Of a stretch of DNA of 61,304 nt, positions 1 through 61,304 are shown piece after piece. Within the stretch, counting starts at the first letter, position 1. Each line of letters opens with the position of its first letter. A program made the position numbers and the translations under genes. Where the stretch lies: the NCBI RefSeq assembly GCF_030732865.1, contig NZ_JASHKB010000023.1, positions 1 through 61,304 on the forward strand. Reading direction: 5' to 3'. Source of the DNA: Roseitalea sp. MMSF_3546 (lineage in GTDB: Bacteria > Pseudomonadota > Alphaproteobacteria > Rhizobiales > Rhizobiaceae). Under the pieces are notes generated by a model. It was given only the letters and a program-made list of their open reading frames with translations, ran no database searches and had not been told where the DNA came from.

Positions 1-501
1 GACGTGATCGAGGGCACGCTCGGCAAGGCGTTCGGCGTGATGGGCGGCTACATCACCGGCTCGCGGAACCTTGTCGACTTCGTGCGCTCGTTCGCCAGCG
101 GTTTCATCTTCACGACCGCGCTGCCGCCGGCGCTGGCGGCGGGTGCGGTGGCCTCGATCCGGCATCTGAAGGCCCATGACGAAAAGCGCCGCGCCCACCA
201 GGAGGCTGTCGGGAAAGTGCGCGCCGCGCTCGACCGGCTGGGCATTCCGCATATGCAAAACCCCTCGCACATCGTGCCGGTGATGGTGGGCGATGCGGCC
301 AAGTGCAAATGGATCTCCGACATCCTGCTGGAGACCTACGGGATCTATGTGCAGCCGATCAACTATCCGACGGTGCCGGTGGGCACCGAGCGGCTGAGGA
401 TCACGCCGACCCCGTTCCACAGCGATGCCGACATCGCCCATCTGGCCTCTTCGCTGTGCGACCTATGGAGCCAGTGCGCCCTGGCACGGGCCGTGGCGTA
501 G
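1..501 (+). CDS. hemA: 5-aminolevulinate synthase, C-terminal part (5' end outside window)
   Basis: Pyridoxal-phosphate enzyme condensing glycine with succinyl-CoA to 5-aminolevulinate, the first step of tetrapyrrole synthesis by the C4 route typical of alphaproteobacteria. The window opens inside the gene, in frame at base 1. The fragment starts at the PLP-lysine motif EGTLGKAFG, with the Schiff-base lysine at codon 9 (bases 25-27), followed by the conserved GGYITGS and [11 protein letters not shown] segments and the C-terminal [17 protein letters not shown] motif. About 166 residues are present and the stop is TAG at 499-501. The gene converges on the CoA-transferase, which ends 18 bp away. 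No frameshift is seen. Confidence 0.95.
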
Positions 502-519
502 GGGCACCGGGCGCCGGCG

Positions 520-1695
520 TCAGCCGGCCTCCAGCTCCGCCAGAACCGCCTCGGTATGCTCGCCCAGACGCGGCGAGGGGCGTTCGGCGCAGAGGCCGTG
601 CCCGTCCATCATCACCGGCATGCGCACAGACGCGATCGGGTTGCCCGCCGCGTCGGGCAGGTCGACGCGCATGCCGCGCGCGACGATCTGCGGATCGGCG
701 AAGGCGTCGGCGATGGTATTGATCGGCCCGATCGGCACGTTGGCCCTTTCGCAGCCGGCGACCAGATCGTCACGGCGCCACCGGCGCGTCTTCTCGACCA
801 GCCTTTCGGTTAGCGCAGCCCGGTTTTCGACACGCGCCCGGTTCGTTGCAAAGCGCGGATCGGCGGGCAGATCGTCGGCGCCGACGAGTGCGCACAAACG
901 GCCGAACTGGCCGTCATTGCCGACCGCGATGATGACGAACCCGTCGGCTGTCTCGATCACCTGATAGGGCGCGATGTTCGGATGGGCATTGCCGAGCCGG
1001 TTCGGCGGAGTGCCCGTCGCCAGGAAGTTCATGTTCTGGTTGGCCATGGCGGCCAGCATGACGTCCATCAGCGCGATGTCGACATGGCGGCCCCGGCCGG
1101 TTCTGAGCGCCGCGATCAGCGCCGCCTCGACCGCCGCGGTCGCGTAAAGTCCGCTGAAGATGTCGGCGATGGCAACGCCGGCCTTCATCGGCTGGCGGTC
1201 AGGCTCGCCGGTCACCGACATGAAGCCGGCCATGCCCTGGATGATGAAGTCGTAGCCCGCCCGGTCCTTGTAGGGGCCGGTCTGGCCGAAGCCGGTGATC
1301 GAACAGGTGACCAGTCTGGGGTTCAGCGCGGCGAGGCTCGCATGGTCGAGCCCGTATTTGGCGAGGCCGCCGACCTTGAAGTTCTCGATGACGACATCGG
1401 CGCGCGCGGCAAGCTTGCGCACGGTGGCCTGGCCATCGGGTGTCTTGAAGTCGACGGCGACCGAGCGCTTGCCGCGATTGGCGCTGTGGAAATAGGCGGC
1501 CGAAAGCGGATTGCCGTGCGCATCGGTGATGAAGGGCGGTCCCCAGCCGCGCGTCTCGTCGCCGCCATCGGGATGCTCGACCTTGATCACGTCCGCGCCC
1601 AGATCGGCCAGCATCTGCCCGGCCCAGGGGCCGGCGAGCACCCGCGCCAGTTCGATCACGCGGATGCCGGCGAGCGGCTTTTCGGTCGTCGTCAT
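520..1695 (-). CDS. Class III CoA-transferase (CaiB/BaiF family)
   Basis: A 391-residue protein of the formyl-CoA transferase/CaiB/BaiF family, which moves CoA between carboxylic acids through an aspartyl-CoA anhydride. The N-terminal GIRVIELARVLAGPWAGQ and LGADVIKVEHP segments and the GYDFIIQGMAG motif are diagnostic; Asp149 in that motif is the likely catalytic aspartate. Length matches the family. Substrates cannot be read from the sequence: candidates include succinyl-CoA transfer to dicarboxylates or organic acids, and annotation as formyl-CoA transferase would be too specific. It starts 7 bp after the stop of the upstream TerC gene, so the two are probably cotranscribed, though a functional link is not obvious. 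Confidence 0.88.
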   Translation of the reverse strand: MTTTEKPLAGIRVIELARVLAGPWAGQMLADLGADVIKVEHPDGGDETRGWGPPFITDAHGNPLSAAYFHSANRGKRSVAVDFKTPDGQATVRKLAARADVVIENFKVGGLAKYGLDHASLAALNPRLVTCSITGFGQTGPYKDRAGYDFIIQGMAGFMSVTGEPDRQPMKAGVAIADIFSGLYATAAVEAALIAALRTGRGRHVDIALMDVMLAAMANQNMNFLATGTPPNRLGNAHPNIAPYQVIETADGFVIIAVGNDGQFGRLCALVGADDLPADPRFATNRARVENRAALTERLVEKTRRWRRDDLVAGCERANVPIGPINTIADAFADPQIVARGMRVDLPDAAGNPIASVRMPVMMDGHGLCAERPSPRLGEHTEAVLAELEAG

Positions 1696-1702
1696 GCGCG
1701 CA

Positions 1703-2530
1703 TCAGGCCCGGGCGCGGATCTTGCGCGATTTCAGGCGCTTTTCGGCCAAGAGCTTGCGCTGGTAGCGGCCCTGGACGATCTCGACCAGAACCATGGTCA
1801 CCAGCACGAAATAGAAGGTGGTCTTGCTCATCGCCTCGACGGTAAAGCCGAAGAAGGCCAGATGCGCAAGGTGCCCGCCCTCGGTGGTCAACAGGATGCC
1901 GACCAGCAGCAGCACGAACAGGCCGACGACCTCGTACATGCGGTTGCGGTCCAGGAAGTTGGCCACCGTTTCGGCCATCAGCACCATGAGCGCGCCGGAA
2001 ATGACGATCGCCGCGGTCATGACGATGAAATTGTCGGTCAGCGCCACCGCCGAGAGGACCGTGTCGAAGGAAAACACCAGGTTCATCGCGGTGATCCAGA
2101 ACAGCGCGCGCATCATCGAGGAGGTCGCCTGCCGCTCTTCGCCATGGCCCAGATCGTCGATCGCAAGAAGGTGGAAGATCTCGCGCGTGGCGGTGTAGAT
2201 CAGGAACACCCCGCCGGCGAGCACGATCAGCGCGTGGCCGGAAATCTCGCCTTCGATGAAGGGCGGAACGGAGATCGTCGCGAACGGGTCCTCAAACGCC
2301 TGGATCAGCTGCAGCACGACGAACAGCAGCACGATGCGCAGCACGATCGCCAGGATGATTCCGAGCCGGCGCACCTGGGCCTCGTTTTCGGGGCCCGCTT
2401 TCTTGGCCTCGAGCGAGATGTACAGCAGGTTGTCGAAGCCCAGAACGGTCTCCAGAGCCGTCAGGACCAAAAAGACGGTCAGGTTCTGCAGCGTGAACAG
2501 GTCGGTCAATAGCTCCATCGGGCGCCCCAT
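1703..2530 (-). CDS. TerC/YkoY-family integral membrane protein
   Basis: A 275-residue multi-pass membrane protein of the TerC family. It has long hydrophobic stretches throughout, acidic residues inside membrane segments (ETVLGFDNLL near the N-terminus and MNLVFSFDTVLSAV in the middle), and a basic C-terminal tail. TerC-family proteins have been linked to metal export, notably manganese, during protein secretion in other bacteria; here the role is inferred only. A second in-frame ATG four codons in (MELLTDLF) is an equally plausible start. It lies upstream of, and 7 bp from, the CoA-transferase gene on the same strand. No riboswitch (for example yybP-ykoY type) is evident in the short upstream gap. 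Confidence 0.88.
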   Translation of the reverse strand: MGRPMELLTDLFTLQNLTVFLVLTALETVLGFDNLLYISLEAKKAGPENEAQVRRLGIILAIVLRIVLLFVVLQLIQAFEDPFATISVPPFIEGEISGHALIVLAGGVFLIYTATREIFHLLAIDDLGHGEERQATSSMMRALFWITAMNLVFSFDTVLSAVALTDNFIVMTAAIVISGALMVLMAETVANFLDRNRMYEVVGLFVLLLVGILLTTEGGHLAHLAFFGFTVEAMSKTTFYFVLVTMVLVEIVQGRYQRKLLAEKRLKSRKIRARA

Positions 2531-2573
2531 GCGGTTGTTGGCGCGCTCCGCTTAGCAGAGCCGGGCGGATGCG

Positions 2574-3560
2574 TCACCCGGCCGCATCGCGCCGGACATG
2601 GGTGTCGAGCCAGACCAGAAGATGGGCCGTGGCCGGCCCTGCGACGCGGTCGTTCAGCGTCTCGTGCCGGCCATCGGGATAGATCGCCACCGTGACGTCG
2701 GCAAAGCCGGCGCGCCGCAGCCGTTCGGCCTGGGCGCGCACCGCCGCCCCGTTCGCCGTTGCCGGATCCTTGCCGCCGCCGACCAGATGAAAGGGCAGGG
2801 CACGGGCGCGCGCCGATGCGCCTGCGACATCCGCGCCCCGGCGCATCATGGCGAACACCGCCTGCCACAGACCGACCGAGGGGTCCCATCCGCACAGCGG
2901 ATCGGCGATGTACGCATCGACCTCGGCCTCGACATGGCTCAGCCAGTCGAACGGCGTGCGCCCGTCGCCGGCCGCCTTCGCCCAGGCGGCAAACGTCAAA
3001 CGTGGCAGCAGGCGCGAGGGCACGTCCGAGCCGAGGCGAAGCCGTTCCCAGCCAAGCACGATGCGCGCGGCATGCGCGGCGATCCCGCGCGCAAGGTTCG
3101 CGTTCCAGACCGCCACGCCGGCCAGCCTTTCGGCATGGGCGAGCGCGTGGTTCATGGCGATCAGCCCGCCCATGGAATGGCCGAACATGACCACAGGCAG
3201 GCCGCCATGGGCAGCGCGCGCATGGTCCTGAACCGCCGCGCAATCGGCCATCACCTTGCCGATCCCGTCGCCGCCAAGCGAGAACACGCCCGGCGGGGCG
3301 TCCGGCGCGCGCGTGCCGCCATGGCCGCGATGGTCGTGTGCATACACATGCCAGCCCGCCGCGGCCAACGCGCGCGCGAAGCGGCCATAGCGCGCCGCGT
3401 GCTCGGCGACCCCGTGATTGACGTGCACGATGCCGCGCGCCGGCGCGGCCGCCGCTTGCCGGTAGACATTCAGCCTCGCCCCGCTCGGGGCGGCGAGTTC
3501 GAGGCGGTCTTCGAACGCGGTGTGCGTCCTCGCGTCCCGTGAGCCGGTCTTATCTGTCAT
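2574..3560 (-). CDS. Alpha/beta hydrolase, monoacylglycerol lipase/lysophospholipase type
   Basis: A serine hydrolase of 328 residues. The nucleophile elbow GHSMGG places Ser129. The acid is probably Asp265 (GGGKDPAT) and the base His299 (YPDGRHE). The [12 protein letters not shown] and HDHRGHG segments match the lysophospholipase/monoglyceride lipase branch (PldB-like, 'serine aminopeptidase S33'). Substrate is probably a lipid ester or lysophospholipid; this is family inference. The reading frame stays open 46 codons further upstream, but the ATG at 3560 is preferred because the extension is low-complexity and would run into the divergent ettA promoter region. It is transcribed away from ettA. 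Confidence 0.85.
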
Positions 3561-3681
3561 GCTGTCCCGTCCATGCGCCGGCCTCGCCGGCGCCCGACGG
3601 GCCGCCGCCGATTGCCCTTGCCCGGCGTTTCGCCTAGAACGCGCCCGATTTCCCATCATCGCGATCCAAGGAGCCTCGCGC

Positions 3682-5331
<1,650 letters not shown>

Positions 5332-5337
5332 GAGGCG

Positions 5338-5369
5338 CTGGCGGCGGATGCCAGGGCGCCCGCCGCCAG
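5338..5369 (+). terminator. Possible hairpin terminator after ettA
   Basis: A perfect 9-bp inverted repeat, CTGGCGGCG (5338-5346) and CGCCGCCAG (5361-5369), with a 14-base loop, lies 7 bp after the ettA stop codon. It has no following T-run, so it may be a weak or Rho-assisted terminator or simply a stable 3' end. The small RNA on the opposite strand ends about 60 bp to the right, so the two transcription units converge here. Confidence 0.35.
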
Positions 5370-5430
5370 ACAGGCGCCACTGGGCTGGCGCGCCTTCGAC
5401 GGGCGCGGATCGGGCCATCAACTCCGGACA

Positions 5431-5554
5431 AGAAAAAACCGGACCGCTGGGAGGAGGTAGCGGCCCGGTTCAAACTGTCTGCGAGGGCGGGAGGAGGTGC
5501 CCTCGCAAAGCGCGTCTCCGAAGCAACTGGGAGGAGGTAGTTGCCCCTTCGACA
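5431..5554 (-). ncRNA. Small RNA with three anti-Shine-Dalgarno hairpin loops (cuckoo/CcsR-like)
   Basis: Read on the minus strand this is three stem-loops in a row, each with the identical 10-base loop ACCUCCUCCC. The stems are 6 bp (GCAACU/AGUUGC, 5523-5544), 8 bp (GCGAGGGC/GCCCUCGC, 5481-5506) and 10 bp with one G-U pair (CCGGGCCGCU/AGCGGUCCGG, 5439-5468). The third is followed directly by UUUUUU (5433-5438), so it doubles as an intrinsic terminator and fixes the strand. The loop carries the CCUCCUCCC motif of the CcsR (Rhodobacter) and cuckoo RNA families, which is complementary to Shine-Dalgarno sequences and implies trans-acting translational repression. The predicted length is about 122 nt, the 5' end being inferred from the promoter. 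There is no open reading frame of substance. An AbcR-like assignment is the main alternative. Confidence 0.85.
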
Positions 5555-5560
5555 CCGCCA

Positions 5561-5588
5561 ATATGGGACAGCCGGCGCCGTTCTTCAA
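5561..5588 (-). promoter_or_regulatory. Predicted promoter of the small RNA, heat-shock (RpoH)-like
   Basis: On the minus strand TTGAAG (bases 5588-5583) is followed after 16 bases by CCATAT (5566-5561). These resemble the alphaproteobacterial RpoH elements (CTTGAA and CCATNT) more than the housekeeping -10. Transcription would begin near 5554, about 10 bases before the first hairpin. CcsR RNAs of Rhodobacter are known to be RpoH-dependent, which fits, but the call is by eye. Confidence 0.5.
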
Positions 5589-5604
5589 TTGCATTTTGTG
5601 CAAT
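5588..5604. promoter_or_regulatory. Candidate LysR-type regulator box upstream of the small RNA
   Basis: The sequence ATTGCATTTTGTGCAAT is a perfect 6-bp inverted repeat with a 5-base centre and contains a T-N11-A core (TGCATTTTGTGCA), the usual form of a LysR-type binding site. It abuts the -35 element of the small-RNA promoter and lies about 250 bp from the end of the LysR gene that follows. Binding by that regulator is inference. Confidence 0.45.
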
Positions 5605-5850
5605 GCACATATGCTGGAATGCATGGCTTGTGCGGCGATTTGTAGCGGATGGGCCGGAAATCCAACAATTCCTGCCCAGCAATGCGACACTGCGCCGCAT
5701 GAATGTGCATGGCGCGACGTGAACTGCCTGCCCGTCGGGCCGCCGTACGGTGCGCTGCAGCAACACCGGAGGCGGATCGGCCGCCTGGCCGGTTCGCTTG
5801 CCGGCGGCATCGGCGTGCGGGTCCGCGCCGGCCGCCCCTGGGCGGCATGT

Positions 5851-6750
5851 TCAGTACTCCCAGCCGCGCGCCTTTGCGAACAGGAAGTCGCGAAACGCCT
5901 GCAGCCGCGCCGAACCGCGCATCGTCTCGGCATAGGCGAAATAGGTGTCGAAGGACGGCAAAGCGACGTTTTCGATCACCCGCACCAGCCCCGCGTCGCG
6001 CTCCACCGCATAGTCGGGCAACATGGCGATGCCCACCCCGCGCTGAACGGCCCGCTTGATCGACATGATCGAGTTGATTTCCAGCGCCGCGCTGCGCGGC
6101 GGCTTGCCTTCTTCGCGGCCCAGCGTCAGCAGCGAATTGAGTTCGAGCAGGTAGCTCGGCGCCGGCTCGCCGAAGGCGATGATGCGGTGCTTGTCGAGGT
6201 CGTCGATCGTCTTGGGCGCGCCGAACCGGGCGATGTAGCCCGGCGAGGCGTAGACGTGGAAATGCACCGTGAACAGCCGCCGCTGGATCAGATCGGGCTG
6301 CTGCGGCTGGCGCAGCCGAATGGCGCAGTCGGCCTGGCGCTGGTTGAGGTCGAGCTCCTCGTTGGAGAGCACGAGCTGCACCTGGATGTCGGGATAAAGC
6401 TCCAGGAACTCCTGCACCCGATAGGTCAGCCAGCCCGAGCCCAGCCCGACCGTGGTGGTGATCCTGAGCCGTCCGGTCGGCCGGTCGGTCGCCTCGGTCA
6501 GCTTGGCCTTGACGTTTTCGAGCTGCAGGAAGACGTCATGCGCGGTGCGAAACAGCATTTCGCCCTGTTCGGTCAGCACCAGCCCGCGCGCATGGCGGTT
6601 GAACAGCGGCGCGCCGATATCGGCCTCCAGCGCCGAGACCTGGCGGCTGACCGCCGACTGGGAGATGTGCAGCCGTTCGCCGGCCTGCGTGAACGAGCCG
6701 GCCTGCGCGGCGGCGTGAAAGACACGCAACTTGTCCCAGTCGAGCGGCAT
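5851..6750 (-). CDS. LysR-type transcriptional regulator, VtlR/LsrB-like
   Basis: A LysR-family regulator of 299 residues. The N-terminal winged helix-turn-helix is clear (LRVFHAAAQAGSFTQAGERLHISQSAVSRQVSALE, about residues 7-41, here only described), followed by a substrate-binding domain to the C-terminus. Its position directly downstream of trxB matches LsrB of Sinorhizobium and VtlR of Brucella/Agrobacterium, which control envelope functions, oxidative stress and small RNAs; orthology is inferred from recalled synteny. The ATG at 6750 is chosen because the family begins MxLDWDKLRVFH; an upstream ATG adds 16 unrelated residues. The gap to trxB is 66 bp, so readthrough from trxB is likely. 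Confidence 0.85.
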   Translation of the reverse strand: MPLDWDKLRVFHAAAQAGSFTQAGERLHISQSAVSRQVSALEADIGAPLFNRHARGLVLTEQGEMLFRTAHDVFLQLENVKAKLTEATDRPTGRLRITTTVGLGSGWLTYRVQEFLELYPDIQVQLVLSNEELDLNQRQADCAIRLRQPQQPDLIQRRLFTVHFHVYASPGYIARFGAPKTIDDLDKHRIIAFGEPAPSYLLELNSLLTLGREEGKPPRSAALEINSIMSIKRAVQRGVGIAMLPDYAVERDAGLVRVIENVALPSFDTYFAYAETMRGSARLQAFRDFLFAKARGWEY

Positions 6751-6816
6751 TGCCGGACCCTTCGGCTCCTGTGTCGTGCCGGCGCGCCGGCCCGGCAATC
6801 GATTGTCCCAGATGGC

Positions 6817-7797
6817 CTATTCGGCCGCTTCCATCTGCCCGGCTTCCTGCGCGGCGAGGAATTTCTCCGCCTCCAGCGCCGCCATGCAGCCCAGCCCCGC
6901 CGCGGTCACGGCCTGCCGGTAGACATCGTCGGTCACATCGCCCGCCGCGAACACGCCCGGCACCGAGGTGACGGTCGAATCGGGCGCGGTCCACAGATAG
7001 CCGTTCGGGCGCTGCTTGAGCTTGCCCTCGAACAGGTCCACCGCGGGCGAATGGCCGATGGCCACGAACACGCCGTCGACCGCCATCTCGGTGACCGCGC
7101 CGGTCTGCACGTTCTTCAGCCTGACGCCATTGACGGCCGCCGGCAGCGCGGGATTGGTCTTGGCGCCCGTGATCTCCTCGACGACGCTGTCCCAGACGAT
7201 GGCCACGTTGTCCTTCTTGAACAGCCGGTCCTGCAGGATCCTTTCGGCGCGCAACGCGTCGCGCCGGTGCACCAGCTTGACCGATCTGGCGAGGTTGGCC
7301 AGGTAGAGCGCTTCCTCGACGGCCGTGTTGCCGCCGCCGACGACCACCACGTCCTTGTCGCGGTAGAAGAAGCCGTCGCAGGTGGCGCAGGCCGAAACGC
7401 CGAAGCCCTTGTAGGTCTGCTCGCTGTCGATACCCAGCCACTTGGCCTGGGCGCCGGTGGCGATGATCAGCGTGTCGCCGGTATAGACCGTGCCGCTGTC
7501 GCCGATCGCGCGGAACGGGCGCGCGTCGAGATCGACCTCGGTGATCACGTCATGGCGCATGTCGGTGCCCACATGCTCGGCCTGCAGCCGCATCTGCTCC
7601 ATCAGCCAGGGACCCTGGATGACGTCGGCGAAGCCGGGATAGTTCTCCACATCGGTGGTGATCGTCATCTGCCCGCCTTCCTGCATGCCGGCGACAAGCA
7701 CCGGTTCGAGCATGGCGCGCGCGGCATAGATGGCGGCGGTGTACCCCGCCGGCCCCGAGCCGATGATGAGGACGGGGGTATGGACTGTCTGTGGCAT
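6817..7797 (-). CDS. trxB: Thioredoxin-disulfide reductase
   Basis: A flavoprotein of 326 residues that reduces thioredoxin with NADPH. The FAD-binding GxGxxG motif (IIGSGPAGYTAA) is at residues 11-22, the redox-active CATC at Cys137-Cys140, an NADPH-binding GGGNTAVEEALYL segment follows, and the C-terminal FAD motif GVFAAGDVTDDVYRQA is present. Length matches the low-molecular-weight bacterial enzyme. The ATG at 7797 follows an AAAGGG ribosome site; the frame continues upstream without family similarity. It is the first gene of a probable trxB-lysR unit. Confidence 0.95.
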   Translation of the reverse strand: MPQTVHTPVLIIGSGPAGYTAAIYAARAMLEPVLVAGMQEGGQMTITTDVENYPGFADVIQGPWLMEQMRLQAEHVGTDMRHDVITEVDLDARPFRAIGDSGTVYTGDTLIIATGAQAKWLGIDSEQTYKGFGVSACATCDGFFYRDKDVVVVGGGNTAVEEALYLANLARSVKLVHRRDALRAERILQDRLFKKDNVAIVWDSVVEEITGAKTNPALPAAVNGVRLKNVQTGAVTEMAVDGVFVAIGHSPAVDLFEGKLKQRPNGYLWTAPDSTVTSVPGVFAAGDVTDDVYRQAVTAAGLGCMAALEAEKFLAAQEAGQMEAAE

Positions 7798-8010
7798 TGT
7801 CCGCCCTTTCTTTGCACTTCTGCGGCTCACCGGGCGCGAATGTAACGACCCGCGCCCGAAGGCCATTTCATGTCCGCCCGGATATAGGTGTTGTCGGCTG
7901 GCAATACCGCCCCTCGCTGCCCTTTTCGGCCGGCTGTACGAGTCTAGCCACAGCAAATGCCAAAAGCGCCGTCCGCGATCAAGCCATGACGGCTCGATGG
8001 GACAAGCAGG

Positions 8011-8835
8011 TCAAAATGAGCGACAGGGCGGCGCGTGGTCAGGCGTGCGACGGCTCGCGGTTGGCAAGGCTTCGGCCGGATCGAACCAGCACCGGGCAAG
8101 CCAGTCGGCTGGTTTGCAGCGATATCGCAACGTGCGGCGATAGCCGGACATCGCCTCCTCCATGCTGGGTCGACCATGGAAGCACATCACGCGGCAATTG
8201 TCGGGCAACACAGGCGCCCGAAGATAATTGAACGGCCATGCCGGTATGGCGTTTCGCTTGAAGCTGCAAATCAGATCGCCCGGCAGATAGGCCAGCGAAC
8301 CGTGCCGAAGCGCTGTCATCGACGTGTAGTATTGCTCGCTGCCCTTGTGGCGATCGATGGCGCCAGCCGGATCGGCGGCAAACTCCTCGTAAAGATAGGG
8401 ATGAAGGTGTGGCTCGAGACAGAACACCGAGCCATGCCCGCCATCACGTCCTTGCCATTCGTAGCGCCATTCGCGCCGCATGGCGACTTTCTGCGGTGCG
8501 AAGTCGACAATCGCATCAAGCGGTCCCGCAATGGCGACATCAAGATCGAAGCCCAAAATCGGCCCTTCCATATCGGCCAGGCCAGGGCGGAGAAGCGATA
8601 TCTTGCGCCACGCGCCTTTTCTTCCCCGCCGCTGCATTCCCGCTATGAGTTCCGCTTCGAACTCCTCTTCAGGCAACGGATGTGTCTCGATATCCGCGTT
8701 GACACCGGCACTGTCATCGGTGAAGCAGATGAAACGGAAATCGCGTTCGAGCCAGCGCTGCACGCCCGCGTGAAGGCGATTGACGTAATAGGAAGGATAC
8801 TTGTTGCCCCACTTCATGCAGACGACGTTCAACAT
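8011..8835 (-). CDS. Putative glycosyltransferase
   Basis: A 274-residue protein beginning MLNVVCMKWGNKYP with a nucleotide-sugar-transferase-like layout: an N-terminal segment FRFICFTDD (residues 33-41) and a GFDLDV motif (residues 95-100) whose D97-x-D99 could bind the metal-nucleotide. Related uncharacterised proteins in alphaproteobacteria are labelled glycosyltransferase; donor and acceptor are unknown. Third-position A/T is more frequent than in the housekeeping neighbours, hinting at transfer. It is divergent from the FkbM methyltransferase, and the pair sits between trxB and greA, a position occupied in Sinorhizobium by LPS-core glycosyltransferase genes as I recall. No membrane segments are apparent. 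Confidence 0.6.
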   Translation of the reverse strand: MLNVVCMKWGNKYPSYYVNRLHAGVQRWLERDFRFICFTDDSAGVNADIETHPLPEEEFEAELIAGMQRRGRKGAWRKISLLRPGLADMEGPILGFDLDVAIAGPLDAIVDFAPQKVAMRREWRYEWQGRDGGHGSVFCLEPHLHPYLYEEFAADPAGAIDRHKGSEQYYTSMTALRHGSLAYLPGDLICSFKRNAIPAWPFNYLRAPVLPDNCRVMCFHGRPSMEEAMSGYRRTLRYRCKPADWLARCWFDPAEALPTASRRTPDHAPPCRSF

Positions 8836-9036
8836 GCCTCGGCGTCTAGCAGCCCGACGCGGTCGATGACAGTTCTTTCGCTATCGCCCAATGGCCCGGC
8901 ACCGCAGAAAGGTCAGAGCCATTGATATGGTCGCGGGACAGCGACGGCGCGGACATTGCGTTCGCCGATTTGCAGAGGTAACTGGCACCGACAGCCCCGC
9001 ATTCCCGGCGGTCGCTTTTGGGGGCTGGGGGATTCG

Positions 9037-9807
9037 ATGCACCAACTGATGTCCTTTGCCTGGAACAGCGGTTTCAACTTCGCGGCTCGGCTCGGCGTTG
9101 CAGGCCTCGTTCCGCGCCGCATCGAGCGTGATGGCGACCTGCTCGTCGCCCGCTTCGTCGGTGGCAGCCGGCTTCACTTCGTGGCCGAGAGGCGCATTCG
9201 ACTGTATTCCCGCGGCTACGCGCACCGCCTCGCACGTGTGGCGAGCCGCTACGGCGCCGGCGAGCATTTCCACATCGCGCCCGGCCAGGTGGTCGTTGAC
9301 GTCGGTGCGAACGTCGGTGAGTTCACTCTCCATGCTGCCGAAGCGGGTGCCGACGTGTTCGCAATCGAACCGGATCGGCGCAACTGGGCCGCTCTCGCTC
9401 GCAACACGGAGCAATTCGGCACAGTCCGATGCATCCAGCTCGCATGCGCTGAGGCCGACGGGGAGGCAACGTTCTACGCTTTCCCCGAGGGCGCGGACTC
9501 GTCCCTAATCGAGCCGGACAACTGGTCAGCGTCATATTCGGTCCCTACGCGCCGCCTGGACCGGCTCTTGTTGGAGAACGGCATCACGCATGTGGATGTC
9601 ATGAAGTGTGACGCCGAAGGTGCTGAGCCGGAGGTTCTGAAGGGCGCCCTTGAGGTGCTGCCCTTCGTGCGGGTCTTGGTCATCGACGTAAGCCCCGAGC
9701 GAAACGGCACATCCACCGCAAATGCCTGCGAGGCGATCCTCACTGCCACCGGAGCGCGTGTGGAATACTTTCACAAGGGCCGTATCCTGGTGGCGAAGCG
9801 AGACTGA
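9037..9807 (+). CDS. FkbM-family methyltransferase
   Basis: A SAM-dependent methyltransferase of 256 residues. The SAM-binding motif VDVGANVGEFTLHAAEAGA starts at residue 87, followed by AIEPDRRNWAAL and the FkbM signature DVMKCDAEGAEPEVLKGA in the C-terminal third. Such enzymes often O-methylate sugars of polysaccharides, LPS or glycolipids, which suits the neighbouring glycosyltransferase. The ATG at 9037 is preferred to one 27 codons upstream because similarity begins after it; the ribosome site is a purine-rich GGGGCTGGGGGA stretch. The composition is less GC-rich than its surroundings. Confidence 0.82.
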   Translation: MHQLMSFAWNSGFNFAARLGVAGLVPRRIERDGDLLVARFVGGSRLHFVAERRIRLYSRGYAHRLARVASRYGAGEHFHIAPGQVVVDVGANVGEFTLHAAEAGADVFAIEPDRRNWAALARNTEQFGTVRCIQLACAEADGEATFYAFPEGADSSLIEPDNWSASYSVPTRRLDRLLLENGITHVDVMKCDAEGAEPEVLKGALEVLPFVRVLVIDVSPERNGTSTANACEAILTATGARVEYFHKGRILVAKRD

Positions 9808-9900
9808 ACCGCCCCGCAACGTCCAGGTCGGCGGGCTTGAAGGACCGGCCGGAGATCGTGTCCTGCATGAAAGCGCCGTCGATCCGCTCCGCCGCGCGGC

Positions 9901-10374
9901 TCAAACGAACTCCACCCCGTCGATCTCGTAGCTGTGGGCGCCGCCCGGTGCGAGCACCTCGACAGAATCGCCCACCGTCTTGCCGATCAGCGCGCGCGCG
10001 ATCGGCGAGGAGATCGAGATCTTGCCCGCCTTGACGTCCGCTTCCTGGTCGCCGACGATCTGGTAGCGCTTTTCTTCCTCGGTGTCCTCGTCGATCAGCG
10101 TGACGGTGGCGCCGAACTTGACCACCTCGCCGCTCATCGAGCTGATATCGATCACCTCGGCGCGCGACAACAGCCCCTCGAGTTCGGAAATTCGGCCCTC
10201 ATTGTGGCCCTGGGCTTCCTTGGCGGCGTGATACTCGGCGTTTTCCGAAAGGTCGCCATGGGCCCGCGCCTCGGCGATCGCCTCGATGATGCGGGGGCGT
10301 TCCTCATGGGTGCGCCAGCGCAACTCCTCCTGCAACTGAGCGTGGCCGTGCCGTGTCATCGGAACCTTGTTCAT
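9901..10374 (-). CDS. greA: Transcription elongation factor GreA
   Basis: A 157-residue protein that rescues backtracked RNA polymerase by stimulating transcript cleavage. The N-terminal coiled coil carries the acidic tip motif [14 protein letters not shown], with the catalytic Asp/Glu pair, and the C-terminal FKBP-like domain contains [19 protein letters not shown]. The ATG at 10374 has a GAGG ribosome site; a longer frame upstream is not family-like. It follows carB on the same strand after a 177-bp gap, an arrangement common in Rhizobiales. Confidence 0.96.
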
Positions 10375-10551
10375 GGCTAACCTCACCAGGAAACCACGCC
10401 GGCCCCGTGCCGGCGTCACCAAACAAAAGCGGCCCGCCAAGCACGAAGCCTGCGAACCGCCAGGACCTTCCTTGATCGAACATTACGTCAACTGTGCGGC
10501 GAAGTTAAGCCCCGCCCGCCGCCCGGCGAATCACGCCGGGGCAGACCATGT

Positions 10552-13500
10552 TCACCGCCCGTGATAGGCCTGCAGCGGCTTGACGTCCAGTTCGCCGCGA
10601 GCGAGTGCGGCCACCGCCTCGCCGCCCGCGACGGCGCCGGCGATCGTGGTGAAATAGGGCAGCTTGTGTTCGAGCGCCGCCCGCCGCAGCGATTTGGAAT
10701 CCGACAGCGCCTTCTTGCCCTCGGTCGTGTTGATGACGATCTGCACCTGCCGGTTGCGGATCGCATCCTCGATATGCGGCCGGCCCTCGAGCACCTTGTT
10801 GACCTTCTTCGCCTCGACCCCGTGCTCGACGAGAAAGCGTTGCGTGCCGCCGGTCGCCATAACGCCGAAGCCGAGCCGCGTGAACAGGCGCACCGTTTCG
10901 ACGATCCGCGGCTTGTCGCCATCGCGCACCGAAACGAAGACCGTGCCCGACCTGGGCAGTTCGGCGCCCGCGCCCAGTTGCGCCTTGGCAAAGGCGATGG
11001 CGAAATCGTCGTCAAGACCCATCACCTCGCCCGTCGAGCGCATTTCCGGACCCAGCAGCGTGTCGACGCCGGGAAACTTGGAGAAGGGAAAGACCGCCTC
11101 CTTGACCGCGATATGGCCCAGATCGTCGCTGCCCTTCAGCCCGCCATAGGCGGCCGCGGCCGCCTCGAGCGTTTCGCCGGCCATCACGCGCGCGGCGATC
11201 TTGGCGATCGGCCGGCCGACGGCCTTGGCCACGAACGGCACCGTGCGCGATGCGCGCGGATTGACCTCGAGCACATGGACGGTGCCGTCCTGGATGGCGA
11301 ACTGCACGTTCATCAGCCCGCCGACATCGAGCGCCCGCGCCAGGACCTCGGACTGGCGCTCGAGTTCGGCGACGATTTCGCCGGAAAGCGAATGCACCGG
11401 CAGCGAGCAGGCGCTGTCGCCCGAATGGATGCCCGCCTCCTCGATATGCTCCATCACGCCGGCGACATGCACGTTCTCGCCGTCGCTCAGGCAGTCCACG
11501 TCGACCTCGATGGCGCCGGCCAGATAGGTGTCGAACAAGAGCGGATTGGCGCCCAGCAGCGTGTTGATCTGGCCGGTCTTGTCGTTGGGATAACGGGCCT
11601 TGATGTCGCCGGGGATCAGCTCGGGCACGGTGCCGAGAAGATAGGAATCGAGCGCCGCCTCGTCGCCCAGGATCTGCATCGCCCGCCCGCCCAGCACATA
11701 GGACGGCCGCACCACCAGCGGAAAGCCCAGCCGGCCGGCCACGAGCCGCGCCTGCTCGACCGAATAGGCGATGCCGTTATCGGGCTGGGTGAGATCGTGC
11801 CTGGTCAGGAGCTTGGCGAAGCGGTCGCGGTCCTCGGCCAGATCGATCGCATCGGGCGCGGTGCCCAGGATCGGAATGCCGGCGTCTTCGAGCGCGTTGG
11901 CGAGCTTGAGCGGGGTCTGCCCGCCGAACTGCACGATCACGCCGGCCAGCGTGCCCTTCGATTGCTCGACCGCCAGAATCTCCAGCACGTCCTCGGTCGT
12001 CAACGGCTCGAAATAGAGCCGGTCGGACGTGTCGTAATCGGTCGACACGGTCTCTGGGTTGCAGTTGACCATGATCGCCTCGAAGCCCGCATCGGCGAGC
12101 GCGAAGGCCGCATGGCAGCAGCAATAGTCGAACTCGATGCCCTGGCCGATCCGGTTCGGCCCGCCGCCCAGGATCACCACCTTGCGGCGGTCCGAGACCT
12201 CGGCCTCCGAACGCGGCTGGCCGGCGAAGGGCGTCTCGTAGGTCGAATACATGTAGGCCGTCGGCGAGGCGAACTCGGCCGCGCAGGTGTCGATGCGCTT
12301 GTAGACCGGGCGCACGCCGAGCGCCTGGCGATGCGCGCGCACGCGCGATTCGCCATCCGCGACGAGCGAGGCAAGGCGCTGGTCGGAAAAGCCCATCGCC
12401 TTGAGCATGCGCATGTTGGCGGCATCGCCCGGCAGGCCGTGCGCCCGCACGCGCGCTTCCATCGCCACGATCGCGGCGATCTGCTCGAGGAACCACATGT
12501 CGATGGCGCAGGCGGCATGAATGTCGTCAAGCGAAAAGCCCAGCCGCATCGCCTGGGCGACCATGCGCAACCGGTCCGGCGTCGGCGTGCCGAGCGCGGC
12601 GCGGATGGCGTTCTTGTCGTCGCCCTCGCCAAGACCGGGGATTTCGATCTCGTCGAGCCCGGTCAGCCCGGTTTCAAGACCGCGCAGCGCCTTCTGCAGC
12701 GATTCGGCGAAGGTCCGGCCGATCGCCATCACCTCGCCGACCGACTTCATCGCCGTGGTCAGGATCGGCTCGGCGCCGGGGAATTTCTCGAAGGCAAAGC
12801 GCGGGATCTTGGTGACGACATAGTCGATCGACGGCTCGAACGAGGCCGGCGTCGCCCCGCCGGTGATGTCGTTTTCGAGTTCGTCGAGCGTGTAGCCGAC
12901 CGCCAGCTTGGCCGCCACCTTGGCGATCGGAAAGCCCGTCGCCTTGGAGGCCAGCGCCGACGAGCGCGACACGCGCGGGTTCATCTCGATGACGACGAGA
13001 CGGCCCGTGTCCGGGTTGACGGCGAACTGCACGTTCGAGCCGCCCGTCTCCACGCCGATCTCGCGCAGCACCGCGATCGAGGCGTTGCGCATGATCTGGT
13101 ATTCCTTGTCGGTCAGCGTCAGGGCCGGCGCGACGGTGATCGAATCGCCCGTATGCACGCCCATCGGGTCGACGTTCTCGATCGAGCAGACGATGATGCA
13201 ATTGTCGTCGCGGTCGCGGACGACCTCCATCTCGTATTCCTTCCAGCCCAGCACGCTCTCGTCGATCAGCACTTCGGTGGTCGGCGAGGCGTCGAGCCCG
13301 CGCTCGACGATCTCGAAGAATTCCGAGCGGTTGTAGGCGATGCCGCCGCCGGTGCCGCCGAGCGTGAAGGACGGGCGGATGATCGCCGGCAGCCCGACCT
13401 CCTCGAGCGCCTGGGCGGCAAGGCCCATCGCATGCGTCATGTAGCGCTGCTTGCGGTCCAACGTGCCGTCGCGCCACTCGAGTTCCAGCGCATCGAGCGC

Positions 13501-14058
13501 GGCGTCGAGCGCCTCGCCCGAAAGCTCCTTGCGCAACGCTTCGCGCCGCGCCTCGTGTGCGCTGCGGTCGCGCTCCTTGATGTCGGAGGCGTTGACCAGC
13601 ACCGAGCGCGGGCTCTCGAGCCCGATCCGGTCCATCGCCTCGCGGAACAGCTTGCGGTCCTCGGCCTTGTCGATGGCTTCGGGCGTGGCGCCGATCATCT
13701 CCACGCCCCAGCGTTCGAGCACGCCCATGGCCTTCAGCGAAAGGGCGGTGTTGAGCGCGGTCTGCCCGCCCATCGTCGGCAGCAGCACCATCGTCTCGTC
13801 GGGCCGCTCGGTGCGCTCGCGTTCGATGATCTTGGCGACAACCTCGGGCGTGATCGGCTCGATATAGGTCGCATCGGCCAGTTCCGGATCGGTCATGATC
13901 GTCGCCGGGTTCGAATTGACCAGCACGATCCGGTAGCCTTCCTCCTTCAGCGCCTTGCAGGCCTGGGTTCCCGAATAGTCGAACTCGCACGCCTGGCCGA
14001 TGATGATCGGCCCCGCGCCGATGATGAGGACGGAGTCGATGTCGGTGCGCTTCGGCAT
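10552..14058 (-). CDS. carB: Carbamoyl-phosphate synthase large subunit
   Basis: A protein of 1168 residues making carbamoyl phosphate from bicarbonate, ammonia (delivered by CarA) and two ATP, for arginine and pyrimidine synthesis. It shows the internal duplication expected: two ATP-grasp halves, each opening with a phosphate-binding stretch ([21 protein letters not shown] and [20 protein letters not shown]), followed by an MGS-like allosteric C-terminal domain. The start at 14058 ([10 protein letters not shown]) matches the family; nine upstream codons are open. carA lies 0.85 kb upstream with a PilZ gene between. A 1199-codon open frame on the opposite strand is a compositional shadow. Confidence 0.97.
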
Positions 14059-14241
14059 GGGTGTCGGGCTCTCACTTGCACACAAACGCCGGTCGGTATG
14101 GCCGGCCGGCGCAGGTGTCGAACGGAACTGTCAGGCTGGCCGTGGCCTATAGGGGATTAACCGCCTCGAAGAAAGGGGCGGCGCGCGCAATTCGCAGGCC
14201 CATGCGCGCCCCGGTCCGCCATCTCCGGCGCTGGGGCAGGC

Positions 14242-14697
14242 CTATCTGCGGCGGCCGAAGGGGACGGCCGGGCGCGGTGGGCGTTCGCTGCCCGGATCGG
14301 GCGCAGGCTGGCTCTCCTCGGCGGTGGCGGCGGGGGTGACGTCGGGCGCCGCAAGATCGGGCGGGGCGAGGTCGATCTTCTGGCGCTTGATCAGGTTGGA
14401 GGGCGTGGCCGGCCCGGTGAAGGCGACCCCGCACAGCCGGCCCCGCGTCCAGCGGCGCTCGCACGGCACCTGAATGCCATCGAGCGGAATATGCAGCGTG
14501 AACCGGTCCGGAATGACGTCGAGCCCGTCAAATGCCAGCCGGGCGCCCGTCTCGCTCAGATCGCGCACCGTGCAGTCGATGGCGCTGAACTGCTCGTTGA
14601 AGGAGACAAAGCCCTGTTTGAGCACGCGTTGCCGTCGCGCCCCGCGCGGGGTGTAACTGTCGACGGGCCGCTCGCCGCCTGGTTGATCCTTGATCAC
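14242..14697 (-). CDS. PilZ domain protein
   Basis: A 151-residue protein with a single PilZ domain over about residues 20-105. The c-di-GMP-binding signatures are present: an arginine-rich RRQR stretch near residue 22 and DLSETGARL downstream (the D/NxSxxG element). The C-terminal 45 residues are Pro/Ala-rich and probably disordered. It is likely a c-di-GMP receptor; output and partner are unknown. It sits between carA and carB on the same strand with gaps of about 180-215 bp, so it may have its own promoter. Confidence 0.82.
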   Translation of the reverse strand: MIKDQPGGERPVDSYTPRGARRQRVLKQGFVSFNEQFSAIDCTVRDLSETGARLAFDGLDVIPDRFTLHIPLDGIQVPCERRWTRGRLCGVAFTGPATPSNLIKRQKIDLAPPDLAAPDVTPAATAEESQPAPDPGSERPPRPAVPFGRRR

Positions 14698-14855
14698 CTG
14701 GCAACCTCTGATACGTAAATGCCTGAAAACGCTTGCAAAACGCGCCTGCGTGTCGCGCTTACCATAGGTCAGGCCGCATCGAAACGGGCGACTTCTTGCA
14801 GGGTCGTGTGTCGTCGGCGCGCCTTTGCATCGTGCGCCCTGGCCAGATGTAGCCT

Positions 14856-14891
14856 GGCAGCCGCCCGATCCGAAAGGGGTCGCCGGCTGCC
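14856..14891 (-). terminator. Possible terminator hairpin after carA
   Basis: An 8-bp inverted repeat, GGCAGCCG (14856-14863) and CGGCTGCC (14884-14891), lies about 20 bp past the carA stop. It has a 20-base interior with further partial pairing but no T-run on the minus strand, so it is a weak call. Confidence 0.3.
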
Positions 14892-14911
14892 GCCGATCGG
14901 CCGGGTCCGGC

Positions 14912-16135
14912 CTACCGCTCGGCGAGCGCCGGCTGGCCCTTGCGTTCGCCGATCAGGTTGAAGAAGCGCCGGAACAGGTAATGACTGTCCTGCGGGCCGG
15001 GCGAGGCCTCCGGATGGTGCTGCACCGAAAACACCGGCTTGCCCTCGACCGCCAGCCCGCAATTGGTCCCGTCGAACAGCGACACGTGAGTTTCGGTGAC
15101 GCCGGCGGGCAGCGAGGCCGCGTCCACCGCAAAGCCGTGGTTCATCGAGACGATCTCGACCTTGCCGGTGGTGTGGTCCTTGACCGGATGGTTGGCGCCG
15201 TGATGGCCCTGGTGCATCTTGACGGTCTTGCCGCCCAGCGCCAGCGCCAGCATCTGGTGGCCAAGGCAGATGCCGAACATCGGAATGCCGGTTTCCAGAA
15301 GCTGCCTGATCACCGGCACGGCATACGCGCCCGTGGCGGCCGGATCGCCCGGCCCGTTCGAAAGGAAGATGCCGTCGGGCTCGCGGGCGAGGATTTCCTC
15401 GGCGCTCGCCGTTGCCGGCATCACCGTCACCTTGGCGCCGAGCCCGGACATCAGCCGCAAGATGTTGCGCTTGACCCCGTAGTCGATGGCGACGATGTGG
15501 ATGTCGGCGGCTTCGCCCGTGCCATAGCCCTTGTCCCAGACCCAGGGGCCTTCGGTCCAAACCGCCGTCTGGCCGGACGTGACGTCCCTTGCCAGATCGC
15601 GGCCGACGAGCCCGCTCCAGCCGGCCGCGCGCGCCTTGAGCGCGTCGAGGTCGAAGCGGCCCGAAGGCTCGTGCGCGATCACCGCGTTGGGCACGCCATG
15701 GGCGCGCACATGGGCGACCAGCGCCCGCGTATCGACACCGGCAAGCCCGATGATGCCGCGCGCCGTCAGCCAGGCATCGAGATGGCCGGCGGACCGGTAG
15801 CTGGAGGGTTCGGTGATCGAGGCCTTGAAAACCGCGCCGACCGCGCCCGCGCGGCGCGCCGGCGTCAGATCCTCGATATCCTCGTCATTGGCGCCGACAT
15901 TGCCGATATGCGGAAAGGTGAAGGTGACGATCTGCCCCGCATAGGACGGGTCGGTCAGGATCTCCTGATAGCCGGTCAAGGCGGTGTTGAAGCACAGTTC
16001 GGCCTCCACCGCGCCCGTCGCGCCAAAGCCTTCGCCCTTCAGAACCGTGCCGTCGGCGAGCACCAGTACGGCGGTCGGTAAGCGCTCGTCCCAGGGCGCC
16101 GGGATGTCGGTGTGTGGATCGATCGTGTCGGGCAT
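14912..16135 (-). CDS. carA: Carbamoyl-phosphate synthase small subunit (glutaminase)
   Basis: A protein of 407 residues hydrolysing glutamine and passing ammonia to CarB. The N-terminal CarA domain (VLADGTVLKGEGFGA, FNTALTGYQEILTDPSY) is followed by a class I glutamine amidotransferase domain with nucleophile Cys290 (FGICLGHQM) and the His374-Glu376 pair (QHHPEASPG). Two ATGs are possible: 16135 (MPDTIDPH), chosen because a GGATGG stretch precedes it, or 16156, seven codons earlier. It is divergent from yqeY-dnaG-rpoD. Confidence 0.96.
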   Translation of the reverse strand: MPDTIDPHTDIPAPWDERLPTAVLVLADGTVLKGEGFGATGAVEAELCFNTALTGYQEILTDPSYAGQIVTFTFPHIGNVGANDEDIEDLTPARRAGAVGAVFKASITEPSSYRSAGHLDAWLTARGIIGLAGVDTRALVAHVRAHGVPNAVIAHEPSGRFDLDALKARAAGWSGLVGRDLARDVTSGQTAVWTEGPWVWDKGYGTGEAADIHIVAIDYGVKRNILRLMSGLGAKVTVMPATASAEEILAREPDGIFLSNGPGDPAATGAYAVPVIRQLLETGIPMFGICLGHQMLALALGGKTVKMHQGHHGANHPVKDHTTGKVEIVSMNHGFAVDAASLPAGVTETHVSLFDGTNCGLAVEGKPVFSVQHHPEASPGPQDSHYLFRRFFNLIGERKGQPALAER

Positions 16136-16364
16136 GGTCCATCCGTGCTGCGTCATTGCCGTGACATATTGTGCCGTGGCCAGGCAAATACCATATTGGC
16201 GGCGAACGCAACCAAGGCCCGTCGGCAGGCATTGCCCTGGGCACCAAACGTTGGGTAAGGTAGGCGAGCAGATGCGCCCCAGGCAGCCGCCAAACGCTGC
16301 CCGAACCGATTTGGTTTTTCATTTTAACACTGAAATATCAAGGGCTTGCAAGGTTATTGAAAGC

Positions 16365-16393
16365 TTGCATGACAGCAAGGGCGAGGCTATCCT
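16365..16393 (+). promoter_or_regulatory. Predicted sigma-70 promoter of yqeY(-dnaG)
   Basis: TTGCAT (16365-16370) and TATCCT (16388-16393) are separated by 17 bases, and the start would fall near 16400, 20 bases before the yqeY ATG. The -10 lies inside a perfect 7-bp hairpin, GGCGAGG-CTAT-CCTCGCC (16380-16397). A 7-bp direct repeat GCTTGCA occurs at 16344 and 16363 and may be an upstream control element. Confidence 0.4.
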
Positions 16394-16419
16394 CGCCGCA
16401 GCTTTCCCGGGAGTTCGAC

Positions 16420-16869
16420 ATGCGCGAATCGATCCATGCGGCACTCAAAGAAGCTCAGAATTCCGAAGACAAATGCCGCCTTGCGGTGCTGCGCCTGATT
16501 GCCGCAGCGGTCAAGGACCGGGACATCGCCAACCGCAATGCGGGGCGCGATCCGGTTTCCGATCAGGAACTTCACGACATTCTGACCAAGATGGTCAAGC
16601 AGCGCGAGAAGTCGGTCGCCGAGTACGAGCAGTCCGGCCGGCTCGAACTGGCCGATCAGGAGCGCTACGAATCGGAGGTCATCTCCGAGTTCCTGCCGCC
16701 CAAGATGGATGAGGCCGAGCTCAAGCAGGCCTGTGCGGCGGTGGTCGAGGACACCGGCGCCGAGGGCCTGCGCGACATGGGCAAGTGCATGAACAAGCTC
16801 AAGAAGCAGTTCCCCGGCCAGATGGACTTCACCAAGGCGTCCGGCATCGTGCGCGGCATGCTGCGCTGA
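16420..16869 (+). CDS. GatB/YqeY domain protein
   Basis: A stand-alone YqeY protein of 149 residues, homologous to the C-terminal tRNA-binding tail of the GatB amidotransferase subunit. The pattern is typical: KDRDIANRN, LTKMVKQREKSVAEYEQSGR, EFLPPKMDEAEL and MGKCMNKLKKQFPGQMDF. Its exact role is unresolved; it probably binds tRNA. The ATG at 16420 follows GGGAG. Placement just upstream of dnaG and rpoD is the usual alphaproteobacterial version of the macromolecular-synthesis operon, where YqeY takes the place of S21. Confidence 0.92.
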   Translation: MRESIHAALKEAQNSEDKCRLAVLRLIAAAVKDRDIANRNAGRDPVSDQELHDILTKMVKQREKSVAEYEQSGRLELADQERYESEVISEFLPPKMDEAELKQACAAVVEDTGAEGLRDMGKCMNKLKKQFPGQMDFTKASGIVRGMLR

Positions 16870-17008
16870 GGCCGGTTTTCCCCGCTGTTCACGGCTGTCC
16901 ACAGCACCGCACGCGATCGCGTCGCACCATGACCGCACCGGCGCGATCATGGTATCGCGGTGCCGGGCGGCCCGACGGCGAGTCGGCCGCAAACGCCGGT
17001 GGGGTGCG

Positions 17009-18925
17009 ATGCGATTTTCGCAGACATTTCTCGATGAAATCCGTGAGCGCCTGCCGATCTCCGAGGTGATCGGCCAGCGCGTGACCTGGGACAGGCGCAA
17101 GACGAATGCGCGCCGCGGCGACTACTGGGCCTGCTGCCCGTTCCATGGCGAAAAGACCCCCAGCTTTCACTGCGAGGATCGCAAGGGGCGCTATTACTGC
17201 TTCGGCTGCGGCGCATCGGGCGATCACTTCCGCTTCCTGACCGAACTCGACGGCCTGGCCTTTCCCGAGGCGGTCGAGCGCATCGCCTCGATGGCCGGCA
17301 TCGCCATGCCCGAGCCCGACCCCGAGGCCGAACAGCGCGAACGCCAGCGCGCCACGCTCCACGATGTCATGGAGCAGGCCGCGAATTTCTTCGAAAGCCG
17401 GCTTCAGATGCAGGCCGGCGCGGCCGCGCGCGCCTATCTGCGCGATCGCGGGCTTACCGCCGAAACGATCGCCAGGTTCCGCCTCGGCTATGCGCCGGAC
17501 AGCCGGTCGGCGCTCAAGGAGCATCTGGCGCAAAAGGGCGCGACCAAGGACCAGATCGAGCAATGCGGGCTCGTCGTCCATGGCGAGGACATCGCCGTCT
17601 CCTACGACCGGTTCCGCGACCGCATCATCTTCCCCATCGAGGATGCGCAGGGGCGCGTCATCGCCTTTGGCGGGCGCGCCATGAGCGCCGACGTGCCGGC
17701 CAAGTATCTCAATTCGCCCGAAGGCCCGCTCTTTCACAAGTCAGACGTTCTGTACAATTTCCGCCGCGCCCGCAGCGCCGCGACCAGGGGCGGCAGGCTG
17801 ATTGCCGTCGAGGGCTATATGGACGTCATCGCCCTCGACCAGGCCGGCATTTCCACCGCCCTCGCCCCGCTCGGCACGGCGCTGACCGAAAGCCAGCTCG
17901 GCCGCATCTGGCGCGTAAGCGAAGAGCCGGTCCTGTGCTTCGATGGCGATCAGGCCGGACTTCGGGCCGCCTTCCGTACGCTCGACCTCGCCCTGCCCGA
18001 ACTCAAGCCGGGCAGATCGCTGCGCTTTGCGCTGCTGCCCGACGGCACCGATCCCGACGATCTGGTCCGGGACGGCGGCGCCCGGGCCTTTGAAGGTGTG
18101 CTCGGCGAGGCGCGCTCGGCGGCCGACATGCTGTGGCTGCGCGAGACCGGCGGCAGGAGCTTCGAGACGCCCGAACGTCGCGCCCAGCTCGAGGCGGCGC
18201 TGCGCGAGGCGACCGGTCGCATCGGCGATGACAGCGTGCGCCGGCACTATGCGCAGGAGATGCGCGAGCGTGTGGCGGCGTTTTTCGGCATGTCCGGCGG
18301 CGGCCAACGTTCCGGCGAGCGCCGGGCGGGGCAGGGGCAGGGCCAGCGCCTGCCGCGCGGACGCATCGCGGTCTCCGATCGCCTGGCGCGCTCCCGCCTG
18401 GTCTCGGCGCGGGCCGGCGGCGAACTGCCCCTGCGCGAGGCGGCGCTGATCAGCGCCGTCATCTGCCATCCGGACCTGATCAACGAGGCGTTCGACGATT
18501 TCGTCGCCATGGAGTTCGAGCACGCCGGGCTCGAAGCGATGCGCGGCGCCGTGCTCGAGGCGCACGCCGCCTCCGGCGCGCGCACGCGCGAGGACCTGCT
18601 CGCCGCGCCGGCGCTTGTCGCCCATGGCGCACTGATCGAGGCCGTCGACGCGGCCGTTCGCCGGGGCCGGCTCTGGGCGTTCACGCACGAGGCGGCCTAT
18701 GACGATGCGCGCGAGGCGTTCGCCCAGGCGATGACGCTGCACCGGCGCACGCGCGGGCTGTCGCGCGAATTGCGTGCGGCCGAGGCGGCCCTGGCCGAAG
18801 AACCGACCGAGACCAATTACTATCGTCTTCTGAGCGTGCAGGCCGAGGTGCGGCGCCAGCAGGGGCTCGACGCGCTGCTCGAAGGGTTCGGTGTTCAATC
18901 GGGCCGGCCGACCCGCAGTTTTTGA
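17009..18925 (+). CDS. dnaG: DNA primase
   Basis: A 638-residue primase making RNA primers at the replication fork. The N-terminal CHC2 zinc finger has Cys43, His46, Cys64 and Cys67 (CPFH...CFGC). The catalytic core includes the TOPRIM motifs AVEGYMDVIALDQAG and CFDGDQAGLRA. A linker rich in Gly/Arg/Gln precedes the C-terminal DnaB-interacting helicase-binding domain. The start at 17009 (MRFSQTFLDEIRERL) is family-typical; the open frame runs 20 codons further upstream without similarity. The gap from yqeY is 139 bp. Confidence 0.97.
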   Translation: MRFSQTFLDEIRERLPISEVIGQRVTWDRRKTNARRGDYWACCPFHGEKTPSFHCEDRKGRYYCFGCGASGDHFRFLTELDGLAFPEAVERIASMAGIAMPEPDPEAEQRERQRATLHDVMEQAANFFESRLQMQAGAAARAYLRDRGLTAETIARFRLGYAPDSRSALKEHLAQKGATKDQIEQCGLVVHGEDIAVSYDRFRDRIIFPIEDAQGRVIAFGGRAMSADVPAKYLNSPEGPLFHKSDVLYNFRRARSAATRGGRLIAVEGYMDVIALDQAGISTALAPLGTALTESQLGRIWRVSEEPVLCFDGDQAGLRAAFRTLDLALPELKPGRSLRFALLPDGTDPDDLVRDGGARAFEGVLGEARSAADMLWLRETGGRSFETPERRAQLEAALREATGRIGDDSVRRHYAQEMRERVAAFFGMSGGGQRSGERRAGQGQGQRLPRGRIAVSDRLARSRLVSARAGGELPLREAALISAVICHPDLINEAFDDFVAMEFEHAGLEAMRGAVLEAHAASGARTREDLLAAPALVAHGALIEAVDAAVRRGRLWAFTHEAAYDDAREAFAQAMTLHRRTRGLSRELRAAEAALAEEPTETNYYRLLSVQAEVRRQQGLDALLEGFGVQSGRPTRSF

Positions 18926-19259
18926 GCCCGCCTCGCCGGTTTTCGGCCCGATTGGTGTTCGAAACGCCCCATGGGCGGTTGACGTGCCCGGAAAACGCGG
19001 GAATCACCGGGCTGGCACCGGAACGATTGCTGTGCGGACCATTGGAATCGTCTCGACGATCACTATCTGACGAGATTGCAAGGGGAACTCGGCGGGACGG
19101 GCTGCCGGATCGAGCGGTCGGCGGCGCTGCGGGAGTTTACGGTTAATCGAAGTTTAAGCCGGATCAACTAGCCCGCCGGGGCCGGACCAACAGGTTCACG
19201 ATCCGATTCGGTGACACGGCGGCAGCCATGCGACCTGCGGCCATGGAGTAAGGGCATCA
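18926..19259 (+). other. dnaG-rpoD intergenic region
   Basis: A 334-bp stretch without a credible gene. It should hold the rpoD promoter(s). The best match to a housekeeping promoter is at 19042-19069 (listed separately). A TTGACG at about 18979 and an AT-richer patch near 19137-19160 (GTTTACGGTTAATCGAAGT) are weaker candidates. No terminator with a T-run follows dnaG, so readthrough into rpoD is plausible. Confidence 0.5.
19042..19069 (+). promoter_or_regulatory. Candidate rpoD promoter
   Basis: TTGGAA (19042-19047), 16 bases, then TATCTG (19064-19069). The leader to the rpoD ATG would be about 185 bases. Called by eye from a high-GC background where such matches are uncommon; no conserved-site comparison was possible. 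Confidence 0.3.
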
Positions 19260-21293
<2,034 letters not shown>

Positions 21294-21303
21294 TCGTTCG
21301 ACG

Positions 21304-21328
21304 AACCCGGCCAACGCGCCGGGTTCTT
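21304..21328 (+). terminator. Intrinsic terminator of rpoD
   Basis: AACCCGG (21304-21310), an 8-base loop and CCGGGTT (21319-21325) form a perfect 7-bp stem followed by CTTCATTT, ten bases after the rpoD stop. The T-run is weak but the position is right. Confidence 0.6.
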
Positions 21329-21342
21329 CATTTGGCGCGATG

Positions 21343-21351
21343 TGGTATGAT
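21343..21351 (+). promoter_or_regulatory. Extended -10 promoter close to the first Uma2 gene
   Basis: TGGTATGAT is an extended -10 (TG-N-TATGAT) whose last base is only 6 bases before the ATG at 21358. Transcription would start at or next to the ATG, giving a leaderless mRNA. No Shine-Dalgarno sequence is present in the CATCCC that separates them. Confidence 0.4.
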
Positions 21352-21357
21352 CATCCC

Positions 21358-21933
21358 ATGAACATCCGCGTCACAGATGCCGCCGAAGGGCTCATGCGCC
21401 GTGCCTTCACGGTCGATGACATCTGGCGCATGGTCGAGACCGGCATCATCGACCCCGACGAACGCTTCGAACTGATCGGCGGGGAGATCGTGCCCATGTC
21501 GCCCAAGGGGATCCGACACGAACGCTTCAAGGCCTGGTTGAACAGGCAATTGGTCAAGGGCCTGCCGGATCAACTGATGACGATCCCCGAGACCACCTTA
21601 TATCTGTCCGACGACACCTTCATCGAGCCCGATTTCGTCGTCTATCCCGCCGACAGCGGGCTGGAGAAGCTGTCGCCCGAGACATGCCTGCTGGCCGTCG
21701 AGATCGCCGATAGCTCGCTCGCCTACGATCTGGGCCGCAAGGCGCGCCTTTATGCCGAGTTCGGCATCGGCGAACTCTGGGTGGTCGATGTCAACGCCAT
21801 GGCCGTCACCATCCACCGCGATCCGGCCGACGGCGCCTACGGCTCGATCGAGCGGACCGGCTTCGACACCGGCCTCGTTCCGGCCCGGATCGGCGACTTT
21901 GCGCTCGATCTTTCAGGCTATCGCGCCGGATGA
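21358..21933 (+). CDS. Uma2-family protein (DUF820, PD-(D/E)XK nuclease fold), copy 1
   Basis: A protein of 191 residues. The family core is recognisable: [33 protein letters not shown] near residues 20-53, then [10 protein letters not shown] and [23 protein letters not shown], which carry the Asp...Glu-x-Ala/Asp residues of the PD-(D/E)XK fold, and GELWVVDV. Biological role is unknown; Uma2 proteins are abundant in cyanobacteria and some alphaproteobacteria. A close paralogue lies 2.4 kb downstream. The ATG at 21358 is the start aligned with the paralogue. Its 3' end overlaps the convergent toxin gene by 21 bp. Confidence 0.8.
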
Positions 21934-22290
21934 TCGTTCCGCCGGCCCGAGGATCGCGGCCAGACCGGCACGGACGCCGGCGATCTCGTCACGGCCGATA
22001 CGCCCGGCCACGCGGACGATGCGGGATGCTTCGATCGCTGCGATCTTCGCTGGCCTGATGCGCGAGGGAACCGGCAGACCGCAGGCGGCATGGTCGGCAA
22101 TCTCGGTATCGCCGGGCCAATGCTGGCTGGTCGAGGTGATCATGACGACCCACATCAGCCCGGTCGTCCGGTGAAACGCGACGCTCGAAACGACAAGCGC
22201 CGGCCGACGTTTCTCGGCGAGGCGATCGGCATAGGGAAACGGCACGACGACCACATCCCACTGCGCGGCCATGCCGTCATAGGCCCCCAT
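21913..22290 (-). CDS. MazF/PemK-type toxin (putative endoribonuclease)
   Basis: A protein of 125 residues (119 if started at the second ATG, 22272). It has the PemK/MazF-like opening WDVVVVPFPYADRLAEKRRPALVVSS and a later WVVMITSTSQ segment, the beta-barrel pattern of this ribonuclease fold. It directly follows an AbrB/MazE-type antitoxin on the same strand with a 14-bp overlap, the typical antitoxin-first order. It is likely a translation-coupled toxin-antitoxin module; RNase activity and target are inferred from family only. Its C-terminal half is less conserved. Confidence 0.75.
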   Translation of the reverse strand: MGAYDGMAAQWDVVVVPFPYADRLAEKRRPALVVSSVAFHRTTGLMWVVMITSTSQHWPGDTEIADHAACGLPVPSRIRPAKIAAIEASRIVRVAGRIGRDEIAGVRAGLAAILGPAERSSGAIA

Positions 22291-22495
22291 AAGCCTTGTC
22301 GTCTTCGGCGCTGGACCACTCGGTGAAGACGGCGAACGGATCGTCGTCCATGCTGCCGGCCTTCTCGATGACGATGCCGGCCGGCGTCTTTCGATAGCGA
22401 AGGCGATCGCCGGGCTTGAGTCCGAGCAGGTCACGCACCTCGCGCGGAATGACCGTCTGGCTCTTGGACGTGATCTTGGAAAAAACTGACGTCAT
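22277..22495 (-). CDS. AbrB/MazE-type antitoxin
   Basis: A protein of 72 residues. The N-terminal half is a swapped-hairpin AbrB/SpoVT DNA-binding domain (KITSKSQTVIPREVRDLLGL, then KPGDRLRYRKT). The acidic C-terminal tail (DDDPFAVFTEWSSAEDDKA) would wrap the toxin. It probably also autorepresses the pair. The ATG at 22495 is chosen because the family starts a few residues before the K-I-T-S-K-x-Q motif. The upstream bases contain an AT-rich TAAGATAGCTTACCGTCTTA element (22500-22519), a short imperfect inverted repeat that may be the operator. Confidence 0.82.
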   Translation of the reverse strand: MTSVFSKITSKSQTVIPREVRDLLGLKPGDRLRYRKTPAGIVIEKAGSMDDDPFAVFTEWSSAEDDKAYGGL

Positions 22496-22526
22496 CAGCG
22501 TAAGATAGCTTACCGTCTTACCCGGT

Positions 22527-23225
22527 TCAATGTCCCGACGCCTGCACGGGTGGCAACCGCCAATCGATCGGCGCCAGACCATTCGCCTCCAGGAACGCGT
22601 TTGCCTTCGAGAACGGTTTGGAGCCGAAAAAGCCGTTGTGGGCCGAAAGCGGCGATGGATGCGGCGCTGTCAGGACCAGGTGCTTGGACCGGTCGACGAA
22701 GGCCGCCTTCTTCTGCGCGTATGAGCCCCACAGGATGAAGACGGCCGGCGTCTCGCGCGCGTCGACCAGCCGGATCACCGCATCGGTGAAGCGCTCCCAT
22801 CCGCGCCCGCGATGGCTGGCGGCCCGATGCGCCTCGACCGTCAGCACCGCGTTGAGCAGCAGCACGCCCTGTCTGGCCCAGTGTTCGAGATGGCCATGAT
22901 CGGGGGGCGCGATGCCCAGATCGTCCTCGAGCTCGCGGTAGATGTTGACCAGCGACGGCGGCACCCGCACGCCCGGCCGCACCGAAAAGCACAGCCCGTG
23001 CGCCTGGCCGGGCCCGTGATAGGGGTCCTGGCCCAGGATCACCACGCGCACCCGGTCGAGCGGCGTCGCATCGAGCGCGTGGAACCAATCCCCGCCGGGC
23101 GGGAAGATGCGCTTGCCGGCCGCCTTCTCGGCCACGAGAAACCGCTTGAGTTCGGCCATGTAAGGGCTTTCGAACTCGCTCCTGAGCGGCTCGCGCCAGC
23201 TTTCGTGCAGCTTGATGTCGGCCAT
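22527..23225 (-). CDS. ung: Uracil-DNA glycosylase, family 1
   Basis: A 232-residue enzyme that removes uracil from DNA to start base-excision repair. The water-activating motif GQDPYHG is at residues 65-71 (catalytic Asp67) and the minor-groove loop HPSPLS at 189-194 (His189). An [17 protein letters not shown] segment is also diagnostic. The ATG at 23225 is used; the open frame runs 39 codons further without similarity and would overlap the divergent yjbQ gene. It is monocistronic by appearance. Confidence 0.96.
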
Positions 23226-23262
23226 TTTACCTGATCCGGTCACCGGGCCATAGTGCGGCCGA

Positions 23263-23751
23263 ATGTCCACGCAAGCCAACAGGCCCGGCCGCCTGCCGGC
23301 CGAATTCCACAGCCAAACCATGCCGCTTGAACATCTGACCATCGAGACGAACGGTCCGGGCCTTTATGAATTCACCGATAGGGTCGAGCCCTTCGTTCGG
23401 CGCCACGCCACAACAGACGGCATTGTGACGGTGTTTGTCCGGCACACCTCCTGTTCGTTGCTCATCCAGGAAAACGCCGATCCTTCGGTGCGGCGCGATC
23501 TTCAGGCCTTTCTTGCCCGGCTGGTCCCGCCTGCGGACGATCCGTCCATGGATTTCATTACCCATCGCCTGGAGGGAGCCGACGACATGCCCGCCCATAT
23601 CCGGGCTGCCCTGACGCAGACCTCGCTCGGCATTCCCGTCGCCAAGGGCCGGATGCTGCTCGGGACCTGGCAGGGCATCTACCTGTTCGAGCATCGCGAC
23701 CGTCCGCACCGGCGTCAGTTGGTGTTGCATCTGGCCGCTGGCGCGCCGTGA
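23263..23751 (+). CDS. yjbQ: YjbQ/UPF0047 family protein
   Basis: A 162-residue protein of the UPF0047/YjbQ family, some members of which have weak thiamine-phosphate synthase activity that rescues mutants. The signature [20 protein letters not shown] and the C-terminal DDMPAHI...[12 protein letters not shown] block are both present, carrying the conserved histidines and glutamates that bind metal. True physiological role is uncertain. A second ATG at 23320 (MPLEHLTIE) would give 143 residues, closer to the usual size. It is divergent from ung. Confidence 0.85.
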
Positions 23752-23757
23752 CGGCGA

Positions 23758-23766
23758 TGCTATATT
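23758..23766 (+). promoter_or_regulatory. Extended -10 promoter close to the second Uma2 gene
   Basis: TGCTATATT (TG-N-TATATT) ends 7 bases before the ATG at 23774, again implying a leaderless transcript. GGCCGCC between them is not a ribosome site. The arrangement mirrors that of the first Uma2 gene. Confidence 0.4.
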
Positions 23767-23773
23767 GGCCGCC

Positions 23774-24343
23774 ATGACCGTGCACGTGACCCAAGCCGCC
23801 GAAGGCCTGCCGCGCCGCCCCTTCTCCATCGCCGATGTCGAGCGCATGGTGGAGATCGGCGTGATCGGCCGGGACGAGCGCTTCGAACTGATCGGCGGTG
23901 AGATCGTACCCATGTCGCCCAAGGGAATCCGCCACGAGCGGCTGAAGGAACTCGTCAATGTCTGGCTCGTGCAGCACTATGTGCCCGGGTACCGCGTGAT
24001 CCCGGAGACCACCTTCCGCCTGTCGGACGACACCTATCTGGAGCCCGATTTCATCGTCTACGGCACGGACACCGATCTGGCCGAGTTGCGCGGCGACAAT
24101 TGCCTTCTGGCCATCGAGATCGCCGATTCCAGCCTTGCCTACGATCTCGGTCGAAAACCGCAGATCTTCGCCGCCTTTGGCGTGCGCGAACTATGGGTTA
24201 TCGATGCACGGACGCTGCAGACCCATATCCACCGCGATCCGACCCCGACCGGCTATCGCACCGTGCTACAGCGGTCGCCGGAGGACCGCCTGACGGCCCT
24301 CGCCGTTCCTGGCCATGCGCTGGTGATCGCCGACACGGCCTGA
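23774..24343 (+). CDS. Uma2-family protein (DUF820, PD-(D/E)XK nuclease fold), copy 2
   Basis: A protein of 189 residues, clearly paralogous to the gene at 21358. Shared blocks include [59 protein letters not shown] and [17 protein letters not shown]. The acidic active-site-like residues of the PD-(D/E)XK fold are kept in both. The last third diverges more. Function is unknown; a nuclease role is fold-based inference only. It converges on the DUF5996 gene with 10 bp between stops. Confidence 0.8.
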   Translation: MTVHVTQAAEGLPRRPFSIADVERMVEIGVIGRDERFELIGGEIVPMSPKGIRHERLKELVNVWLVQHYVPGYRVIPETTFRLSDDTYLEPDFIVYGTDTDLAELRGDNCLLAIEIADSSLAYDLGRKPQIFAAFGVRELWVIDARTLQTHIHRDPTPTGYRTVLQRSPEDRLTALAVPGHALVIADTA

Positions 24344-24353
24344 GCAGGCCCGA

Positions 24354-25286
24354 TCAGGCCGGACGCGGCACGCCCGGCACCCCATAGCCGCACTCGAGCG
24401 CGTCCCGGTCCCATTCGCCATGATCGGCGGCGGCGGCATAGGTGCTGTCGAGAAAGGCCATCAGCGCCGCATCGGGGTCGGCCGCGGCGCGCACCGCCGC
24501 ATAGGGCAGCACGAACTCCTGCAATTGCTCGTGCCAGTACGCCTGTTCGGGCGCGACGTCGGCCCCGGCCATCCCATCGGGCGTCGGATAGGCGTAGGAG
24601 AAGAACATCGCCTCCTCCACCCCATTGCCGCCCGGCCAGAAGCCGGCCGAGGAGACCTCGTGCGAATAGGCTTCGCGCGTCACCGCGTCGGGCAGGGCGG
24701 GAAATCCCCCCGGATGCGGCGGAGCATCGCGTCCCGAAAAGCGCGTCACCGCCAGGTCGAAGCTGCCCCAGAAGAAATGCACCGGCGACACCTTGCCCAG
24801 AAAACCCGACCGGAAGCGTGTGAACACCCGATCGATATCGACCATGGCCCGCCAGAACGCGGCCGCCTGGCCGCGATCGTAGGCGCCCGGTTCGGTCTGC
24901 CGAAAGAACGGCACCGGCTCGGGCACCTCGTTGGGGCTGCCATGGAAATCGCTCGGCGCACCGACGTCCGCGAGCGCCGCGACGAAGGCGGCACGAAACT
25001 CCGCGACCGACATGGGCTCAAGCGCTACCGTCGCGACCGCGCCTTCCGTGCTCGCCACCGTCAGCCGGTGATCGATGAAATCGAACCGGACCTCGAAACC
25101 GGCGTCCGTTGTCGCCACCAGCGAGGTCGTCAGCCCGCGCGCATCGACATAAAGCGGCACCTGCCATGAATGGTTCACCCACGGCGTGTTGGCGAGGCGG
25201 AACTTGCCCACCATCTGCGTCCACATGTGCAGGCTTTGCCCGGTCGGGGCGAAGGCGGGATAGTCGAGCTTGGGCCAGGCTGGCAT
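24354..25286 (-). CDS. DUF5996 family protein
   Basis: A soluble 310-residue protein of the uncharacterised DUF5996 family, recognised by the opening WPKLDYPAFAPTGQSLHMWTQMVGKFRLANTPWVNHSW (described here in parts) and by KVSPVHFFWGSFDLAVTRFSGR in the middle. It is rich in Trp, Phe and Pro, with no signal peptide or membrane segment. No catalytic motif is known to me. It stands alone between the Uma2 gene and dsbA. Confidence 0.8.
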   Translation of the reverse strand: MPAWPKLDYPAFAPTGQSLHMWTQMVGKFRLANTPWVNHSWQVPLYVDARGLTTSLVATTDAGFEVRFDFIDHRLTVASTEGAVATVALEPMSVAEFRAAFVAALADVGAPSDFHGSPNEVPEPVPFFRQTEPGAYDRGQAAAFWRAMVDIDRVFTRFRSGFLGKVSPVHFFWGSFDLAVTRFSGRDAPPHPGGFPALPDAVTREAYSHEVSSAGFWPGGNGVEEAMFFSYAYPTPDGMAGADVAPEQAYWHEQLQEFVLPYAAVRAAADPDAALMAFLDSTYAAAADHGEWDRDALECGYGVPGVPRPA

Positions 25287-25457
25287 GGTCGTCTCCGATG
25301 GCGATCAGGTCACGATAGGACGGGTCCGGCGCCACGGCAAACCTTGTCGGTAACGCACATGTTATCGATACGCCTTGCGATCGCGACGTGATCCGCCATG
25401 TTGGCAACAGATTCAGCCCGTTATACGGTGGACAAATCACTTCAGGAGACCTCGCCG

Positions 25458-26123
25458 ATGGCCGCTGCGCATCCCTTGACCCGTCGTTCCACGCTTCTCG
25501 CCCTTGCCGGCGCGCCGCTTGCCCTGTCCGCTTTCACGGGCGCCGGCTGGGCGCAGAGCGTGCCCCAGCCGGAAGGCGAGGTCGACATGGACGAGCTGCT
25601 CGAGCCCGGCCCGCTGCCCGAAATGGCCAAGGGCGACGCCGATGCGCCGGTCACCATCGTCGAATACGCCTCCATGACGTGCGGTCATTGCGCCACGTTC
25701 CACAACCAGACCTGGCCGGCGATCCGCGAAAAATATGTCGACACGGGCAAGGCGCGCCTCATCATGCGCGAATTTCCGTTCGACCCGCGCGCTGCGGCGG
25801 CCTTCATGCTCGCCCGCTGCGCGCCCAACGACGCCTATTTCCCTATGATCGACGTGCTGTTCGAGCAACAGTCCACCTGGGCGCGCGCCGAGAACGCCCG
25901 TGCGCCGCTGGAAAACATCGCCAAGCTGGCCGGTTTTACACAGGAGAGCTTCGAGGCCTGCTTGACCGATCAGCAGCTTCTCGATGATGTGAACGCCATT
26001 CGCGTGCGTGCGGCCGAGGAGTTCGGCGTCAATGCGACGCCCACATTCTTCATCAACGGGCAGAAATACACCGGAGCGCTATCGGTTGATCAGATGTCGG
26101 CGATCATCGACTCCATGCTCTAG
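25458..26123 (+). CDS. DsbA-family periplasmic thiol-disulfide oxidoreductase
   Basis: A 221-residue thioredoxin-fold protein. The N-terminal export signal (residues 1-33) has a twin-arginine-like TRRSTLLALAG and ends WAQ. The active site is Cys75-Gly-His-Cys78 (MTCGHCATF), and the cis-proline loop is NATPTFF. It probably oxidises or reshuffles disulfides of exported proteins, similar to the ScsC/DsbA-like proteins encoded upstream of smc in Rhizobiales. The ATG at 25458 follows CAGGAGAC. smc starts 50 bp downstream on the same strand. Confidence 0.9.
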   Translation: MAAAHPLTRRSTLLALAGAPLALSAFTGAGWAQSVPQPEGEVDMDELLEPGPLPEMAKGDADAPVTIVEYASMTCGHCATFHNQTWPAIREKYVDTGKARLIMREFPFDPRAAAAFMLARCAPNDAYFPMIDVLFEQQSTWARAENARAPLENIAKLAGFTQESFEACLTDQQLLDDVNAIRVRAAEEFGVNATPTFFINGQKYTGALSVDQMSAIIDSML

Positions 26124-26173
26124 GCTGGAGGTCAGCGCGCCGGCCGCGTCGACGCGCCGGCGGGACAGCCGTC

Positions 26174-29100
26174 ATGCGCTTTGACAAGCTGCGCCTGACC
26201 GGCTTCAAGTCGTTCGTCGAGCCGACCGAATTCATCATCGAGACAGGCCTGACCGGGGTTGTCGGGCCCAATGGCTGCGGCAAGTCCAATCTCGTCGAGG
26301 CGCTGCGCTGGGTGATGGGCGAGAGCTCGTACAAGAACATGCGCGCCTCGGGCATGGACGACGTCATCTTTTCGGGCTCGGCCACGCGGCCCTCGCGCAA
26401 CACCGCCGAGGTCTCGCTGTTTCTCGACAATTCGACCCGCACCGCGCCGGCCGCCTTCAACGATGCCGATCTGCTTCAGGTCACGCGCCGCATCGAACGC
26501 GAGGCCGGTTCGGCCTACAAGATCAACGGCCGCGACGCGCGCGCCCGCGACGTCCAGCTCCTGTTCGCCGACCAGTCGACCGGCGCCCGTTCGCCCTCGA
26601 TGGTCGGGCAGGGGCGCATCGGCGAACTCATCCAGGCCAAGCCGCAGGCGCGCCGGGCGCTGCTCGAGGAGGCCGCAGGCATTTCCGGGCTGCACTCGCG
26701 CCGCCACGAGGCCGAACTGCGCCTGCGCGCGGCCGAAGCCAATCTCGAACGGCTCGACGATGTCGTCTCCGAGCTCGAAACCCAGATCGACAGCCTCAGG
26801 CGCCAGGCGCGCCAGGCCAACCGCTTCCGCACCCTGTCGCGCGACATCCGCCAGGCCGAGGCGACGCTGCTGCACCTGAAATGGCTGCAGGCCAAGACCG
26901 CCGAGGCCGATGCGCAATCGGCGCTTTCGACGGCGACCGGCAGCGTTGCCGAGCACGCAAAGGCGCAGATGGAAGCGGCCAGATTGCAGGCGATCGCGCG
27001 TCAGAAGCTGCCCGGCCTGCGCGATGCCGAGGCGGAGGCGGCCGCCGCGCTGCAAAGGCTGACCATCGCGCGCGACCGGCTCGATGAGGAGGCGGCCCGG
27101 ATCGCCGCCCGCAAGCGCGAATACACCCAAAGGCTCGACCAGCTCGCCGAGGACATCGCCCGCGAACAGCGCATGATCGACGACAATGCCGGCATGCTCG
27201 AAGCGCTCGATGCCGAGCGGGTGCAGATCGAGCAGGCCGAGGCCGGCTCGGGGGCGCGCGAAGCCGAACTGGCCGAGGCGATCGAGGGCGCCCGCGTCCG
27301 GCTCGAGCACAGCGAGGCGGAGCTTGCTCGGGCCACCGAGGCGCGCGCCGAGACCGCCGCCTTGCGGACCCAGCTCGAGCGGCGCATCGCCGATGCCGAG
27401 CAAAAGCTCGCCCGGCTGGCGCGCGAGCGCGCGGCCACCGCCGCCGAGCGCGATGCGCTCGCCGAAAAGATCGCCGGACTGCCCGATCCGGCCGACAGGC
27501 AGGCCGCCGCCGAGGCCGCCGACCGCGCGATCGTTCATGCCGAGCAGCAAGCCCTCGCCGCCGAACGCGCCGTCACCGCCGCGCGCGCCGCCGAGACCGA
27601 ACTGCGCCCGGAACTGGCCACCGCGCGCGAGGCTCTCAACGCGCTCGAGGCCGAGGCGAAGACGATCGCAAGGCTGGTCAATGCCACCTCGGACGGTCTG
27701 TTCGCCGGCGTCATCGAAACGCTGAAGGTCGACAGGGGCTACGAGACCGCGCTCGGCGCGGCCCTTGGCGACGATCTCGACGTGCCCGTCGATGCATCGG
27801 CGCCGGCGCACTGGTCGCGCGTCGATCCGGCCCAGGACGACCCCGGACTGCCCGCCGGCTGCGAGCCGCTCGCTGCCCGCGTGCGCGGCGCGCCCGAACT
27901 GGCCCGGCGCCTCGCACAGATCGGCATCGTGGCCAGTGAGGATGAGGGCGCCCGGCTGCAAGCGGCGCTGCGCCCCGGCCAGCGCCTGGTCACGCTGCAA
28001 GGCGCGACATGGCGCTGGGACGGCTATGTCGCCGCCGCCGATGCGCCCACGCCCGCCGCCCAGCGGCTCGCCCAGAAGAACCGCCTGTCCGAACTCGACG
28101 GCGAGATCGCCGCGGCGCGCCAGGTGCGTCAGGGCGTCGAGGCGCGCATTGCCCAGGCCGAAAGCGCCACCCGCGCCGCCGTCGACGCCGAGAGCGCCGC
28201 GCGCACCGCCCTGCGCGACCGGCAGGAAGCGGCACGCAAGGCGCGCGAGGAGCTCGCCGCCGCCGAGCGCGCTGCCGGCGATCTTGGCCAGCGCCGCGCC
28301 GTGCTCGAACAGACCGTCGAGCGACAGGCCGAAGATGTGCGCGAGACCGAGGCCGTGCTTGCCGAGGCGCGCACCGCGCTTGCCGCCGAACCCGATGTCG
28401 GCGGTCTGGACAACGAGATCGCCCGGCATCAGGCGGTCGTCGCCGCCGATCGTGCCGCGCTCGCCGAGGCCCGCGCCGAACATGCCGGCGTCGCCCGCGA
28501 GCGCCAGGACCGCGCCAGGCGTCTTGCCGCCATCGAGCGCGAGCGCACCGGCTGGATCCGGCGACGCGACAGCGGCGCGGCGCAGGTCGAAACCCTCGCC
28601 AGCCGCCAGGCCGAGACCACAAAGGCGCTCGAGGCCATCGTCGAAACGCCCGAGGATTTCGCCCACAAGCGGCGCCTGCTCGACCGCCAGATCGAGGACG
28701 CCGATACCGCCCGCAAGGCCGCCGCCGACGCACTCGCCGCGGCCGAAGGCGAGGCGGGCGAGGCCGACAAGGCGGCCGCCGAGGCGCTGACGGCGCTGTC
28801 GCAGGCCCGCGAGGGGCGCGCCCGCGCCGAGGAGCGGCTGTCCGCCGCCGCCGAACGCCGCGGCGATTGCGAGACGCGCATCCGCGAAGCGCTCAACTGC
28901 GCTCCGCACGAGGCGTTCGCCGCCACCGGCCTTGCCGTCAATGACGAACTGCCCGGGATCGACCCGCTCGAAAAGCGGCTCGAACGGCTCAAGGTGGAGC
29001 GCGAGCGGCTTGGCGCGGTCAATCTGCGCGCCGAGGAGGAGCAGACCGAACTGGTCGCTCGCCGCAACGAGCTGACCGGCGAACGCGACGACGTCATCGC

Positions 29101-29635
29101 GGCGATCGCCGAACTGCGCGCGGCGATCGCCTCGCTCAACAAGGAGGGGCGCGACCGGCTGGTCGCCGCCTTCGATCTCGTCCAGGACCATTTCAAGCGC
29201 CTGTTCACCCATCTGTTCGGCGGCGGCACGGCCGAACTGCAGCTCGTCGAGAGCGACGATCCGCTCGAGGCCGGGCTCGAGATCCTCGCCCGCCCTCCCG
29301 GCAAGAAGCCGCAGACCATGACGCTGCTGTCCGGCGGCGAGCAGGCGCTCACGGCACTGGCGCTGATCTTCGCCGTGTTCCTGACCAATCCCGCGCCGAT
29401 CTGCGTGCTCGACGAGGTCGATGCGCCCCTCGACGACCACAATGTCGAGCGCTTCTGCGACCTGATGGACGAGATGGCGCGCCAGACCGAAACGCGCTTC
29501 GTTCTGATCACCCACAATCCGATCACCATGGCGCGCATGAACCGGCTGTTCGGCGTCACCATGGCCGAGCAGGGCATCAGCCAGCTCGTCTCGGTCGATC
29601 TCAATGCCGCCGAGGAACTGCGCGAGGCGAGCTGA
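26174..29635 (+). CDS. smc: Chromosome partition protein SMC
   Basis: A 1153-residue ATPase of the bacterial condensin that organises and segregates the chromosome. The N-terminal head has Walker A GPNGCGKSN at about residues 34-42 and a QGRIGELIQAKPQARR segment. Long Glu/Arg/Ala-rich coiled coils flank a hinge around residues 500-620. The C-terminal head has the signature LLSGGEQALTALAL and Walker B ICVLDEVDAPLDDHNVERF. Length is normal. Partners scpA/scpB are not in the window. The very GC-rich coiled-coil composition produces long spurious frames on the other strand. Confidence 0.97.
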   Translation: MRFDKLRLTGFKSFVEPTEFIIETGLTGVVGPNGCGKSNLVEALRWVMGESSYKNMRASGMDDVIFSGSATRPSRNTAEVSLFLDNSTRTAPAAFNDADLLQVTRRIEREAGSAYKINGRDARARDVQLLFADQSTGARSPSMVGQGRIGELIQAKPQARRALLEEAAGISGLHSRRHEAELRLRAAEANLERLDDVVSELETQIDSLRRQARQANRFRTLSRDIRQAEATLLHLKWLQAKTAEADAQSALSTATGSVAEHAKAQMEAARLQAIARQKLPGLRDAEAEAAAALQRLTIARDRLDEEAARIAARKREYTQRLDQLAEDIAREQRMIDDNAGMLEALDAERVQIEQAEAGSGAREAELAEAIEGARVRLEHSEAELARATEARAETAALRTQLERRIADAEQKLARLARERAATAAERDALAEKIAGLPDPADRQAAAEAADRAIVHAEQQALAAERAVTAARAAETELRPELATAREALNALEAEAKTIARLVNATSDGLFAGVIETLKVDRGYETALGAALGDDLDVPVDASAPAHWSRVDPAQDDPGLPAGCEPLAARVRGAPELARRLAQIGIVASEDEGARLQAALRPGQRLVTLQGATWRWDGYVAAADAPTPAAQRLAQKNRLSELDGEIAAARQVRQGVEARIAQAESATRAAVDAESAARTALRDRQEAARKAREELAAAERAAGDLGQRRAVLEQTVERQAEDVRETEAVLAEARTALAAEPDVGGLDNEIARHQAVVAADRAALAEARAEHAGVARERQDRARRLAAIERERTGWIRRRDSGAAQVETLASRQAETTKALEAIVETPEDFAHKRRLLDRQIEDADTARKAAADALAAAEGEAGEADKAAAEALTALSQAREGRARAEERLSAAAERRGDCETRIREALNCAPHEAFAATGLAVNDELPGIDPLEKRLERLKVERERLGAVNLRAEEEQTELVARRNELTGERDDVIAAIAELRAAIASLNKEGRDRLVAAFDLVQDHFKRLFTHLFGGGTAELQLVESDDPLEAGLEILARPPGKKPQTMTLLSGGEQALTALALIFAVFLTNPAPICVLDEVDAPLDDHNVERFCDLMDEMARQTETRFVLITHNPITMARMNRLFGVTMAEQGISQLVSVDLNAAEELREAS

Positions 29636-29728
29636 GCCGCCCGCCGGCCCGCATTGCTCCGGTATGCCCAAAGGCGGGATGGCGCTTCATGCTGCAATGC
29701 GATAGTGAGCCCCAAAGGGAGCGCGCGC

Positions 29729-32440
29729 GTGCACGGCTTGGCGACGACAAATTGGGTCTACGGCTTTGCGCCCGGCCGCGCCATCTCGGCCTGCGCCGAC
29801 GAGGCGCTGCTCGGCGGCAAGGGCGCCAAGCTGGCCGAGATGAGCCGCATCGACCTGCCGGTCCCGCCCGGCTTCACCATTACCACCGATGCCTGCCGCG
29901 CCTATCTGGGTGGCGGCCGGCGTTTCCCGGAGGGCCTTGCCGACCAGCTCGCCGCCGCCATCGCCGAGACCGAGGCGGCCACGTCCAGGACGTTCGGCGC
30001 CGGGCCGGTGCCGCTGCTCGTCTCGGTGCGTTCGGGCGCGCGCGCCTCCATGCCCGGCATGATGGACACCGTGCTCAATCTGGGGCTCAACGACGCCACG
30101 GTCGAGGCGCTGGCCCAGGCCACCGGCGACGCGCGCTTTGCCCGCGACAGCTACCGCCGCTTCATCCAGATGTATGCGACCATCGTCATGGGCGTCGAGC
30201 ACGGCCTTTTCGAGGATCTGCTCGACCAAGCTCGCGAGCGCGCCGGTGTCGGTCGCGACGACGCGCTTGGCGCCGAGGCGCTTGGCGATCTCGTCAGGGC
30301 CTACAAGAAGGCCATCGCCGACGATATGGACGAGCCGTTTCCCCAGGATGTCCACGCCCAGCTCTGGGGCGCCATCGGCGCGGTGTTTCGCAGCTGGAAT
30401 AATCCGCGCGCGGTCACCTATCGCGCCCTGCACGGCATCGACGACGACGCCTGCACCGCGGTGACCGTCCAGGCCATGGTGTTCGGCAATGCCGGCCCGC
30501 AATCGGCGACCGGCGTCGCCTTCACGCGCCATCCCTCGACCGGGGAGAAGCGCGTCTTCGGCGAATATATGGTCAACGCGCAGGGCGAGGACGTCGTCGC
30601 CGGCCTGCGCACGCCCGACCCGCTTTTGGACGATGACGACCGGCCCGGACGCGCCATGGCCGAGCACATGCCCGGCGCCTTCGCCCAGCTCGTGGAGCTC
30701 GGCGACCGGCTCGAGGCCCATTTCGGCGACATGCAGGACATCGAGTTCACCGTCGAGAACGGCACGCTGTGGCTGCTTCAGACCCGCGCCGGCAAGCGCT
30801 CGGTCGATGCGGCGATCAGGATTGCCGTCGACATGGCGCGCGAAGGCACCATCACCCGCCAGCAGGCGGTGCTGCATGTCGATCCGGCCTCGCTCGACCG
30901 GCTCCTGCATCCGCATATCGACCCGGCCGCCGAGGGCCAGGTCTTCGCCTCGGGCCTGCCCGCCTCGCCCGGTGCGGCCACCGGCGAGGTCGTGTTCTCC
31001 TCGACCGCCGCCGAAAGGGCCGTCGCCGAGGGAAGGACGGTGATCCTCGTGCGGCCCGAGACCAGCCCGGACGACATCCACGGCATGGCGGTTGCCCAGG
31101 GCATCCTGACAACGCGCGGCGGCATGACCTCGCACGCCGCCGTCGTCGCCCGCGGCATGGGAAAGCCGGCGATCACCGCCGCCGCCGACATTCGCATCGA
31201 TCTTGACAAGCGCACGATGCGCGCCGGCCCGATCACGGTGCGCGAGGGCGAGCACATCACGCTCGACGGCGGCACCGGCCGGGCGCTGCTCGGCGCCCTG
31301 CCCATGGTGCAGCGTCCGCTGACCGGCGATTTCGCCCAGCTCATGCAATGGGCCGACGCGACCCGCCGCATGGGCGTGCGCGCCAATGTCGATCTGGCCG
31401 ACGATGCCCAGGTCGCGCGCCGCTTCGGCGCCGAAGGCATCGGCCTGGTGCGCACCGAGAACATGTTCCTGGAGGGTACCGGGCTCGAGGTGATGCGCGA
31501 GATGATCATGGCGCCCGACGAGCGCGCGCGCCGCTTCGTGCTCGACCGGCTCATGCCGCTGCAGCGCGACGCCTTCGTCGCCCTGTTCGAACAGATGCCC
31601 GGCCTGCCGGTGTGCATTCGCCTGCTCGATCCGCCGCTGCACGAATTCCTGCCGCGCGAGCCGGCCGAGCTCGACGCGGTCGCCGACCGGATGGGCATCG
31701 ACCGTGCCGAGATGCGCCGCCGCGCCGACGAACTGCACGAGACCAACCCCATGCTCGGCAATCGCGGCGCGCGCCTGGCGATCTGCTACCCCGAGATCGC
31801 CGAGATGCAGACCCGCGCCATCATCGAGGCGGCGATCGTCGCCGGGAAGAAGTCGGGTTCGCCCGTGGTGCCGGAGATCGTCGTGCCGCTGGTCGCCTAT
31901 TACGCCGAGCTTCGCGTTTTGCGCGAGCGCATCGATGCCATCGCCGCCGAGGTCAAGGCGCGGCACGGCTCGGACATCCGCCATCTGATCGGCTGCATCG
32001 TCGAGTTGCCGCGCGCGGCGATCCGCGCCGACCTGATTGCCGGCGCCGCCGATTTCTTCTCCTTTGGCACGAACGACCTGACCCAGACGACACTGGGCAT
32101 TTCGCGCGACGATGCGGCCCATTTCCTGTCGCACTATCTCAAGGGCGGCGTGATCGAGCGCGATCCCTTCATCAATCTCGACCGCGAAGGGGTCGGCGAA
32201 GTCATCCGAATGGCCGCCGACAAGGGCCGCGCGGCCAATCCGGAACTGATCGCCGGCATTACCGGCGAGCATGGCGGCGACCCCGAATCGATCGCCTTCT
32301 TCGAGGAACTGGGCCTGGACTACGTCTCGTGCTCGCCCTACCGCGTGCCCGTGGCGCGGCTCGCCGCGGCCCAGGCAGCGATCCGCGCCGGCGCCAAGGG
32401 CGGTCGCAACAAGGCTCAGACCGACAGCAGGTCGAGATAG
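29729..32440 (+). CDS. ppdK: Pyruvate, phosphate dikinase
   Basis: A 903-residue enzyme interconverting pyruvate + ATP + Pi and PEP + AMP + PPi, used in gluconeogenesis or pyrophosphate-linked glycolysis. The order is nucleotide-binding domain (LGGKGAKLAEMSRIDLPVPPGF), phosphohistidine domain with GGMTSHAAVVARGMGKPA (catalytic His469) and a PEP-binding TIM barrel ending ITGEHGGDPESI with CSPYRVPVARLAAAQA. The start is GTG at 29729 with AAAGGGAG eight bases upstream; a TTG three codons later is possible. An ATG at 29654 without a good ribosome site is rejected. Confidence 0.96.
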   Translation: MHGLATTNWVYGFAPGRAISACADEALLGGKGAKLAEMSRIDLPVPPGFTITTDACRAYLGGGRRFPEGLADQLAAAIAETEAATSRTFGAGPVPLLVSVRSGARASMPGMMDTVLNLGLNDATVEALAQATGDARFARDSYRRFIQMYATIVMGVEHGLFEDLLDQARERAGVGRDDALGAEALGDLVRAYKKAIADDMDEPFPQDVHAQLWGAIGAVFRSWNNPRAVTYRALHGIDDDACTAVTVQAMVFGNAGPQSATGVAFTRHPSTGEKRVFGEYMVNAQGEDVVAGLRTPDPLLDDDDRPGRAMAEHMPGAFAQLVELGDRLEAHFGDMQDIEFTVENGTLWLLQTRAGKRSVDAAIRIAVDMAREGTITRQQAVLHVDPASLDRLLHPHIDPAAEGQVFASGLPASPGAATGEVVFSSTAAERAVAEGRTVILVRPETSPDDIHGMAVAQGILTTRGGMTSHAAVVARGMGKPAITAAADIRIDLDKRTMRAGPITVREGEHITLDGGTGRALLGALPMVQRPLTGDFAQLMQWADATRRMGVRANVDLADDAQVARRFGAEGIGLVRTENMFLEGTGLEVMREMIMAPDERARRFVLDRLMPLQRDAFVALFEQMPGLPVCIRLLDPPLHEFLPREPAELDAVADRMGIDRAEMRRRADELHETNPMLGNRGARLAICYPEIAEMQTRAIIEAAIVAGKKSGSPVVPEIVVPLVAYYAELRVLRERIDAIAAEVKARHGSDIRHLIGCIVELPRAAIRADLIAGAADFFSFGTNDLTQTTLGISRDDAAHFLSHYLKGGVIERDPFINLDREGVGEVIRMAADKGRAANPELIAGITGEHGGDPESIAFFEELGLDYVSCSPYRVPVARLAAAQAAIRAGAKGGRNKAQTDSRSR

Positions 32441-32781
32441 GCCCGCGCGACCGCCGGGCCGTGATCGAGGCCGTGGCACTCGGTCGCCACCTCGAGGCGA
32501 TGGCTGCCCGCGTCCACGGTCACGAAGGCGACGAGCGGCACGTCGTCCTCGGCGATCATCGCCGCCGCGGCGACCCGCGATACCGCTCCCTCGCCGATCG
32601 ACGGCAGGTCGAACAGGAACATGAAGCCCGTGCTGGCGCAGGCCGCCTTCACGCAATCGGCGAAAGGAACGCGGGTGAGGTCCTGTGCCGACAGGGCGAT
32701 GGCGAGCGCGTCGAGTTGGGCGCGCTGGGCCTGGCTGAGTTCGGGCGCGGGCGCGGGCATGCATGCGTCATGGATGGTCAT
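32416..32781 (-). CDS. Conserved-looking hypothetical protein
   Basis: A 121-residue protein not assigned to a family. It starts at ATG 32781 with a good ribosome site (GGGAGGA). It is predicted soluble; the central part (FMFLFDLPSIGEGAVSR, then VPLVAFVTVDAGSHRLEV) looks like alternating beta strands, and the end carries ECHGLDHGPAVARAYLDLL. No signal peptide or transmembrane helix. Its last 25 bases overlap the 3' end of ppdK tail to tail. Composition matches the neighbours, so it is probably native. Confidence 0.6.
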   Translation of the reverse strand: MTIHDACMPAPAPELSQAQRAQLDALAIALSAQDLTRVPFADCVKAACASTGFMFLFDLPSIGEGAVSRVAAAAMIAEDDVPLVAFVTVDAGSHRLEVATECHGLDHGPAVARAYLDLLSV

Positions 32782-32913
32782 GATCGTCCTCCCGATAGGG
32801 CCGCCTCCAGCCATCGACCAGCGAACGCGGACAATCGGGCAGGGATCGGGCCGATCTTTACACATTGTGCCCGGTGGCTGTAACGCAAGGTGATCGGCAA
32901 CCGGGCTGCCCGC

Positions 32914-33660
32914 ATGGCGCTGACGATCGAACTTCCCGGCAGGCGGCCGTCGCGCGCGGCGCGGTGGGCGCTGCGTCTTGCCCTGTTGCAACCGGCGCTG
33001 TGGCTGCTTGCGATCCTCGCCTACCGGGCCGACGCGATCGCCACGTCGAGCTTCCTGCTGTTGCTGATGGTCACCGGCCTTGTGTGCGTTCTCACGCTCG
33101 TTCTCATCCTGGCCGGGCTGCGCAGCCTCTGGGTGCACGGCTCGCGCGGCGGCCGGCGCCTGTCCTGGACGATCATCGTGATGATCCCGCTCGCCGCGCC
33201 CTTCGTCGGCGCGGGCTATCTTTGGATCGTCAATCCCGTTGCCGCCGACGTGTCGACCGACCAGGCCGACCCGCCCGCCTTTGCCTTCTCGCCGGCGGTC
33301 GCGCCGGTTGCGGCGGAGCAGGGGCAGGGCACCGGCCGGCGCTTCCGCGCGCCGCTCGACGTCGTGCTCGAGGTCGCCGACGGCCTCGCCCGCGACAGGG
33401 GATGGACCCCGCTTGGCCAGCGCGGCCGTGTCGGCGCCGACGACACGATCCTGGTCGATTATGCCTATCGCGTGCCGGTGCTCCATCTGCCGGTGCAGAT
33501 CGTCGTGCGCAGCCGCGACGAGGGCGACACCGCGCGCGTCGATGTGCGCGCGCGCATGGCCGATCTGTATCATGACCTCGGCTTTGGCGCTGTTCTGATC
33601 GCGCGCTATCTCGACGATCTCGACTTTGCGATGATCGGGCTGACCGATCCCGAGCCCTGA
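32914..33660 (+). CDS. DUF1499 family membrane protein
   Basis: A 248-residue protein with three hydrophobic segments in the first 105 residues (LALLQPALWLLAILAY, FLLLLMVTGLVCVLTLVLI, IIVMIPLAAPFVGAGYLW), then a DVSTDQADPPAF motif and a soluble C-terminal DUF1499-type domain (DVVLEVADGLARDRGW; DYAYRVPVLHLPVQIVVRSR). The family is common in Rhizobiales and its function is unknown. Start is uncertain: GTG at 32890 would add eight residues and neither start has a clear ribosome site. It converges with the metallo-hydrolase gene, stops 2 bp apart. Confidence 0.72.
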   Translation: MALTIELPGRRPSRAARWALRLALLQPALWLLAILAYRADAIATSSFLLLLMVTGLVCVLTLVLILAGLRSLWVHGSRGGRRLSWTIIVMIPLAAPFVGAGYLWIVNPVAADVSTDQADPPAFAFSPAVAPVAAEQGQGTGRRFRAPLDVVLEVADGLARDRGWTPLGQRGRVGADDTILVDYAYRVPVLHLPVQIVVRSRDEGDTARVDVRARMADLYHDLGFGAVLIARYLDDLDFAMIGLTDPEP

Positions 33661-33662
33661 CG

Positions 33663-34595
33663 TCAGACCGGCGCGAACCGCCCGTCGATCGCCGGCGGGC
33701 CGTCGCTCGTCACCAGCGCGCGTGCGACCAGGTCCTCCAGATGCGCCAGCACCGACAGCCCCGCCGCGCCGTGAAGCCGCGGATCGGTGTCGCGATAGAT
33801 CTGCGCGACCATGTCGGGGATCGTCCGGTCGCCGCGGTCGAGCCGCTCCAGGATTGCCCGCTCGCGCATCCTGCGATGGGTCTTCAGCCCGCGCACGAAC
33901 GCCCTGGGATTGTCCACCGGCCCGCCATGACCGGGAAGGTAGAGCCGGTCGTCGCGCGCCAGCATCACGTCGAGCGAGGCCATGTAATCGGACATCGACC
34001 CGTCGGGCGGTGCCACGATCGATGTCGACCAGGCCATGACATGATCGCCCGAAAAGACGATGCCTGTGCCCTCGAGCGCAAAGGCCAGGTGATTGGCCGC
34101 ATGGCCGGGCGTGGCGATGGTTCGAAGCGCAAAGCCCTCGCCCGCCACACGCTCGCCATCGCCGAGCGCCCGGTCCGGCGCATGCCCGCGGTCGGCGGCC
34201 GCATCGAGCGGATTGACCTCGCCGATGAACAGATCGCGCGCGGCGTGGTGCGCCGCCGCGCCGACGATCGGCGCACCCGTGCGCGCGGCCAGCGCCCGGG
34301 CCAGCGGCGAATGGTCGATATGGGTGTGCGTGACGACGATATGGCTCACCGGCCGCTCGCCGATCGCCGCAAGCAGCGCGGCCAGATGCGCCGCGTCGGC
34401 CGGCCCCGGATCGATGACGGCGACCGAATCGTCCCCGACCAGATAGCTGTTGGTGCCCAGGAAGGTGAAGGCCGACGCGTTCGGTGCGGTCACCCGCACC
34501 ACGCCGGGCGCGACCGGCACGGGCTGGCCGTGACGGGGCTCGAAGCTGCGGTCGAATTCGGGGGCCTTCGCCAATTGTCCTGTGTCCTGCGGCAT
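33663..34595 (-). CDS. MBL-fold metallo-hydrolase (LACTB2-like)
   Basis: A 310-residue metallo-beta-lactamase-fold protein. The metal-binding motif THTHIDHS gives His90, His92, Asp94 and His95; further ligands are in TPGHAANH and FSGDHVM. A C-terminal winged-helix segment (THRRMRERAILERLDRGDRTIPDMV) follows, as in the LACTB2/RNase-type branch, so a nuclease or general hydrolase is possible. The ATG at 34595 is used; two earlier in-frame ATGs (34619, 34676) exist. It is divergent from bioY. Confidence 0.82.
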   Translation of the reverse strand: MPQDTGQLAKAPEFDRSFEPRHGQPVPVAPGVVRVTAPNASAFTFLGTNSYLVGDDSVAVIDPGPADAAHLAALLAAIGERPVSHIVVTHTHIDHSPLARALAARTGAPIVGAAAHHAARDLFIGEVNPLDAAADRGHAPDRALGDGERVAGEGFALRTIATPGHAANHLAFALEGTGIVFSGDHVMAWSTSIVAPPDGSMSDYMASLDVMLARDDRLYLPGHGGPVDNPRAFVRGLKTHRRMRERAILERLDRGDRTIPDMVAQIYRDTDPRLHGAAGLSVLAHLEDLVARALVTSDGPPAIDGRFAPV

Positions 34596-34735
34596 TGCAC
34601 GGGGCGGCGGCCGCGGCATCGACCGGCCTTGCCCATCAACTGGGCAGTCGATATAGGCGATGATGGTGCGATGCAAAAGTCGCCTCGCGCATCGCGCCTT
34701 TGGAGATTTGTAAAGCCGCAGGGGAGCCCAGCGCC

Positions 34736-35314
34736 ATGACGCCGACCATCCGAACCCGACCCTTGATCGCCGGAGCGCTGCCCGAGCAGGGCGCGCTGCG
34801 CATCGCGCTGTTCGTGCTGATCGCGCTGGCCGGATCCTGGCTGCTGGCGATTTCGGGCCAGTTCAAGGTGCCGTTCTACCCGGTCCCGACGACCATGCAG
34901 ACCTTCGCCGCCATTGTCATCGGCGCCACATTCGGCGCGAGGCTGGGACTTGCCACGGGCGCTCTGTTTCTCGCCCAGGGCGCGGCCGGCCTGCCGGTCT
35001 TTGCCGGTGGCGGCGGGCTCGCCTATCTCGCCGGTCCCACGGGCGGTTATCTGGTCGGCTTCGCCGTTGCCGCCTGGCTGGTCGGCCTTGCCGCCGATCG
35101 TGGCGTGGCCGCCTCGCCCTTCAAGCTGTTTGCCGCCAGCATTGTCGGCGCCGTGGTCATCCTGGCGATGGGCTACGCCTGGCTGGCCACGCTGATCGGC
35201 GCCCAGGCCGCCTGGGTCAGCGGCGTCATGCCCTTCCTGCTCGGCGATCTGGTCAAGTGCGTGCTCGCCGCCGCGCTCGTGCCGGCCGCCGCGGGACTGC
35301 TGCAACGCCGCTGA
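34736..35314 (+). CDS. bioY: Biotin transporter BioY (ECF S component)
   Basis: A 192-residue membrane protein with about six hydrophobic segments. The family motif FYPVPTTMQTFAAIVIGATFGARLG and the GLAYLAGPTGGYLVGF segment identify the biotin-binding S component. No bioM/bioN genes are in the window, so it either uses a remote energising module or works alone, as reported for some BioY proteins. The ATG at 34736 follows GGGGAG. No BioR-type operator (TTATCTATAA-like) was found upstream. It ends in a strong terminator. Confidence 0.92.
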   Translation: MTPTIRTRPLIAGALPEQGALRIALFVLIALAGSWLLAISGQFKVPFYPVPTTMQTFAAIVIGATFGARLGLATGALFLAQGAAGLPVFAGGGGLAYLAGPTGGYLVGFAVAAWLVGLAADRGVAASPFKLFAASIVGAVVILAMGYAWLATLIGAQAAWVSGVMPFLLGDLVKCVLAAALVPAAAGLLQRR

Positions 35315-35336
35315 GCCGTCGCGGACAACGCATTGC

Positions 35337-35367
35337 ACGGCCGCGCTCTCCCGGGCGCGGCCGTTTT
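35337..35367 (+). terminator. Intrinsic terminator of bioY
   Basis: A perfect 10-bp stem, ACGGCCGCGC (35337-35346) and GCGCGGCCGT (35355-35364), with an 8-base loop followed by TTTTC. It lies 22 bases after the bioY stop codon and separates it from xdhAB. Confidence 0.8.
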
Positions 35368-35378
35368 CATGGCCGGAC

Positions 35379-35392
35379 ATGCATCATTGCAT
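35379..35392. promoter_or_regulatory. Inverted repeat upstream of xdhAB
   Basis: ATGCATCATTGCAT is a perfect 5-bp inverted repeat with a 4-base centre, placed about 50 bases before the xdhA ATG and overlapping a TTGACG that could be a -35 element. It may be an operator; its regulator is unknown. Confidence 0.25.
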
Positions 35393-35443
35393 TGACGCGG
35401 GTCCGCAGTGCGGCGCACCATGGCGCGAGCGCATGGAGGCCCG

Positions 35444-36868
35444 ATGACCACGCAGACCGCATTCCTTCTCAATGGCGCCCCGGTCGCGACCGGTGTGCGG
35501 CCCGACACCACCTTGCTCGACCTGCTGCGCGGACCGCTCGCGCTCAAGGGCACCAAGGAGGGCTGCGCCGAGGGCGATTGCGGCGCCTGTACGGTCCTGT
35601 TCAAGCGCCCGGGCGTCGCCGGTCCGCCGCTGGCCGCCAATGCCTGCATCATGACCGTCGCGCAGATCGAGGGCGCCGAGATCACCACCGTCGAGGGCCT
35701 TGCGCCCGACGGTGTGCTCAACGCCGTCCAGGACGAGATGGCAAGGAACGGCTCGTCGCAATGCGGATTCTGCACGCCGGGCATCGCGGTGGCGCTGTCG
35801 GGCCTTCTGGCCCGCGATCCCGACCCGGACGAGGCGGCGATCCATGACGCGCTGGCCGGCAATCTGTGTCGCTGCACCGGCTATCGGCCGATCGTCGATG
35901 CGACCCGGGCGGCGGCCGCGCGGCTGCGCGCCGAACTTGGCGGCGACGAGGCGCCGCAGCCCGAGGCGCGCCATGCCATGATCACCTCGCACACCGATGC
36001 CGGCGGCGCCACCGTCCATCGCCCGCACGACCTGCGCGGCCTGTTGAAGCTGCGGCGCGAGCATCCGGACGCCGTGCTGCTGGCCGGCGGCACCGATCTG
36101 GCGGTTCCGCTCGCCGGCTACGAGACGCGCTGGCCGCGCGTCATCGCCACCGGCCATGTCGGGCAATTGCGCCGCATCGAGGCCACCGACACGCACTGGA
36201 CCTTCGGCGCGGCGGTCACCTGGCAGGAGGCGCTTGAGGCCGTGCGGGACGATTATCCGTCCCTTGCCACGCTGATCAGGCGCTTCGGCTCGATCCAGAT
36301 CCGCTCTATGGGCACGATCGGCGGCAATATCGGCACGGCAAGTCCGATCGGCGACGGCCCGCCCGCGCTGATCGCGCTGGGCACCACGATCGGCCTTGCC
36401 TCGCTCGAGGGCGGCGCGCGCGACATGCCGCTCGAGGACTTCTTCGTCGACTATCGCAGGACCGCGCTGCGCGATGACGAGGTGATCACCCATGTCACCG
36501 TGCCGCGCGCGCGGGCCGGCACGCGGTTTCGCACCTACAAGGTCTCCAAGCGCTACGATCAGGACATCTCCACGGTGTGCGGCGCCTACCGGCTGGACAT
36601 GGATGGCGGGGCCGTCGCCGACATCGCCATCGCCTATGGCGGCATGGCGGCGACGCCGAAACGCGCCCCGCACGCCGAGGCGGCGCTGCGCGGCCGGCCG
36701 CTGACGCTCGATGCGGCGCGCGAAGCGGGCCGGGCGCTTGGCTCGGACTTTTCGCCGCTCACCGACTGGCGCGGCAGCGCCGCCTACCGTCACAAGGTCG
36801 CCGCCAACCTGATCGAGCGGCTGGCGCGCGATCTTGCCGGTGAAACGGTGGAGGTCATGGCGCCGTGA
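35444..36868 (+). CDS. xdhA: Xanthine dehydrogenase small subunit (2Fe-2S/FAD)
   Basis: A 474-residue subunit with two N-terminal [2Fe-2S] clusters and an FAD domain. Cluster cysteines are in GCAEGDCGACTVLF and in CGFCTPG...NLCRCTGYRPI. The FAD-binding domain begins around residue 195 (LLAGGTDLAVPLAGYE) and has SMGTIGGNIGTASPIGD. It oxidises hypoxanthine and xanthine to urate together with XdhB in purine breakdown. The ATG at 35444 has GGAGG at 35435-35439. Its stop overlaps the XdhB start. Confidence 0.95.
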   Translation: MTTQTAFLLNGAPVATGVRPDTTLLDLLRGPLALKGTKEGCAEGDCGACTVLFKRPGVAGPPLAANACIMTVAQIEGAEITTVEGLAPDGVLNAVQDEMARNGSSQCGFCTPGIAVALSGLLARDPDPDEAAIHDALAGNLCRCTGYRPIVDATRAAAARLRAELGGDEAPQPEARHAMITSHTDAGGATVHRPHDLRGLLKLRREHPDAVLLAGGTDLAVPLAGYETRWPRVIATGHVGQLRRIEATDTHWTFGAAVTWQEALEAVRDDYPSLATLIRRFGSIQIRSMGTIGGNIGTASPIGDGPPALIALGTTIGLASLEGGARDMPLEDFFVDYRRTALRDDEVITHVTVPRARAGTRFRTYKVSKRYDQDISTVCGAYRLDMDGGAVADIAIAYGGMAATPKRAPHAEAALRGRPLTLDAAREAGRALGSDFSPLTDWRGSAAYRHKVAANLIERLARDLAGETVEVMAP

Positions 36869-39186
36869 ACGAGCATGTCAGGCAGGTCAAGCGCACCGTC
36901 GTCGGCAAGGGCATCGCTCATGACAGCGCGGTCAAGCACGTCGCCGGAACGGCGGTCTATATCGACGACATGGGCGAACTGCCCGGCACGCTGCATGCCG
37001 CGCTGATCCTGTCGCCCGTCGCGCGCGGCACGCTTCACGCGATCAGGACCGGCGAGGCCGCCGCAATGGACGGCGTCGTCGCCATCGTCACCGCCGCCGA
37101 CATTCCCGGCGCCAACCAGATCGGCCCGATCGTCATCGACGAGCCGCTGTTTGCCGAGCGCGACCTCGACTATCTCGGACAGCCCATCGGCGCGGTCGCG
37201 GCGACGAGCTTCGAACAGGCGGTGCGCGCCGCCCACACCGTCGTCGTCGAACACGACAAGGCCGAGCCGGTGCTCGACATCGAGGACGCCCATGCACGCG
37301 GCGATTACGTGCTCGAGCCGCAACGGCTGGTCTCGGGCGATGTCGACGCCGCGCTTGAAAGCGCCGACCGTGTGATCGAGGGTCGGCTCGACATGGGCGG
37401 GCAGGACCATTTCTATCTTGAGACCCAGATCGCCTATGCCATCCCCGGCGAGGATGGCGACATGGTGGTCCATTCCTCCACCCAGCACCCGACCGAGGTG
37501 CAGCATCACGTCGCCCATGTTCTGGGCGGTTATGCCAATGGCGTGGACGTGCATGTGCGCCGCATGGGCGGCGGCTTTGGCGGCAAGGAAAGCCAGGCGA
37601 CCATCATCGCCTGCGCGGCGGCGCTTCTGGCGCGCAAGACTGGCCGGCCGGTCAAGCTGCGGCTCAAGCGGTCCGCCGACATGTCCGCCACCGGCAAGCG
37701 CCACGACATGGTCTCCACATGGCGCATCGGCGTCACCGAGGATGGCCGCATCACCGGCGCCGATGTTCGATATCTCGCCCGCGCGGGCAACACGGCCGAC
37801 CTGACCGGCCCGGTCCTGACCCGCGCCATGACCCACACCGACAACGCCTATCACATCCCCGCGGCGCGCTTTGTCGGCCATGCCTGCAAGACCAACACGG
37901 TCTCCAACACCGCCTTTCGCGGCTTCGGCGGCCCGCAGGGCATCATCACGGCGGAGGCGATGATCGACCAGATCGCCCGCGAACTCGATCTCGATCCGAA
38001 CCTGGTGCGCGCGCGCAACTATTACGGTCCGCAGACCGGCGAGACGACGCCCTATGACCAGCCCGTCGAGCACAATCGGCTGGGCGAGGTGACCGAGGCG
38101 ATCCTGCGCTCGGCGCAATGGACCGAGCGGCGCCGCGAGATCGACGAACACAACAAGACCGGTCCGGTGATCCGGCGCGGGCTTGCCATGATGCCGGTCA
38201 AGTTCGGCATTTCCTTCAACCTGCCATCGCTCAACCAGGCTGGCGCGCTGGTCCATGTCTATCAGGACGGTTCGGTGCATCTGAACCATGGCGGCACGGA
38301 GATGGGGCAGGGCCTGTTCATCAAGGTCGCCCAGGTGGTGGCGGAGGTGTTCCAGCTCGACATCGACAAGGTGAAGATCACCGCCACGCACACCGGCAAG
38401 GTGCCCAACACCTCGCCGACCGCCGCCTCGACGGGCTCGGATCTCAACGGCATGGCCGCCTACAAGGCCGCGACAGCGATCCGCGCGCGCATGACGCCGG
38501 TCGCGGCCCGGCATTTCGATGTGCCCGAAGACGACATCGTCTATCGCGAGAACCGCGTTCATGCGGGCAACCGGTCGATCGGCTTTGGCGAACTGGCGCA
38601 CATGTGCTGGGCGGCGCGGGTGTCGCTGTCGGAGGCGGGCCACTACGCCACCCCAAAGATCCACTGGGATTTCAAGACGATGAAGGGCCGGCCCTTCTTC
38701 TACTTCACCTATGGCGCGGCGGTCGCCGAGGTCGCCGTGGACACGCTGACCGGCGAGAACCGCGTGCTGCGGGCCGACATCCTGCAGGATTGCGGCTCGT
38801 CGCTGAACCCGGCCGTCGATCTGGGCCAGATCGAGGGCGCCTTCGTGCAGGGCATGGGCTGGCTGACCTGCGAGGAACTGTGGTGGGACGGCGAGGGCCG
38901 GCTGCGCACCATCGGCCCGTCGACTTACAAGATCCCCGGCTCGCGCGATGTGCCGCCCGCCTTCAACGTGTCGATCCTGGACGGCGCGCCGAACGCCGAG
39001 GAGACCGTGTTCCGCTCCAAGGCCGTCGGCGAGCCGCCGCTCATGCTGGCGGTGTCGGTCTGGCTGGCGCTGCGCGATGCGGTCGCTTCGTGCGGCAGGC
39101 CGGGCCTGTCGCCCAGGCTGCGCGCGCCGGCAACGCCCGAAGCGGTGCTCGCAGCCATCGACGACATGCGCGAACGCGCGGGCTGA
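36865..39186 (+). CDS. xdhB: Xanthine dehydrogenase large subunit (molybdenum cofactor)
   Basis: A 773-residue molybdopterin-binding subunit. Characteristic segments are FYLETQIAYAIPGEDG, RRMGGGFGGKESQA, NTAFRGFGGPQGI, GGTEMGQGLFIKVAQ and SKAVGEPPLMLAVSVWLALRDA, the latter carrying the catalytic glutamate (GE in VGEPP). The start is GTG at 36865, within the sequence GTGA that also contains the xdhA stop, so translation is coupled. The usual third gene, xdhC for cofactor sulfuration/insertion, is not next to it: the following gene is cysQ. Confidence 0.95.
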   Translation: MNEHVRQVKRTVVGKGIAHDSAVKHVAGTAVYIDDMGELPGTLHAALILSPVARGTLHAIRTGEAAAMDGVVAIVTAADIPGANQIGPIVIDEPLFAERDLDYLGQPIGAVAATSFEQAVRAAHTVVVEHDKAEPVLDIEDAHARGDYVLEPQRLVSGDVDAALESADRVIEGRLDMGGQDHFYLETQIAYAIPGEDGDMVVHSSTQHPTEVQHHVAHVLGGYANGVDVHVRRMGGGFGGKESQATIIACAAALLARKTGRPVKLRLKRSADMSATGKRHDMVSTWRIGVTEDGRITGADVRYLARAGNTADLTGPVLTRAMTHTDNAYHIPAARFVGHACKTNTVSNTAFRGFGGPQGIITAEAMIDQIARELDLDPNLVRARNYYGPQTGETTPYDQPVEHNRLGEVTEAILRSAQWTERRREIDEHNKTGPVIRRGLAMMPVKFGISFNLPSLNQAGALVHVYQDGSVHLNHGGTEMGQGLFIKVAQVVAEVFQLDIDKVKITATHTGKVPNTSPTAASTGSDLNGMAAYKAATAIRARMTPVAARHFDVPEDDIVYRENRVHAGNRSIGFGELAHMCWAARVSLSEAGHYATPKIHWDFKTMKGRPFFYFTYGAAVAEVAVDTLTGENRVLRADILQDCGSSLNPAVDLGQIEGAFVQGMGWLTCEELWWDGEGRLRTIGPSTYKIPGSRDVPPAFNVSILDGAPNAEETVFRSKAVGEPPLMLAVSVWLALRDAVASCGRPGLSPRLRAPATPEAVLAAIDDMRERAG

Positions 39187-39326
39187 TCTGGCAAGGCGAC
39201 CGCCCTTGGCATGATTTTCTCATCCGGCGCGTTTTTCCGGGCGCCTGGTCTTGGTCTTGCCGCCGGAACGTGTTTAGGACCTTGTGCGGCGAAGTTGTCG
39301 CCACGAGCTGAAAAGCATTGGACAAG

Positions 39327-40136
39327 ATGAGCGTCTGCACCCTGTCATCGCTGTTGCCGACTGTCCGCGAGGCGGGCCGCGCGGCGATGGCGATCTACGA
39401 GCGCGGCTGCGACGTGCGGCACAAGGCCGACGACACGCCGGTGACCGAGGCGGATCTGGCCGTCGACCGCATTCTCGTGCCGGCCATCGAGGCGGCCTTT
39501 CCCGCAACGCCCGTGGTCAGCGAGGAGCGCGCGGGCAGCTTCGACCGCGCGACCGGCGCGGCGCGCTTCGTCCTCGTCGATCCGATCGACGGCACCAAGG
39601 AGTTCATCAAGCGCACCGGCGAATTCACCATCAATGTGGCGCTGATCGCAGGCGGCGCGCCGGTCGCGGGCATCGTCTACGCGCCCGCGGCGGGGCGCAT
39701 GTTCATCGGCGATGCGTCCGGCTTTGCCCATGAACACTGCGACAAGGGCGCCCGGACCGCGCTCAGCGTGCGCGACTGCGCTGACCGCGATCTCGTCGCC
39801 GTCGCCAGCCGCTCCCATCTGACCGAGGCGACGCGCGGCTTTCTTCGCGACCACGCCATCGACGATTGCGTCAATGCCGGCTCGTCGCTGAAGTTCTGCC
39901 TGCTGGCGGCCGGCGAAGCCGACATCTATCCGCGCTTCGGCCCGACGATGGAGTGGGACACGGCCGCGGGCGATGCGGTGCTGCGCGCCGCCGGCGGCAT
40001 GGTGCTGACCGCCGACGGCAAGCCGCTCGCCTATGGCAAGCCCGGCTTTGCCAACCCCGACTTCATCGCCTGTTCGCCCGGCGCGCGCCGGCGCTGCCGC
40101 CTTGGCGGCGACGATCGCGCCGTATCGGCCGCCTGA
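39327..40136 (+). CDS. cysQ: 3'(2'),5'-bisphosphate nucleotidase
   Basis: A 269-residue phosphatase of the inositol-monophosphatase superfamily that removes the 3'-phosphate from PAP, a by-product of sulfate reduction/transfer. Metal-binding motifs are [27 protein letters not shown] and [16 protein letters not shown]. It precedes cysD by 11 bp, forming the operon cysQ-cysD-cysNC that activates sulfate and clears PAP. A TTG three codons upstream is an alternative start. Confidence 0.93.
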
Positions 40137-40147
40137 CCGGAGTTGCC

Positions 40148-41050
40148 ATGTCCTCGCTGACCCATCTCGAACGGCTCGAGGCCGAATCGATCCACATCCT
40201 GCGCGAGGTGGTCGCCGAGGTCGAAAACCCGGTCATGCTCTATTCGATCGGCAAGGATTCGACCGTCATGCTGCATCTGGCGCGCAAGGCGTTCGCGCCG
40301 GGCCGGCTCCCCTTTCCGCTGCTGCACATCGACACGACCTGGAACTTCCGCGAGACGATCAGCTTTCGCGACCGCATCGTCGCCCAATACGGCCTCGACC
40401 TGATCGTCCATGTCAACCAGGATGGCCTGCGCGACGGTGTCACCCCGTTTTCGCATGGAACGCCCGTCTACACCGACGTCATGCTCACCCAGAGCCTGCG
40501 CCAGGCGCTCGACAAACACGGCTTTGGCGCCGCGTTCGGCGGCGGCCGGCGCGACGAGGAGAAGTCGCGCGCCAAGGAGCGCATCCTGTCCTTCCGCGCC
40601 GCCGGCCATCGCTGGGACCCCAGGAACCAGCGCCCCGAGCTGTGGGATCTCTACAACACGCGCACCGGTCCCGGCGAGACGATCCGCGCCTTTCCGATCT
40701 CCAACTGGACCGAGCTCGATGTCTGGCAATACATCCATCGCGAGAACATCGAACTGCCCGGCGTCTACTTCGCCGATCGCCGCCCGGTGGTCGAGCGTGA
40801 CGGCGTGCTGATCATGGTCGACGACGACCGCTATCCGCTGCTACCCGGCGAGGTGGCGCACACGAAGACGGTGCGCTTCCGCACGCTGGGCTGCTATCCG
40901 CTCACCGGCGGCTTCGAAAGCGGGGCCCGGAGCGTCGCCGACATCATCCGGGAGACGCTTCTTGCGACCTCCTCCGAGCGCCAGGGCCGCGTCATCGACC
41001 GCGACCAGCCCGCCTCCATGGAGAAGAAGAAGCAGGAGGGCTATTTCTGA
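40148..41050 (+). CDS. cysD: Sulfate adenylyltransferase subunit 2
   Basis: A 300-residue ATP-pyrophosphatase-type subunit that makes adenylyl sulfate (APS) with CysN. The PP-loop [46 protein letters not shown] and [15 protein letters not shown] are all diagnostic. The ATG at 40148 follows GGAG. The stop TGA and the cysNC ATG share one base (41050). Confidence 0.96.
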
Positions 41051-42963
41051 TGGCCCACAAGTTCGATCTGGTCGCCGGCGACATCGTCGAATATCTCAAG
41101 AGCCATGAGCGCAAGTCGCTGCTGCGCTTTCTGACCTGCGGGTCGGTCGATGACGGCAAGTCGACGCTGATCGGCCGGCTGCTCTTTGAGTCCAAGCTCA
41201 TCTTCGAGGATCAGCTCGCCGCGCTCGAAGCCGATTCGAAGAAGGTCGGCACCCAGGGCGACCGTCTCGATCTGGCGCTGCTGGTCGACGGTCTCGCCTC
41301 CGAGCGCGAGCAGGGCATCACCATCGATGTCGCCTACCGCTTCTTTGCCACCGACCGGCGCAAGTTCATCGTCGCCGACACGCCCGGCCACGAGCAGTAT
41401 ACGCGCAACATGGCGACCGGCGCCTCGACCGCCGATCTGGCGATCATCCTGGTCGATGCGCGCAAGGGCATCCTGACCCAGACGCGTCGGCATTCCTTCA
41501 TCGCCACCAGCCTTGGCATCCGCAACATCGTGCTCGCCGTCAACAAGATGGACCTGGTCGGCTACGACCAGCGCGTCTTCGCCGATATCGACATCGCCTA
41601 TCGCGAACTGGCCGAGACGCTGGGCGGCATCCACCACATCGTCTCGATCCCGATCTCGGCGCTCGAGGGCGACAATGTCGTCACCCACAGCACGGCCATG
41701 GACTGGTATTCGGGTCCCACGCTGATGCAGCATCTCGAGGAGGTCGAGATCGACGCCGCGCACGAGGCGCTGCCGCTGCGCATGCCGGTGCAATGGGTGA
41801 ACCGGCCCAGTGCCGATTTCCGCGGCTTTTCCGGGCGCATCGCCGGCGGCACGGTCAGCCCCGGCGACCGCGTCAAGGTGCTGCCCTCGGCGCGCGAGAG
41901 CACCGTGGCGCGCATCGTCACCATGGATGGCGATCTGGGCGAGGCCGTCGCCGGCCAGTCGGTGACGCTGACGCTCACCGACGAGATCGACATCGCGCGC
42001 GGCGACATGATCTGCGCCGCCGGCGACCCGGCCCAGATCGGCAGCCAGTTCGAGGCGACGATCCTGTGGATGGCCGAGGACCGGCTCTATCCCGGCCGGA
42101 CCTATCTGATCAAGACCGGCGCGCAGACCGCCCAGGCGACCATCGGCGCGGCCAAGTACAAGATCGACGTGAACACGCTCGCCCACGAGGCGGGCAAGGA
42201 TCTCGATCTCAACGAGATCGGCCGCTTCACCCTGTCGCTCGACCGCACCATCGCCTTCGACCCCTATGAGGACAATCGCCAGACCGGCGGCTTCATCCTG
42301 ATCGACCGGATGACCAATGCCACGGTCGGTGCCGGCATGATCCATTTCGCGCTGCGCCGGTCGGCCAATGTCCACTGGCAGGCGACCGACATCGACAAGT
42401 CCGCGCGCGGCGCGCTCAAGGGCCACAGGCCCGCTGTGCTGTGGTTCACCGGCCTGTCGGGCTCGGGCAAGTCGACCATCGCCAACATCGTCGAGCGCCG
42501 GCTGGCCGCCGCGGGCGTGCACACCATGCTGCTCGACGGCGACAATGTGCGCCACGGCTTGAACAAGGATCTGGGCTTCACCGACGCCGATCGGGTCGAG
42601 AACATCCGCCGCGTCGCCGAGGTCGCCGGGCTGATGACCGAGGCCGGACTGGTCACGCTCGTCTCCTTCATCTCGCCGTTCGAGGCCGAGCGGCAGATGG
42701 CCCGTGCGCGCGTGCCCGAAGGCGAGTTCGTGCTGGTGCATGTCGACACGCCGCTCGATGTCGCCGAAAGCCGCGACGTCAAGGGGCTCTACCGGAAGGC
42801 GCGCGCCGGCCAGATCGCCAACTTCACCGGCATCGATTCGCCCTATGAGGCGCCCCAGAACGCCGAACTGACCGTCAACACCGCCGAACTGTCGGCCGAG
42901 GACGCCGCCGACCGGGTGATTGCCGAGATCGTCCGGCGCTCCATCGTGCCGCCCATCGGCTAG
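41050..42963 (+). CDS. cysNC: Bifunctional sulfate adenylyltransferase subunit 1 / APS kinase
   Basis: A 637-residue fusion. The N-terminal CysN GTPase (about residues 1-445) has [28 protein letters not shown] and NKMD; it powers APS synthesis by CysD. The C-terminal CysC kinase starts at about residue 460 with P-loop GLSGSGKST (468-476) and phosphorylates APS to PAPS. Such fusions resemble rhizobial NodQ. Translation is coupled to cysD. PAPS could serve cysteine synthesis or sulfation of a surface polysaccharide; no sulfotransferase is in the window. Confidence 0.96.
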
Positions 42964-43073
42964 CCGGGCCGCGACGCCCGCGCGGGCGGCCGGTTAACCC
43001 ATGTTCGCGCTTGCGTTTTCCGCCCCGGTTGGCGAGAACGGGACAAAGTCAAGCGTTCGACATCACGGTTTGC

Positions 43074-44432
43074 ATGGCGTTTTATGAACCGAACATCGCG
43101 CTGACCGGCCTTGCCGCCGAACTGCGCGCCCGCGCCGAGGCCGGCAATCCGATCCGCATCGCCCTTGTCGGCACCGGCGAGATGGGCACCGACATCTTCA
43201 CCCAGATCGCCATGATGGACGGCATCGAGGTTGCGACCGTCATGGAGCGCACCCCCGGCCGCGCCGAACAGGGCTGCGTGATCGCCTATGGCGAGGCCGG
43301 CCGCACGCGCTTTGCGGCAACGCACGACGCGGTGTCCGGCGCCATCGAGGAAGGCCGGATCGCCGTCACCGACGATCTCGACCTGGCGCTTTCGCACGAT
43401 CTGGTCGACGTCGTCGTCGACGCCACCGGCGTGCCCGAGGCCGGCGCCGATATCGGCATGCGCGCCATTGGGTTCGGCAAGCACCTGATCATGATGAATG
43501 TCGAGTGCGACGTGTGCATCGGGCCTTATCTCAAGCACGAGGCCGACCGCGCCGGCGTGGTCTACACGCTCGGCGCCGGCGACGAGCCGTCCTCATGCAT
43601 GGAGATCATCGAATTCGTCACCGCCATGGGCCACCAGGTCGTCTCGGCCGGCAAGGGCAAGAACAACCCGCTCGATGTCGATGCCCATCCCGACGACTAT
43701 CGCGAGGAAGCCGAGCGCCGGCACATGAATGTGCGCATGCTGGTCGAGTTCGTCGACGGCTCCAAGACCATGGTCGAGATGGCCGCGATCGCCAACGCCA
43801 CCGGCCTCGTCCCCGACATTCCCGGCATGCACGGGCCGCGCGCCACGGTCGACGAACTCGCCTCGGTGCTCATTCCCGAGGAAGACGGCGGCGTGCTGTC
43901 CAAGCCCGGCTGCGTCGACTATTCGATCGGCAAGGGCGTCTCGCCGGGCGTCTTCGTCGTCATCAAGGCCGCCCATCCGCGCATCCACGAGCGCATGGCG
44001 GACCTGAAGATGGGCGAGGGTCCCTATTTCACCTTCCACCGGCCCTATCACCTGACCTCGCTGGAGGTGCCTCTGACCGCCGCGCGCCTCATGCTCACCG
44101 GCAGGCCCGACATGGTGCCGCTGCCGCGACGCGTGGCGGAGGTCTGCGCCGTCGCCAAGCGCGACATCGCCGCCGGCGAGACGCTCGGCGCTGTCGGCGA
44201 GTTCTGCTACCGGTCCTTCACCATGACCGCCGAGCACGCCGCCTCCGCCAACGCCATTCCGTGCGGACTTCTGGAAAAGGGCAGGGCGCTGCGCCCCATC
44301 GGCAAGGGCGACCTTCTGACCTGGGACAATGCCGCGCCCAACCGGGACTCCGCGATCACCCGGCTGCGGGCGCGTCAGGACGCCATGCTCGCCCCGGACG
44401 CGCCGCTGCGACGCGCCGTTCCCGCCGAATGA
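43074..44432 (+). CDS. DXR-like reductoisomerase (DRL/DXR-II), SAF-domain oxidoreductase
   Basis: A 452-residue NAD(P)-binding oxidoreductase with an N-terminal Rossmann motif (IRIALVGTGEMGTDIFTQIA, residues 24-43), a middle domain with GAGDEPSSCMEIIEF, VSAGKGKNNPLD and SIGKGVSPGVFVV, and a C-terminal SAF domain (AEVCAVAKRDIAAGETLG). This closely matches, from memory, the DRL protein of Brucella abortus, which replaces the classical DXR in converting 1-deoxyxylulose 5-phosphate to methylerythritol 4-phosphate. The gene lies immediately upstream of dxs, which makes the substrate; this supports the assignment. Automatic labels such as 'homoserine dehydrogenase' or 'flagellar FlgA-like' would be misleading. 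The ATG at 43074 (MAFYEPNIAL) is chosen, though without a strong ribosome site. Confidence 0.85.
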   Translation: MAFYEPNIALTGLAAELRARAEAGNPIRIALVGTGEMGTDIFTQIAMMDGIEVATVMERTPGRAEQGCVIAYGEAGRTRFAATHDAVSGAIEEGRIAVTDDLDLALSHDLVDVVVDATGVPEAGADIGMRAIGFGKHLIMMNVECDVCIGPYLKHEADRAGVVYTLGAGDEPSSCMEIIEFVTAMGHQVVSAGKGKNNPLDVDAHPDDYREEAERRHMNVRMLVEFVDGSKTMVEMAAIANATGLVPDIPGMHGPRATVDELASVLIPEEDGGVLSKPGCVDYSIGKGVSPGVFVVIKAAHPRIHERMADLKMGEGPYFTFHRPYHLTSLEVPLTAARLMLTGRPDMVPLPRRVAEVCAVAKRDIAAGETLGAVGEFCYRSFTMTAEHAASANAIPCGLLEKGRALRPIGKGDLLTWDNAAPNRDSAITRLRARQDAMLAPDAPLRRAVPAE

Positions 44433-44607
44433 GCCTGGGACGACATGTCGCCTGTCCGCCCGATGCACGCGACAGCACATGGGCGTGGGCGCCTTGGGTT
44501 TGGCGCCGGCAAATCCGGCGCAGTGCGCATTGCGGCCAGATTTGCCGTCCATGGCAAACCGAAAGCGGGAACGAAACCTCGGGCCATCGCTTGCCTGTAA
44601 GCTGAGA

Positions 44608-44636
44608 TTGACAAAGAGGCGGACAAAAGTGACAAT
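44608..44636 (+). promoter_or_regulatory. Strong sigma-70-like promoter upstream of dxs
   Basis: TTGACA (44608-44613), 17 bases, GACAAT (44631-44636): a near-consensus housekeeping promoter in an AT-rich patch. Transcription would start at about 44643, leaving a leader of about 75 bases before the dxs ATG. Confidence 0.6.
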
Positions 44637-44642
44637 TGAAGT

Positions 44643-44660
44643 TGACACATTGAAGTGTCA
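44643..44660. promoter_or_regulatory. Palindromic operator candidate at the dxs transcription start
   Basis: TGACACATTGAAGTGTCA is a perfect 6-bp inverted repeat (TGACAC/GTGTCA) around ATTGAA. The half-site ATTGAAGT also occurs just before it (44635-44642) as a direct repeat, and GACA recurs five times from 44610. Overlap with the predicted start site suggests repression by an unknown regulator. Confidence 0.5.
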
Positions 44661-44717
44661 TTGTGTTGGACGGCATGGTTTGGGCCGGACAATTCGGCCG
44701 GAATGCGGGAGGCAACA

Positions 44718-46643
44718 ATGACCAGGCAGCTTTCGACGCCCCTTCTCGACCAGGTGGCAACGCCTGCGGATCTGCGTGCGCTGCCCGACGACAAGCTGCC
44801 GCAGCTCGCCGAGGAGTTGCGCGCCGAACTGGTCGATGCGGTCTCCCAGACCGGCGGTCATCTCGGCGCGGGTCTGGGCGTGGTCGAACTGACGATCGCC
44901 ATCCATCACGTCTTCGACACGCCCCATGACCGGCTGATCTTCGATGTCGGCCATCAGTGCTATCCGCACAAGATCCTGACCGGCCGGCGCGACCGCATCC
45001 GCACCCTGCGCAAGGAAAACGGATTGTCCGGCTTCACAAAGCGCGCCGAGAGCGAATACGACCCGTTCGGCGCGGCCCATTCGTCGACCTCGATCTCGGC
45101 GGGCCTTGGCATGGTCGAGGCTGCCCGTCTCCAGGGCATCGAGCGCAACGTGATCTCGGTGATCGGCGATGGCGCCATGTCGGCGGGCATGGCCTATGAG
45201 GCGATGAACAATGCCGGGCACATGGATGCCCGCCAGATCGTCATTCTCAATGACAACGACATGTCGATCGCCCCGCCCACGGGCGCCATGAGCGCCTATC
45301 TGGCGCGGCTGGTCTCCGGACGCACCTATATCGGCCTGCGCGAGGCGGCCAAGCAGTTCTCCAAGCGCATGCCCAAGTTCATCCAGGACAAGGCGCGCAA
45401 GACCGAGGAGATGACACGCACCTTCTTTTCGGGCGGCACGCTGTTCGAGGAGCTGGGCTTCTTCTACGTCGGCCCCATCGACGGCCACAATCTGGAGCAT
45501 CTCCTGCCCGTCTTGCGCAATGCGCGCGACGCCCAGGTCGGCCCGATCCTGATCCATGCCGTCACCCAGAAGGGCAAGGGCTACGAGCCGGCGGAAAAGG
45601 CCGCCGACAAGTATCACGGCGTCGCCAAGTTCGACGTGATCACCGGCGCCCAGGCCAAAGCCAAGCCCAATGCGCCCTCCTACACCAAGGTCTTCGGCCA
45701 GTCGCTGGTCCAGGAGGCCGAGAACGATGACCGCGTCGTCGCCATCACGGCGGCGATGCCCTCGGGCACCGGCGTGGACATCTTCGAGAAGGCCTTTGCC
45801 GACCGCACCTATGATGTCGGCATCGCCGAGCAGCACGCGGTCACATTCGCTGGCGGTCTTGCCGCCGACGGCATGAAGCCGTTCTGCGCGATCTATTCGA
45901 CATTCCTGCAGCGCGCCTACGACCAGGTCGTGCATGACATCGCCATCCAGAAGCTGCCCGTGCGGTTCCCGATCGACCGGGCCGGCTTTGTCGGCGCCGA
46001 CGGGCAGACCCATGCCGGCTCCTTCGATATCGCCTATCTGGGCTGCCTGCCCGGTTTCGTGATCATGGCCGCCGGCGACGAAGCCGATCTCAAGCACATG
46101 GTGCGCACCGCCGCCGAATATGACGAGGGCCCGCTCGCCTTCCGCTATCCGCGTGGCGAGGGCATCGGCGTGGAGATGCCCGAACGCGGCCAGGTGCTCG
46201 ACATCGGCAAGGGCCGCATCATGCGCGAGGGCGGCAAGGTGGCCATCGTCTCGCTCGGCGGCCGGCTCAAGCAGGCCCTGCTCGCCGCCGAGACGCTCGA
46301 CGGCTACGGCCTGCCCGCGACGGTGGCCGATGCGCGCTTCGCCAAGCCCATCGACACCGGTCTGATCGAACGCCTGGCACGCGAGCACGAATTGCTGATC
46401 ACCGTCGAGGAAGGCTCGGTCGGCGGCTTCGGCTCCTTTGTCGCCCAGCATCTGTCGTCGCAGGGCCTGCTCGACACCGGCCTGAAGTACCGCTCGCTGT
46501 TCATGCCCGACCGCTTCGTCGACCAGGCCGCGCCCGACCGCATGTACGAGATGGCCGGGCTCGACGCCAGGGGCATCGTGGACGCGGTCTTCGCCGCGCT
46601 CGGCCGCGAGCAGGTCGAGGCCGCCGGCGCTTCTATCGCCTGA
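44718..46643 (+). CDS. dxs: 1-deoxy-D-xylulose-5-phosphate synthase
   Basis: A 641-residue thiamine-diphosphate enzyme joining pyruvate and glyceraldehyde 3-phosphate, the entry step of the MEP isoprenoid pathway. Motifs include [30 protein letters not shown], the ThDP motif [18 protein letters not shown] and the catalytic glutamate in [15 protein letters not shown]. The ATG at 44718 follows GGGAGGCAACA. It ends 4 bp from the convergent M23 gene. Pairing with drl puts the first two pathway steps together. Confidence 0.97.
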
Positions 46644-46647
46644 CCGG

Positions 46648-47394
46648 TCAGTTCCCGTTCCCGGCTGCGATCGCTTCGCGGTCAAACAGATCGTCGACCC
46701 AGGCGCCGGTGGGCGGCGCCGTCCTCCGCCCGTCCGGGCCGCGCAGCACGGCGGCGGGCTTGCAGACGACCGGATAGGTCGCAAGGAAACGGGGACCCTC
46801 GACCGCAACGCCCGGCTCGTAGCAGGTCACGCGCCCCACGCCGCCGGCCCAGAACAGATGCGGGTCGAACGGCGAGTAGCCCCCCGAGCCGACCTGCTGG
46901 CGCACCTCGAAATGAAGATGCAGGATTCCGGCCGCCAGAATGCCGGTGCGGCCAAGTGTGCCGATCTGCTGCCCGCGCGCCACCGTTTGCCCTTCACGAA
47001 CGAGCCGCGCGTTCAGATGCTTGTAGACGGTGCGCGTGCGCCGGCCCGAGGCGCCGACGCTGTGTTCGATCACAACCCGATTGCCGTACATCGGCTCGGC
47101 GAACGATGCGACCACGCGGCCGGGTGCCGCGGCGACGACCGGCGTGCCGGACGCCGCGATGATATCGATGCCCTCATGATCGGCCGAGAACGATCGGTCC
47201 TGCGCGCTGGCGCGGCCGACACGGAACTGCTGCGAGATCGACGGCGCATTGGCCGGCATGACGACATCGACGCGCGCGAGCACGTCGCGATTGTAGGCGG
47301 CGGCCGTGCCATACCCTTGCAGCGCGCAGCCGGCGGTCAGCCCCGCGAACGCGAGCGTCGCGCACCCCGCCATCAATCCCGATGATCGCTTCAT
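46648..47394 (-). CDS. M23-family peptidase lipoprotein
   Basis: A 248-residue lipoprotein with a lipobox LTAGC (lipidated Cys about residue 23) and an M23/LytM domain: HEGIDIIAASGTPVVAAAPGRVV (first His and Asp), NRVVIEH, YKHLNARLVREGQTVARGQQIGTLGRTG and the HLHFEVR motif. It is either a peptidoglycan endopeptidase or an amidase activator; the retained His/Asp/His favour activity. The ATG at 47394 begins the signal peptide; an open frame continues far upstream without meaning. It converges with dxs. Confidence 0.87.
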   Translation of the reverse strand: MKRSSGLMAGCATLAFAGLTAGCALQGYGTAAAYNRDVLARVDVVMPANAPSISQQFRVGRASAQDRSFSADHEGIDIIAASGTPVVAAAPGRVVASFAEPMYGNRVVIEHSVGASGRRTRTVYKHLNARLVREGQTVARGQQIGTLGRTGILAAGILHLHFEVRQQVGSGGYSPFDPHLFWAGGVGRVTCYEPGVAVEGPRFLATYPVVCKPAAVLRGPDGRRTAPPTGAWVDDLFDREAIAAGNGN

Positions 47395-47537
47395 CGCCGC
47401 CCGTCTTGGCCTCGCCAATGCCGGTCTAGGCACCGAATGCACCTGTCCCTCGGCCACTATAGGCGCGGGCGCAGGGGGCGTCCAACGGATTGGCCGGGTC
47501 AGTGCCCAATCCGCAAGACGGCCCCGGCTGGCGCGGA

Positions 47538-49379
47538 CTATTGCAACGCCTCGATGATGGCGTGCCCGCGACGCACCCTTGCGGAGAATTCGCGCGCCAT
47601 GTTGCGCAGAACCTCCATGGCGATGCGCGGATGGTCCTGGCTGATCGCCATGAGCCGCTCGACCGACATGGCGTAGCAGACGACCGGCTCCTCGGCGATC
47701 ACGTCGGCCGAGCGCACGCCATCTTCCAGAAGTGCCATCTCGCCGAAGAACTGCCCAGGCCCGAGGCTGGCGATGCGGATGGGCGGGCCGCCCTCGCGCG
47801 GCAGTTCGATGCTGACCACCCCGCGCGCGATCACGAAGAACAGCGCCGCCCGATCGCCCTTCTTCAGGATCGTCTGGCCCCGGTCGAACTGCATGGCCTG
47901 CACGGCCGTCTCCACAAGGCGCAACTCGGCCGGCGTGAGCCCGGCGAACAGGTCGATGCGGTCGAGCGCGAACTTGGTCAGGTCGGTCGGCGTCCGCCGC
48001 GGCGCCAGAAGACGCTCTTCCATGCTCTGCAGGGCCTCGTCGGCGCTGTCGTACAGTTCGACGTCGCGAACCGCGGCAAGGCCGGCCACCGCATCGAGCA
48101 CGTGCCGGTCCGCGTTCGGCCCGCCAAGCTCGGCAAAGGCGACGGTGATCGAGCGCGCCTTGAGCGAGCCGATCAGTTCGACCAGAAACCGCGTCGCCGC
48201 CTCGTCGACCAGATGCACCCGCTTGAAGTCGAACAGCACATACTCGATCTCGCCGGCCACCGCCTGGACCCGGCGGATCAGCCGTTCGGCCGAGGCGAAG
48301 AACAATGCGCCCTGCAACTCGAACAGGCCGATGCGATGGCCTTCCTGACGCAGGATCTCGCGGTCGGCCGGCGAGCGCGTGCGCAGCGAATGGACCTGGT
48401 CGCCGCGGCATTCGCGCCGGATCACCTGCGCCACATCGGCCGCGTTCATGAACATGTGCAGGCCGAAATCGGCCGAGATCGCCTTGCAGGCTGCGATGCC
48501 GCGCACCGAATTGCCGATCGAATCGAGCGGCGGCGACCAGATCGCCACCGAAAGCTGCCCGGGCAGGATCGCCAGGATGCCGCCCGACACGCCGCTCTTG
48601 GCCGGCAGGCCGACCTCGTAGGACCATTCGCCGGCATAGTCGTACATGCCGCAACTCATCATCAAGGTGAGCACGTCGCGCACATTGTCCGGCTCGAGCA
48701 CCTTTTCGCCCGTGCACGGATTGATGCCGTAATTGGCAAGCGTCGCCCCCATCACGGCCAGATCCCGGCAGGTCACGGTCACCGAACACTGCTGGAAGTA
48801 CAGATCGAGCACCTGTTCGGGGTCACGGCCGATCATGCCGGTGTTGAGCATCAGATAGGCGATGGCGCGGTTGCGGTGGCCGGTCGCGCTCTCGGAGCGA
48901 TAGACGGCCTCGTCCATGCCCAGCCGCCGGCCGGCGAAGCGGTCGAACACGGCGCGCATACTGGCCAGGCGCTCGGCGTGATCGGCGCCCGCGACCAGTT
49001 CGGAGATTGCGATCGCGCCCGCATTGACCATGGGGTTGAAGGGCCGGTTGTGGACATCGTCGAGCACGATGGCGTTGAACGCCTCGCCCGTGGGCGCAAC
49101 GCCCACCTGCTCGTAGACCCGGTCGGCGCCGAGCCGGTACAGCGCGTCGCCATACATGAACGGCTTTGACACCGACTGGATGGTGAATGGTTCGGTGGCA
49201 TCGCCGACCGAATAGACATGGCCGTCCACGGTCGCAAAACTGATGCCGAAGGCGTCCGGCGCGGCCTTGGCGAGTTCGGGTATGTAGTCGGGGATCGCAC
49301 CGTCGGTGTTCGAGCGCAGCGTCGCGTGCAATTCGCGCAGATAGGCGGTGAAGGGGGAGGGGTCGGTAAAGGCGTGCAT
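47538..49379 (-). CDS. glsA: Glutaminase A fused to STAS and cyclic-nucleotide-binding domains
   Basis: A 613-residue three-domain protein. Residues 1-310 are a serine-dependent glutaminase with the Ser69-x-x-Lys72 motif (QSVSKPF), FNPMVNAGAI and KSGVSGGILAILPG. Residues about 325-430 are a STAS domain (GLFELQGALFFASAERL, then VLFDFKRVHLVDEAATRF). Residues about 470-610 are a cyclic-nucleotide-binding domain with a phosphate-binding-cassette-like FGEMALLEDGVRSADV. Bacterial glutaminases are normally about 310 residues, so this one is probably regulated by a cyclic nucleotide or by STAS partners. The ATG at 49379 matches the family start. Confidence 0.9.
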   Translation of the reverse strand: MHAFTDPSPFTAYLRELHATLRSNTDGAIPDYIPELAKAAPDAFGISFATVDGHVYSVGDATEPFTIQSVSKPFMYGDALYRLGADRVYEQVGVAPTGEAFNAIVLDDVHNRPFNPMVNAGAIAISELVAGADHAERLASMRAVFDRFAGRRLGMDEAVYRSESATGHRNRAIAYLMLNTGMIGRDPEQVLDLYFQQCSVTVTCRDLAVMGATLANYGINPCTGEKVLEPDNVRDVLTLMMSCGMYDYAGEWSYEVGLPAKSGVSGGILAILPGQLSVAIWSPPLDSIGNSVRGIAACKAISADFGLHMFMNAADVAQVIRRECRGDQVHSLRTRSPADREILRQEGHRIGLFELQGALFFASAERLIRRVQAVAGEIEYVLFDFKRVHLVDEAATRFLVELIGSLKARSITVAFAELGGPNADRHVLDAVAGLAAVRDVELYDSADEALQSMEERLLAPRRTPTDLTKFALDRIDLFAGLTPAELRLVETAVQAMQFDRGQTILKKGDRAALFFVIARGVVSIELPREGGPPIRIASLGPGQFFGEMALLEDGVRSADVIAEEPVVCYAMSVERLMAISQDHPRIAMEVLRNMAREFSARVRRGHAIIEALQ

Positions 49380-49538
49380 GCAGATGTAGGCCTTTGAAGA
49401 ATGCGGACAAAATCCAACTCTTGCGCGTCCGTGCATGCATTTCCAGCCTCAATTTCGGGCATGGCCATGCCCATTGGGCCGATCCGGTGTGCACGAACGA
49501 AACGCGGGGAACCGGACGCGCCGTGTCAGGTTTAGACA

Positions 49539-50300
49539 ATGATGGCCGATCGAACCTCGCGCAGCGCGGCCCACTGGCTGCGGCACAACATCGAATTCAG
49601 GACGCTGGTCTTTCTGGCGCTCGCCGTCGCAGCGGTCTGGGGCTTTGCCGAACTGGCCGACGAGGTGATCGAGGGTGCGACCCGCAATCTCGACCGCGAC
49701 CTGCTGTTGCTGCTGCGGACCGAGGGTAACGTGGACGACCCGCTGGGCCCGCCCTGGTTCGAGGAGGTCATGCGCGATCTGACAGCACTGGGCGGCATCG
49801 CGGTCCTGACGCTGACGCTGGTGGCCGTGGCGGGCTTCTTCCTGCTGCGCGGCAGGATCGGCTCGATGATCTTTCTGCTGGCGGCGGTCGGCGGCGGCCT
49901 TTTCATTTCCACCATTGCCAAGCAGGCCTTCGATCGGCCGCGTCCCGATCTCGTCCCGCACGGCTCGATCGTCCATACGGCGAGCTTTCCCTCCGGCCAT
50001 TCGATGATGGCTGCGGTCGTCTACCTGACGCTGGGGGTGCTGGTCTCGCGCATCCTGCCGCAGCGCCGCCTCAAGAGCTACGTGCTCGCGGTCGCCGCGC
50101 TGGTGACGATCCTTGTCGGCATGAGCCGGGTCTATCTGGGCGTGCACTGGCCGACCGACGTGCTGGCCGGCTGGCTGGCGGGTGTGGCCTGGGCTTTCGT
50201 GTGCATGCTCGGCGCCCGCGCGCTCGCCCGGCGCGGTGACATCGAGCCCGAGGCCGACGAAGGGGCGATGGCGGCGCGCGCACGATCGTCCGCGCCGTGA
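49539..50300 (+). CDS. PAP2-superfamily phosphatase
   Basis: A membrane phosphatase of 253 residues with about five to six hydrophobic segments. The three PAP2 motifs are complete: KQAFDRPRP, PSGHSM and SRVYLGVHWPTDVLAG. Likely substrates are phosphatidate, phosphatidylglycerol phosphate or undecaprenyl diphosphate. Two adjacent ATGs at the start make the first residue ambiguous. It converges with the App1-type phosphatase, stops 37 bp apart. Confidence 0.88.
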   Translation: MMADRTSRSAAHWLRHNIEFRTLVFLALAVAAVWGFAELADEVIEGATRNLDRDLLLLLRTEGNVDDPLGPPWFEEVMRDLTALGGIAVLTLTLVAVAGFFLLRGRIGSMIFLLAAVGGGLFISTIAKQAFDRPRPDLVPHGSIVHTASFPSGHSMMAAVVYLTLGVLVSRILPQRRLKSYVLAVAALVTILVGMSRVYLGVHWPTDVLAGWLAGVAWAFVCMLGARALARRGDIEPEADEGAMAARARSSAP

Positions 50301-50336
50301 CAGGCAATGGACCCCGGACAACGATGGCGGCACATG

Positions 50337-51362
50337 TCAGCCAACGGGTCCGCGCAACGAGCGGGTCCGGTCAAGGAGCGGCTGCAGGCTCTCACCGGCG
50401 AACAATCCGACATTCATCTCTCTGATCGCCTCCAGGGCGTTCGCGTCCATCCGATCGGCCCTGCCCGCCTGGCGCAGGACGATGTGCCGGATACGCTCGC
50501 CATGCCGGACGACCGCGTCACGGTAAATGCTGGCATCGTGCTGGCCGGTATCGCCGATGAGGACGAAGTCGAGCGTCGGGTTGGCGGCAAGGATCGTGTC
50601 GATCGCGTCGCCCTTGTGCGAGCCGTGCGAGGACTTGATGAACTGCGTTTCCGACACGCCCAGGTCGCGCAGGAACATCGGACCTTTCGGGACGCCGTTG
50701 GCCTCGAACACGGTGTTGAGATAGCGGTGCAGGTTCCACGGTGACGAACTGACGTAGAAGACCGGATTGACGCCGCCATGCAGCGTTTCAAGCAGTGCCG
50801 CGGTGTCGGCGAACACCTCGCGGTTCGAAACGAGGGTGGTTGCCGTTGTCCACAGGTTCCGCGGCAGCCAGTGGGCTCCGGTCTTCATGACCGTATCGTC
50901 GATGTCGGAGATGATGCCCAGCCTGGCGGCGGGGGAAGGCACCATGACGGTGGCCTCGGTCCGGCAGCCATGGTCCGGCGAGGTCAGGGCGATGGAGTGC
51001 GTGCCCGGCGGCAGACGGGCAATGGTGAAGTGAAAGTACCCCTCCTCGTCGGTCACAGCCTCGCTTGTGCCGGCAGCCACGCGCACGCCGGGCAACTCGT
51101 CGGTGAAGAAATTGCCGGCCATGTTGCGCACCGCCGCCCAGCGCGATGGCGTGTCGATCGGCGCCATGAAGCGATTGGCGCTTAGCACCCGTCCGCGCAA
51201 CACGCACGCCTCGGCCGTCGCATAGCCGAGATAGGCCTCGATCACCGGTTCGGGCGCGGCCTTGCGCGGGCGCAGCCGGTCCCACACCCGCTCAAGGCCG
51301 ACGAAGAAGCGATGCAATGCCCCGTTCGGTCCCTGTGCGCGCTTGCCCTGTGGTCCCCGCAT
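50337..51362 (-). CDS. App1-type phosphatidate phosphatase (DUF2183)
   Basis: A 341-residue protein with the DxDxT-type phosphatase motif DIDDT at residues 153-157 (IISDIDDTVMKTG), preceded by a beta-sandwich-like stretch (GYFHFTIARLPPGTHSIALTS) and followed by PVFYVSSSPWNLHRYL, KSSHGSHKGDAI and FVLIGDTGQHDASIY. This is the App1/DUF2183 family, whose yeast member is a phosphatidate phosphatase. No signal peptide, so cytoplasmic. ATG 51362 is the first start before recognisable sequence; a longer frame exists upstream. Confidence 0.85.
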   Translation of the reverse strand: MRGPQGKRAQGPNGALHRFFVGLERVWDRLRPRKAAPEPVIEAYLGYATAEACVLRGRVLSANRFMAPIDTPSRWAAVRNMAGNFFTDELPGVRVAAGTSEAVTDEEGYFHFTIARLPPGTHSIALTSPDHGCRTEATVMVPSPAARLGIISDIDDTVMKTGAHWLPRNLWTTATTLVSNREVFADTAALLETLHGGVNPVFYVSSSPWNLHRYLNTVFEANGVPKGPMFLRDLGVSETQFIKSSHGSHKGDAIDTILAANPTLDFVLIGDTGQHDASIYRDAVVRHGERIRHIVLRQAGRADRMDANALEAIREMNVGLFAGESLQPLLDRTRSLRGPVG

Positions 51363-51670
51363 GTCCCCTGGCGGTCTATCTCGTGCCCGTGCGCCCGCGC
51401 GGATGCGGCGGGCGCCAATCTCAGTGAAACGCAGGCGGTCAAGGGTTCGTTCCGCTTCATCGACACCGGCCGGTGACCGTCCCGACGGACGCCTCGTTGC
51501 GACCCTGGATCGTCCCGGGGCCCAGCGCAATGCGGCCGGTGCGGCGATCGTGCCGCAACGGGGATAGTCCCGCCAAAGTTGCGCTTTCCGGCCGTTGCCC
51601 GCCGGTTGCCGCATCCTTTCGCGCGACCGGTCGCGATGCTATGAATGGGCTTTTCACGGGGAGAGTGACG
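51363..51670. other. Divergent intergenic region between App1 and aldo/keto reductase genes
   Basis: A 308-bp GC-rich stretch with no convincing gene. An extended -10 for the rightward gene lies at 51637-51645. Nothing comparable is obvious for the leftward gene; short reading frames here have no ribosome site or recognisable sequence. Confidence 0.4.
51637..51645 (+). promoter_or_regulatory. Extended -10 promoter of the aldo/keto reductase gene
   Basis: TGCTATGAA (TG-N-TATGAA) lies 25 bases before the ATG at 51671, leaving room for a start site and the GGGGAG ribosome site. No good -35 is visible. Confidence 0.35.
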
Positions 51671-52663
51671 ATGGGCGTGTCGCAAAGGCGTTTTGGCAGG
51701 ACGGGATGGACGACGTCGTCGATCGGTCTGGGCGCATGGGCGATCGGCGGGTCCTGGGGCGAGGTCTCCGAGGCCGAGGGCAAGGCGACGCTGCATGCCG
51801 CCCTCGATGCCGGCGTGAGCTTCCTCGACACCGCCGATGTGTATGGCGATGGCCGGTCCGAGCGGCTGATCCGCGATGTCCTGGCCGAACGCGGCGGCGA
51901 CCGGCCGATCGTGGCGACCAAGGCGGGCCAGCGCTTTGACCCGCATGTCGCCGAGGCCTATGCCGGGCCGGGGCTGGAGGCCTTCATCGATCGCAGCCTG
52001 GCCAATCTGGGCGTCGAAACGCTCGACCTCTTGCAGCTTCACTGCCCGCCCACCGGCGTGTTCTACATGCCGGAGGTGTTCGGCCTGCTCGACGATCTGG
52101 TCGGAAAGGGCAAGCTGCGCCATTACGGCGTGTCGGTCGAAAAGGTGGAGGAAGGCCTCAAGGCGATGACCTTCCCCAATGTCGTTTCCGTGCAGATCAT
52201 CTACAACATGTTCCGCCAGCGCCCCGAAGAGCTGTTCCTGCCGCAGGCAAGAGAACGCGACGTAGCCGTGATCGTGCGGGTGCCGCTGGCGAGCGGCCTG
52301 CTGACGGGCAAGATGACGGCGGCCTCGACCTTCGCCGCCGATGATCATCGCAGCTTCAACCGGCATGGCGAGGCCTTCGATGTCGGCGAGACCTTCGCCG
52401 GCGTGCCCTTCGAGGTGGCGCTCGAAGCGGTCGAACGGCTGCGCCCGCTGGTGCCGGGCGGGGCGAGCATGGCGCAGTTCGCGCTGCGCTGGATCCTGAT
52501 GAACGAAGCGGTGAGCGTCGTCATACCGGGCGCCCGCCGGCCCGAACAGGCCGTGGCCAATGCCGCCGCCGATGCGCTCGATCCGCTGCCTGCCGAAACC
52601 ATGGACGAGGTTCGGCGGATCTATGGCGAGATGATCGGCCCCCATGTCCATCAAAGATGGTGA
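51671..52663 (+). CDS. Aldo/keto reductase
   Basis: A 330-residue NADPH-dependent oxidoreductase with the catalytic tetrad Asp53, Tyr58, Lys84 and His124 (FLDTADVYGDG, VATKAG, LLQLHCPP). The C-terminal coenzyme-binding segment VVIPGARRPEQAVANA is present. It falls in the YhdN/general-stress or IolS-like branch of AKRs; the carbonyl substrate is not predictable. The start at 51671 has GGGGAG upstream. Confidence 0.9.
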   Translation: MGVSQRRFGRTGWTTSSIGLGAWAIGGSWGEVSEAEGKATLHAALDAGVSFLDTADVYGDGRSERLIRDVLAERGGDRPIVATKAGQRFDPHVAEAYAGPGLEAFIDRSLANLGVETLDLLQLHCPPTGVFYMPEVFGLLDDLVGKGKLRHYGVSVEKVEEGLKAMTFPNVVSVQIIYNMFRQRPEELFLPQARERDVAVIVRVPLASGLLTGKMTAASTFAADDHRSFNRHGEAFDVGETFAGVPFEVALEAVERLRPLVPGGASMAQFALRWILMNEAVSVVIPGARRPEQAVANAAADALDPLPAETMDEVRRIYGEMIGPHVHQRW

Positions 52664-52758
52664 GCGCCGCCGCAACGGCACCCTCGGCCGGAGCGGGCCG
52701 AACCACCGATCGGATCAAGGCTGGTGGTGTTCGTGCCGCCGGCCGACCCGCCGGCAGT

Positions 52759-53031
52759 TCACGGTTTCGGCCTCGTCATGGTCACGATGCGACACAAGCC
52801 GGCCAGCATGGCGAGGTTGACGGCCGGTGCGAGTATGGCGAGCCAGAGTCTGGCACCCTCGGGCATGCTGTCGAGCCACAGCACCCACGGCAGGCCGAGC
52901 GGTAGGAGGAAGATGCCCGACAACGGGTCGGGCTCCTGACCGAAAAACCCGAACGTGCCGATCAGGAACAAGGCCAGGGCCACGAGATAGAGAACCCCGA
53001 CGATCCCGATTGCCCATTGGCAGGCTCGCAT
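52759..53031 (-). CDS. Small membrane protein of unknown function
   Basis: A 90-residue protein with three hydrophobic stretches (IVGVLYLVALALFLIGTFG, LSGIFLLPLGLPWVLWL, WLAILAPAVNLAMLAGL). No family recognised. It is the last gene of the run of small envelope genes, starting 10 bp after the stop of the preceding lipoprotein gene, so it is probably cotranscribed. Confidence 0.55.
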   Translation of the reverse strand: MRACQWAIGIVGVLYLVALALFLIGTFGFFGQEPDPLSGIFLLPLGLPWVLWLDSMPEGARLWLAILAPAVNLAMLAGLCRIVTMTRPKP

Positions 53032-53041
53032 CAGCGATGCG

Positions 53042-53350
53042 TCAATTGGCGAACTCGCTGAACACTGTCACACTTCCGTCGCCCTCGCGACGGCAGCTCA
53101 CGCGCTGGCCGCCAGCATCGAGCACCAGCAGCGGCCCGCCGCCGGTCCGAACGCGATCCACGATGTTGATGTCGATCGCCGGAAAGCCGGTGAAGCGGGC
53201 GGCCTGGTCGATACAAGGCGCGGTCATCGCGTTGAACTGCGCTTGCGTCCCGCTGAGGCCATCGTCGGTCGCGACCTCGCTCGTCTCAACGCATCCGGCA
53301 ATTGCGGAGGCGGCAACCACGAGCGTGGCGATCTTCAGGTGTATATGCAT
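53042..53350 (-). CDS. Small lipoprotein with CVETS start, copy 1
   Basis: A 102-residue lipoprotein. The signal ends IAGC with lipidation expected at Cys20, followed by VETSEVATDD. The mature part contains two further cysteines and ends GQRVSCRREGDGSVTVFSEF. It resembles the lipoprotein at 55429 in the CVETS sequence after the lipobox, the C-terminal Cys-Arg/Leu block and size. A ribosome site AAAGGAG precedes the ATG. Function unknown; placed among SH3b/PliG-like proteins. Confidence 0.72.
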   Translation of the reverse strand: MHIHLKIATLVVAASAIAGCVETSEVATDDGLSGTQAQFNAMTAPCIDQAARFTGFPAIDINIVDRVRTGGGPLLVLDAGGQRVSCRREGDGSVTVFSEFAN

Positions 53351-53401
53351 TCGGTTTTCTCCTTTGAACGCATTTCGGATTTCGGCGCGGGTCTGGCAGC
53401 G

Positions 53402-54205
53402 TCACCGCAGGTAGCGGGCGTTTACCCATCCTCGTTCGCGCATGTCGGACTGCATCTCGATCCGGCACCAGCGCGAACTGCCCTGCATCCGGCAGCCAAG
53501 GTTGCGGACCTGCGAACCGTTTCCGAGCGCCCCCACGATCCGATGGTTCGTGCCGGGACCGGCGCGCACGTTGAGCACATCGTTCGCCGGCACGCCTGTC
53601 ACCGTCATGAGCGGCCCTGAGGCCGGTGGCGGCGCCGAGCCTGCGCGCGTAAGAAAGCGCCCCGCGACCCAACCGCGTTCACGCATGTCGGTCATCATCT
53701 CGATCTGACACCAGCGCGTGCTGCTCTGCATCCGGCAACCGAGATTGCGCACGAATGTGCCGTTCGACAGCGCGCCGACGATTCTGTTGTTCGTGCCCGG
53801 TCCGCTGCGGACATTGAGCGTGTCGCCGGCGCGCAAGCCCGTGACCTGAACGACGCTGCCCTGTTCGGCGGCCCCTGTTCCGGGCAGGTAGGCATTGCGA
53901 ACACGGCCCTCGGCGAAGAACTCGACCATGCGCTGCCCGGAGCGCTCGAACGAACAGGCAAAGTCCTCCGATCGCGTTTCCAGGAAGATCCGGCCATTGA
54001 CGGCATGCGTGCCGTCGACGCGCTGACCGTTGTACTTCATGTCGCTTCGAGCCGTGAAATCGCGAAAGTAGCTCTGCGCGACGCTGGCGCACGCGTTCAG
54101 CATGAAGTCGCGCGACTGTGCGGCGGCCGGCCCGCCGTACATGGCAAAGGAAATCGCGATAACGAGGGCAGCTTGCCGAAAGGAACCGCAAACGCCCATG
54201 CCCAT
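53402..54205 (-). CDS. Secreted protein with two SH3b modules
   Basis: A 267-residue exported protein (signal to about residue 29, ending AAA/Q). An N-terminal segment of about 85 residues of unknown fold precedes two tandem bacterial SH3 modules, each about 65 residues: GDTLNVRSGPGTNNRIVGAL...WCQIEMM...GWVAGRFL and NDVLNVRAGPGTNHRIVGAL...WCRIEMQ...GWVNARYL. Each has a paired cysteine (LGC and WC) likely to form a disulfide. SH3b domains commonly bind peptidoglycan. It lies 7 bp from the downstream GlsB-like gene's start... the two genes are in the same run. Confidence 0.85.
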   Translation of the reverse strand: MGMGVCGSFRQAALVIAISFAMYGGPAAAQSRDFMLNACASVAQSYFRDFTARSDMKYNGQRVDGTHAVNGRIFLETRSEDFACSFERSGQRMVEFFAEGRVRNAYLPGTGAAEQGSVVQVTGLRAGDTLNVRSGPGTNNRIVGALSNGTFVRNLGCRMQSSTRWCQIEMMTDMRERGWVAGRFLTRAGSAPPPASGPLMTVTGVPANDVLNVRAGPGTNHRIVGALGNGSQVRNLGCRMQGSSRWCRIEMQSDMRERGWVNARYLR

Positions 54206-54212
54206 GGCCTCC

Positions 54213-54569
54213 TCAGTTTGCCGCCTTGCGGATCAGGCCAACGACGAGGATCAGCACGACCGCGCCGATCAGGGCCGCAATGAAGCTTCCCAGGGCGCCA
54301 CCGATCGGGATGCCAAGCAGCGGCAGGACATATCCTGCGAGGATCGAGCCGCCGATCCCGGCGGCGATGTTGCCGAAAAGGCCCGACCCATGCCCCTTGA
54401 CGATGAGGCCCGCGAGCCAGCCCACGATGGCGCCGATGATGATGAGCAGAAGCAGGCCGATGATGCCACCGACAGCGGCGCCGACGGCCTGTGCGGCCTC
54501 GTCCTGCGCGAGGGCCGCGCTGGCCGGAAGCAGAAGTGCGGGCAAGACGATCGCAAAACGCTGAAGCAT
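54213..54569 (-). CDS. GlsB/YeaQ/YmgE-family membrane protein with N-terminal signal
   Basis: A 118-residue protein. After a signal-like N-terminus ending ALAQ, it has the GlsB/YeaQ/YmgE pattern: a Gly-rich GWLAGLIVKGHGSGLFGNIAAGIGG block and two further hydrophobic stretches. Members are associated with envelope stress (transglycosylase-associated protein) without known activity. Most family members lack an extra signal segment, so the first 25 residues are noteworthy. Its stop is 7 bp before the start of the next gene, supporting an operon. Confidence 0.85.
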   Translation of the reverse strand: MLQRFAIVLPALLLPASAALAQDEAAQAVGAAVGGIIGLLLLIIIGAIVGWLAGLIVKGHGSGLFGNIAAGIGGSILAGYVLPLLGIPIGGALGSFIAALIGAVVLILVVGLIRKAAN

Positions 54570-54643
54570 TCTTTCAGTCCTTGTGCCGTGTCGGGAGGGG
54601 CGGTTCTTCGGATCGCGATCGGTCCGTGCGGGCGGCGCCTCAA

Positions 54644-55330
54644 TCACTGCAGATACCGCGCGTTGACCCAACCGCGCGCGCCCATGTCGGTCATCATCTC
54701 GATCTCGCACCAGCGCGAACTGCCGACATCCTCGCAGCCGAGCAAGCGCACGCTGTCCCCGTTGGCGAGCGCGCCCACGACCCGATTGCCGGTGCCCGGT
54801 CCACTGCGGACGTTCAGCACATCATTGGCAGGCACGCCCGTCACACGCATGGTATTGCCGCCGCCCGACGCCCCCGCCTGCGATCCGCCACCAGCCGCGA
54901 TGGAGACATCGATGGAATAGCCGACGGTTCTGTCGGCGTCGCGGTCGTTGCCCATCAGATAGACCCGGATCGCCCAGTCGCCGCTTTCGGGCAGTTCCAC
55001 CTCCGCGCGGCGATCGTCGTCCGTGCTGCCGTTGTAAAGGGCGGGGAAGTCCTGGCCGGCCGGCAGGATGTTGAAGAACGCCGAGCCATGGCCATTGGTC
55101 GCCGTCACCTCGAGCGACGCGATCATCGTCTGCCCGGCCTGCGCGCTGAGCACGTAGTCTCGATATTCGCGTCCGACGATCGTACCGTTCACGGTGGTGC
55201 CCGTGGCGCCGGATTGGAACTGGACCCGCACCACGTCTTGCGCAAGCGCGGGCAAGGCCCAGCCGCCGCAAATCGCCGCGGCGAGGCCGAGCGCGCCGAG
55301 ACACCGCGTCAGGTCGATGCGTTTGTACAT
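54644..55330 (-). CDS. Secreted PliG-like domain fused to an SH3b module
   Basis: A 228-residue exported protein (signal ending ALAQ at about residue 31). Residues about 33-145 resemble PliG, the periplasmic inhibitor of g-type lysozyme: VVRVQFQSGATGTTVNGTI, YRDYVLSAQAGQTM, then LPESGDWAIRVYLMGNDRDA and GYSIDVSI line up with recalled E. coli PliG segments. A Gly/Ser linker leads to one SH3b module (NDVLNVRSGPGTGNRVVGAL...WCEIEMM...GWVNARYL) nearly identical in layout to those in the gene at 53402. The inhibitor function is inference; the PliG fold is related to other pre-peptidase C-like beta sandwiches. Confidence 0.75.
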   Translation of the reverse strand: MYKRIDLTRCLGALGLAAAICGGWALPALAQDVVRVQFQSGATGTTVNGTIVGREYRDYVLSAQAGQTMIASLEVTATNGHGSAFFNILPAGQDFPALYNGSTDDDRRAEVELPESGDWAIRVYLMGNDRDADRTVGYSIDVSIAAGGGSQAGASGGGNTMRVTGVPANDVLNVRSGPGTGNRVVGALANGDSVRLLGCEDVGSSRWCEIEMMTDMGARGWVNARYLQ

Positions 55331-55428
55331 TCTGAACGTATCCTCTGTATCAATGCGCGTAGGCCCACGAGATCGGCAGGGGTCGATCGCGCCGGAAGAC
55401 TGGCGAACCGGCGCAATGCATGGTCTCG

Positions 55429-55773
55429 TCAAAGAGCCCCCTCGCTGCCCATGAACATGACAGTCGGGTTGCTGCCATCCTCCGAGACAAGGCAGCGCCA
55501 CGGTGCCCCGTTCGCGCCAACCCGCATGTAGACCGCGCTGTTGGCTTCGGAGAATTCGGATCCCACGACCCGAACGCCGCCCGTCGTCTGCGAGGCCAGC
55601 AGGTCGCGGCAGGAGGTGACCGCGGCATCGCTGGCGCCGAAGCGTCCTTCGATGAAAGGCGGCGCACCGGCCGCGACGTCCATTTGTCCGCCCGAAGAGG
55701 TGCCCGAAGTCTCGACACAGGCTGCCAAGGACGCGAGTGCGCCAAGGCCAATGCCAATCTTCAGTGGTTTCAT
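55429..55773 (-). CDS. Small lipoprotein with CVETS start, copy 2
   Basis: A 114-residue lipoprotein with lipobox SLAAC (Cys at about residue 19) followed by VETSGTSSGG. The mature protein has two further cysteines (TSCRDLLA and WRCLVSEDG) and ends in a short strand-rich segment. It parallels the lipoprotein at 53042, suggesting duplication within the cluster. Function unknown. An ATG 16 codons upstream is rejected because the signal peptide begins at MKPLKIG. Confidence 0.7.
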   Translation of the reverse strand: MKPLKIGIGLGALASLAACVETSGTSSGGQMDVAAGAPPFIEGRFGASDAAVTSCRDLLASQTTGGVRVVGSEFSEANSAVYMRVGANGAPWRCLVSEDGSNPTVMFMGSEGAL

Positions 55774-55828
55774 GATATCTTTTCCCATGGTTCCAACGGC
55801 TCGCTCTGTCTGATCCGCCATGCGCCGT

Positions 55829-56749
55829 TCAGTTGATGCCGAAGATCACGTTGTAAGACTGTGCTTCGTTCGAGGTGTTGTAGACCTCGATGGTGTGGTC
55901 GCCGGATTGCCAGAGGCCGTTCCGGAACTCGCGTCCCGCACCAACCTCGTCCTGCATGACGGAGCCATCGGGGTTGTAGACCACGTAGGTCATCCCCGGG
56001 CCGCTCGCGGCAAGCCGGAAATAGAGGCTTTGTCCGTTGCGCGCGCCAAGGACATACCGGCGCGATCCGCCGGCCTCGAGGCTATCGGAGAACTCGGTCC
56101 CGGTTTGACCCCTCGGAAACTGCACCCGCTCGATTGTATGGCTGGCACTGCCGTTCGCGACGACCGGAGTCACTTGCGCCGAACGAACCGGACCGCTCGC
56201 TTCGGTCAGGAAATCGGCGGCCGCCCATCCGGACGCATCGCCGTCGGCAATGTGACACCATGTGCGCCCCTCGATTTCCTGGCAGCCGAGTTTTTCCACC
56301 ACGGTGCCGCTCGGCAGCTTGCCGACAAGTGTCGCCGAGGCAGACGGCGAAGCGCGCACGTTCAGACGGCCATTCACGCTGACGGCGAAATGATCCGGCC
56401 CACCGGCGCCTGCTGTCGTGTCGCTCGGCGCGGAAGCGGACCCCTCGGACAGGATCGTGCAGAACCCTCCTGCGCTCCCCGGTGGTTCGAACCTGACGTG
56501 CAGGTCGCTTCCGTCTTCTGCTGTGCTGATCGGGAAGGTGATGCCGCCCGCCTTGGCTTCGTAGTAATGCTGGTTGAACATGACGACGCTGGCGGGGGTC
56601 CCGTTGACCTGAACGTTCCCGGCGGGGTTGGCGCTGATGGTGATGCCCGTGGGGCACTGCGCGCTAAAGACGGGCATGTCCGCCAGGGCTCCGGTTGCGA
56701 ACGACAGGGCCGCCGCACACGTCGCTGACAGGATGATCTTGTTGTGCAT
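55829..56749 (-). CDS. Secreted three-part protein: unknown N-domain, SH3b module, PliG-like domain
   Basis: A 306-residue exported protein (signal ending ALA at about residue 23). The N-terminal part (residues 24-110) has two cysteines and no recognised family. A divergent SH3b module follows (GRLNVRASPSASATLVGKL...LGCQEIEGRTWCHI...GWAAADFL, about residues 125-185). Residues about 205-306 form a PliG-like domain (IERVQFPRGQTGTEFSDSL, RRYVLGARNGQSLYFRL, SGDHTIEVYNTSNEAQSYNV). The domain order is the reverse of the gene at 54644. A strong AAAGGAGG ribosome site precedes it, and it is probably the first gene of the seven-gene run. Confidence 0.75.
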   Translation of the reverse strand: MHNKIILSATCAAALSFATGALADMPVFSAQCPTGITISANPAGNVQVNGTPASVVMFNQHYYEAKAGGITFPISTAEDGSDLHVRFEPPGSAGGFCTILSEGSASAPSDTTAGAGGPDHFAVSVNGRLNVRASPSASATLVGKLPSGTVVEKLGCQEIEGRTWCHIADGDASGWAAADFLTEASGPVRSAQVTPVVANGSASHTIERVQFPRGQTGTEFSDSLEAGGSRRYVLGARNGQSLYFRLAASGPGMTYVVYNPDGSVMQDEVGAGREFRNGLWQSGDHTIEVYNTSNEAQSYNVIFGIN

Positions 56750-56870
56750 GTCTGGACGTCCTCCTTTCTTATTGACCTGGGGAGCGGCCTGGCCGCGAAC
56801 GCGCCGCGATCAACCCGACTGCAAGCGAAGCGATGGTGCGCGTCATTGGCTGGTCCAACGCCGGCGAGGC

Positions 56871-57854
56871 TCAGGACGTCGTCATGATCACGAAATCCGA
56901 ACCCGACTGGCGCTCCGGGTGTGTCGGAAGGTCCGTGATGATGAACGTCAGACCCGGGTGAAGCCGCTTCTGCATGGCGTCGATGAAGTCGGCATTGGCC
57001 CGGATGCGGTTGATGACCAACTCTTCGGGACGGTGCGGAAAGGCCGGGTCCTCGTGATGGCTGATGCCGTGCCAGGCCATGCCGCGCTGGCCCGGGTGTG
57101 GGGCCCGGAAAACCAGCACGTGTTCGCCCAGAATGGGCGGCCCGTCGATCGTCAGCGTGCTTCCGACGACTTCCTCGCCATTTTCGATGAGCATGATCTC
57201 CAGATCGGCTGACGACGCGATGATCGTGGCGATCGGGCTGGTTTCGGCTTGCTGCCAGTCGGAGGGATGCGATTTGCCGTCCAGATGCGCGACGACCTCT
57301 TCGAACTCATGCTCGGCATATCCGCCAAGCACCATGCCCGGATGCACGAGATCCCATGGATCGGTGTGCGAGCCGGCTATGATCACGGGCGTTCCGATAT
57401 GCGTGATCTCGAACAGCTTCCGCGAGAATTCCAGCGGCAATCGAATGCAGCCATGTGAGGCCGGGTAGCCTGGCAGGTTGCCCGCGTGCAGCGCGATGCC
57501 CGACCAGGTCAACCTGTTCATGTTGGGCATCGGCGCATTGTTGTAGGTCGAGGACCGATGGTCCGCGTCCTTCTGCAGCACCGTGAAGACACCGGTCGGG
57601 GTGGCGTGCCCTGGCTTGCCCGTCGAGCATGTCGAGACCGCGATCCGGATGCCGTTGCGGTACACGTGCACCAATTGTTCGGGAATGGACACGATGACGG
57701 CAACCGGCCCCGCCGGCGACACGTCGGGCGCCCAGGTGTATTCGCCGGGTTCCAGATCCCTGACATCCTTGAACACCTGGCGGGCAAATGCGGTGGATGA
57801 AAACGCCAGAAAGGCAGTGCCGATTCCGGCTACAGCTGCGCGTCTCGATATCAT
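56871..57854 (-). CDS. L,D-transpeptidase (YkuD domain) with C-terminal extension
   Basis: A 327-residue exported enzyme. The signal (MISRRAAVAGIGTAFLAFS) has twin arginines and may be Tat-dependent. The YkuD catalytic motif HAGNLPGYPASHGCIRLP gives Cys136 and His134; it would form 3-3 peptidoglycan crosslinks or attach proteins to the wall. Residues about 190-327 form an additional region (IENGEEVVGSTLTIDGPPI, then HPGLTFIITDLPTH) not needed for the minimal fold. It lies 121 bp upstream of the SH3b/PliG gene run on the same strand. Confidence 0.88.
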   Translation of the reverse strand: MISRRAAVAGIGTAFLAFSSTAFARQVFKDVRDLEPGEYTWAPDVSPAGPVAVIVSIPEQLVHVYRNGIRIAVSTCSTGKPGHATPTGVFTVLQKDADHRSSTYNNAPMPNMNRLTWSGIALHAGNLPGYPASHGCIRLPLEFSRKLFEITHIGTPVIIAGSHTDPWDLVHPGMVLGGYAEHEFEEVVAHLDGKSHPSDWQQAETSPIATIIASSADLEIMLIENGEEVVGSTLTIDGPPILGEHVLVFRAPHPGQRGMAWHGISHHEDPAFPHRPEELVINRIRANADFIDAMQKRLHPGLTFIITDLPTHPERQSGSDFVIMTTS

Positions 57855-58039
57855 GACGGGTCGTTCTCCGATGCAATGCATGCCCGGCATGGAGCGTTGA
57901 CCCGTTGTCGGGCCAGCCCGCGCCAGTTGGCGGCATGCAACCTCGGGACGATAGAACCCGGTCTCCCCAACCGGTTCAATACGTCAGAGTCTCATTTTGC
58001 CGGTCGAGGAAATCGCGATTTTGTCGGGGGTCGAGACGG

Positions 58040-59191
58040 CTATTGCGTAAAGCGCGCGTACAGATTCCGCAAGCGAAGCTGGGCCGCTGCGAGGTCGGTC
58101 GCGGGGGGCGAGCCCAAAGCGGAAACGGGAGCGGTATCGAGCGCGGCCGCCTCACGCCGAAGACCGACGATTTCGCCCGGTCGTGCCCCGAAGTGATAAA
58201 AGAACGCCTCGCTGAAGTGACTGGCCGATGCGAAATGCCAGCGATCGGCGGTAGCGGTCACGATTCCGCGTTGCCCTGGATTGTGCATGAGTTCGTCGAA
58301 AGCGCGCTCGAGCCTGCGCGCGCGCACATAATTGGCCACACCGCCCAACGCCGCGAAATCGCGAAAGACCGTGGCTCTGGACAGACGAAATTCCACCACG
58401 AGACGGTCGATACCCAGTTCGATGTCGTCAATGTGCCGGTCGATGAAGGCCTTCATGGCCTCCAGCCGAAGCGAACGGGCCGCGGCGATTGACGAATCCG
58501 GGGCCGTGCCCGACAGGGTCTGTCGGATAAGGGCAGCGAAACCGTCGGCAAACGCGTTGGCCTCGTTGGTGTCGACCACCGTCAAGCATCCAAGAAGCGA
58601 AGACACCGCGCTGGCCAGCACCCGGCCCGTCGGCGAACCGACAGGGAAACTGATGCACACGGGATGCCGGGCCGGCTGGTAGCCGATCGTGTGGTGCGGC
58701 AGAAAGACCGAGAGCTGCTCATGATCGTCATAGACCGCATTCCAGTTGCGCGACTGATCGATGATGTGGACCGCGCCACGGTCCAGGCGCAGCCGGCTTC
58801 CGCCGTGGCACAGGATCGCTCCGCCTTGCACGAACAGCTTGATCTTGACGAAACGGCCGGCATACCGCCGGACGCTCCGATCGGAGCGCGACACGATGTA
58901 CGACCGGCTGGAAAAACGCGACATCGCGATCCTGTCGAGCCGCCGGAAACGCAACGTCGCCTCGAGCGGCAGGGCGCGCTTGACCCGGCTCGCCACTTCG
59001 TAGGCGCCCGGCGTGACGCCTTGCCAGAAATCGAGCTGCAGACCCGCATCCTTGCCGGCAAGTTCGACGGCGACCGCCGATTGGCCGACTTGCGAGGACG
59101 GCGCTTTGCCGCCCGGTGCGGCCGATGGATACCGTTCCGCGCCGGACGAGCCGTTTGCAGAGAACGCCTGGTCGGTTCCGGCTTTGATCAT
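58040..59191 (-). CDS. AraC-family transcriptional regulator
   Basis: A 383-residue regulator. The C-terminal ~100 residues hold the AraC DNA-binding domain (IELGIDRLVVEFRLSRATVFRDF and RWHFASASHFSEAFFYHFGARPGEI). The middle matches AraC-binding-like effector domains (YDDHEQLSVFLPHHTIGYQPARHPV). The first 60 residues are low-complexity. ATG 59191 is preferred; an upstream frame of 81 codons has no ribosome site. It lies 185 bp upstream of the L,D-transpeptidase on the same strand and may control the envelope cluster, which is inference. Confidence 0.82.
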   Translation of the reverse strand: MIKAGTDQAFSANGSSGAERYPSAAPGGKAPSSQVGQSAVAVELAGKDAGLQLDFWQGVTPGAYEVASRVKRALPLEATLRFRRLDRIAMSRFSSRSYIVSRSDRSVRRYAGRFVKIKLFVQGGAILCHGGSRLRLDRGAVHIIDQSRNWNAVYDDHEQLSVFLPHHTIGYQPARHPVCISFPVGSPTGRVLASAVSSLLGCLTVVDTNEANAFADGFAALIRQTLSGTAPDSSIAAARSLRLEAMKAFIDRHIDDIELGIDRLVVEFRLSRATVFRDFAALGGVANYVRARRLERAFDELMHNPGQRGIVTATADRWHFASASHFSEAFFYHFGARPGEIVGLRREAAALDTAPVSALGSPPATDLAAAQLRLRNLYARFTQ

Positions 59192-59470
59192 CGGCTTGGC
59201 AGAGAAGGCGGTGTAATGGGCAGTTGCCGTTAGGGAAGTAGCGGGCACGAACGGATCGTCAATCCCTGCTGCGGGTCTCGGTGGCCTCCGGCGCGTTTCA
59301 CGCCGGCCCGGTCGCCCGACCTGCCGATCAAGGCCGTGCGAGCCGGAGTGGCGGCCTGTCGGTACCGGCGGCGCTCGGCAATTGCCGCCGGACCCAATCG
59401 CCAGATCGGAAGAAGCCGTGCCGGCAGGCAGCACGCGATGAGAGCCATCCGGCCCGGGGCCGGTTGACCG

Positions 59471-60307
59471 TCACCGCACCGTCGAAGCCGCCTCTCTTGC
59501 GGGCTGATCGTCAACGGAGCCTGGCTGCAATGGGCCGGTCCCTTCCGTCATCGCGTTCGCCAGTTCCGATGCAAGTTGTTCGTAGGCGACCGGCTCCAGC
59601 GCGCCGGGATCGCGGTACGGGTTCGCAAGGGCGTAGATGAAGAACAGGATAAGACCGGTGAACGCCCCGAAAACGCACAGGAGCGTCACGTTGTGCCGAG
59701 TGGGTGGAAAGGTGTGATAGGCCGTTGCAATGAGAACGACGCCGCCGATGGCCGCGAACCAGAACATGCGCCGGATCGGGCTCCCCGCATGGCTTTCCCT
59801 GAGGTCTCGTGTCCTGGCGACGACATGGATTTGCGCGAGCATGTGTTCGCGCAGGCTCTCCTGCCGCGCCGTTGTCGGCTGAAGATCGAGTATTGTGCCA
59901 TATGCTTCGTCCCACCGTGACCACGCCGCCGGATCGAGTTGCCCGGTTCTGGCGAGCGCGACCCATTCCCCGTCGACCACGATATCGACATAGTCCTGCA
60001 GCGCCGGTTGAATTGCTGCGGCCGCGTCGGTTCCATAGCGGCCCGCGTCGAAAAAGACATCGGCGACCGCGTTCGTCTCCAGCACGATTTCGGTATCGAG
60101 TTGCTGGTACTCGAAAAGCTCCTGGGCGAACACCAGTGCGAGGATCAGGCCGTGCAGGGCGGAAACGCGAAACAGGACCGAGCTTGCAAGATCCTTGGTG
60201 TGCCCTTCCGGCTCGTTCGCGGCGAGCCATCGGGCCAGATGATAGGACAGCACGGTCAACGCGACGGTTCCAAGAACGAAGCCCGAACCGACAAGAACAA
60301 GCATCAC
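59471..60307 (-). CDS. DUF4239 (bestrophin-like) membrane protein
   Basis: A 278-residue membrane protein with hydrophobic segments near the N-terminus (LVGSGFVLGTVALTVLSY), at about residues 45-65 (FRVSALHGLILALVFAQELFE) and two in the C-terminal third (FWFAAIGGVVLIATAY; VTLLCVFGAFTGLILFFIYAL). The ETNAVADVF segment and overall layout match DUF4239, called bestrophin-like; channel function is not shown. No partner gene is evident. Confidence 0.78.
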   Translation of the reverse strand: MMLVLVGSGFVLGTVALTVLSYHLARWLAANEPEGHTKDLASSVLFRVSALHGLILALVFAQELFEYQQLDTEIVLETNAVADVFFDAGRYGTDAAAAIQPALQDYVDIVVDGEWVALARTGQLDPAAWSRWDEAYGTILDLQPTTARQESLREHMLAQIHVVARTRDLRESHAGSPIRRMFWFAAIGGVVLIATAYHTFPPTRHNVTLLCVFGAFTGLILFFIYALANPYRDPGALEPVAYEQLASELANAMTEGTGPLQPGSVDDQPAREAASTVR

Positions 60308-60531
60308 GACGGCAACCTCAGCGTGTGCGCCAGACGAAACCCGCCATACCCTTGGCCGATCGGACCGATTGTTTCAATGGCCAGCGCCGCTGACAGTGGA
60401 CAAATGGCGGTGGCGCGCAAGCCCGCCGGAGCCTTTGGACGGATGTGGCTGTGAGAACGGGGACATCACAAGCGCGGGGATCTGCGCGGCAGTTTTGCTC
60501 CCCTGTGCGGCATTTCGGTGGTTTTGCTGTC

Positions 60532-60559
60532 TTGCCGTTTTCCGCGCGCTCGTCTACAT
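60532..60559 (+). promoter_or_regulatory. Predicted promoter of the broken tRNA-Pro gene
   Basis: TTGCCG (60532-60537), 16 bases, CTACAT (60554-60559); a start near 60566 would give a 22-base leader to the tRNA. It suggests that the tRNA gene was once expressed from this site. Confidence 0.4.
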
Positions 60560-60587
60560 GGGCGCGGAAACCGGTGGTTTCGCAGGC

Positions 60588-60628
60588 CGGAGTGTAGCGC
60601 AGCCTGGTAGCGCACCTCGTTCGGGACG
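60588..60628 (+). pseudogene. tRNA-Pro(CGG), 5' half only
   Basis: Bases 60588-60628 follow a proline tRNA from the acceptor strand (CGGAGTG) through the D-arm (TAGCGCAGCCTGGTAGCGCA) and the anticodon loop TTCGGGA with anticodon CGG (60622-60624). The 3' anticodon stem should read CGAGG but reads CGCCT, and the variable loop, T-arm and acceptor 3' strand are absent from the following sequence. The gene is therefore truncated at about base 60628, next to insertion-sequence remnants. An intact copy elsewhere in the genome would be expected. Confidence 0.8.
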
Positions 60629-60825
60629 CCTTGGTCTCCACAGAAAAAGTTCATAGACTGTAGCAGGTTAGACGATGGCGCCATGCTCATGGTGGCGTTC
60701 GCGTGGGATTGTACGCGTCGAGCTGACTGCCTCGCCCGGCCGCGTTTTGTCTGCAGGTGGCGGCGAAGCCGCCGTTAGCTCGACCGATATCGTCCGCCCA
60801 AGCCGGGATTGGTGGGAGGATCGGG
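60629..60825. other. Unassigned DNA between the tRNA fragment and the IS3 end
   Basis: A 197-bp stretch without a convincing gene. A short ORF with an ATG at 60675 reads Arg/Ser/Gly-rich and has no ribosome site. It may be the terminal non-coding part of an IS21-type element whose IstB remnant lies at the right edge of the window; that is inference. Confidence 0.35.
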
Positions 60826-61241
60826 TGAACCGCACTGGGTTTGCCGGAGGGTTGGTTGCGTGAGTCCTACGCTGCCATTCTGATGCTCTCCAGGGCGGCG
60901 TAGTAGTTTGCTTCCGCCTCGGCGGGCGGAATATTGCCGATCGGTTCCAGCAGGCGCTGGTGGTTGAACCAGTCGACCCATTCGAGGGTTTTGTATTCGA
61001 CGGCCTCGAACGATTTCCACGGGCCCATACGGTGGATGACCTCGGTCTTGAACAGCCCGATGACGCTTTCAGCGAGCGCGTTGTCGTAACTGTCGCCAAC
61101 GCTCCCGACGGACGGTTCGATGCCGGCTTCAGCCAGCCGCTCGGTGTAACGGATGCTGACGTATTGCGATCCGCGGTCCGAATGATGGACGAGACTGTCC
61201 GTCGGCCTCCGGTCGTGCAGGGCCTGCTCCAGGCCCTCTCG
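60826..61241 (-). mobile_element. Truncated IS3-family insertion sequence
   Basis: The element's right (3') end is at 60826, where the + strand reads TGAACCGCACTGGGTTTG, matching the TG-type terminal repeats of IS3 elements that I recall as TGAACCGCCCCGGGTTTG. The transposase remnant lies inward. The other end is missing: at about 61241 the IS3 similarity stops and an IstB (IS21) tail begins. Confidence 0.7.
60867..61241 (-). pseudogene. IS3-family transposase (OrfB), C-terminal fragment
   Basis: Read on the minus strand, about 125 codons ending at TAG 60867-60869 match the C-terminus of IS3 OrfB: VHHSDRGSQYVSIRYTERLA, GSVGDSYDNALAESVIG, FKTEVIHRMGPWKSFEAVEY and FNHQRLLEPIGNIPPAEAEA. The second Asp and the Glu of the DDE triad are present (HSD; AES) but the first Asp and the N-terminal half are lost, so it cannot transpose on its own. 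Confidence 0.85.
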
Positions 61242-61242
61242 T

Positions 61243-61304
61243 TCAACTGCGGTTGCGGATGCGCCAGCTTTCGTTGCCGGTCTCGACGATGTCGCAGTGG
61301 TGGG
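61243..61304 (-). pseudogene. IS21-family helper IstB, last 19 codons
   Basis: The minus strand at the window edge encodes HHCDIVETGNESWRIRNRS then TGA (61243-61245), the typical IstB C-terminus. The frame is open to the edge, so the gene may be longer outside. It abuts the IS3 fragment without spacer, meaning one element has truncated or inserted into the other. Confidence 0.65.

Follow-up and report, generated by a model that had tools for sequence, protein, structure and literature searches.

The window, the whole 61,304-nucleotide stretch of Roseitalea sp. MMSF_3546 DNA that was analyzed, contains a small RNA gene on the minus strand between a gene for a LysR regulator and a convergent gene for an ABC-F protein. 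The features of this locus are as follows:

3520..5331, plus strand: ettA (ABC-F protein), convergent, on the other side of the RNA (NF008775, 940.9 bits against a cut-off of 599)
5432..5557, minus strand: ar14-type small RNA gene (Rfam RF02344 match and fold)
5433..5471, minus strand: hairpin 3, the intrinsic terminator, with loop ACCUCCUCCC at 5458-5449 and a U run at 5438-5433
5480..5507, minus strand: hairpin 2, with loop ACCUCCUCCC at 5498-5489
5520..5547, minus strand: hairpin 1, with loop ACCUCCUCCC at 5538-5529
5561..5566, minus strand: -10-like CCATAT, putative, from reading the sequence
5583..5588, minus strand: -35-like TTGAAG, putative, likewise read from the sequence
5602..5614, minus strand: LsrB/VtlR box GCATATGTGCATT, a full match to GCAT-N3-TG-N3-T
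5851..6762, minus strand: lsrB/vtlR-type LysR regulator gene (LysR domains in Pfam)
6817..7956, minus strand: trxB, thioredoxin reductase, upstream of lsrB (TIGR01292, 389.9 bits against a cut-off of 343.45)

The name lsrB is based on position, with trxB upstream and an sRNA downstream as described for vtlR (PMC7486931), and on orthologues that adjoin ar15. The RNA lies on the lsrB strand and follows the lsrB stop codon at a distance of about 300 nt. Open reading frames cross the RNA region in several frames, and we gave none of them weight as a coding explanation.

Read on the minus strand from about 5554 to 5432, the RNA folds into three hairpins in series, each of which presents the same 10-nt loop, and the last of which ends in the U run of a terminator. 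On both points, the original prediction from the letters alone was correct. The likely transcript, with a 5' end placed by the promoter-like elements, would run from about 5554 to 5432 and measure about 123 nt. The minimum-energy fold of positions 5560-5425 has an energy of -66.3 kcal/mol (z -5.5; 0 of 200 shuffles equally low) and includes all three hairpins, with hairpins 1 and 3 nested in extra outer helices. Its stems comprise 9, 9, and 13 pairs, or 9, 11, and 13 with 2, 1, and 2 G-U pairs when uninterrupted pairing is counted instead, and are thus longer than the 6, 8, and 10 bp with one G-U first proposed. Counting both strands, the 4.05 Mb genome contains 24 copies of the motif CCTCCTCCC, and three of these fall in the RNA; with the rate taken from the other 21 and local composition ignored, the Poisson chance of finding three within 124 nt on one strand is ≈6e-12, so chance is excluded as an explanation of the three loops.

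Across the five genomes of the genus, all 15 loops read ACCTCCTCCC, while the stems vary, hairpin 1 most of all, yet keep their pairing. The expectation that the loops are conserved and the stems free to vary as long as they pair therefore holds in close relatives; a loss of pairing and loop identity there, the outcome that would have spoken against it, is not seen, because the 15 loops are identical and the variable stems still pair.

A scan of the whole window with 4227 Rfam families gave a single match at the cut-offs, to ar14 (RF02344; 64.8 bits against a cut-off of 58.8, covering model positions 1-123 of 123). The RNA had been proposed to be an anti-Shine-Dalgarno RNA of the cuckoo/CcsR type on the minus strand, and the covariance-model search bears out the type through ar14; membership in CcsR1 (RF02791) itself is rejected at 33.4 bits against a cut-off of 65.3. 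Pseudomon-1/ErsA (32.9 against 50 bits) also stayed below its cut-off and was taken as a cross-match, as was Scr3202 in loci L112 and L113 (38.1 against 52 bits). The ar15 model of the AbcR RNAs (RF02345) found no match at E 0.001 in the window's genome, where 69 of 69 candidates were scored. The AbcR of one relative (G029) scores 37 bits with ar14 and 51 bits with ar15 at the same place, so the two models overlap.

The design itself is known. SmelA075 was described in 2011 with three hairpins, the loop CCUCCUCCC in each as anti-Shine-Dalgarno sequence, and variable stems (PMC3927594), and the same three-hairpin CCUCCUCCC design was reported in 2023 for ar14/NfeR1 of Sinorhizobium meliloti (PMC10746234). 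Since these descriptions match, three equal loops are the known ar14 design, and the terminator loop, put forward originally as a third copy, is already part of ar14 in print and in the Rfam model. What unites ar14/NfeR1 (Smr14C2, SmelC397), the SmelA075 group, and the cuckoo RNAs with the window RNA is three CCUCCUCCC-loop hairpins, a last hairpin that is the terminator, and variable stems. The RNA is thus one more representative of a family whose working principle is already known, not a new kind of RNA, and this accounts for the headline of the original prediction.

NfeR1 has three redundant motifs, is activated by LsrB and repressed by NtrC, and silences ntrBC (PMC10746234); two transporter mRNAs and ntrB are reported as silenced (PMC10746234, PMC8844928, PMC7143759). 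Like NfeR1, the window RNA has its own promoter-like region with an upstream LsrB box and a predicted length of about 120 nt; unlike NfeR1, it adjoins lsrB. The CcsR RNAs of Rhodobacter sphaeroides share the CCUCCUCCC loops but arise by processing of a DUF1127 gene transcript (PMC10253847), whereas the window RNA has its own promoter-like region and no DUF1127 gene directly upstream, the identified flanking genes being lsrB and ettA. Presence of such a gene does not prove its expression, because only one of six NfeR1-type copies in S. meliloti was reliably detected by Northern blot (PMC7143759).

The window's genome holds further copies. A second ar14 match over the cut-off (L009, G000:C33:62028-62144), with one exact CCTCCTCCC, is not stand-alone but lies directly behind a small ORF that resembles a DUF1127 gene. 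A third match is weak and below the cut-off (L011, G000:C63:115537-115685; 37.7 bits); it has one exact CCTCCTCCC loop and a plain terminator. Two other ar14-type loci (L039 and L040) also lie behind a small ORF and carry two exact motifs each, against one in L009, and some of the loops in these copies are shorter variants. CcsR RNAs are reported behind a DUF1127 gene (PMC10253847), and the C33:62028 copy comes closer to that arrangement than the window RNA does.

Relative to a transcription start at 5554, the LsrB/VtlR box would lie at about -60 to -48. The consensus GCAT-N3-TG-N3-T occupies -61 to -49 in PabcR1 (PMC8844928), a similar position, in contrast to -72 to -57 in NfeR1 (PMC10746234). 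TTGAA and CATATT are kept in all six aligned loci of the clade, three of which are near-relatives within the genus. An exact box stands 77 nt before the first loop in 5/5 genus genomes and 79 nt before it in Oricola and Ahrensia sp.; in Ahrensia marina (L115), the box deviates by one letter. Among AbcR loci whose box is exact, the first loop follows after 75 to 78 nt, the exceptions being two odd pairings (L055, 84 nt; L122, 91 nt), and some AbcR loci lack an exact box. The LsrB-type regulator probably activates the RNA. A perfect inverted repeat, ATTGCA-N5-TGCAAT (5588-5604, minus strand), spans from within the 3' end of the LsrB box to the -35 region and may be part of the regulator's site.

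These elements bear on whether the RNA is independent at all. It could instead be the terminator region of lsrB, that is, its 3' UTR, or a decoy (sponge) without targets, as its location about 300 nt behind lsrB on the same strand would allow and as the copies behind a small ORF (L009, L039, and L040), arranged like CcsR behind its DUF1127 gene (PMC10253847), might suggest. We consider this quite improbable: the LsrB box, -35, and -10 are conserved at constant spacing between lsrB and the RNA, and the AbcR RNAs of the same slot as well as NfeR1 are separate transcripts in print (PMC10746234, PMC8844928, PMC7486931). No observation points towards the sponge role raised originally.

Less ordinary than the RNA itself is its location, which, like the LsrB box, had no part in the original prediction. 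Agrobacterium has the gene order trxB-vtlR-abcR1-abcR2 (PMC7486931), and abcR1/2 of S. meliloti adjoin lsrB (PMC8844928). Because both keep AbcR at lsrB/vtlR, the window RNA occupies the AbcR place: like AbcR, it lies downstream of trxB-lsrB/vtlR with a VtlR/LsrB box. It resembles AbcR1/AbcR2 (ar15, regulated by VtlR/LsrB) in its position after trxB-lsrB, its strand, the box and its distance, the first loop, the transporter-type predicted targets, and, in four of the five genus genomes, the outer terminator stem. It differs in that hairpin 2 and the terminator have sequences of their own in AbcR, whereas here they repeat the loop of hairpin 1, and in that AbcR forms a tandem pair in S. meliloti and A. 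tumefaciens (PMC8844928, PMC7486931), whereas one RNA was found here.

We compared the coordinates of ar14, ar15, and LysR matches by hand to see what fills this slot in 61 genomes. At E 0.001, ar14 matches occur in 45 of these (over the cut-off in 37) and ar15 matches in 29; the LysR orthologue was found in 55. In all five genus genomes, ar14 fills the lsrB slot with scores over the cut-off (60.2-66.2 bits). The other four gave no ar15 match at E 0.001 under stricter filters, with 50 of 62-84 candidates scored; because the searches of relatives for ar14 and ar15 ran under strict filters and covered some of the candidates, against 69/69 for ar15 in the window's genome, these absences are not firm. 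Among the 37 genomes of the family, including the window's own, 22 have ar15 within 1.5 kb downstream of lsrB on the same strand at E 0.001, with 18 of these 22 matches over the ar15 cut-off, and one further slot match, below the cut-off, appears at the order level (G046). In three genomes (G008, G020, and G030), ar15 lies farther from lsrB, and in two (G009 and G035), no LysR match was found. Five (G010, G024, G026, G027, and G031) have neither ar15 nor ar14 in the slot; in G031 (L061), just 124 bases follow lsrB before the contig ends, leaving the slot out of view. G042 (L202) has a weak ar14 match of 30.6 bits by lsrB. The order-level relative G041 (L209) shows three exact CCTCCTCCC motifs 1388-1477 nt downstream of lsrB, with an ar14 score of 31.6 bits, below the cut-off, and an LsrB-like box that precedes the first of them by 84 nt. 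This array is perhaps an independent multi-loop RNA near lsrB; if it is counted as slot, the multi-loop state arose more than once.

Named loci widen the picture. All 80 have trxB upstream of lsrB, and the slot contains three exact motifs in five of them: a Phyllobacteriaceae MAG, Oceaniradius stylonematis, a Roseitalea MAG, Oricola nitratireducens, and an Ahrensia sp. MAG. The slot sequences of the first three are identical to those of G004, G002, and G001, and these are probably the same genomes. Ahrensia marina has two exact motifs and a weaker first loop, UUCCUCCC. Its RNA scores 74.2 bits with ar14; those of Oricola (49.4) and Ahrensia sp. (52) are below the cut-off. ettA, at ≥50% identity, is found in the flanks of 5 of the 80, all in the multi-loop clade; in three of these it follows the RNA closely, and in two it lies at a greater distance.

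A tree of LsrB joins the eight multi-loop rows in one clade (support 100/99) beside a Mesorhizobium/Aminobacter group (95/83 for both together). It includes 66 of 130 proteins, leaving aside L112-L114 and 61 further named loci, mostly Mesorhizobium; the label "triple" was assigned by hand, with A. marina (L115) included despite its UUCCUCCC loop and G041 unlabelled. In most of the sampled family the lsrB slot is occupied by AbcR, and in one clade by an ar14-shaped RNA; this is the point that our analysis adds. No description of such an exchange was found in the parts of the open-licence literature that were searched. If true, it suggests that the sibling regulators AbcR and ar14 are interchangeable when controlled by LsrB and that evolution alters how many anti-Shine-Dalgarno loops such an RNA carries.

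How the exchange came about can be read in two ways. The AbcR gene itself may have been remodelled, keeping its promoter and first loop while hairpin 2 and the terminator gained the same loop; to this we give close to an even chance. Alternatively, an NfeR1-type RNA, or its body alone, may have moved into the lsrB slot with loss of AbcR, a serious possibility that we rate a little short of even. Slot, strand, and the order trxB-lsrB-sRNA are the same as for AbcR, and the distance from box to first loop in the clade (77-79 nt) is near the 75-78 nt of AbcR loci with an exact box, L055 and L122 apart, all of which argues for remodelling. Replacement is favored by the three identical loops and the Rfam match, both ar14 features, and by the other ar14 copy that exceeds the cut-off in the window's genome, which lies behind a small ORF instead of standing alone.

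The promoters of the clade are closer to 20 AbcR promoters than to the upstream regions of unlinked ar14 genes in 7/7 loci, by mean and by maximum. In this first comparison, AbcR and clade rows were chosen by a GCAT 74-80 nt before the first motif, 23 ar14 rows were taken at a set distance, and the ends of the RNAs were trimmed differently from group to group, choices that could both bias the result. A repeat with equal fixed cuts covered promoters and terminators (ar14 rows L016 and L038 gave no terminator) and kept the promoter result at 7/7 with 24 ar14 rows, and also against three box-bearing ones. Among the ar14 rows are copies that follow a small ORF and lack a promoter of their own, and L115 was kept outside the promoter alignment and the promoter, body, and terminator comparisons. 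The result speaks against replacement, though a body could have moved under an existing promoter. Moreover, in 3 of the 32 ar14 loci read (L013, L020, and L023), an LsrB-like box precedes the first loop by 76 nt, and ATCATC occurs near the 5' end in two (L012 and L023); because some ar14 loci share these traits, promoter likeness alone is no proof. The window RNA itself begins with GGTGTC and not ATCATC, a point against remodelling.

The bodies and terminators are divided. Loop-masked bodies favor AbcR by mean in 4/7 and ar14 in 3/7, with the best single score from ar14 in 5/7. For the terminator, the best single score is ar14 in 7/7 under unequal and equal cuts alike, and the mean favors AbcR in 3/7 with unequal and 5/7 with equal cuts. 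The best single scores for body and terminator, mostly ar14, thus favor replacement. On the other side, the outer terminator stem AGCCGG, present in 53 of 56 AbcR rows and otherwise rare, recurs in the four other genus genomes, which thereby share the AbcR stem of the sister clade, and GCCGGRYC..GRYCCGGCTTTT has 35 matches in the 61 genomes, nine of them in an lsrB-slot RNA; one more is in another ar15 match (G035) and two lie ≤300 nt downstream of lsrB (G051 and G059). This stem is absent from the window's terminator, which has AACCGG, and from Oricola and Ahrensia, so it holds for four of the eight clade members.

With promoters favoring AbcR, bodies split, best terminator scores favoring ar14, and AGCCGG differing within the clade, remodelling and replacement come out nearly equal. 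That AbcR was converted in place, once, in the Oceaniradius/Oricola/Ahrensia clade, from one motif to three identical loops, that of the terminator among them, with the LsrB promoter kept, is a proposal that we put forward tentatively, as doubtful rather than probable. Were it true, it would be a natural change of an sRNA between Rfam families, would place AbcR and NfeR1 on one evolving locus, and would allow the value of having more or fewer motifs to be tested.

Should the loops bind ribosome-binding sites, the best targets are expected to be genes in which GGGAGGAG closely precedes ATG. The pattern GGGAGGAG-N3-11-ATG has 29 sites in the window's genome against 3 for the reversed pattern. 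By Pfam, 14 of 24 such genes encode ABC-transporter parts, compared with 2 of 24 controls with AAGGAGG-N3-10-ATG (one-sided Fisher p 0.00025): nine binding proteins (L214, L215, L217, L219, L226, L228, L229, L235, and L236), three permeases (L222, L223, and L231), and two ATPases (L230 and L238), the two control genes being L241 and L267. The 29 matches gave 24 distinct ORFs of ≥80 aa, leaving out L218, L221/L227/L233 (short), and L239 (the same gene as L240); the controls were the first 30 of 57 AAGGAGG matches in contig order (8 for the reversed pattern), of which 6 were too short and 24 were used. TctC (L220) and TRAP receptors (L244 and L258) were excluded from the ABC count. When all binding-protein transporters are counted, the figures are 15/24 and 4/24 (p 0.0013), and with ORFs lacking a Pfam match removed, they are 14/22 and 2/20 (p 0.0004).

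A second genus genome, G003, shows a weaker enrichment (6/16 versus 1/17, p 0.035). Its test set came from 20 matches (2 reversed), with 4 too short and 16 used, and its control set from 30 of 59 matches (8 reversed), with 12 too short and one duplicate left out and 17 used. Pooling both genomes gives 20/40 versus 3/41 (p 1.7e-5). Just four of the 24 genes from the window's genome closely match (86-97% identity) one of the 16 G003 genes: a short-chain dehydrogenase, a binding protein, an ABC ATPase, and an AMP-binding enzyme. The dehydrogenase gene (L225 and L274), presumably for the acetoacetyl-CoA reductase PhaB, has GGGAGGAGAACCAATCATG before its start, identical in both genomes, and judged by this sequence is a possible conserved non-transporter target.

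The enrichment is a statistical hint that fits the transporter bias reported for AbcR and NfeR1 (PMC8844928, PMC7143759); it is based on complementarity and gene class, and transporter genes could favor GGGAGGAG sites for other reasons. Because the genome has a second over-cut-off ar14 and a weak third, the predicted targets are not assignable to this copy in particular. The RNA probably binds the Shine-Dalgarno sites of several mRNAs, as originally supposed.

We hold with considerable confidence that the locus encodes a stand-alone, trans-acting ar14 RNA, activated by LsrB, that blocks mRNAs of ABC-type nutrient transporters at their Shine-Dalgarno sites and takes the place of AbcR. A sigma-70 promoter next to lsrB, activated by LsrB, would transcribe the RNA; each ACCUCCUCCC loop, complementary to GGGAGGAGGU, would base-pair with an mRNA at its Shine-Dalgarno region and keep ribosomes away from it, and the three loops would be interchangeable. 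The main targets would be mRNAs of ABC-type nutrient transporters, and in the multi-loop clade the RNA would fill the place held by AbcR in related genera. Structure, family match, LsrB box, position, conservation, and the enrichment of transporters among the best-matching ribosome-binding sites are observed; transcription, LsrB activation, pairing, repression, and loop redundancy are what we infer.

Several relatives carry tandem ar14-type units (L020, L025, L029, L030, L031, L032, L036, and L037), with three to six exact CCTCCTCCC motifs in the stretch read.
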